Shown piece by piece: positions 1 to 35,475 of a DNA stretch of 35,475 nucleotides (positions are counted from its first letter, which is position 1; every line of letters starts with the position of its first letter). A program made the translations under genes and the position numbers. The stretch is from positions 1-35,475 of the forward strand of contig JALHNZ010000034.1 of the NCBI GenBank assembly GCA_022843265.1. Reading direction: 5' to 3'. The DNA is from Gemmatimonadaceae bacterium (GTDB lineage Bacteria > Gemmatimonadota > Gemmatimonadetes > Gemmatimonadales > Gemmatimonadaceae). Below the pieces are notes generated by a model. The model made no database searches. It saw only the letters and a program-made list of their open reading frames with translations, and had not been told where the DNA came from.

Positions 1-147
1 GCGAAAGCCCATGGCTTCGGTGGTCGCGCGAAATTGCTCGGGAAACAGACAGACCACTTCCCAGCCGCGTTCGGACATGATCTCTCCAGCCGCCAGGAAA
101 GGTTCAATGTCACCGCGCGTTCCCATGGAGATCAGGAGGGCTTTCAT
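1..147 (-). CDS. Glycosyltransferase, UDP-glucosyltransferase-like (5' part only)
   Basis: The first 49 codons of a minus-strand gene lie inside the window and the rest runs off the left edge. The N-terminus reads MKALLISMGTRGDIEPFLAA, followed by GEIMSERGWEVVCLFPEQF. A short hydrophobic beta strand followed by G-T-R-G-D-x-x-P is the hallmark N-terminus of GT-B fold glycosyltransferases of the GT1/GT28 type (sterol, macrolide and rhamnosyl transferases). In that family this loop lies at the acceptor-binding N-terminal domain. The acceptor cannot be told from this fragment. The upstream metallopeptidase gene is on the same strand 81 bases away, so the two may be co-transcribed, but a 7-bp inverted repeat lies between them. 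Confidence 0.8.
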   Translation of the reverse strand, partial: MKALLISMGTRGDIEPFLAAGEIMSERGWEVVCLFPEQFRATTEAMGFR

Positions 148-162
148 CTCTTGAACTTACAG

Positions 163-194
163 ACCTCGCCGCGGCCCGGCAGCCACCGCGAGGT
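163..194 (-). repeat. Short inverted repeat between metallopeptidase and glycosyltransferase genes
   Basis: ACCTCGC at 163-169 pairs perfectly with GCGAGGT at 188-194 around an 18-base GC-rich loop. On the minus strand it sits between the stop of the metallopeptidase gene and the start of the glycosyltransferase gene. There is no T tract after it, so an intrinsic terminator is not well supported. It could be a weak attenuator or chance. Confidence 0.3.
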
Positions 195-228
195 GTCGTT
201 TCACGAGGCTCGCGTCTGCTCTCGCGCT

Positions 229-2421
229 CTAGCGTTGCACCACTGAGCGCACGCCATCGGACAGCACGACCTCCACGCGTCGACCGTTGGTCGCCACTGC
301 ATCGCCGGACCGTCGGACAAAGCCCATGATCTGCCCATTCGACGCATCCCGTACCATGGCCATTGGATACGCGTCGGTGTTCCAGGAAATGCGTGCGCCG
401 TTCGCACCAATCGACGTGACGCGAGCATCCGGATCCTCGCGTAACACGGAACGCGCGACTGCGGATTGCACGCGCGCTTCACGGGTTGATCGCGCATCGC
501 TTACGCGAATAGTGGTCAGTCGTGATTCGAGCGACGCGCTCCACGGCACGACCACTGCAAAGTGTCGCTCGTCGCGGTCGGTGATGTGGTCCACACGCTC
601 GCTGCTGAAAAACACGGTGTGCAGCGTAGCACCCGCGTCGTCGAGGAGCTCCGCGCGATGTGTGCCACTGAAGGCGTTCAACACGGCGGCGCGCACACGG
701 AATGCTGGCTCGAGAATGATACGGCCGTTTACAGTGCGTCCCCAGATCAACAGTGCGTCCGTCGGAGCAGCCGACATTGGGCCCGCGCGCATAGAGGCAA
801 CGCTGGGCTGCGTGCCGCGGTACTGCAGCACGGCGCTCCAGGTGTAGTCGCTGATCCAGTTGTTGCTGCAGTAGCCCATGATATCATGGGCCGAACTCTG
901 CACCAGCGAGTTCGTGCTGGCGTTCCAGCCGATCTGCCCGATCACACCGCCGGGATACGGGTACCCTGCGTCACCGCTCGTGCTGCAGGGCGCGTGATGA
1001 CGCGAGAAGTTGTGGCCCCACTCATGCGCGGCAACTTCATGACCACTGGGCATTTTGTCCCAACCAATCGCGGTGAGACCGGGAACGTAGCCATAGCCTG
1101 CGATGCCACTATTGTAGTTCGTGCTTACCACGCCGTAGTAGTGCTGACCTGGAGCGCCTTCCGCAACACGCAGCGCGTTCAGTTCGCTGAGCACGGTAGT
1201 CCAGCCGTTGTTGGCGTCGTTCGATTGCAGTTCCGTGGCGCTTGACGTGAAGGGCGCGCGAACGTCAGCCACCACGCTATTGATCGGAAAGATCTTCCGT
1301 GCTGTGCTGAGGAACTGTTCGTAATTAACGACGGTGACGTTTCCGCTCACCAAGCCAGTCACGACTGGCACAAATCGCACGGTGAATGTGGGCACGTTGC
1401 GGGTGGCGATTGCCTGCGGCGCACCACCTGCTGGCCACACATTGTCAGCGGCATTGGCGTCAGGGAACGCGCCCGTCGGGTCCAACTCTGCCACCACACG
1501 CAAGCCGGGGCGCATGTTGGCGGCCGGAATCGCGAGGTTCCAACTCGACTGCAACGTACCCTGCGAAACTGATGTGCGAATGCTCGCCTCCGGTGCGGCA
1601 ATCGTCACGTTCTGCAGCAGTGTGGCGCCATCGTACACGCGAACGCGTACATCCGGACGGGCCGTATTGGCAACGGTCGACTGCACAAACACGCGGAGCA
1701 GGGCATCACGTCCGGCAACAAGTTCGACCGAGCCATCGAGTCGCTGTGTTGCCTGCGTGACGTGGACGTGGCTGATGAAGTAGTTCGTACCCCCGGATGC
1801 GACATACGAAAACGTGACCGGCGTATTGCCATTGGCCGTAACGTTGACGTTCGCTGAAGGCGCAGACGGGGTGTACGTTGTGCCGGCATGGCTCAGTGTT
1901 GCGGCGCTGATCGTGTACGCGCCGGGGTTCAGACCGGAGATGGTCTGCGTGCCCGATATCTGCTGCGTACCAGAGGCGCCTGACAGCGTAAACGTGGGCG
2001 TGACCCCGCTTGGTAGCCCCGTTGCCGCAATGGTGATCGCGCCTGAGGCGCGTGCGTACACAACAGAGGCGTTGGCCGGCTGCAATGATGCAGAGACCAC
2101 ACGCTGCTGTGTGAGAGGAGAAGGTGTGTACGTGGTGCCCGAATGCGTGAGCGAACTCGCGGCGATCGTGTAGGTGCCGGGCGTAAGCAGTGACAGCGTG
2201 GTGGTCGACGACACGGCTTGCGAAAAGTTGTTGGGTCCTGTGACTGTTATTGCCGCCGCGACACCGCTCGGTACACCGCTCACGGAAACAGCAAGCGATC
2301 CGGTGCTGATGTTGTAGTGTACGGGCAGGCGAAGCGTGTCGCCGGCAGTCGCATTGCCCTGTGAGTTCGCCGGCGCGGGCACATACGTGGCGCCACCGTT
2401 TGTCACGGTCGCGGCGGACAC
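229..2421 (-). CDS. Metzincin-like zinc metallopeptidase, C-terminal part of a frameshifted gene
   Basis: This reading frame holds two and a half copies of an approximately 85-residue Ig-like repeat, then a linker of the CARDB type, then a protease domain. The zinc site is H-E-W-G-H-N-F-S-R-H-H (residues 466-476 of this frame), matching the metzincin pattern HExxHxxxxxH, except that the usual Gly at position 8 is Ser. About 37 residues later the sequence HDIMGYC (512-518) supplies the Met-turn. This resembles M66-like or reprolysin-like secreted proteases. A C-terminal region of about 200 residues with beta-rich character follows. The annotated start (GTG at 2421) is probably not real: the repeat pattern continues upstream in another frame, into the lipoprotein at 2403-3710. 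Correcting one base would give a single product of 1160 residues, a surface-anchored or secreted protease. Its substrate is unknown. Confidence 0.85.
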   Translation of the reverse strand: MSAATVTNGGATYVPAPANSQGNATAGDTLRLPVHYNISTGSLAVSVSGVPSGVAAAITVTGPNNFSQAVSSTTTLSLLTPGTYTIAASSLTHSGTTYTPSPLTQQRVVSASLQPANASVVYARASGAITIAATGLPSGVTPTFTLSGASGTQQISGTQTISGLNPGAYTISAATLSHAGTTYTPSAPSANVNVTANGNTPVTFSYVASGGTNYFISHVHVTQATQRLDGSVELVAGRDALLRVFVQSTVANTARPDVRVRVYDGATLLQNVTIAAPEASIRTSVSQGTLQSSWNLAIPAANMRPGLRVVAELDPTGAFPDANAADNVWPAGGAPQAIATRNVPTFTVRFVPVVTGLVSGNVTVVNYEQFLSTARKIFPINSVVADVRAPFTSSATELQSNDANNGWTTVLSELNALRVAEGAPGQHYYGVVSTNYNSGIAGYGYVPGLTAIGWDKMPSGHEVAAHEWGHNFSRHHAPCSTSGDAGYPYPGGVIGQIGWNASTNSLVQSSAHDIMGYCSNNWISDYTWSAVLQYRGTQPSVASMRAGPMSAAPTDALLIWGRTVNGRIILEPAFRVRAAVLNAFSGTHRAELLDDAGATLHTVFFSSERVDHITDRDERHFAVVVPWSASLESRLTTIRVSDARSTREARVQSAVARSVLREDPDARVTSIGANGARISWNTDAYPMAMVRDASNGQIMGFVRRSGDAVATNGRRVEVVLSDGVRSVVQR

Positions 2422-3710
2422 GCGCCAGACGCCAACGCTGGCGGGCGAGATGCGCGTTGTGCTTGTGACTGACTGCGGCGACCCGCTGGGGGCGTGACTG
2501 TGATGCTCGCGTTCACTCCGCTCGGAAGTCCCGTTAACGAGATGTCAACAACGGTCGGCACGACGATAAAGGCGACATTCGCGCTGGTGGTCGTGCCTGT
2601 CGTTATCAGGACGCTTTGTGTTGCCTGCGCTGGCATGTACCGCACATCGCTCGCGGTAAATGTTACTGCCGAGAGCAGATACTGCCCGACCGGAAGTGAA
2701 TCGAGCGTCGTGGTGCCATCCACTTGCCGCACACCGTTTACGCCACTGAGCGTAAATGTCGGTGTCGCGCCGCCCGACAGGCCACTGGCGGTCACGCTCA
2801 GGCGACCGACTTGCGCGGCATACGAAATGTTGACTGGCGCGGCCACGAGCGAGGCCGTTACGCTCACATCAATGCTATCAGGTTGCGGCTGGTACGTGAT
2901 GCCGCTCTGCGAAACGGGAGCCGCTGTCACGCGGTAGCTTCCCGGTGCGAGATCTGTCAGCGTCGCACTCGCGGCGAGTGTTCGATCAAATGCGTTCGGT
3001 CCGCGCACGCGCACCTGCGGGCTGGTTCCCACCGGAAGTCCAGCCACGGCAACAGCCATCGCACCGCTTGAGAGCGAGAAGTTCACATTGAGCCGAGCGG
3101 TATCGCCGAACAACGCACTGGCTTCGGCTGCCTCCGGTGCCGGCGCGTAGCGATATCCACCAGAACGCAGTGTATCGGCAACGAAACGCCATCGGCCGCC
3201 CGCGCGGTGTGTGAACACGCGCGAGTTTTCCGCGCTCATCCCGGAGTCAGTTGGCGTGAAGACGGTCACGGGCGCGGCAACACCTGCGGGCGCGCCGGTT
3301 ACGGTCAGCGCGAGCGCCGATGGCAAGGGCTCATAGCGCGCCGCGACGGTTGTGGGTGGTGCACCACTTACAACGGTCGCTGTAATCGTTGACGGATTTC
3401 CGACGTACGTACCAGTCGCGGCGCGCACGGGTGCCAACGTGATGGTGTACGTGCCGCCCGGCAGATCGCTCCAGCTGGTTGTGGCTGTCGCAGTTCGCGC
3501 AATGCCCGGGCCGACAAGCGAAATGTTCGCCGCAACGCCCGGGAGTCCTTCTACCGTGAGAATCAGAACGCCGGGTGGTAACGGCTGCGCGGCGGGCGGC
3601 GGCACCGTTGGTGGCGGACCCGCAACAGTCTGCGGGTCGCCGCCTGAGCAGGCGGCGAAATAGAGCAGGACAAACGGCAGTACGGATCGAGAAAAACGCA
3701 GTTGAATCAC
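2403..3710 (-). CDS. Ig-like repeat lipoprotein, N-terminal part of the frameshifted metallopeptidase gene
   Basis: The protein starts (GTG) with a signal peptide and lipobox ending FAAC-SGG, so Cys21 should be lipidated and the protein exported. A short Pro-rich linker follows. Four and a half repeats of about 85 residues then follow, each opening with a strand of the type LxVTxxGLPxGVxxxI and closing with a G-x-Y-x-I/V and Y-x-P pattern. The tail after about residue 405 (rich in Arg, Ser, Gln and Pro, ending CPPRP) breaks the repeat pattern, which resumes exactly in the neighbouring frame. Seven repeats are counted across both frames. This is therefore the N-terminal half of the protease encoded down to 229. 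If the frameshift is genuine in the cell, only a protease-less repeat lipoprotein would be made. Confidence 0.8.
   Translation of the reverse strand: MIQLRFSRSVLPFVLLYFAACSGGDPQTVAGPPPTVPPPAAQPLPPGVLILTVEGLPGVAANISLVGPGIARTATATTSWSDLPGGTYTITLAPVRAATGTYVGNPSTITATVVSGAPPTTVAARYEPLPSALALTVTGAPAGVAAPVTVFTPTDSGMSAENSRVFTHRAGGRWRFVADTLRSGGYRYAPAPEAAEASALFGDTARLNVNFSLSSGAMAVAVAGLPVGTSPQVRVRGPNAFDRTLAASATLTDLAPGSYRVTAAPVSQSGITYQPQPDSIDVSVTASLVAAPVNISYAAQVGRLSVTASGLSGGATPTFTLSGVNGVRQVDGTTTLDSLPVGQYLLSAVTFTASDVRYMPAQATQSVLITTGTTTSANVAFIVVPTVVDISLTGLPSGVNASITVTPPAGRRSQSQAQRASRPPALASGACPPRP
2488..2492 (-). other. Apparent frameshift in a homopolymer run
   Basis: The plus strand has five G here (five C in the coding sense). 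Adding one base turns the out-of-frame tail of the upstream reading frame into residues TPPSGSPQSVTSTTRISPAS, which completes repeat five and joins directly to the downstream frame. The corrected gene 229-3710 has 1161 codons including stop. The event is either a sequencing or assembly error in the homopolymer, a true mutation, or a slippage or phase-variation site. Confidence 0.8.
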
Positions 3711-3806
3711 AGTGGGCTCGGGAGAGGGCTATCTCTCTGACGAACCTTCGCCGTTTGTGGCACGTATCCTTATGAGCGTGGCACGACTGTCACAGGCTGT
3801 GCAGTA

Positions 3807-4835
3807 CTAGCGTGTTGGCAGGCCCGGACGATTACTCGCGCTGCTCCGCCACGTAGCGAGCAGGGCGAGTGTCAGCAGCACAGCGTTCGCGCTCCACATC
3901 GCGACCAGAGGCGACACGACCGCTCGATCAGCAAGTGTTTCTCCGCCCATGAGCATCGTGTAGTAGAGGGTGAACACGGCCATGCTCCCGACCACCACGA
4001 GCGCCGATCCGCCGCGGGGAAGGGCAAAAACGAATGCCATACCCGCGAGTGCGAACACCATGCATGAGGCGGGAAGCGCAAGCTTCTTTTGTACTTCGAC
4101 CTGTAACACTGATAGACGCGCTGCTCCTGCATCACGTGTCTGTTCCTCGCGTACGGCCTCACGAAGCTGGCCGATTGTCATTTCACGGTCACCTTTGGCC
4201 GTTCGCTCGCCGGAGAGAACCTGGCTGAGCTGGTGATTCGTTCGCGGTACAATCTCCGCGGTAACTACATACGCAAGCGCAGTGATTCCTGCGGCGAAAA
4301 GCAGAACAGGTCGCACAAGGCGTCGCACCCCGTTGCGCGTGCGCAGGGCAGCGGTAATCGTACCGCGGGTGCCGAGTCGCGTAAACAACACCAGCACGGC
4401 CACCAGCACCGCCATGGGGATGGTCAGCGCTGCGTTGAAGGGAATCGCGAGCACCAGCACTTCCGCAATGATATCCGACGCGCCGCGGTCATGCAGGCGT
4501 GGAATCATGTGACGTGCGTAGAGACCGAGCGTGGCGGATGTGAGCAGCACAAACGAGACGGCAAATGCGAAGGCGAAACGGCGCAATAACTCACGCGCAG
4601 TTGGCAGTGGTGCGTTCGGATCGTGCCTGTTGCTCGGCCGAACCTGCTCGTACCCGGCCCGCATGACCACGTCCCACACACTCCGCACACTGGCGAATGC
4701 AACGTGCCACAAACCATGCGCACGCGCCTGTGCAACTTCCCGCTCGAATAACGCAGCCATCGCGCCCCCGTGCTTGCGTTGCAGATCGGCAGGCAGCAGT
4801 CGCAACGCTGCGCGATAGAGACGAAGCGTGATCAT
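3807..4835 (-). CDS. LptF/LptG-like six-helix membrane protein with permease-prefix N-terminus, lacking the jellyroll domain
   Basis: Residues 1-70 (LYRAALRLLPADLQRKHGGAM...) resemble the cytoplasmic prefix domain found in front of ADOP-type ABC permeases of Acidobacteriota and Gemmatimonadota. Six hydrophobic segments follow at roughly 86-105, 122-150, 175-195, 250-270, 275-296 and 305-327. The second half matches the YjgP/YjgQ (LptF/LptG) pattern: REMTIGQL, then VEVQKKLALP, then a helix, GG, YY, GG-LA and MWSAN. In LptF/G a beta-jellyroll of more than 100 residues lies between helices 3 and 4; here only about 50 residues do. The protein therefore keeps the membrane core but not the part that carries lipopolysaccharide across the periplasm. 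Its ATG overlaps the stop of the padR gene (ATGA), so the two are coupled. Transport of LPS is unlikely; the substrate is unknown. Confidence 0.7.
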   Translation of the reverse strand: MITLRLYRAALRLLPADLQRKHGGAMAALFEREVAQARAHGLWHVAFASVRSVWDVVMRAGYEQVRPSNRHDPNAPLPTARELLRRFAFAFAVSFVLLTSATLGLYARHMIPRLHDRGASDIIAEVLVLAIPFNAALTIPMAVLVAVLVLFTRLGTRGTITAALRTRNGVRRLVRPVLLFAAGITALAYVVTAEIVPRTNHQLSQVLSGERTAKGDREMTIGQLREAVREEQTRDAGAARLSVLQVEVQKKLALPASCMVFALAGMAFVFALPRGGSALVVVGSMAVFTLYYTMLMGGETLADRAVVSPLVAMWSANAVLLTLALLATWRSSASNRPGLPTR

Positions 4836-5152
4836 GCACCCCCCAGCGCCAAACGTGTACGTGCGACGCGGGCGAGTGATTGCAACCGCTCGGCCTCACG
4901 CTCCAGCGCCTTGCGCCCCTCTCGCGAAAGCCGGTAGAAACGCTCGCGCCCGGAAATGCCCTCGGGGCGCTCGTCTTCCGCCACTTCTTCCAGCCATTGC
5001 TGCTCGACGAGTTCTTCGAGCGATCCGTACAGTGTGGCGGGCCACAGGCGAACCGCGCCGTCGCTGAGCGCGCGCACGTCGTCCTGAATCGCCGAGCCGT
5101 AGCGCGGCGCGGCGGAGACCGAAAGGAGGATGAAAAAGTGGTGGGGTTTCAT
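4832..5152 (-). CDS. PadR family transcriptional regulator
   Basis: The 106-residue protein has the winged-helix pattern of PadR: MKPHHFFILLSVSAAPRYGSA, followed by LWPATLYGSLEELVEQQWLEEV and a wing with RERFYRLSREGRKALEREAERL. In this family the segment L-x-x-G-T/A-L-Y-x-x-L-x-x-L forms the recognition region. The C-terminal helix serves for dimerisation, and the short length fits subfamily 2. Its stop overlaps the start of the LptF/G-like gene. In related phyla PadR genes commonly sit directly before membrane genes that they repress along with themselves. The upstream region 5184-5217 holds a plausible autoregulatory site. The start has no clear Shine-Dalgarno site. Confidence 0.92.
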   Translation of the reverse strand: MKPHHFFILLSVSAAPRYGSAIQDDVRALSDGAVRLWPATLYGSLEELVEQQWLEEVAEDERPEGISGRERFYRLSREGRKALEREAERLQSLARVARTRLALGGA

Positions 5153-5183
5153 AGGGAGGCGGGTAGGAGCGCACCTTGATATG

Positions 5184-5217
5184 AAAGCATACTATTGATT
5201 GATACTTTGCGGCGCAA
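5184..5217 (-). promoter_or_regulatory. Candidate promoter and PadR operator
   Basis: Reading on the minus strand, TTGCGC (5212-5217), a 17-base spacer and TAGTAT (5189-5194) form a weak sigma-70-like promoter that points into padR. An imperfect inverted repeat, AAAGTAT (5202-5208) and ATGCTTT (5184-5190), overlaps it, and the element AGTAT occurs twice. Such a palindrome over the -10 region is where a PadR repressor would bind. The -35 matches only three of six consensus bases. Confidence 0.4.
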
Positions 5218-5247
5218 GTGTGCCGGCTGACGCTGGTATGGGTGCGA

Positions 5248-5940
5248 CTACTGTCGACCGGGCAACGCCACCCGCACCGCCACCACGCCGCGCAGGTCGC
5301 CTTCCGCGTACCCAACCGCCTCATCATTCGGATAACGCTCGGCCAGCGCCGCGCGAATCGACGGTGTGATCTGCTCGACCGTGCCGTGACAGTTGAGACA
5401 GCCCGCCGCTATGGTCACCGGACGGAAGTAGCGCAGCTCGCGCGTTCCGTTTCCGCTCCGCCGCACTTCTACGAACTCTGAGGGCAGCGTGCCCGCAGTT
5501 TTGAGTGTTTCGAGATAGGCGAGCACGCGCGCTTCGGCGCTATCAGGCGCATTGGATGGGTTGCGTACGCGCAGACTCGTGCGATGCACGTCAACTCCGG
5601 CGACCTGATATCGCGAGGTGAGCGCCTGCGCTGAGTCGGCGCAAAATGCGAGCGCCGAGTCTGCTCCCGCCGTTTCGAGACGCGCAAGCAATTGCTTCAT
5701 CAGCCCTTGGCCGAGCGCCGTCGCTGCCCCGCGGGCGGTGGCGAGTGATGCGCTGTCAACAGACTCAGCGCTCGTTGACTCGACGATCGTTGCGGCGTCT
5801 GGCGTATTGTTTGCGTTCGCGGGATCACTGGCGGGTGACCTGTCCGCCTGACCGCCACACGCGCTTAGTGTGCTCAAAACGACGGCCGCGGAAAAGACGG
5901 TACGCAGAGTCAACACGATCATCGAGCGAAAGCGACGCAT
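5248..5940 (-). CDS. DUF3365 (Tll0287-like) monoheme lipoprotein
   Basis: The start is placed at the ATG at 5940, because AGGAG lies eight bases before it; a GTG at 5970 would add ten unlikely residues. The product of 230 residues has a signal peptide with lipobox LSAC (Cys28), then a low-complexity linker, then a domain with ALAFCADSAQ, a region with TSLRVRNPSNAPDSAE and the heme motif C-L-N-C-H (181-185). These are the marks of the DUF3365/Tll0287-like family: PAS-like heme sensors or soluble c-type hemoproteins. One heme c should be bound covalently on the periplasmic side of a membrane. It may sense redox state or a gas, or carry electrons. There is no partner kinase fused to it and no clear operon partner. 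Confidence 0.85.
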   Translation of the reverse strand: MRRFRSMIVLTLRTVFSAAVVLSTLSACGGQADRSPASDPANANNTPDAATIVESTSAESVDSASLATARGAATALGQGLMKQLLARLETAGADSALAFCADSAQALTSRYQVAGVDVHRTSLRVRNPSNAPDSAEARVLAYLETLKTAGTLPSEFVEVRRSGNGTRELRYFRPVTIAAGCLNCHGTVEQITPSIRAALAERYPNDEAVGYAEGDLRGVVAVRVALPGRQ

Positions 5941-6176
5941 TGATTGGGCTCCTGGTGCGCCGAGGCGCACTTTGAAGGACTCGCGCCGAGGTGTGGGGCG
6001 CGTCGAGGCCGGCTCGTCGTCGAGTCGTTGTGAAAGCTACCTGACGCAGCGCCTGCACCTGAAGCGCCCGAGTCGGACTCAGGCAAACTCAGCCGTGCCG
6101 ATGCGTTGTGTAACAAAGTGTGCAGTTATGCGGTCACGATCTTCCTCGACGTTCCTCTGCGAGCGCAATTTCTCGC
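5941..6176. promoter_or_regulatory. Divergent intergenic region
   Basis: These 236 bases separate the starts of the heme lipoprotein (minus) and the pentapeptide protein (plus), so both promoters should lie here. I see no convincing -35/-10 pair, no long repeat and no conserved small gene. Confidence 0.4.
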
Positions 6177-6875
6177 ATGCAAACCGTCCCAGTCGTTCCT
6201 ATCAGCTCGTTTACACTCATCGATTTTCTGGCCAATCTGGTCAAGTTTTGGCAGATCATCATTTTCATGTTCGGCGCGTACCAGTTCTGGGCGAATCGTC
6301 GCGAGCGATTGGCGGCGGACAAGGTTCGGGAAGGGACAGAGCGCACCGATACGAACTATCAGGCCTGGCAGGTGGTGAACAGCGCGCAGGGGAAGGGCGG
6401 AAGCGGCGGCCGAATCGACGCGCTCCGAAACCTGGTCAGGAACAATCAGTCGCTGGCTGGCGTGAACGTGGATGGTGCGTGGCTGGTCGGCGTGGATTTG
6501 CGCGGCGCGGATCTGGAGTTCGCCAGCTTGAAGGACGCCAATCTGCAGGGGGCATTGCTGTCGGGTGCCAACCTGAAGGGCGCCAACCTTGAAGGCGCCA
6601 ATCTCACCGCCGCGCAGCTTGATGGCACCATTCTGCAAGGCGCCAATGTGAAGAGCGCTCGACTGTCGGCGGCGTCGCTGCTGGGCGCTGATCTGATGGA
6701 TGTGCTTGGTTGGCGTGAGATCGCCAGTGTGAACTATGCACGCATTGAGAACGTACAGCGTGCGCCACTCGGCTTTCGTGAGTGGGCGCTCAGTGAGGGG
6801 GCGGAGGGAGGTGCGTTGACCGAGCAGGAACACGATGGGAGCAACTCCTTCTCCACGCAGTTTCGTGCGATGTAA
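6177..6875 (+). CDS. Membrane-anchored pentapeptide-repeat protein
   Basis: The start is taken at ATG 6177; an in-frame GTG at 6120 would add 19 Arg/Ser-rich residues. One membrane helix near the N-terminus (LIDFLANLVKFWQIIIFMFG) is followed by a charged juxtamembrane stretch and then tandem pentapeptides of the A-(N/D)-L-x-x type, about residues 95-175, for example ANLQG, ANLKG, ANLEG and ANLTA. They should fold into a short right-handed beta-helix of about four coils. A C-terminal segment of about 55 residues is not repetitive. No enzyme domain is visible. Pentapeptide proteins with a helix anchor often act as scaffolds; the DNA-mimic type (Qnr/MfpA) is longer and soluble. The role is unknown. 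The gene is divergent from the heme lipoprotein, with 236 bases between them. Confidence 0.85.
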   Translation: MQTVPVVPISSFTLIDFLANLVKFWQIIIFMFGAYQFWANRRERLAADKVREGTERTDTNYQAWQVVNSAQGKGGSGGRIDALRNLVRNNQSLAGVNVDGAWLVGVDLRGADLEFASLKDANLQGALLSGANLKGANLEGANLTAAQLDGTILQGANVKSARLSAASLLGADLMDVLGWREIASVNYARIENVQRAPLGFREWALSEGAEGGALTEQEHDGSNSFSTQFRAM

Positions 6876-6877
6876 CG

Positions 6878-9313
6878 TCAGCGCACCGCGGCGTGTCCCT
6901 CAATGCATGCTGATATCACCGCCAGCAGTTCGCTGACCGCGTAGGGCTTTTGTACGAAGTGCTTCACACCGGCCTTTGCTGTCGCCGCGACGTAGTGGCT
7001 CGATGCCATTCCGCTTGATGCCACAATGCACACGTTCGGATCGAGCGCCTTGAGCGCCACAATCGTGGCGGCACCATCAAGAATCGGCATCATCATGTCC
7101 ACTACCACGACAGCAATTTCGCGTCCGTGCTGCGCATACAGTGCGACCGCAGCGGCGCCATCTTCCGCCGTCAGCACACGATAGCCGAAACATTCGAGGG
7201 TGCGCTGCGCCACTTCCCGAATTGAAGCCTCGTCGTCGACCATCAGGACCAGCTGGCCGGCGCCGTGCGACGGTGAGGGTCGTGACAGTGCGTCCGCCTC
7301 GCCGGCGAGAGACTCTGCATCCGTTGGTAGATACACAGAGAACGTGGTCCCTTTGTCCAACGCACTCTCAACCTGGACGAACCCTCCGTGGTTGCGAACG
7401 ATCGCAGACACGGTGGACAGACCAAGACCAGTTCCTTCACCCACGGGCTTGGTCGTAAAGAACGGCTCGAAGAGCTTTGCCTGCGTATCGCGACTCATGC
7501 CAGTACCAGTGTCTGACACGCGAAAGACGACGTAACGGCCGGGCACGGTGCTGGGAGACATCTCAGCGAACACGTCATCCACGACCAGGATGCTGCTGCG
7601 TAACGTCAATGTCCCGCCCGTCGGCATCGCATCGCGTGCATTGACGCAGAGATTCATCAGCACCTGATGTAGCTGCGTTGGATCGGCGCGCAACTCGTCA
7701 TCCGCTACATCAGTGTGCACGTGTAGTGCAATGTTACGGGGGAACGTGCTGCGGGCAATGTCAGCAACCTCCTGCACACATTCGCGCACACTCAGCGGAG
7801 CACGATGACCGTCGAGTCCGCGCGCAAACTGCAGCAGCCGTCGCAGCAAAGATGCGCCGCGGCGCGCGCTCGCCTCCATTTGCAGCAGCGCTTCCATACG
7901 CTCGGGATCGGTCTCCGTGGCGCGCAGATAATCCACCGAGAGCAAAATGGGAGACAGCACATTATTCAGATCATGCGCGATTCCACCGGCCATCATGCCG
8001 ATGCTTTCGACGCGCTGCGTGCGCAGGAGGTGTGCTTCATGCTGCCGTGACTCCGTCAGGTCGCGCGCCAGCACCACAAAGTGACCGATTTTTCCGCCTG
8101 GATCACGCACCGGTGCAATGGTGACATGCACCGGATATTCCTGAGCGTCTTTTCGTTCGTTCGTGAGCTCGCCGACCCACGTCTGGCCGCGCAACAGCGT
8201 GCGCCACAGCGCACTGTACGATGCAGGCCCGGCTGATGCTGACGGCGCCAACAACAACGTCGCCGCGTGCTCCCCCACCGCCTCGTCCCACGTATATCCG
8301 GTCATTTCAGTGAATGCCCGATTGACCCAGCGAATGCGAGCGTCGAGGCGCATGATCAGGACGGGACTGGCGACGGAATCGAGCGCAGCGCCGAGCAATG
8401 ACAGCTGCTCCTCCACCGCTTTGCGATCGGTGATATCCGTCATCGCGCCGATCATGCGATACGCCACCCCGCTTTCGTCGCGCAGGATATAGCCGCGGGC
8501 GCTTACCCACAAAAAGTCGCCATTTTCATGGCGGAATCGATACTCCTCGTGCCAAGCGGGATCACCTCGTGTGAGCGCTTGCGCGAGCGCCGCAGTCACG
8601 CGTTCGCGATCGTCCGCATGAATACGCGAGGCCCATTGCTCGGCGAGAAAACACCCACCCGTTTCGCCCGCACCAAACATTTCGTCGAACCCATCGCCCC
8701 ACCAAACCGTGTCCGCGGCAATGTCCCAATCTCCAACGGCGTCATTGGTGGCGCGCGAAATCAGGCGGAAACGCTGCTCGCTCAACCGCAATGCGTCCTC
8801 GGCGGCCCTTCGCTCTGAGAGACTTCGTTGCAGCGAGACGAAGTGCGTACAACGTCCCTCATCGTCGAACACCGGCAGGAGCTCAAGTTCGAGATGAATC
8901 AGTTCGCCCGACTTTGTATAGTGCACGAGCTCTTCGCGAATCGCACGCCGCGCTCGAAGCGCCGCGCCGATTCGTTCGAGAGTTTCCGGATTCGAAGCGG
9001 GGCCGATCAAAAAGTTCGCGGGGCGCCCGCGGACCTCCGCCAGGGTATATCCGAGTCGACGCTCAAAGGCGCTGTTGACATACTCGATACGCGGCCCCGG
9101 GGCATCCAACGATTCCGCGTCAAGCACAATGGCGATGTCGCTGAGCTCGGCCAATGCCGATTCCAGCAGGCGGAGTTGGGACCGTCGTGCAGGCGCGGCG
9201 CGTGTGCCTGCCGGACCAGACTGACCCGCAGGCGCTTGCGCCGCCTGGGTCGGTTGGTGAGTTGATGCGCCATCAACTTCGCCATCGTCGGTCGAAGTTA
9301 CAAACGGCTTCAT
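6878..9313 (-). CDS. PAS-containing hybrid histidine kinase with C-terminal receiver
   Basis: Start chosen at ATG 9313 (MKPFVTSTDDG...), which gives 811 residues; the 57 extra residues of a longer frame look non-coding. Domains in order: three PAS domains at about 50-165, 180-300 (with a PAC motif) and 305-425; a HisKA domain with H-box GGIAHDLNN (His447); a HATPase domain with N-box around 551-562, DTGTG (601-605) and GEGTGLGLS (625-633); and a receiver domain with phospho-Asp739 (VVVVDMMMP) and Lys789. All catalytic motifs look intact. There is no membrane segment, so this is a cytosolic sensor. It has no DNA-binding partner next to it; a second kinase and two response regulators start divergently 207 bases away and may form one network with it. 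Confidence 0.95.
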   Translation of the reverse strand: MKPFVTSTDDGEVDGASTHQPTQAAQAPAGQSGPAGTRAAPARRSQLRLLESALAELSDIAIVLDAESLDAPGPRIEYVNSAFERRLGYTLAEVRGRPANFLIGPASNPETLERIGAALRARRAIREELVHYTKSGELIHLELELLPVFDDEGRCTHFVSLQRSLSERRAAEDALRLSEQRFRLISRATNDAVGDWDIAADTVWWGDGFDEMFGAGETGGCFLAEQWASRIHADDRERVTAALAQALTRGDPAWHEEYRFRHENGDFLWVSARGYILRDESGVAYRMIGAMTDITDRKAVEEQLSLLGAALDSVASPVLIMRLDARIRWVNRAFTEMTGYTWDEAVGEHAATLLLAPSASAGPASYSALWRTLLRGQTWVGELTNERKDAQEYPVHVTIAPVRDPGGKIGHFVVLARDLTESRQHEAHLLRTQRVESIGMMAGGIAHDLNNVLSPILLSVDYLRATETDPERMEALLQMEASARRGASLLRRLLQFARGLDGHRAPLSVRECVQEVADIARSTFPRNIALHVHTDVADDELRADPTQLHQVLMNLCVNARDAMPTGGTLTLRSSILVVDDVFAEMSPSTVPGRYVVFRVSDTGTGMSRDTQAKLFEPFFTTKPVGEGTGLGLSTVSAIVRNHGGFVQVESALDKGTTFSVYLPTDAESLAGEADALSRPSPSHGAGQLVLMVDDEASIREVAQRTLECFGYRVLTAEDGAAAVALYAQHGREIAVVVVDMMMPILDGAATIVALKALDPNVCIVASSGMASSHYVAATAKAGVKHFVQKPYAVSELLAVISACIEGHAAVR

Positions 9314-9355
9314 GGGGAGCTCATCTGAGAAACTGGAAAAATGTCTCCTAACCAG

Positions 9356-9361
9356 AGTATA
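9356..9361 (-). promoter_or_regulatory. Candidate -10 element of the hybrid kinase gene
   Basis: On the minus strand TATACT matches five of six -10 consensus bases and lies about 43 bases before the chosen start at 9313. There is no good -35 at the usual distance. The ten-base word TACGATTCAG occurs at 9360-9369, overlapping this element, and again at 9506-9515 just before the divergent kinase gene. Confidence 0.3.
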
Positions 9362-9520
9362 CGATTCAGTGACGCCGCACGCCACACATTCCCAGGTGTG
9401 AAACCCGTGGCTGGGGGCGCGTTGAAGAAACGCGATAGTGCCGCCGAGACTATGCACGCAAGAAAGCGCGACCAACCGAGCCACCGTTGATCATCCACCT
9501 GTCCGTACGATTCAGCCGGA

Positions 9521-10747
9521 ATGTCTCAGTTTCCTGGCAGCACCGAACCCTTGGAGGGCACTGCGACTGCGCCATACGTCACGAATCGTGACGGCGCGTC
9601 AGCGCGTGTCCTGTTCGATGCCCGGTGGATTGTGACGGCGGCCGAGGGACGATTGCTGGAGGATCTGGGCTGGACCGAACGCGCAGTTGTGGGACAACGT
9701 GTGGCGCGGCTGCTGTCGCGTTCACTGCTGCAGGCGGCTCGCCCCGTGTTACGAGTTTTGCGCAGCGGCGCGTCAGTTCGTGCTGATGTGATGCATCAGA
9801 ATCGATTGCTGCACATCGATGCGCATCGTGTCACGCCAACGGACGATGGCGCAGTCGCGCGACTCGATATTACCGACCTGACGTGGGATGCCGCATCGGA
9901 GCACGAGCGCGCGCACATTGAGCGTTTGGAAGCGATCGGGTACGTCGCCACCGGCATCAGTCACGAGATCAACACGCCGGTGCAGTTTGTCTCTGATAAC
10001 CTGCGTTTTCTCCAAGGCTCATTACAGGAACTGCTGGGCTTGTCAGTGGAGATGCAACAATCTCTCGACGAGTCACTTTCTGAACAGGCGATGCGTGCGC
10101 GACTGAAGAGCGCGCTCTCGCGTGTTGATGCGGCGTTCATTGCGGAGGAACTCAGTCCGGCGATTGACGCGATCCACACCGGACTGAGTCGCATCACGCG
10201 TGTCGCTGGTGACCTGCGTTCGTTTGCCAAGCCCCCTCGCGGCAAGTCAGACATCAGTGTGAGCGACGAAATCGCCCTTGCCGTTGGACTGGTGCAACGC
10301 GAGCTGCGCAAGCTGTCGAACGTGGATATCAAGGTGGCGGAAGGGTTGCCGTTGTTGACAGGGCATGCTGGCGATCTTGCACAGGTGCTGGTGAGCGTGC
10401 TTCGCGAGGTGGCCACGCAGGTACGCGTGGATCTTGCGCAGCCGATCGCGACAGACTCACACGCTCCCGAAGTCAGCATTCAGGCGTTCTCGCGACGTGA
10501 CTGGCAGTTCATCAACGTGCACCTGAAATCGTCTGGACGCGCCGCCTTGTCTTTTGCTGGCGGTCACACGCGCGCTGCCGATGCGCCCGTGCGGCCCATG
10601 CTCGCGGATGGGTTTAATGTCGCGCGTGCGTTGTTGCGCGAACATTACGGTGGGCATCTGGTCATCATCAGCGAGCCGGACGGCGAGCTTCTTCTGACGA
10701 TCGGACTGCCCCTGCAGCGCGTGAGCGCTCCGGATCGGCGTTCATGA
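9521..10747 (+). CDS. Histidine kinase with degenerate ATP-binding domain
   Basis: The protein has 408 residues. Residues 25-120 look like a PAS-type sensor (VTAAEGRLLEDLGWTERAVVGQ). Then comes a dimerisation/phosphoacceptor domain with a clear H-box, ATGISHEINTPVQFVSDNLRF (His148), of the type seen in kinases that work with several response regulators. The catalytic domain is abnormal. The N-box position reads LAQVLVSVLREVATQVR (287-302) without the Asn, no DxGxG is present, and the G2 box is replaced by ADGFNVARALLREH (362-375), although the following strand GGHLVIISEPDGELLLTIGLPL is kept. It probably cannot bind ATP normally and may act as a phosphotransfer protein, as a phosphatase, or as a partner for another kinase. 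Its stop overlaps the next start (ATGA at 10744-10747). Confidence 0.85.
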   Translation: MSQFPGSTEPLEGTATAPYVTNRDGASARVLFDARWIVTAAEGRLLEDLGWTERAVVGQRVARLLSRSLLQAARPVLRVLRSGASVRADVMHQNRLLHIDAHRVTPTDDGAVARLDITDLTWDAASEHERAHIERLEAIGYVATGISHEINTPVQFVSDNLRFLQGSLQELLGLSVEMQQSLDESLSEQAMRARLKSALSRVDAAFIAEELSPAIDAIHTGLSRITRVAGDLRSFAKPPRGKSDISVSDEIALAVGLVQRELRKLSNVDIKVAEGLPLLTGHAGDLAQVLVSVLREVATQVRVDLAQPIATDSHAPEVSIQAFSRRDWQFINVHLKSSGRAALSFAGGHTRAADAPVRPMLADGFNVARALLREHYGGHLVIISEPDGELLLTIGLPLQRVSAPDRRS

Positions 10748-11742
10748 TACACGTGTGTGTGGTAGACGATGATGCGTTGCTGCTCGCGGGTATGCAACGG
10801 GTCATGCGACGCGCGGCGCCCGACGTCCGATTGACGCTATGCACAAGCGGCGCCGAAGCGCTGACCATCTTGCAGACCCAACATGTCGACGTCCTGATCT
10901 CCGACCTTCGGATGCCGGGCATGGACGGCCACACACTGATGGCGGCGGTGCAGCGGCAGTTCCCGCTCGTTGCACGCGTGATCATGACGGGCGACCTTGA
11001 TCCGCAACAGGCGTTCGCGCTCCAGCTCGTCGCGCACCGCATCGTGGCCAAGCCCATTGATGGCAGCACCATAAGCTCGATCGTGCAGGAGCTCGGTGCT
11101 GCGGAGGAAACCACTGCCGCGGCACGCACTGTGCCGTGGGTTGAAGCGGCAGCGACTCGGCTTGCTGAGCAACGAGCACGCAACATCACCGCGGAGGTGG
11201 CACGCAACAATCCGTGGTTGGCGATGCTCCTGCTGCAGGCCGCCAATGGGGGGTTCGTACCCGGCGCGAAGCCGACGCACGTGGACGCCGCCGTGCGCTG
11301 TCTGGGGTCGGCACACTTGAGCATCATCGCTGAACGTCTGCGCACGCTCGGTGCCGCTGCACCCGCTACGTGTGGCGCGATTACCGGTGACCGCACGCCG
11401 TCGCTCGGCGTATTGCTCACCGTGGCGCGGGAGAACGCGGAAACGCGCGCGCCGTTCTTCGTCGCCCGACTCGGAGCGTCCGATCTTTCCGTGGCCGATT
11501 TTGTGGCCATCGCCGAGTCAGCCGTACTGCTGCGCGCCGCCGCGCCTGCCACGATCACTGGCGCCTGGGCTGACCGCGACGTCGTATTGCGTACGGCGTC
11601 GGACGCTGCCCGGATGGGTGTCCCGCTCGCGGTGGTTCAGGCCGTACGTGACAGTGTCAACGAGCCGTTGTGCGAACGCCTCAGCGTGGGTGCGATCGTG
11701 CAGTCGGCGTTCGACCAGTGTTTGCACGGGAGCCTCAGGTGA
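10744..11742 (+). CDS. Response regulator with HDOD-like output domain
   Basis: Residues 1-120 are a receiver domain: acidic pocket VVDDD (6-10), phospho-Asp54 in LISDLRMPGMDG, Thr82 and Lys103 (VAKPID). The remaining 200 residues are helical and resemble an HDOD domain: NNPWLAMLLLQAANGGF, then THVDAAVRCLGSAHLSIIAERL, as in HDOD proteins where 'P-x-L-x-x-x-L-L-x-x-A/V-N' and 'A-I/V-x-x-L-G' recur. HDOD domains lack metal-dependent catalysis and serve as protein-interaction or signalling modules, so this regulator probably does not bind DNA. It is translationally coupled to the kinase before it and to the regulator after it, and is the likely phosphoryl target of the same kinase system. Confidence 0.85.
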   Translation: MIHVCVVDDDALLLAGMQRVMRRAAPDVRLTLCTSGAEALTILQTQHVDVLISDLRMPGMDGHTLMAAVQRQFPLVARVIMTGDLDPQQAFALQLVAHRIVAKPIDGSTISSIVQELGAAEETTAAARTVPWVEAAATRLAEQRARNITAEVARNNPWLAMLLLQAANGGFVPGAKPTHVDAAVRCLGSAHLSIIAERLRTLGAAAPATCGAITGDRTPSLGVLLTVARENAETRAPFFVARLGASDLSVADFVAIAESAVLLRAAAPATITGAWADRDVVLRTASDAARMGVPLAVVQAVRDSVNEPLCERLSVGAIVQSAFDQCLHGSLR

Positions 11743-12911
11743 CGGAACGTCGCATTCGAGTCTTGCTTGTTGATGATGATCCACAGATTGGCGCGGGTTT
11801 ACGCCGGGCGCTGAATCGTGATGTGCAGCTGGAACTCGCCGCCGATGCCGCCGAGGCGTTGCTCGCACTGCGTGACCGCGGGCCGTTTGAGATCGTGGTC
11901 TGCGATCTTTCAATGCCTGGCATGGATGGTCTCTCGCTGATGCAACATGTGCGTCGGCTCTGGCCAGATGTGCAGCGCATCATGCTGAGTGGTGAGGCGC
12001 AGATGCAGCACGCGATTCAGGCAATCAATGACAATCTGATTTTTCGCTTTCTGCTCAAGCCGTGCCCCATTGAGACCATGCGAGCGGCCATCACGGCGGC
12101 ACACGAGCAGTTTACATTGCTGCAGGCGGAGCGTGTCTTGCTCGAACAAACATGGCGCGGGAGCGTAGCCGCGCTGTTCGATGTGCTCGCTCTTGCTCAC
12201 CCCGCGGCCTTTGGACGCGCGGATCGACTCGCGCAGCAAGCCACAGAGTTTTGTCAGGCGCTCAATGTTCCTGATGCGTGGCGCGTGATCACGTCGGCCC
12301 GTCTCACGCAACTCGGCGCGCACAGCGTGTCTGCATCAACAGCGACGGCGCTGGATCAGGGACAGAAGCTCTCGGCGGAGAGCATGGCGGAACTGCTCGC
12401 GCTTCCACACGCCGCAGCGCGAATCCTTTCGCACATTCCCCGCTTGGAGCCGATCCTCGACATTCTCCGTGCCGCGGCACAGCCGTCGGCTGGTACAGTG
12501 CTCGCGGTCGAGCCCGCCATTGTGCGCATTGTTAATCACATTGACCTGTTGGCCAGCAGCGGACTTACATCGGGCGCCATTCTCGACGAGTTGACAGACA
12601 ATTGCAGCGAGTATCCGGTGAGTGTGCTGTCTGTGCTCCATCGACGAGACTCAAGCGGTGGCGGCGCGACGCCCTCGGCGAGCATCCGGCTGTCCGATGT
12701 GTCGCTCGGCATGCGCTTCACCTCTGAGGTCCGCACACCGCACGGTTTGCTGCTGTCGACACGTGGACAGGTTGTGACCCAAAGTCTGCTGGACCGCGTG
12801 CGCAACAACTGGGCCAGTTTTGCTGGCGATCAGATTGTGCGGGTCGAACTGCCCAAAGCCATTGGGGAGTCAGCTGGCGCGACGGGGGCGGTGGGCGCTG
12901 CGGGCTCCTGA
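11739..12911 (+). CDS. Response regulator with degenerate HD-GYP-like output domain
   Basis: Start set at GTG 11739, which overlaps the upstream stop (GTGA) and has GGGAG six bases before it; an ATG at 11670 would lie deep inside the previous gene. The product has 390 residues. The receiver domain has VDDD (11-14), phospho-Asp56 (VVCDLSMPGMDG) and Lys107. A helical region from about 130 to 300 has the length and layout of an HD-GYP or HD domain (LAHPAAFGRADRLAQQA, then AWRVITSARLTQLG) but lacks both the HD and GYP signatures, so cyclic-di-GMP hydrolysis is not expected. The C-terminus (about 318-375) resembles the small beta domain that follows such modules. It ends the three-gene operon. Confidence 0.85.
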   Translation: MTERRIRVLLVDDDPQIGAGLRRALNRDVQLELAADAAEALLALRDRGPFEIVVCDLSMPGMDGLSLMQHVRRLWPDVQRIMLSGEAQMQHAIQAINDNLIFRFLLKPCPIETMRAAITAAHEQFTLLQAERVLLEQTWRGSVAALFDVLALAHPAAFGRADRLAQQATEFCQALNVPDAWRVITSARLTQLGAHSVSASTATALDQGQKLSAESMAELLALPHAAARILSHIPRLEPILDILRAAAQPSAGTVLAVEPAIVRIVNHIDLLASSGLTSGAILDELTDNCSEYPVSVLSVLHRRDSSGGGATPSASIRLSDVSLGMRFTSEVRTPHGLLLSTRGQVVTQSLLDRVRNNWASFAGDQIVRVELPKAIGESAGATGAVGAAGS

Positions 12912-12947
12912 AACATCCCGGCACCAAACCGGCTCCTGCTATCTTAA

Positions 12948-12972
12948 TCGGGGACGCGTGTCATTTCCCCGA
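12948..12972 (+). repeat. Inverted repeat after the response-regulator operon
   Basis: TCGGGGA (12948-12954) and TCCCCGA (12966-12972) form a perfect 7-bp stem with an 11-base loop, 37 bases after the stop of the last operon gene and 66 bases before the next start. There is no T tract, so it may be a terminator of low efficiency or an operator for the DoxX pair. Confidence 0.35.
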
Positions 12973-13037
12973 CTCTGCGCTCACCCGCTTCTGTGCGCCC
13001 GATCGCACGCCACTCCGTCACCTGAGGTCGTAGACAC

Positions 13038-13385
13038 ATGGGAACTCCCGTTCTGATCGCGCAGGTTGTCATCGCGCTATCTGTGATGTTCGTGTGGGTG
13101 GTTCGCCTCCCGAATGTGGAGCTCGAGTTTCGCGAGTACTCGCTCCCCGACGTGGTACGGAACCTGGTGGGCGCGGCGAAGATTTCGGCCGCTGCACTGT
13201 TGCTGGCCGGCCTCTGGTATCCGGGTTTGGTGTTTCCCGCCGCGGCCGTCATGACGTTCTTCATGATCTGCGCGCAATATTTTCACTTCAAGGTGCGGCA
13301 TCCGGCGTCCAAGTACGTGGCGTCTTTCGTGCTTCTGCTGCTCTCGCTGTACGTGGCCGTCTCCTCTCGCGGCAGTCTTGCCTGA
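13038..13385 (+). CDS. DoxX-like small membrane protein (first of a pair)
   Basis: The 115-residue protein has four predicted membrane helices, at about 3-22, 46-66, 70-88 and 94-109. The loop LEFREYSLPDVVRNLVGAAKISAAALLLAGLWYPGL fits the DoxX/DoxD-like superfamily, where small four-helix proteins take part in quinone-linked thiosulfate or redox metabolism, or in folding stress. The function of this branch is unknown. The stop is followed without any gap by the next ATG, so the two genes form an operon and the two products may form a heteromer. Confidence 0.75.
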   Translation: MGTPVLIAQVVIALSVMFVWVVRLPNVELEFREYSLPDVVRNLVGAAKISAAALLLAGLWYPGLVFPAAAVMTFFMICAQYFHFKVRHPASKYVASFVLLLLSLYVAVSSRGSLA

Positions 13386-13733
13386 ATGTCGCTGGTCCTG
13401 CTGTTGACAGTCGGCTCCGGTGTTTCGTTTCTGGTGTACGGAGCGAGTTGCGTATTCAGTAACGCGATGGTCAAAGAGTTCGAGCGCTTTGGTCTGGCGC
13501 GGTTTCGTGTGCTGACCGGCGTACTGGAACTGCTGGGCGGTGCCGGGCTCTTGTTGGGCTTGCTCTCTCTTCCGCTACTGTTTCTGTCTGCCACCGGACT
13601 GGCCGTACTCATGCTGATGGGTGTCGGGGTGCGTGTGCGCCTACGAGACGGTTTGCTGCTCACGCTACCGGCATTGATCCTGATGTGCGTCAACGGGTGG
13701 ATCGCGATTGACGCATGGCGGCGCCTCACCTGA
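13386..13733 (+). CDS. DoxX-like small membrane protein (second of a pair)
   Basis: Also 115 residues with four hydrophobic helices. The motif GASCVFSNAMVKEFERFGLARFRVLTGVLELLGGAGLLLGL is characteristic of DoxX-like proteins (E-F-x-R-F/Y-G followed by a Gly-rich helix). It starts directly after the stop of the first DoxX-like gene, and its own stop lies only six bases from the convergent end of cysM. No terminator is obvious in that gap. Confidence 0.78.
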   Translation: MSLVLLLTVGSGVSFLVYGASCVFSNAMVKEFERFGLARFRVLTGVLELLGGAGLLLGLLSLPLLFLSATGLAVLMLMGVGVRVRLRDGLLLTLPALILMCVNGWIAIDAWRRLT

Positions 13734-13739
13734 TTGTTT

Positions 13740-14681
13740 TCATGCCGGAAACAGGCCCGTGCTGAGGTAGCGATCTCCGCGGTCACACACGATGAACACA
13801 ATGGTCGCGTTGCTGACCTCGGCGGCGACACGCAGTGCGATAACGAGCGCGCCCGCGGCCGAGGGGCCGGAGAGAATCCCTTCCTCCGCTGCCAGGCGCC
13901 TCGCCATTTCTTCAGCCTCCGTTTGCGACACCTGTTCGATTCGATCGACGCTGGCAGGATTGTAGATACGCGGCTGGTAAGCAGGGGACCATTTGCGAAT
14001 TCCGGCGATCTGCGATCCCTCCGAGGGCTGCGCACCGACGATTGTAATGTCTGGATTTTGCCCGCGCAGAAACCCACCGGCACCCATGATGGTGCCTGTG
14101 GTCCCCATGGCGCTCACAAAATGCGTGATCTGGCCGCCCGTGTCGCGCCAGATCTCAGGACCGGTCGTTTCAAAGTGCGCGCGCGGATTGTCAGGGTTGG
14201 CAAACTGATCAAGAACGCGTCCTTCACCACGCGCCTGCATCTGCGCCGCCAAGTCGCGCGCGTATTCCATGCCCCCTTTGGATGCGGGCGTGAGAATCAG
14301 TTCGGCACCGTACGCTGTCATTGAGGCTCGACGTTCGGCGCTGAGATTGTCAGGCATAATGAGCGTCATGCGGTAGCCTGTCATGGCGGCAATCATTGCC
14401 ATGGCAATGCCGGTGTTTCCGCTGGTGGCTTCAATCAGGCGATCACCCGGCTTGATCTCACCGCGCGCTTCCGCGCCACGAATCATGGAGAGCACCGGGC
14501 GATCTTTGACGGACCCACCGGGATTATTGCCCTCCAGTTTACCCAGGATCACCGTGCCACTCGCGTGGACGGCGGGGCCGGGGATTCGCTGCAAACGCAC
14601 GAGCGGCGTGTCGCCGATTGTGCAGTCGATGGTGCGGGAGAGAGTCTGCTCCCACGCTTCACTTGTGTGTGTGGATGACAT
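13740..14681 (-). CDS. cysM: Cysteine synthase B (O-acetylserine sulfhydrylase B)
   Basis: The enzyme makes L-cysteine from O-acetylserine and sulfide (CysM also accepts thiosulfate) with pyridoxal phosphate. Lys59 in NNPGGSVKDRP is the PLP lysine. TSGNTG (86-91) is the substrate loop, and GTTGT in FVSAMGTTGTIMG binds the cofactor phosphate. The segment EGSQIAGIRKW followed by Y-x-P-x-I-Y is typical of the CysM branch rather than CysK. Length 313 matches the family. The gene stands alone, convergent with the DoxX pair and divergent from the YggT gene. It could feed cysteine to ergothioneine synthesis at the right end, though the distance (18 kb) gives no direct link. Confidence 0.93.
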   Translation of the reverse strand: MSSTHTSEAWEQTLSRTIDCTIGDTPLVRLQRIPGPAVHASGTVILGKLEGNNPGGSVKDRPVLSMIRGAEARGEIKPGDRLIEATSGNTGIAMAMIAAMTGYRMTLIMPDNLSAERRASMTAYGAELILTPASKGGMEYARDLAAQMQARGEGRVLDQFANPDNPRAHFETTGPEIWRDTGGQITHFVSAMGTTGTIMGAGGFLRGQNPDITIVGAQPSEGSQIAGIRKWSPAYQPRIYNPASVDRIEQVSQTEAEEMARRLAAEEGILSGPSAAGALVIALRVAAEVSNATIVFIVCDRGDRYLSTGLFPA

Positions 14682-14850
14682 GCTTCACTTCGGGAAGAGG
14701 CGTGGGCATCGATGCGTGAGGAGTCAACGCGCGCGATGCCGTCGAGGTTGCCAGGACAGGCGTGCCCCGGTCTAGTCCCAACGAGCAATAGCGGGTGTTG
14801 CACCGCGTGAGCCATCATCACGGTTCATGTAGTACTACTCCAGGAGTCCC
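14682..14850. promoter_or_regulatory. Divergent intergenic region between cysM and the YggT gene
   Basis: These 169 bases should carry the promoters of cysM (minus) and of the YggT gene (plus). The plus gene has a clear AGGAG (14842-14846) four bases before its ATG. I found no strong promoter match and no riboswitch fold that I can name. Confidence 0.4.
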
Positions 14851-15369
14851 ATGCTCGAAGACGATGTTGCGACCGCCGACGCACGAGAAGCTGCGCGACT
14901 CGAAGCGATGAAATCTGAAGTGGGACGTGATGTGCGCGCCGAGATTGGCGTTCAGGCCGCGTCGTCGTCGGGTACGGATCGGGCGCGTGTATCCGAAGTT
15001 GCCTCTGATATGCGTCGCTCGGCGATCGATGAGACGGTGCATGCAGAGCGCAAAATTGGCCACGCGCGTACGGCCGCGCGCGGTTCGCAATTTCTTGACT
15101 ACGCATTCTACGTACTCTACACGCTGCTCGGCGTTCGTCTCGTGCTGGCGTTGATTGCGGCGAACTCCAACAATGGTTTCGTACAGTTCATCTCGACGGT
15201 CACCAATCCGTTTTACGCGCCGTTTCGCGGCATCGTGGAAAGCCCGACGACGGAGAGCGGGAACACGCTCGTCTTTCCAATCGTGATTGCCATGGTGGTG
15301 TACGCGATTCTCCACGTTGCCATTAACGGTTTGCTCCGGATGGTCGCGAGTCGCAAGACGACAATTTAG
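14851..15369 (+). CDS. YggT family membrane protein with long hydrophilic N-terminus
   Basis: The start is fixed by AGGAG at 14842-14846. Residues 1-80 are charged and predicted helical, without a signal peptide. Residues 82-168 carry one YggT unit: two hydrophobic helices (about 82-104 and 136-160) around the family motif FVQFISTVTNPFYAPFRGIV. YggT proteins are inner-membrane proteins linked to osmotic stress and cell-division genes; their biochemistry is not settled. Most have either one unit in about 90 residues or two units in about 190, so the 80-residue hydrophilic extension is unusual. A PRC-barrel gene follows 80 bases downstream on the same strand. Confidence 0.85.
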   Translation: MLEDDVATADAREAARLEAMKSEVGRDVRAEIGVQAASSSGTDRARVSEVASDMRRSAIDETVHAERKIGHARTAARGSQFLDYAFYVLYTLLGVRLVLALIAANSNNGFVQFISTVTNPFYAPFRGIVESPTTESGNTLVFPIVIAMVVYAILHVAINGLLRMVASRKTTI

Positions 15370-15420
15370 GTCTCGATCGACGCGCTCGATCCAGTATCCG
15401 CGGAAGCAGCAATCGCGCGC

Positions 15421-15449
15421 TCAACACCCACAGTGAGACGGAGCCTGTC
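15421..15449 (+). promoter_or_regulatory. Leader with Shine-Dalgarno site, conserved before both PRC-barrel genes
   Basis: The 29 bases before this start closely match 21648-21675 before the second PRC-barrel gene. Both have TCAACACC, CAGTGA, GGAG (here 15440-15443) and TGTC directly before ATGGAAGAC. This supports both start sites and shows that the duplication included the translation-initiation region. Confidence 0.6.
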
Positions 15450-15950
15450 ATGGAAGACGGACGTGAAATGGCGCGCAACGCGTCAGAAGCCACCGGTCAT
15501 CTCGGCAACACCACACAGGGGCAGCTCACGCACCTGAGCGACTGGAGGGATTTCAAAATCGCGGATGGTGAGCCCGACATCCATGGCTGGGATGTTCGCG
15601 GTACGAACGGGGAAAAGGTCGGAGATGTTGAAGATGTTCTGGTGGACTCGGTGACCCGCCGGGTACGCTACATCGAGATCAAGTTGGAGAAGGATCTCGT
15701 TGCCAACGCAGAACGTCGGCACGCCTTGTTGCCCATCGGCGCTGTGCGACTCGATGAGCATGACAAGAACGTCCACGTGAATCTGCAAAGCGAACGACTC
15801 CGCTCGCTTCCCAAATACGTGAGGGGCGACCTGTCACTCGCTTATGAGCAGTCGGTCGTGGATATCTTCCAACCGTCGGACGAGGCGCCGATTACTCTCG
15901 GCGTGGATCCCGATGCTTATGAGCCCGTCACACAAACATTGCGGGACTGA
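15450..15950 (+). CDS. PRC-barrel domain protein (paralogue 1)
   Basis: The 166-residue protein has a PRC-barrel domain at about 25-110: IADGEPDIHGWDVRGTNGEKVGDVEDVLVDSVTRRVRYIEIKLE, then HALLPIGAVRLDE. The pattern G-x-x-V/I-G-x-V-x-D-x-L-V-D and R-Y-x-x-I/V is diagnostic of the family. PRC-barrels occur in the photosynthetic reaction-centre H subunit, in RimM and in many stress proteins; stand-alone forms like this one are of unknown function. No signal peptide or membrane helix is seen, so it is likely cytosolic. It follows the YggT gene by 80 bases. Its 3' end overlaps the convergent DUF4242 gene by 23 bases. Confidence 0.9.
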   Translation: MEDGREMARNASEATGHLGNTTQGQLTHLSDWRDFKIADGEPDIHGWDVRGTNGEKVGDVEDVLVDSVTRRVRYIEIKLEKDLVANAERRHALLPIGAVRLDEHDKNVHVNLQSERLRSLPKYVRGDLSLAYEQSVVDIFQPSDEAPITLGVDPDAYEPVTQTLRD

Positions 15951-16194
15951 TTTCCAGCGACACTTCCGAAATACGGTGGGCCGGAATGCCGCTGCGTCGT
16001 GCGTGCTCGAGCACGGCTTCGGGATTCGGGGCGATGTACTCGCAGTAGATCTTGCCCTCTGCGTCAGAGACATAACTCTTGACCCAGACGACCTCCGGCA
16101 TGTCGGAGAGCACCGCGTTCGAGCTGCGACCGGCAGCGGTGAGCTGTTCAGGCGTGAGTGATCCAACGTTGCGCTCAATGATATAACGCGGCAT
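15928..16194 (-). CDS. DUF4242 (SCO4226-like nickel-binding) protein
   Basis: The 88-residue protein begins MPRYIIERNVGSLTPEQL and contains VVWVKSYVSDAEGKIYCEYIAPNPEAVLEHARRSGIPAHRI, which matches the ferredoxin-like DUF4242 family. The Streptomyces member SCO4226 binds nickel; whether this protein does is unknown. A strong AAGGAG lies six bases before the ATG. The gene is 33 bases downstream of the large kinase gene on the same strand, so it is probably the last gene of the sigma factor-kinase operon, but its own good ribosome site allows independent expression levels. Confidence 0.88.
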   Translation of the reverse strand: MPRYIIERNVGSLTPEQLTAAGRSSNAVLSDMPEVVWVKSYVSDAEGKIYCEYIAPNPEAVLEHARRSGIPAHRISEVSLEISPAMFV

Positions 16195-16227
16195 ACCAGA
16201 CTCCTTGAAGAGTGTTGGGAAAGGTCA

Positions 16228-20906
<4,679 letters not shown>

Positions 20907-20910
<4 letters not shown>

Positions 20911-21494
20911 TCGGTGCTCAGCTCGCGATTCAACCACGCGCGCGCTGCTGTCCAATCACGTTTGACCGTCGCGGGTGACAGATCAAGCGCTTCGGCCGTT
21001 TCTTCGATGCTCAGCCCCACGAAAAACCGACATTCGACGATCTGACTTTGACGCGGACTGAGCACCGCCAGGCGCTCGAGTGCTTCGTCGAGCGACGCCA
21101 GATGATCCAGGTGTTGATCCACGGACGCGATCTGCACGTCTGCGTGGTCGAGTGGGACAAGCAACTCGCCTCCACCGCGCTTCTGTGCACGTCGGGTTTC
21201 CGCATAATCAACGAGAACGCGCCGCATGGTTCGCGCCGCCATCGCGAGCACGTGCGTGCGGTCGCGCCATTGCATGCGATCAAGGCCTTCCAGCCGCAGG
21301 AACGCCTCGTGCACCAGACCGTCGGTCTCAAGCGTGTGACCATCAGCCTCGCCCGCGAGCTGACGACGCGCGATGAGACGGAGTCGGTCGTGCAGCAGGC
21401 CGAGCACCTGTTTGAGTGCGCTGCCGTCACCGTGGCTAGCGACCTGGAGCAGACGCGTGACGTCGCCGTGTTCTGGAGTCTGTTGAACGGTCAT
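20907..21494 (-). CDS. ECF-type RNA polymerase sigma factor
   Basis: The 195-residue protein (start at the ATG at 21494, chosen because the family begins with TRLLQ...GDG.AL) has the sigma-2 region around LVHEAFLRLEGLDRMQWRDRTHVLAMAARTMRRVLVDYAETRRAQKRGGG and the sigma-4 region LAVLSPRQSQIVECRFFVGLSIEETAEALDLSPATVKRDWTAARAWL. GHTLETDGLVHEAFLRL is typical of the ECF group found with Ser/Thr kinases in Acidobacteriota, Planctomycetota and Gemmatimonadota. Its stop overlaps the start of the kinase gene, so both are made together. Control by phosphorylation, rather than by an anti-sigma factor, is the likely mode. No anti-sigma gene is present. Confidence 0.93.
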
Positions 21495-21647
21495 GCCGAG
21501 GCAGAAGGGGAGATTAGGGTGGCACCATGGGAGGCGGGAATGGGGCGCCAAACAGCTCATCAGCCTTGTGGGCAGGTCAATCTACATCTTGTGGCGAATA
21601 CCCCCGAGCCGTGGTGTGCCCGACTTTGAAAGAACGCTATCGCACGA
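21495..21647. promoter_or_regulatory. Divergent region between the sigma-factor gene and the second PRC-barrel gene
   Basis: About 150 bases that must hold the promoter of the sigma-kinase operon (minus) and that of the second PRC-barrel gene (plus). I see no clear consensus promoter and no repeat. Confidence 0.35.
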
Positions 21648-21675
21648 TCAACACCACCAGTGAATGGAGAGTGTC
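21648..21675 (+). promoter_or_regulatory. Leader with Shine-Dalgarno site, second copy
   Basis: This copy matches 15421-15449 base for base over most of its length, including GGAG (21666-21669) and TGTC before ATGGAAGAC. It argues that translation starts at 21676, not at the ATG at 21664, which overlaps the Shine-Dalgarno site. Confidence 0.6.
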
Positions 21676-22239
21676 ATGGAAGACCGACTCGAAACGGACC
21701 GCACCGCTGCAGAAACCACTGGTCGTATGGATAACACGACGACTGGCCAGCTCGCGCATCTGAGCGAGATGAACGATTACGAAATTGCCGACGGCGAACC
21801 GGATATCCGTGGTTGGGATGTGCGTGCAAGCAATGGCGACAAGATTGGCGATGTCGAAGACCTTCTGGTCGACTCGTCGACACTGCGCGTCCGATACATC
21901 GAAGTCAAGATCGAGAAGGATCTTGTGGCCAACGCCGATCGTCGACATGCGTTGCTGCCGATTGGCTCAGCGCGTCTTGATGACGATGACAACAATGTGC
22001 TCGTGAGCATGGACAGTGAACGGCTGCGCGCGCTTCCACCATACGTGCGTGGAACGCTGAACCGCGAGTACGAGCAGTCTGTTGTGGACGGCTTTCGCAC
22101 CCCGGATGATCGTATCGTGTCGACGAACGCGGACCGCGATTTCTATGATGACGATCAGTTCAACGACCGTCGCACGTTTGAAACGCGCCGCACGCCCGGC
22201 CGCGAAGATAGCGGCTACATGCGCCGTACCGGCGAGTAA
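21676..22239 (+). CDS. PRC-barrel domain protein (paralogue 2)
   Basis: The 187-residue protein is a close paralogue of the one at 15450: most residues from HLSE through YEQSVVDGF are identical or similar, with the same landmarks IADGEPDIRGWDVR, GDKIGDVEDLLVDS, RYIEVKIEKDLVANADRRHALLPIG and LRALPPYVRG. It differs in a longer, very acidic then Arg-rich tail (DRDFYDDDQFNDRR, then RTPGREDSGYMRRTGE). The tail could bind nucleic acid or another protein. No signal peptide is seen. It stands between the divergent sigma-kinase operon and the convergent kinase at 22249, so it is probably a single-gene unit. Confidence 0.9.
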   Translation: MEDRLETDRTAAETTGRMDNTTTGQLAHLSEMNDYEIADGEPDIRGWDVRASNGDKIGDVEDLLVDSSTLRVRYIEVKIEKDLVANADRRHALLPIGSARLDDDDNNVLVSMDSERLRALPPYVRGTLNREYEQSVVDGFRTPDDRIVSTNADRDFYDDDQFNDRRTFETRRTPGREDSGYMRRTGE

Positions 22240-22248
22240 GCCGCTGGT

Positions 22249-24156
22249 TTATGTAGGCGTCAGTTGATACAGAAGCGCGTCGTCTACCTCGCGACGCGCT
22301 TCTGCCAACCGGCTCACGTCGTCGCCGACGGCACGCGCCGCTTCGATCAAGGTGGTGAGCGGCGCCACGTTGGATTCGCCCGCGTGAAGCCGCAGCAGAT
22401 CAAGGCGGATGGCCTCAAGAGCAGCCACGCTGCGTGCAAGCCGCGCGGCCGCAGCCTGGCGCCGGTCTGAGAGCAGGGCCGCGTCATCCGTACCAGACAC
22501 GGCAAGCGTCGACACCAGGTCCAGCTCGGCGCGGGCGTCCGCGGCCTGTGCTTCGAGCGCCGTGAGGGTTGCAGGCACCTCATGCAACTGCTCTCGGAAA
22601 GCCTGTGGCAGTGCGGCGAAGAGTTCGCCCGCGGCAACGCCGAGTGCGGCTTCCGTCGCGCGAAACACGCCGCCACCGACCGCTCGCGAGCGATCCGGTG
22701 CACCGAGTTGTTTGGCGAGCCACGTTCCCGCACGGCTCGTCCAGAGTCGTTCGCGGATGCCGGTTTGCCACCACTCCCGCACGCGTCCCGGAATAAACTG
22801 CACGTCGAGCGCATTGCTCACCGCACCCAGGACCATGGTGCTCAACAGTGGCGCGAGAAAAAGGAGTGTGCCGTTGTTGCTCTCCGACAAAACTTCGGCC
22901 AGCACCAGACCAAACGTCACGGCGAGCCAGCTCGCGGAAGCTATGGTCGCGACGCGCAGCAATCGCTGAGCCGCCCCTTCTGGCGAGCTTCGCAATAGCG
23001 CATCCGTCTCATTCCGCTCGCGACGAGCAATGCCGAGCGCGGTGCGCAGGTCGGAGAGCGTATGGCCCGTCTTGAACTGCAGTCGCGCCTGGTTGAGATG
23101 GTATCCAACAATCGGGAAGAGAGGCAACGACGCGATCGCGGCAAGCAACACAATGTCTGCCGGCCCGTCGGGGCGATTGCCGGTCACCCAGGCGATCAGA
23201 TTCACCACCGTCATGGTGCCGAACACCGCAGACCAACCCATGTACGGCACGAGCAGTGGATTGCGCGCCGCCAACCACGCGCGGAGTGCTGTTGGAAGTG
23301 CTGGACGTGTATCACGTGCCGGGGCGAGCGCGGCGGCAACGGATTCACCATCCTGAAATCGCCGCGCCGGATCACGTTCGAGACAGCGATCGATCGTTTG
23401 CCCAAGCGCACTTGGCAGGCCAGGCGCGACGTGCATGACGCTTGGCGGCCTATCGGTTGCCTGCCGCACCAACAGTGCCGGGAGGTTGCTCGTCTCAAAC
23501 GGGAGTCGACCACTGACTGCCAGGTAGCCCACGACACCGAGCGCGTAAATGTCGCTGCGACCGTCGATTGCCATGCTACCGGCCTGCTCGGGGCTCATGA
23601 AGTGTGCGGTGCCCATGAGCATGCCGGGGTCCGTAGACGGCCCGGCGTGGGTAGCGCCATGCGCAATCCCAAAGTCGGTGACCAGAGCCCGCCCAGAGCT
23701 GGCCTCAAGCAGAATGTTGTCGGGTTTGACGTCGCGATGCACGATGCCGCGTCCGTGTGCATACGCGAGCGCCCACGCGACTTCGCGCAATACGCGCGCC
23801 GCATCAGCGGGAGGAAGCGGCCCGCGGGTGCGTAGCCGCTCTCCAAGCGTTTCGCCCTCCACGTACCCCATGACGAAATACACAATGCCACCGGCTTCGC
23901 CCACGCGGTGGATAGGCACAATGTGCGGGTGCGAAAGACCGGCGGCAGTACGCGCTTCACGCAGAAACCGGGCGCGCGCAACCTCCGTTGCGAGCGCTGA
24001 CGGTAGCGTCTTGATTGCCACGTCTCGGTCGAGCTGCACATCGCGCGCGAGGTAGACAATGCCCATGCCACCGCGACCCAGCTCGCGTTGCAGCGAGTAT
24101 TCGCCCGCGAGGGCCGTTTGCAGGGTCAGGAACTCGTCGTCGTGGGGCAGGGGCAT
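22249..24156 (-). CDS. Membrane Ser/Thr protein kinase with four-helix C-terminus
   Basis: Start chosen at ATG 24156 (MPLPHDDEFLTLQTALAGEY...), which gives 635 residues with the usual family N-terminus; a longer frame adds 42 unlikely residues. The kinase domain (about 20-280) has GRGGMG (27-32), Lys49, HRD (140-142), DFG (161-163) and a GTAHFMSPEQ activation segment, all intact. The C-terminal half has four hydrophobic segments (starting LLVPYMGWSAVFGTM, IVLLAAIASLPLF, ASASWLAVTFGLV and LLFLAPLLSTMVL) and ends in a helical, coiled-coil-like region of about 120 residues. Topology would place the kinase and probably the tail in the cytosol. No PASTA or other sensor domain is seen, so the membrane helices themselves may sense. 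Substrates are unknown. Confidence 0.92.
   Translation of the reverse strand: MPLPHDDEFLTLQTALAGEYSLQRELGRGGMGIVYLARDVQLDRDVAIKTLPSALATEVARARFLREARTAAGLSHPHIVPIHRVGEAGGIVYFVMGYVEGETLGERLRTRGPLPPADAARVLREVAWALAYAHGRGIVHRDVKPDNILLEASSGRALVTDFGIAHGATHAGPSTDPGMLMGTAHFMSPEQAGSMAIDGRSDIYALGVVGYLAVSGRLPFETSNLPALLVRQATDRPPSVMHVAPGLPSALGQTIDRCLERDPARRFQDGESVAAALAPARDTRPALPTALRAWLAARNPLLVPYMGWSAVFGTMTVVNLIAWVTGNRPDGPADIVLLAAIASLPLFPIVGYHLNQARLQFKTGHTLSDLRTALGIARRERNETDALLRSSPEGAAQRLLRVATIASASWLAVTFGLVLAEVLSESNNGTLLFLAPLLSTMVLGAVSNALDVQFIPGRVREWWQTGIRERLWTSRAGTWLAKQLGAPDRSRAVGGGVFRATEAALGVAAGELFAALPQAFREQLHEVPATLTALEAQAADARAELDLVSTLAVSGTDDAALLSDRRQAAAARLARSVAALEAIRLDLLRLHAGESNVAPLTTLIEAARAVGDDVSRLAEARREVDDALLYQLTPT
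22270..22304. terminator. Perfect 13-bp hairpin at the convergent gene ends
   Basis: CAGAAGCGCGTCG (22270-22282) and CGACGCGCTTCTG (22292-22304) pair perfectly around a nine-base loop. The hairpin starts 31 bases after the stop of the PRC-barrel gene and lies within the last 20 codons of the convergent kinase. It is strong enough to stop transcription from the left, but no T tract follows on either strand, so it is either a Rho-assisted stop, a 3' stability element, or a coding coincidence. Confidence 0.45.
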
Positions 24157-24358
24157 AGGGGCAGTACGCGACGGTGGCCCAGAGGTTTCCTGTCGGCTGG
24201 CGTGCCGAACGCCGGCGTTACGCTGGGTGCATTCCGTAGGGAATACCCCGAACGCGGCCTGCGCACAAGCCCGACTGATCAAGCGCCCCCGAGCCGTTAC
24301 CCTGTGCGTTGCGGCGATTGGACTGACATTGGGTTCTGATCATTGACCACGGGGGCAT
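24157..24358. promoter_or_regulatory. Divergent region between the membrane kinase and the DUF6544 gene
   Basis: These 202 bases separate two divergent starts. I see no clear promoter consensus, no repeat and no small gene. Confidence 0.35.
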
Positions 24359-25240
24359 GTGAAGTTGTCGTGGATTTTGCTGGGTCTCGTCACGACGCTC
24401 GCGTTAACGGCCGTCGTTGTGAGCCTTCGTGCCCGATCGCCCGCGAGCCTCAGGGCTGCGTATGAACGTGAGGTCATGTCGCAGCTGGCAGCCGCGCCCA
24501 GGAACGCGGGCACCGAAACAGCCGATGTCCTGACCGAACCCGATATCGCGCACCTGCCGACCGCTGTGCAGCAATACATTCGGGTATCAGGCGCCATTGG
24601 CCAGCCACGTGTTCGCAATCTGCGCGCACAGGTTCGCGGACGCATCCGAAGCGGTCCCGAGGCCGGCTGGATGTCATTCGAAGGAGAACAACACAACTTC
24701 TTTGCTCAGCCGGCGCGACTGTTTTACATCGATGCGAAGATGTTTGCGGTGCCAACGCAGGTGTTTCACAGGTATGTAGGCCCATCGGCTACGATGCGCG
24801 TGACGATTGCGTGGACCTATCCCATGGTAAACGCCGCCGGACCGGAAATGGATGTCAGCGAGACGGTCACGATGTTTAACGATATGTGCTGGATTGCCGC
24901 CGGCACACTCGTCAGCGATCAGATTCAATGGGAAGAACTGGACTCGCTGCGTGTGCGCGCCACGTTCACGAACGCCGGGCACTCGATCGGGGCCACACTC
25001 GTGTTTAACGCAAACAGCGAGCTTGTTGACTTCGTGTCAGACAACCGTTCGGCTGCGTCGCCCGACGGCACGTCGTTTACGCCCATGCGCTGGTCCACTC
25101 CGCTCGGCGAGTACCGGAGCTTTGGTGTGCGGCGTATCAGCGCGCTCGGTGAAGCACGGTGGCATGCGCCGGAGGGCGTGTATACCTACATCGAGCTCGA
25201 GTTGGTCGACATCGAGTACAACGTGCTCCCGCCCTCGTAA
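24359..25240 (+). CDS. DUF6544 family protein with N-terminal membrane anchor
   Basis: A GTG start gives 293 residues. One hydrophobic helix at 4-23 is followed by a soluble domain. The pattern LPTAVQQYIRVSGAIGQPRVRNLRAQVRGRIRSGP, then WMSFEGEQHNFFAQPARLFYIDAKMFAV, is typical of the DUF6544 (formerly DUF6920) family, which is widespread in soil bacteria and has no known activity. The remainder is beta-rich with many aromatic residues (IAWTYPMVNAAGPEMDVSETVTMFNDMCW). The domain probably faces the periplasm, held by the N-terminal helix. The gene is flanked by a divergent kinase and a convergent susD gene, so it is a unit of its own. Confidence 0.8.
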   Translation: MKLSWILLGLVTTLALTAVVVSLRARSPASLRAAYEREVMSQLAAAPRNAGTETADVLTEPDIAHLPTAVQQYIRVSGAIGQPRVRNLRAQVRGRIRSGPEAGWMSFEGEQHNFFAQPARLFYIDAKMFAVPTQVFHRYVGPSATMRVTIAWTYPMVNAAGPEMDVSETVTMFNDMCWIAAGTLVSDQIQWEELDSLRVRATFTNAGHSIGATLVFNANSELVDFVSDNRSAASPDGTSFTPMRWSTPLGEYRSFGVRRISALGEARWHAPEGVYTYIELELVDIEYNVLPPS

Positions 25241-25329
25241 ACCACAGAATGGTGATGGCGGGACTGGCCCATCAACACGTTCAAGAGAACCGTGCGCAGA
25301 CAGCATCAGGCCGGAGGTTTTCGAAACAA

Positions 25330-25368
25330 CACCGCCCGGCGCCGCACAACGTGCGAAGCCGGGCGGTG
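25330..25368 (-). terminator. Terminator hairpin of the susC-susD operon
   Basis: CACCGCCCGGC (25330-25340) and GCCGGGCGGTG (25358-25368) form an 11-bp perfect stem, with a second 5-bp stem (CGCAC/GTGCG, 25343-25347 and 25351-25355) inside the loop. On the minus strand it lies 42 bases after the susD stop and is followed by the T-rich stretch GTTGTTTCG. This is the best terminator in the window. It may also stop transcripts from the convergent DUF6544 gene. Confidence 0.7.
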
Positions 25369-25409
25369 CCCCGAAAAATGTGAAGCCGTGCGTTCGTGCT
25401 CGGCGACGA

Positions 25410-26708
25410 CTACGGGTTTGGCGGTGTGTTCGGATTGCTGGACCGCTCGTTGAGCGGATACGGCAACCAACTCACGCGCGCCTCCTGTGCTCGGCCGAAG
25501 CGACGCAAGTCGCCCCACGCGAGGCCGCTCGCGAACAACGAATAACGACGCTGGCGCGCAATTTCGGTGAGCAGCGCCGGCTGTGTGGACAGTTCGGCGG
25601 CGGTGCGCGGCATCAGGTTGGCACGTTGACGCACCGTGTTCACCTGCGCGAGCGCCTCCGGCAGTCGATTCAAACGCGCCAACGCTTCTGCACGGATGAG
25701 TGAGAGTTCGTCCTGTGTGAACATGGCGTACGCGTCCGTCTGCGTCGCAAAGATCAGCACGGGTACAACGCTTGAGCCACCAAATGACGCCTGAGGTGTG
25801 GGGCCGAACAATCGCGTGACACGCGAATCACCCGTCTCCGCGGAAGTACGAAGCGACGCCTGTGCTGAGAAGTAGCGAAGCCCCGTGAAGACAGACCAGA
25901 GCGGGCTCTGATCAGCCGTGGCGTACCGGTATTCGCTTTGCGCCGAGGCTGCGACGTCATTTGCGAATGCGAGCGCCTGATCATTGCGTCCTGCCGCCAG
26001 CGCGTAACGCGCCTGCCACGCACGCACGAGACTGGGCAGGTCGATCCCGGGCGTCAGCAGCTGCGAGGTGAACTCCGCACTCGGCGGCGTGGCATCGAGG
26101 ACGCGTCGGGCTTCCGCCAGCAAGTCGAGTGTTGTGTTCAGCGCTGTGGCGCGGTCCACGAACGTCGATTGAAAGCCCGTAATGTCAACCGGAATCTGTT
26201 GCCACGCTTCGGCGAGTGTGCCGAACGCGTACGCTTTCATGGTGAAGGCCAACGCACGTACACCAGAAACCGTACCCGGTGCGAGCGTCACACCTTCGAT
26301 GCTCGCCAGCAGCTCGTTCGCTGTACGAACGATCTGGTAGTGCCGGCTCCAGAAGTTGAGCAGGTCGACGTTGACGTCTTCCAGCGGCGTGAGCGCGCCG
26401 GCATCCGGGAAACGCTGAAACGCGCGCTGTGGAGCAAGCGATGCGTTGGTCACGCCAAGTTCGTTCGCGACAAGCCCGGGAATCCACACGGCATCAGCGC
26501 GGGCATTCCCCCAGCGTCCTTGCAGTCCAACGGCCAGCGCACGCACGCCCGCCGGCGTGGTGAGCACGTTCACTTCAGTCGCCGCATTCGGATTGGCGAT
26601 GTCAAGGTTGCACGCAGCAAGCATAGTGCCGGACGCGGCGCACACGAACAGTGTCGTGAGCGCAGAACGGCGAGCCGGCCGGGCAGTGATGGTTGTCATG
26701 GTCGGCAT
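25410..26708 (-). CDS. SusD/RagB-like outer-membrane lipoprotein
   Basis: The 432-residue protein has a lipoprotein signal ending LAAC (Cys33) followed by NLDIANPN, a conserved SusD start (NP after the lipidated Cys). TPR-like helices follow: LNFWSRHYQIVRTANELLASIEGV, then LPSLVRAWQARYALAAGRNDQALAFAND. The C-terminal part carries the family landmarks FTQDELSLIRAEALARLNRLPEALAQVNTVR and RQRRYSLFASGLAWGDLRRFGR. SusD-type proteins sit on the cell surface as a lid over the SusC porin and present the ligand. The substrate need not be a glycan. The ATG at 26708 is one base after the susC stop; an ATG three codons later (26699) is the alternative start. The two genes form an operon. Confidence 0.92.
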   Translation of the reverse strand: MPTMTTITARPARRSALTTLFVCAASGTMLAACNLDIANPNAATEVNVLTTPAGVRALAVGLQGRWGNARADAVWIPGLVANELGVTNASLAPQRAFQRFPDAGALTPLEDVNVDLLNFWSRHYQIVRTANELLASIEGVTLAPGTVSGVRALAFTMKAYAFGTLAEAWQQIPVDITGFQSTFVDRATALNTTLDLLAEARRVLDATPPSAEFTSQLLTPGIDLPSLVRAWQARYALAAGRNDQALAFANDVAASAQSEYRYATADQSPLWSVFTGLRYFSAQASLRTSAETGDSRVTRLFGPTPQASFGGSSVVPVLIFATQTDAYAMFTQDELSLIRAEALARLNRLPEALAQVNTVRQRANLMPRTAAELSTQPALLTEIARQRRYSLFASGLAWGDLRRFGRAQEARVSWLPYPLNERSSNPNTPPNP

Positions 26709-26709
26709 C

Positions 26710-29661
26710 TCAGTAGTTCAGGTTCACAGACATGGCGATACTGCGCGGAATCGGCACGGCGGCAAAGCCAAAGCCGCGAACCACGGTGCGTTGCCCGCCC
26801 GTGTTCGTTTCTGGATCCCACCCGGTATAGTCAGTCCACGTCATCAAGTTGCGCCCGGAGAACGTGATGGATGCGTTGCGCGAACGCAGGCGCTGCGCGA
26901 ATGCACTGGGCAACGTGTAGGTGAGTGCGATTTCGCGCAGCTTCACGAAACTTCCGTCTTCGATGTATTCCTCAAAGACCGAACGGCGCGCGGCGAAGTA
27001 GCCACGCGGTACACGACCCTCCAATTCGTCCGCATATGCTGCACCAACACCAAATGCGGGCGTCTCGAGCACACGGCGATCAAAGTTGAACAGATCCACG
27101 TCACCCACACCGTCAAACTGCACGCGCAGGTTCAGGCTGCGACGGACGGTGAACTCGTTGATCACCGACCAGTAGTTCTTCGGGTTCGGATTACCCAGCA
27201 CCGCGGCCGGCCCGATCGCCGGAATCCCGGTGATCGTGCCATTGGCATCGGCGATGGGAACACCCGCGGCATTCAAAATCTGGCCGGATTCGTTGCGGCG
27301 ATACGTGGTGCCCCAGAAATGACCTGGTGCCTGATCGGCTGCCACACGAATGATGTTGAAGCTCTCTGGGATGAAGAACGCACCGCCGGACGCAACGCGC
27401 GTGACGATTGGATCGTTCGTCGCGTACGTCACCGTAGTGCTCCAGCTGAACGCATCGCGCTGCACGTTGAACGAACGCAGCAGCACTTCATTGCCCTTGT
27501 TACGCAGCGAGCCCACGTTCGACAGCTGTTCCGTGAATCCACTCGACGGTGTTACCGTCTGCGGAAGAATGAGGTCGGTCACGCTGCGATCGAAACGCGT
27601 GTACTCGATGCCGACACGTCCATTCAGGAACTCGGCGTCGAACCCAAGTTCGGTCTCGCGCGCACGCTCAGGACGCAGCCCTTCATTGCCTTGACGCGTG
27701 CTGTTCACCACGCCCGAAAGTGTGCCGGACGGTTCGAATAGGTAGTTCGACAGGCGATCAAAACTTCCTGGCGGCTGCTCTCCAGAGAATCCGAGTCCGC
27801 CGCGTACGCGCAGGCGATTCACGAACGTGCCAGCGAGGTTGCGGAAGCCTTCGACTTCGGTCAGATCGAGCGACGCGCCAAACTTCGGGAAGTACTGCTG
27901 ACGTTCGTCGCGTCCAAATGCGCTGGATGCGTCGGACCGCACCGCGGCAGTCAGCGTGAGCAAGTCACCATACGCAATCTGCTGCTGCCCGTAGAATCCA
28001 ATGATGCGGCGTTCATCAATGGACTGACTGGCAAACTGCGCGCTGCCCTGCACGGTGGTCACCAGCAGCGCGAGGTTTTCCGCACGTGCAATCGTTGAGT
28101 TGAACTGCTGCTGCTGATAGTTCGAGCCAACGCCGCTCACGAACCGCCAACGGCCCAAGGCGGGCCAGCGGTAGGTGACGTCGACATCCTGATTGAGCAG
28201 GCGCGCTCGCAGATTCGCAGAGATCGCGAGACCGCCTTGCAGATCGGGCGCCGAGCTGCCGCGTGGTACAAAGGATGACTGCGCGTCGGTGTAGTTATCG
28301 ATACCCACACGGTAGTCGATTGAAAGCGCTTCGAACGGCGTGGCGTTGAGCTGCACACCTCCCGTGAAGCGGGAGATTTCCTGCGGTGCCTTCCAGTTGG
28401 CCATCACTTCCAGAGGATTGGAGGCGAGCTGGCCGAGTGGATACAATCCCGTTTCCGGGTTGGGAAACAGGTTGCGGTCGTTGGAGTTGAACAGAAAGTT
28501 CGTCAGCACGCCGCGATTGTTCACCAAGCCGCCGCTTGCCTGTCGATTGGCTCGGCTGGTGACGTAGCCAGTGCTGGTGGACAGCTTCAACCAATCGGTC
28601 AACTGACGATCGACGTTGAGGCGAATGTTCTGACGCAGATAGTCGGTGGTGCGGACAATACCGTCTTGCGTTTGCACCGAGCCACCGAGATAGAACTGCG
28701 TCTTGTCGTCACCGCCGGACAATCCAACGGACGTGTTTGACGTCAGCCCACGCTGAAAAATTTCGTCCTGGTAATCAAAGCGCTGTGCGACCGGCTGACC
28801 AGCGGCGTTCACCGTGGCCTGGTTGACCGGAATGCGTGTTTCCACCTCGTCCTGCCCCACCGATGTACGCACATTGACGCGCAATGCGCCCGGACGTCCA
28901 CGCTTGGTGAAGATCTGCACAACACCGTTGTTGGCGCGTGAACCATATAGGGCGGCCGCGGCCGCACCTTTCACGATTTCCATGCGCTCAATGTCGTTCG
29001 GATCGAGATCCGCGATGCGATTGCTGGTGTTGCCACCGAGGTCGACCAGCTGCGATGACCCGTTGTCGACAATGACACCGTCGACGATATACAGCGGTTC
29101 CGCGCTGCGGCTGATCGTGGACAAACCGCGCAGGCGTACGCTTGAACCTCCGCCGGGCGTGCCCGAGTTCAGTTGCACGAGGGCGCCTGGTACCTTGCCC
29201 GCGAGCGCGGCATCAACTTGCGCCACACCGGCGTTGGCAATGTCACTGCCCGTTACGGTAGCCAGTGAAGCACCGAGACTCGCTCGCTCCGTTTCAACAC
29301 GCGTAGCGGTCGTGACCAGCTGCGACAGATTCAAAATGTCGCGGAACAAGCTGACGTCCTGCGTAATCTGTCCGCTCGTGGTTGCCAGCGGAAAACGTTG
29401 CGGCTTGTAGCCGAGCACACGCACAAGCAAGACAAGCGGTGGACGAGGTTCGGCAACGACGAGACGATACGTGCCGTCGTCATTCGTCACGGTTCCGATG
29501 CGGGTGCCATCGATGAGGACCGATACAGTCGGCAGGCCGCGACCTGTCTCGTCGGTCACTCGACCGGAGACGGTGAGTTGAGCCTGCAGCAGCGCGGGGA
29601 GGGCGACGGTTCCGAGCAGGAACAGCGTCGCGGCCCGCAGGTGCGTACGGAGAGGCATCAT
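26710..29661 (-). CDS. SusC/RagA-like TonB-dependent outer-membrane transporter
   Basis: Start taken at ATG 29661 (MMPLRTHLRAATLFLLG...), which gives 983 residues with a signal peptide ending at about 28; 47 upstream residues in frame look non-coding. Domains: a carboxypeptidase-regulatory-like fold (29-105, LTVSGRVTDETGRGLPTVSV), a plug (115-250) with the SusC motifs LYIVDGVIVDN and IERMEIVKGAAAAALYGSRANNGVVQIFTKRG, and a barrel to the C-terminal aromatic residue (VNLNY). The protein imports large ligands across the outer membrane with energy from TonB, together with the SusD partner. No glycosidase, protease or anti-sigma gene is linked, so the ligand cannot be guessed. Such pairs are abundant in Bacteroidota and are also common in Gemmatimonadota. 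Confidence 0.95.
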   Translation of the reverse strand: MMPLRTHLRAATLFLLGTVALPALLQAQLTVSGRVTDETGRGLPTVSVLIDGTRIGTVTNDDGTYRLVVAEPRPPLVLLVRVLGYKPQRFPLATTSGQITQDVSLFRDILNLSQLVTTATRVETERASLGASLATVTGSDIANAGVAQVDAALAGKVPGALVQLNSGTPGGGSSVRLRGLSTISRSAEPLYIVDGVIVDNGSSQLVDLGGNTSNRIADLDPNDIERMEIVKGAAAAALYGSRANNGVVQIFTKRGRPGALRVNVRTSVGQDEVETRIPVNQATVNAAGQPVAQRFDYQDEIFQRGLTSNTSVGLSGGDDKTQFYLGGSVQTQDGIVRTTDYLRQNIRLNVDRQLTDWLKLSTSTGYVTSRANRQASGGLVNNRGVLTNFLFNSNDRNLFPNPETGLYPLGQLASNPLEVMANWKAPQEISRFTGGVQLNATPFEALSIDYRVGIDNYTDAQSSFVPRGSSAPDLQGGLAISANLRARLLNQDVDVTYRWPALGRWRFVSGVGSNYQQQQFNSTIARAENLALLVTTVQGSAQFASQSIDERRIIGFYGQQQIAYGDLLTLTAAVRSDASSAFGRDERQQYFPKFGASLDLTEVEGFRNLAGTFVNRLRVRGGLGFSGEQPPGSFDRLSNYLFEPSGTLSGVVNSTRQGNEGLRPERARETELGFDAEFLNGRVGIEYTRFDRSVTDLILPQTVTPSSGFTEQLSNVGSLRNKGNEVLLRSFNVQRDAFSWSTTVTYATNDPIVTRVASGGAFFIPESFNIIRVAADQAPGHFWGTTYRRNESGQILNAAGVPIADANGTITGIPAIGPAAVLGNPNPKNYWSVINEFTVRRSLNLRVQFDGVGDVDLFNFDRRVLETPAFGVGAAYADELEGRVPRGYFAARRSVFEEYIEDGSFVKLREIALTYTLPSAFAQRLRSRNASITFSGRNLMTWTDYTGWDPETNTGGQRTVVRGFGFAAVPIPRSIAMSVNLNY

Positions 29662-29872
29662 GAGCGTGGGCGGGGGAAAGGGGTAGGCGTCTACTCTGAG
29701 TCGGCGATGGTTCACCGCCGACCTATCGGCGAACGACGGTAGGCGCCGATTAGATCCCCGGTCTGTCGACTGGGACGAGTCGCACGCCCCGGGGGTTGGC
29801 AAGGCGGCAACTCGGGGTGTTCAATAAGTTTTCTGTCCACACCGCAACTGTGCTTCCTCTCGCCCGCGGCCC
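29662..29872. promoter_or_regulatory. Divergent region upstream of susC with inverted repeats
   Basis: The 211 bases hold the leader of the susC gene (minus) and the start region of the methyltransferase gene (plus). GTCGGCG (29700-29706) pairs with CGCCGAC (29716-29722) around nine bases, and a second TCGGCG/CGCCGA pair lies just beyond (from 29726). Consecutive hairpins in the leader of an outer-membrane gene could attenuate or stabilise the transcript. No -7/-33 promoter of Bacteroidota type is visible. Confidence 0.4.
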
Positions 29873-30565
29873 ATGTCTTCCGTGCCCCCCGCTTCACGTC
29901 TTGCAGCATCATGGGTCGACAACGCCGACGCGTGGACGACTGCGGTTCGTAGCGGAGCGATTCCGAGTCGTCGCGCTGGCACGGACGCGGCTATTCTTCA
30001 GGCGATTGCGCAGGCACCCGTGGGCCCGATGATCGACGTGGGCTGCGGGGAAGGGTGGCTGACGCGAGCAGTCGCCGCGACGGGTCGTCCTGTGCTAGGC
30101 GTGGATGCAAGCGCGCCGCTTATTCAGGCGGCCAGGCAGGCGTCACCATCAGATGCGGTGCGGTTTGAGCCGGCGACGTACGCTGAACTCGCTGCTCTCG
30201 GCCCCGAACTGGGCGGGCCATTCGTGGTAGCGGTTTGCAACTTCGCGCTACTTGATGAGAATCTCGCCGAGGCACTGACGGCGATTCGAGCGGCCCTTTC
30301 TCCGTCGGGCGTGCTGCTCATTCAAACAGTGCATCCGTTTACGGCCTGCGGAAACGGTGCGTATCTCAATGCTTGGCGCGAAGAAACGTTTGATGCCTTC
30401 GGCGGAAGTTTCCCGTCATCAATGCCGTGGTACTTCCGCACCATCGCGTCGTGGCTTGAGGAGTTGCACGGCGCCGGATTTGTGCTGGAGTCAATAACAG
30501 AACCTATGGCGACCGACGGCGTGATGCCGCTCTCACTGTTGCTCCGCGCGCGGCGATCCGACTAA
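29873..30565 (+). CDS. Class I SAM-dependent methyltransferase
   Basis: The 230-residue protein has SAM motif I DVGCGEGWL (55-63), an acidic residue at the end of strand 2 (GVDAS, Asp78), motif II-like VVAVCNFALLDE and motif III-like LSPSGVLLIQTVHPF. The layout fits the UbiE/Coq5-like class of small-molecule methyltransferases. Aromatic residues near the C-terminus (MPWYFRTIASWLEELHGAGF) may line the substrate pocket. The substrate is unknown. The gene is convergent with the ABC transporter next to the ergothioneine genes; a role there is possible but nothing in the sequence requires it. It is unrelated to EgtD, which is encoded separately at 34359. Confidence 0.85.
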   Translation: MSSVPPASRLAASWVDNADAWTTAVRSGAIPSRRAGTDAAILQAIAQAPVGPMIDVGCGEGWLTRAVAATGRPVLGVDASAPLIQAARQASPSDAVRFEPATYAELAALGPELGGPFVVAVCNFALLDENLAEALTAIRAALSPSGVLLIQTVHPFTACGNGAYLNAWREETFDAFGGSFPSSMPWYFRTIASWLEELHGAGFVLESITEPMATDGVMPLSLLLRARRSD

Positions 30566-30617
30566 CCGGACATTGCCGTGCACACCCATTGTCATCGCGC
30601 GCTCCCGTCGCGTTGCA

Positions 30618-32237
30618 CTACAACCGACCGCGGGGAGCGACGGAACGCTGCACGGCGGCGAGACATGCGTCCACGACAATTGCGAGCAGGGCCGCGGGAA
30701 GCGCGCCGGACAACACGAGACGACTGTCCGCCAAAGCGAGCCCGGTGACGATGGGTTCACCCAGTCCACCCGCACCAATGAACGCAGCCAGTGTTGCCGC
30801 ACCCACGGTAATCACGGCCGCAGTGCGAATTCCGCCGAGCACGGCTGGCGAGGCGAGCGGCAGTTGGACGCGCCACAAGCGCTGCGATGGCGTCATGCCC
30901 AGCGCTTCGCTGGCGGCGACCGCATCAGGATCGGCGGTTGCAACGCCCGTATAAGTGGCGCGTACAATCGGGAGCAACGCGTACAGCCAGAGCGCAACGA
31001 GCGCCGGTGCCGTACCAATGCCGAACAGCGGGAGCATGAACGCGAGCAGTGCGATTGACGGAATCGTTTGAAACACACCAAGCACTTGCATCACCACCGC
31101 GGCGGTGCGCGGATGCTGCGTGAGCACGATACCCAGAGGCAGTGCAATAACTATCGCGGCGAGCATGGCCAAGGAAACGAGCACCGCGTGTTGCAACGTG
31201 AGACGGATCGTCTCAGCGCGACGCGCCAGAAAAAAAGACAGGAAACCGTCGTGCTGCTGCGCGACGCGCTGGCCCTGAATATCGAGCTCGAGCCCTACAG
31301 CCCCGCGCACCAGCTCAAGCTGTTCGAGTGCTGCCCGCGCGACATCCGGGATTGGCACACGGTCCACTTCGATCTGTCGGTTCCACTCCCGTACCGAACG
31401 TTCAGAAAGTCGACCGCTCAACTTCGACAAGACGCCAACCACATCCGGGCGGGAGCTTGCAATACGAGGGGCCACGATCGCGGCCGCATCGTACGGCGGA
31501 AAGAAGTGGAGGTCGTCGACAAGCACGACGAGATCGTAACGAGCGAGTAAGCCGTCGGTGGTGTACCCGTCGATGACATCAACGTCTCCGTTGGCGAGGG
31601 CTTCGTATTTCACAGCCGGAGAGAGCGGCACGGCCGACTTTAGTTGCAGCCCGTACGCCTTCGACAAGCCGGCGAAGCCATCGGAACGACCGATAAAGTC
31701 GCTGGTGAAACCGGCGGACAGCGCGCGCCCCTCACGCGCGAGATCGCTCAGGGTGCGCAATCGAAATCGTTCCGCTGTTTCACGACGCACCGCGATCGCG
31801 TATCCATTGCTGAAGCCAAGCGGCGGCAACCACTGCACACCGTACTGTGAAAAAAACCGTCGCGCCACGTGCGCAAAGAGCAACCGTGAGTCGGCGCGCA
31901 TGTCAGCTGTTGCGGAGTCACGGAGTACGGCAATCAGGCCAGTACCGGTGTACTCGGGATACACATCGATGGCATCTGTTCGCAACGCTCGCAATGCGAC
32001 CTCCGTGGCACCAAGTCCTGGCCGACGCTGGACGGTGAGGCCATGCGCTTCGAGCAACTGCGCAAACATTTCCGCGAGCAAATACGACTCGCCAAACGGT
32101 TTGGACGCCACCATAATCGGCCGCAGCTGTTGCGTGCTCACGGTAGCAGCGGCGTCGGTTGACTGCCCGTCCGCTTGGGGCACCGGTGCGACGACGCTGA
32201 GCACGATCGCCAGCAGTAGCCGTACGCAGCCCTTCAT
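30618..32237 (-). CDS. ABC transporter fusion: OpuBC/OsmF-like substrate-binding domain followed by OpuB-type permease
   Basis: Start at ATG 32237, which overlaps the stop of the ATPase gene (ATGA); upstream in-frame residues are non-coding. The 539 residues begin with a signal sequence (LLLAIVLSVVAPVPQADG), then a betaine-type binding domain at about 35-305 with the landmarks SYLLAEMFAQLLE, GATEVALRALRTDAIDVYPEYTGTGL and DVDVIDGYTTDGLLARYDLVVLVDD. A permease domain follows at about 335-535 with five to six helices and the EAA loop ASEALGMTPSQRLWRVQLPLASPAVLGGI. The family moves glycine betaine, choline, carnitine or, in EgtUV, ergothioneine. Divergent egtB and egtD genes make ergothioneine a candidate ligand. 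In EgtU the permease comes first and the binding domain last; here the order is reversed. Confidence 0.9.
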   Translation of the reverse strand: MKGCVRLLLAIVLSVVAPVPQADGQSTDAAATVSTQQLRPIMVASKPFGESYLLAEMFAQLLEAHGLTVQRRPGLGATEVALRALRTDAIDVYPEYTGTGLIAVLRDSATADMRADSRLLFAHVARRFFSQYGVQWLPPLGFSNGYAIAVRRETAERFRLRTLSDLAREGRALSAGFTSDFIGRSDGFAGLSKAYGLQLKSAVPLSPAVKYEALANGDVDVIDGYTTDGLLARYDLVVLVDDLHFFPPYDAAAIVAPRIASSRPDVVGVLSKLSGRLSERSVREWNRQIEVDRVPIPDVARAALEQLELVRGAVGLELDIQGQRVAQQHDGFLSFFLARRAETIRLTLQHAVLVSLAMLAAIVIALPLGIVLTQHPRTAAVVMQVLGVFQTIPSIALLAFMLPLFGIGTAPALVALWLYALLPIVRATYTGVATADPDAVAASEALGMTPSQRLWRVQLPLASPAVLGGIRTAAVITVGAATLAAFIGAGGLGEPIVTGLALADSRLVLSGALPAALLAIVVDACLAAVQRSVAPRGRL

Positions 32238-32983
32238 GCGCTGAGCCACGCGGCAGCGCCGATCGCCTGCTGAATAAGCGACGCCACGTACGGAGTAGCA
32301 GGGGCGCTTCGCAGTGTTTGGAAGGAACCGATTTGTTCGATGCGACCGGCGCGCATCACGGCAATGCACTCCGCGAGTCGCGCGGCTTCCGACAAATCGT
32401 GTGTGACCAGAATCGCTGTGAATCCAAGTTCGCGGCGAACGCGAGCAAACACTTCGTGCAGCGCGGTGCGTGAGATCGCATCCAGCGCCCCGAAGGGTTC
32501 GTCGAGCAAAACAATCTGTTGTTGTGCCGCCAGCGCTCTGGCCAGCGCGACTCGCTGGCGTTGACCACCGGAGAGCTGACTGGGGTAGCGAGAGCCATAC
32601 TCAGCGGCAGGAAGACCAACCAGGTCGAGTGCAATCGCAGCTGCCGTTTGCGGCGATGCTTGTCGCAGCAGATCGGGAACGAGCGCGACGTTGCGCTGCA
32701 CGGTCCAATGTGGGAGCAGTCCGCCCGACTGGGGCACATAGCCAACACGACGGCGCAACAGCACGGGATCAATCGATCGTACGTCGTCTCCCTGCACGTG
32801 CACACGGCCGCTGTCGGGCTCGACAAGTCGATTAAAGGAGCGAAGTAACGTGGTTTTCCCAGAACCGCTCTCGCCCACAAGAGCGAGGGCGCTGCCCGCT
32901 TGAACCTCGACACTCACACCGTTCAGGGCTTGAACGGTACCGAACGAATGGGAGAGTTCACTCGCGAGGAGGGCAACAGTCAC
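32234..32983 (-). CDS. ABC transporter ATPase of the OpuBA/ProV class, without CBS domains
   Basis: The 249-residue ATPase has Walker A GESGSGKTT (37-45), a Q-loop in GYVPQSGGLLPHWTVQRN, signature LSGGQRQRV (137-145), Walker B IVLLDEP (157-163) and the switch His in LVTHD. The closest class is the osmoprotectant (OpuBA/ProV) type, judged from the Q-loop region and the LLRSFNRLVEPDSGRV segment. The C-terminal CBS pair that senses ionic strength in ProV and OpuAA is absent: the protein ends soon after the ATPase core. That argues against direct osmotic gating. It starts with GTG and is coupled to the permease fusion gene by an ATGA overlap. Its start is 116 bases from that of egtB, on the opposite strand. 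Confidence 0.93.
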   Translation of the reverse strand: MTVALLASELSHSFGTVQALNGVSVEVQAGSALALVGESGSGKTTLLRSFNRLVEPDSGRVHVQGDDVRSIDPVLLRRRVGYVPQSGGLLPHWTVQRNVALVPDLLRQASPQTAAAIALDLVGLPAAEYGSRYPSQLSGGQRQRVALARALAAQQQIVLLDEPFGALDAISRTALHEVFARVRRELGFTAILVTHDLSEAARLAECIAVMRAGRIEQIGSFQTLRSAPATPYVASLIQQAIGAAAWLSA

Positions 32984-33099
32984 GTCAGTCTGTCGTGGAG
33001 GGACACAAGCAGGCGAGAATGGGGAACCTACTCGGCGCCTCCACGATACATCAACAGTTACACTCCCGCGATCAAACGATCTTCTCTTTCAAGTCAGCC
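32984..33099. promoter_or_regulatory. Shared divergent promoter region of the transporter and egtBD operons
   Basis: Only 116 bases separate the two starts, so the operons probably share regulatory sites. I see neither a consensus promoter pair nor a clear palindrome, and neither gene has a strong Shine-Dalgarno site. A joint control of ergothioneine synthesis and transport would act here. Confidence 0.4.
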
Positions 33100-34362
33100 A
33101 TGACCGTTGTTCCTCTGGTTTCTGCCTCACACACGCTCGCGGCCCGCTATCGCAGCGTGCGCGAGGCCACCGTGGCGCTCTGTGCGCCGCTGGAGAATGA
33201 GGATTTTGTCGTGTCCAGTATGGACGACGTCAGCCCAACCAAGTGGCATCTGGCCCACACCAGTTGGTTTTTCGAGACCTTCGTGCTGGCGCCGTACCTG
33301 TCATCGTACGTCGCTCGGCATCCCCGCTACGCGTTTCTCTTCAACTCGTACTACGTGCAGGCTGGAGAGCGCCATTGCCGAGCGCAGCGTGGGCTCGTCA
33401 CGCGCCCCACGGTGAGCGAGGTGTTCGAGTATCGTCGCTACATCGACGAAGCGGTGCTGTCGCTCTGCGAGCGAATCGGCGACGATATCGATCATCCGGC
33501 GTGGAACGTGCTCGAGCTCGGCTTGCATCACGAACAGCAGCATCAGGAGTTGCTGCTTACTGATATCAAGCACGTGTTTTGGACCAACCCCATGCGGCCG
33601 GTCTATTCTGAGGTGCCACTGCCGGTGATGTCAGCCGTCTCCCAGGAATGGCAGCAGATCAGCGAAGGCGTGTACGAGATAGGCCATGGTGGCGAGGATT
33701 TTTCGTTCGACAACGAGAGCCCGCGCCACAAGTCGTACGTGCAGTCATCCAGAATGGCGACACGATTGATCACCAATGCGGAATACGCGCAGTTCATCGC
33801 GGACGGCGGCTATCGCCAGCCTGCGCTGTGGTTAAGTGCCGGATGGGCCACCGTGCAAGCGGAGAAGTGGAACGCGCCGCTGTATTGGGAGCAGCGTGAC
33901 GGTAGCTGGTACGAGTTCACACTGTGTGGCGACGGTCCACTCTCGGCCACCGCTCCGGTCACGCACCTGAGCTATGTCGAAGCCGACGCGTTCGCGCGGT
34001 GGGCCGGCGCTCGCTTGCCAACCGAAGCGGAATGGGAAGTGGTCGCGCGGTCGCAGCCGATCACGGGCCATTTCGTCGACGGGCGTGCGTGGCATCCGTC
34101 AGGAGCCGTCGGACCTGGTATGCAGCAGCTGTTCGGTGACGTGTGGCAGTGGACGCAGAGCCCGTACGTTGCGTATCCAGGATTCCGTCCGTCTGCGGGT
34201 GCGATTGGTGAGTATAACGGCAAGTTCATGTGCGACCAGTGGGTGTTGCGCGGAGCGTCGTGTGCGACACCGCGTGCACACGCGCGCCACACCTACCGCA
34301 ACTTCTTTCCCAGCGATGCGCGCTGGCAGTTTACAGGTATCCGACTGGCGGCGGACGCATGA
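33100..34362 (+). CDS. egtB: Ergothioneine biosynthesis protein EgtB (hercynine-thiol sulfoxide synthase)
   Basis: EgtB joins hercynine with cysteine or gamma-glutamylcysteine, using oxygen and a non-heme iron, to form the sulfoxide precursor of ergothioneine. Start at ATG 33100 (MTVVPLVSASHTLAARY), 420 residues, the normal family length. The N-terminal DinB-like domain (about 10-165) has WHLAHTSWFFE (His50 or His53) and LGLHHEQQHQELLLTD, where His144 and His148 complete the three-His iron site. The C-terminal FGE-sulfatase-type domain (about 190-420) has NAEYAQFIADGGYRQPALWLS, ARLPTEAEWE, GDVWQWT and the closing RNFFPSDARWQFTGIRLA. The thiol substrate (Cys or gamma-Glu-Cys) cannot be read with certainty. 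The stop overlaps the start of egtD. Confidence 0.95.
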   Translation: MTVVPLVSASHTLAARYRSVREATVALCAPLENEDFVVSSMDDVSPTKWHLAHTSWFFETFVLAPYLSSYVARHPRYAFLFNSYYVQAGERHCRAQRGLVTRPTVSEVFEYRRYIDEAVLSLCERIGDDIDHPAWNVLELGLHHEQQHQELLLTDIKHVFWTNPMRPVYSEVPLPVMSAVSQEWQQISEGVYEIGHGGEDFSFDNESPRHKSYVQSSRMATRLITNAEYAQFIADGGYRQPALWLSAGWATVQAEKWNAPLYWEQRDGSWYEFTLCGDGPLSATAPVTHLSYVEADAFARWAGARLPTEAEWEVVARSQPITGHFVDGRAWHPSGAVGPGMQQLFGDVWQWTQSPYVAYPGFRPSAGAIGEYNGKFMCDQWVLRGASCATPRAHARHTYRNFFPSDARWQFTGIRLAADA

Positions 34363-35339
34363 CGCGCGTCTCAGCACAGAATCTGTCGCGTCGCCATACA
34401 TCTGCGAGTTCTCTCCTTTCGCCGTCGCTGACGGCAACGGTGATGCGAGGACTCACGGACAGTGTGAAGACCCTGCCTGCGGTGCTTTTTTACGACTCCG
34501 CGGGTGCCATGCTGTTCGAACAGATCTGCGATCAGCCCGAGTACTATCCGACGCGCACCGAGATAGACATTCTTTCGCGTTACGCGTCCGATCTCGCCCG
34601 GCAGGCGGGCGATCATGTCGCGCTTATTGAGTACGGAAGCGGCGCTGGCGTCAAGGTACGCTACCTGCTCGACAAACTGCGCGACCCGGTGGCGTACATT
34701 CCCGTCGACGTATCGCGAGAGCAGCTGGCAAGTGTTGCGCGCGAACGCGGGGGGCAGTACCCCGGGCTGCGCATCGCGCCGGTGTGCGCAGACTACACGC
34801 TGCCGTTCGAGTTACCCGTGCTCCCCAACGAAGCGCGACGTGTCGCCTTCTTTCCAGGCTCGACCATCGGGAATTTTCACCCAACGGAGGCCGCGGCGTT
34901 TTTGCACCGTATTCGACACACCGTCGGAGCGAAGGGCGGCCTCATTCTGGGTGTTGATCGCCGAAAAGATCCGCGGGTATTGCACGAAGCGTACAACGAC
35001 CGCGCTGGCGTGACTGCGGCGTTCAACCTGAACATGCTGGCGCATCTCAATCACGCCATGAGCGCCAACTTTGATCTGACCACGTTCCGGCACGTCGCGT
35101 TCTTCAACAACGAAGCCAGTCGCATCGAAATGCATCTCGAATCGCTGGTGGAGCAGGAGGTGCTCGTCAATGACACGCGAGTCTACTTTGAGGCTGGCGA
35201 AACGGTGCATACCGAATGCTCCTACAAGTACGACGAGCAGACGCTGCACGCGCTGGTTGAGAGCAGCGGTTTTGCCATTGACTCGTTGTACAGTGATGTG
35301 AACGACTGGTTCTATCTGGCGTGGCTTCGGCCCGCCTGA
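34359..35339 (+). CDS. egtD: L-histidine N-alpha-methyltransferase EgtD
   Basis: EgtD trimethylates histidine with three SAM to give hercynine, the first step of ergothioneine synthesis. The start is ATG 34359 within ATGA, the overlap with the egtB stop. The 326 residues match the family length. Landmarks: KTLPAVLFYDSAGAMLFEQICDQPEYYPTRTE, the SAM loop EYGSGAGVKVRYLLD, PVDVSREQL, FPGSTIGNFHPTEAAAFL, LGVDRRKDPRVLHEAYND, GVTAAFNLNMLAHLN and the histidine-pocket strand VHTECSYKYDE, in which the Glu and Ser that hold the histidine amino group in studied EgtD are present. The conserved Asn between them is Cys here. No EgtA, EgtC or EgtE gene is seen in the window, so the final C-S lyase must be encoded elsewhere. 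Confidence 0.96.
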   Translation: MTRVSAQNLSRRHTSASSLLSPSLTATVMRGLTDSVKTLPAVLFYDSAGAMLFEQICDQPEYYPTRTEIDILSRYASDLARQAGDHVALIEYGSGAGVKVRYLLDKLRDPVAYIPVDVSREQLASVARERGGQYPGLRIAPVCADYTLPFELPVLPNEARRVAFFPGSTIGNFHPTEAAAFLHRIRHTVGAKGGLILGVDRRKDPRVLHEAYNDRAGVTAAFNLNMLAHLNHAMSANFDLTTFRHVAFFNNEASRIEMHLESLVEQEVLVNDTRVYFEAGETVHTECSYKYDEQTLHALVESSGFAIDSLYSDVNDWFYLAWLRPA

Positions 35340-35342
35340 ACT

Positions 35343-35373
35343 GGCGACGCCTCGGATTTTTCCCTTCGTCGCC
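35343..35373 (+). repeat. Inverted repeat between egtD and the DUF427 gene
   Basis: GGCGACG (35343-35349) pairs with CGTCGCC (35367-35373) around a 17-base loop that contains five T. A competing pair, CTCGG (35351-35355) with CCGAG (35372-35376), overlaps it. The position just after the egtD stop fits a partial terminator or an attenuator before the next gene. Confidence 0.35.
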
Positions 35374-35420
35374 GAGTCGCAGCTGGTCAATCGGCGACAT
35401 TCTTCTGCTGAGATGCAAAC

Positions 35421-35475
35421 ATGAAAGCCGTATGGAATGATGTGGTGATCGCTGAAAGCACTGACACCGTCATCG
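35421..35475 (+). CDS. DUF427 domain protein (5' part only)
   Basis: Eighteen codons are inside the window: MKAVWNDVVIAESTDTVI. The pattern M-K-A-x-W-N-x-x-V-I-A-E-S-x-D-T-V is the start of DUF427 proteins, small beta-rich proteins of unknown function, often about 90-130 residues long. It lies 81 bases after egtD on the same strand, so co-transcription is possible. Nothing is known that ties DUF427 to ergothioneine. Confidence 0.8.
   Translation, partial: MKAVWNDVVIAESTDTVI

Follow-up and report, generated by a model that had tools for sequence, protein, structure and literature searches.

A short LptF-like membrane protein without jellyroll or LptB-docking motif, encoded with its own PadR regulator in Gemmatimonadota

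We report a two-gene cassette of Gemmatimonadota in which a shortened relative of LptF, a subunit of the LptB2FG exporter of lipopolysaccharide (LPS), is encoded directly downstream of a stand-alone PadR-family regulator. Because the short protein has lost the LPS-carrying and motor-gripping parts and has a PadR of its own, its role is probably that of a sensor or regulator in the membrane and not that of a transporter. The account that we favour, with a probability of roughly 0.55, is that the cassette is a self-regulated membrane-protein/PadR dyad resembling the HAAS-PadR dyads, with a motor-less LptF core as its membrane part. Envelope machines of the Lpt type are known as transporters; if this account is true, an Lpt core without cargo domain and motor contact has been retained with its own regulator for another job.

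The window, which is the whole stretch of 35,475 nucleotides that was analysed, belongs to a draft genome of 4.6 Mb in 211 contigs. The cassette occupies the following positions (residue numbers are those of the short protein):

5189 to 5208, reverse strand: probable PadR operator, AAAGTAT-N6-ATAGTAT, in the padR promoter (repeat found in type-A loci)
5176 to 5182, reverse strand: possible third half-site, 13 bp beyond the second (positions 5176 to 5195 match the pattern with 2 mismatches)
4832 to 5152, reverse strand: padR, a stand-alone PadR-family winged-helix regulator of 106 aa, type A (PF03551, E 2.7e-10)
3807 to 4835, reverse strand: short LptF-like membrane protein of 342 aa (PF03739, E 2e-34)
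4611 to 4835, reverse strand: prefix A, residues 1-75, three predicted helices, cytoplasmic by topology (profile and model)
3834 to 4610, reverse strand: six-helix LptF core, residues 76-334 (structural alignment to LptG and LptF chains)
4323 to 4367, reverse strand: TM2-TM3 loop, residues 157-171, site of the LptB-docking coupling helix, its motif lost (Glu in 0 of 17)
4125 to 4211, reverse strand: residual periplasmic linker, residues 209-237, replacing the jellyroll (model without strand; spacer length)
4083 to 4100, reverse strand: VEVQKK, residues 246-251, predicted periplasmic start of TM4 (conservation)

The two reading frames overlap by ATGA, padR being the upstream gene. PadR scores 40.6 bits against PF03551 (cut-off 27) and the short protein 119.6 bits against the Pfam LptF_LptG profile (2e-34; cut-off 27.9), while the NCBIfam LptF equivalog gives it only 69 bits, far below its cut-off of 230, and a scan with the ADOP-related profiles (TIGR03434 and the FtsX and MacB_PCD cores) returned no match. 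In the whole-genome search the Pfam match fell into two pieces, covering positions 3-130 and 240-353 of the 353-position profile, so that the part corresponding to the jellyroll is missing. Ordinary LptF and LptG genes lie side by side on contig 25 of the same genome, and the nearest named loci are canonical LptF/LptG pairs of Gemmatimonadota and Eisenbacteria.

The short form is a recurrent one. A three-row profile found it in 15 of 179 same-family genomes at E 2e-171 to 5e-67, well separated from the canonical matches (5e-34 and weaker). An even sample of the phylum has it in 17 of 395 genomes, two of these matches coming from other families of the class and one being frameshifted. In total, 18 Gemmatimonadota loci carry the same cassette, of which 17, full or contig-cut, serve here as the short proteins (three, L040, L048 and L050, are cut by a contig edge) and the frameshifted one is excluded. 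With 17 copies in different genomes, sequence error is ruled out as the source of the short form, and no correction of the sequence could restore the jellyroll, an outcome that would have overturned the sequence-only reading of this locus. The padR gene stands directly upstream in 17/17 loci having upstream DNA (13 of 15 loci, the other two being cut by contig ends, and 3/3 further loci; for one contig-cut locus padR was recovered on an overlapping contig), and under a nearest-start rule the two genes overlap by ATGA in 9 of 13 loci and stand 2 bases apart in the remaining 4. Save for some synteny among near relatives, a neighbourhood survey of 15 loci identified neither a conserved neighbour other than padR nor an lptG or lptF partner gene; the ORF picking in this survey missed some overlapping padR genes, and PadR counts were taken from other surveys. 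A survey of prefix-plus-core proteins and their neighbours, proposed in the earlier reading as a check, has therefore yielded a cassette of 18 loci with padR as its sole conserved neighbour gene. Beyond the phylum, one profile search of contigs retrieved only two canonical LptF loci, and 0/47 genomes from the phylum of locus L007 gave a short match in a search that had no positive control and is uninformative on absence. Two loci show signs of damage: the frameshifted short-A gene adjoining padR (L083, genome G109) and a decayed-looking short-B gene whose neighbour reads by eye as padR (L145, genome G391).

To establish which parts of LptF have been kept and lost, the 17 short proteins were set against 40 LptF and 34 LptG sequences from the same phylum and L007. 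All 17 have only 43-82 aa separating the end of TM3 (PxxN/PxAN) from VExxKK; the stretch that links the two profile halves has a median length of 257 residues (113-386) in canonical LptF and of 111 in LptG. The Gemmatimonadota LptF sequences (L011-L066, L088) are themselves unusually long between the profile halves, which suggests an enlarged periplasmic region in these proteins. An AlphaFold2 model of the window protein (pLDDT 80.5, pTM 0.75) consists of three prefix helices and six long helices with no strand, and its residues 76-334 overlay LptG chains at a VIA-align Z of 24.4 (rmsd 2.4-2.6 over 252-253 residues) and LptF chains at Z up to 22.8, against Z 9 and less for unrelated rows, a match that is not fully independent since four canonical LptF/G rows stood in the model's alignment. 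Motifs kept by the short family include TM2 P..T.P, PxAN, DRxMTxxELR, VExxKK, YY, GExLAD and AMWxAN; E247 and K250 are present in 17/17 short proteins and K251 in 94%, all three common to LptF. Thirteen residues are invariant in all 15 rows of the short-family alignment at ~34% identity.

What has been lost, besides the jellyroll, is the contact with the motor. In Klebsiella LptB2FG a glutamate of each coupling helix, LptF E84 and LptG E88, is described as contacting LptB (PMC5548808). This TM2-TM3 glutamate occurs in 40/40 LptF and 34/34 LptG but in 0/17 short proteins, and residues 157-170 have entropies of ~2.7-3.6 bits in the short family versus 0-2 in LptF, the loop now being hypervariable and one of the least conserved parts of the core. 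We regard the anatomy of the short protein, namely an LptF core with no jellyroll, a prefix and an adjoining padR, as firm. The sequence-only reading had recognised all six LptF/G helices with the segment REMTIGQL...VEVQKKLALP and a short periplasmic domain without jellyroll; the Pfam match, the model, its comparison with LptB2FG chains and the spacer lengths agree with it, and its suggestion that the core has been reused outside LPS export is supported. Within the short family, periplasmic and cytoplasmic positions do not differ significantly in entropy (p 0.23), a point against the dyad account; the change relative to LptF does differ (p 0.002), but this comparison was made post hoc and depends in part on the coupling helix, without which p is 0.057. 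A preference of the short family for conserved periplasmic over cytoplasmic positions therefore appears weak.

A core tree of 67 rows (17 short proteins, 30 of the 40 LptF and 20 of the 34 LptG) resolves the short proteins into one clade (100/100) that joins LptF, against LptG (100/100). Within this clade, the proteins bearing prefix A (11; 98/94) and those bearing a second type, prefix B (6; 95/78), are sisters. The tree, which is flagged for long branches meeting, points firmly to a single origin of the short family on the LptF side, and what had been described as an LptF/G core, correct as to family, can be narrowed accordingly.

The N-terminal prefix of the window protein is predicted to form helices at residues 2-12, 16-40 and 42-64 before TM1, with low to middling pLDDT of ~51-76. 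A prefix-A profile run on 20 genomes detected, besides short proteins, 11 others (E 6e-10 to 8e-5), and on reading, the frames of all 11 run into an FtsX-type permease, making them ADOP-type, with a PadR upstream in 11/11. Seven of these were profiled: six match FtsX and MacB_PCD, the fragment L126 has no Pfam match, and two of the six, scanned against TIGR03434, match at 1e-93 or better. The prefix is thus, as first proposed, one otherwise found on ABC permeases. All matches to prefix B (5 in 20 genomes, 6 in 345) were short proteins or a decayed copy, with no ADOP in either set, and profile comparison detected no kinship between prefixes A and B, both of which count against the dyad interpretation. 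Common descent of prefixes A and B and a third ADOP prefix likewise found no support by profile comparison.

PadR types follow the prefix. In a PadR tree the PadRs of short proteins divide by type: type A groups with the PadRs of prefix-A ADOPs (97/97), type B with those of other ADOPs (97/95). As the prefix-A ADOPs were picked by their prefix, the grouping of their PadRs is a fair test; type-C ADOPs were picked by similarity to PadR-B, and type B accordingly shows PadR kinship only. PadR type tracks prefix type, not core, and taken with the sister relationship of the two short groups in the core tree this means a joint change of PadR and prefix on an unaltered core. On the core tree the exchange between A and B happened a single time. 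From the sequences we infer that such a joint exchange is what a physical or functional link between PadR and prefix would leave behind. Another PadR of the same genome (L107, contig 128) adjoins an ADOP permease with a different prefix, which weakly resembles HAAS (E 0.13, below the cut-off).

The promoter of padR contains a 20-bp repeat with the family form ATA[G/C]TAT-N6-ATA[G/C]TAT, present at 11/11 type-A padR promoters with 12-14 of 14 matches and a spacing that is always 6. Shuffles of the window gave an expectation of 0.05 repeat matches, and in 3300 shuffles 12 matches were reached nine times and 13 never. Across the 11 genomes, searched with <=1 mismatch, the repeat occurs only at the padR promoter in 10 (in two of them twice, overlapping); the remaining genome, G102, has no repeat at this threshold and its promoter site carries two mismatches. 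A reversed control pattern occurred once in three genomes. This restriction to the padR promoter suggests that the main target of a type-A PadR is probably its own operon, with weaker sites elsewhere possible, and self-regulation of the padR operon appears likely. The coupling to PadR perceived at the single locus is matched by an upstream padR in 17/17 loci and by a repeat found only there. Upstream of type-B padR genes (L135, L042, L137, L138, L078 and L081) lies a TATATGTAGAATAA-like element whose end is 3-6 bases ahead of the start codon in 6/6, as for a leaderless transcript.

Several known systems share features with the cassette. LptF of LptB2FG, the nearest by tree, has the same six-helix core with TM2 P..T.P, PxAN, MTxxEL and VExxKK; the short protein differs from it in lacking the jellyroll and coupling-helix motif, in its extra N-terminal prefix, and in the position of its gene, alone with padR instead of beside lptG. 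HAAS-PadR dyads, proposed in PMC11237479 to be an alternative to two-component systems, carry the helical HAAS domain on membrane cores such as FtsX/MacB and FtsW/RodA; the main text of that study names no LptF core. Common to both, as far as the dyads are described there, are a stand-alone PadR adjoining a multi-helix membrane protein and an N-terminal three-helix cytoplasmic domain. In contrast, a scan at E up to 10 gave no Pfam HAAS match for any of 10 prefix-A or 6 prefix-B members, which speaks against membership of that Pfam family, and the window protein has no GxP motif as in the third HAAS helix, a further point against the dyad interpretation; a G.P string occurs within the first 90 residues of 2 of 15 proteins (L042 at 88, L049 at 69). 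ADOP permeases (NCBIfam TIGR03434) share prefix A and the upstream PadR type, but their core is FtsX/MacB_PCD, to which the window protein shows no match. In Listeria, LstR and LltR are reported mainly to repress their own operons with membrane proteins (LstR-Lmo0421, LltR-Lmo0600), and Lmo0421 to be a RodA/FtsW homologue without that function (PMC6624303); the core and phylum are different there and the envelope is Gram-positive. A literature search found no publication that describes an LptF paralogue together with PadR.

Taken together, these features would fit a scheme in which an LptF paralogue without jellyroll and LptB-docking helix has retained its six-helix core and the periplasmic motifs specific to LptF, with a short cytoplasmic ADOP-type prefix standing in place of the ATPase contact. 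PadR would bind the promoter repeat and repress its own operon, and the prefix may contact PadR; the LptF core could then pass the state of the membrane or periplasm, perhaps its lipid or LPS load, via the prefix to PadR, as proposed for HAAS-PadR, the output being the level of the membrane protein itself. That the core signals to PadR by way of the prefix is the most plausible reading.

Among alternative explanations, we consider it unlikely that the short protein is a decoy or regulator of the resident Lpt exporter, pairing with LptG (or LptF) in an export-incompetent complex so that PadR tunes LPS export. Descent from the LptF side, a fold that fits LptF/LptG, and the retention of normal LptF/LptG genes in its own genome, with canonical matches listed for 13 of the 15 same-family genomes having the short protein, would all suit such a role, but the cassette is not linked to lpt genes, no copy of the operator lies elsewhere in the genome, and the exchange of prefix with PadR is left unexplained. 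Many characterised PadR operons pair an efflux protein with a ligand-responsive repressor. A motor-less secondary transporter or efflux protein whose PadR senses the exported compound would follow that pattern, of which LadR/mdrL is an example (PMC6624303), and MATE transporters appear among the weak fold matches (Z ~7); such values are common for helical bundles, however, and the joint change of prefix and PadR again goes unexplained, which makes this reading distinctly improbable. Still less credible is an ATP-driven transporter with its ATPase encoded elsewhere, as the sequence-only reading had ventured: the core is of LptF type, and Lpt and ADOP permeases often have no adjoining ATPase gene, but the coupling-helix motif has disappeared in 17/17, its loop is hypervariable, and padR is the only conserved neighbour. 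A decaying gene with no present function, to which the long branches in the core tree, the frameshifted locus of G109 and the decayed-looking one of G391 might point, is very hard to reconcile with the 13 invariant residues and the joint retention of open frame, padR and promoter repeat.

Under the self-regulated dyad that we prefer, the cassette offers a test case for whether PadR-prefix pairs signal, and because the promoter repeat is limited to one operon, a single reporter would read the output. Structural studies could also take the short protein as a naturally minimal LptF core. More speculatively, and with considerable doubt, PadR-prefix pairs might be a receiver that can move between proteins and has come to sit on several retired envelope cores (ADOP, FtsW/RodA-like and LptF).

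Elsewhere in the window, two overlapping reverse-strand ORFs with similar repeats (229..2421 and 2403..3710, together spanning 229..3710) appear to belong to a single secreted repeat protein that has a weak reprolysin-like match; a frameshift near 2410-2500 may have split it. On the forward strand, two adjoining ORFs at 32995..35339 resemble, by eye, EgtB and EgtD of ergothioneine synthesis.
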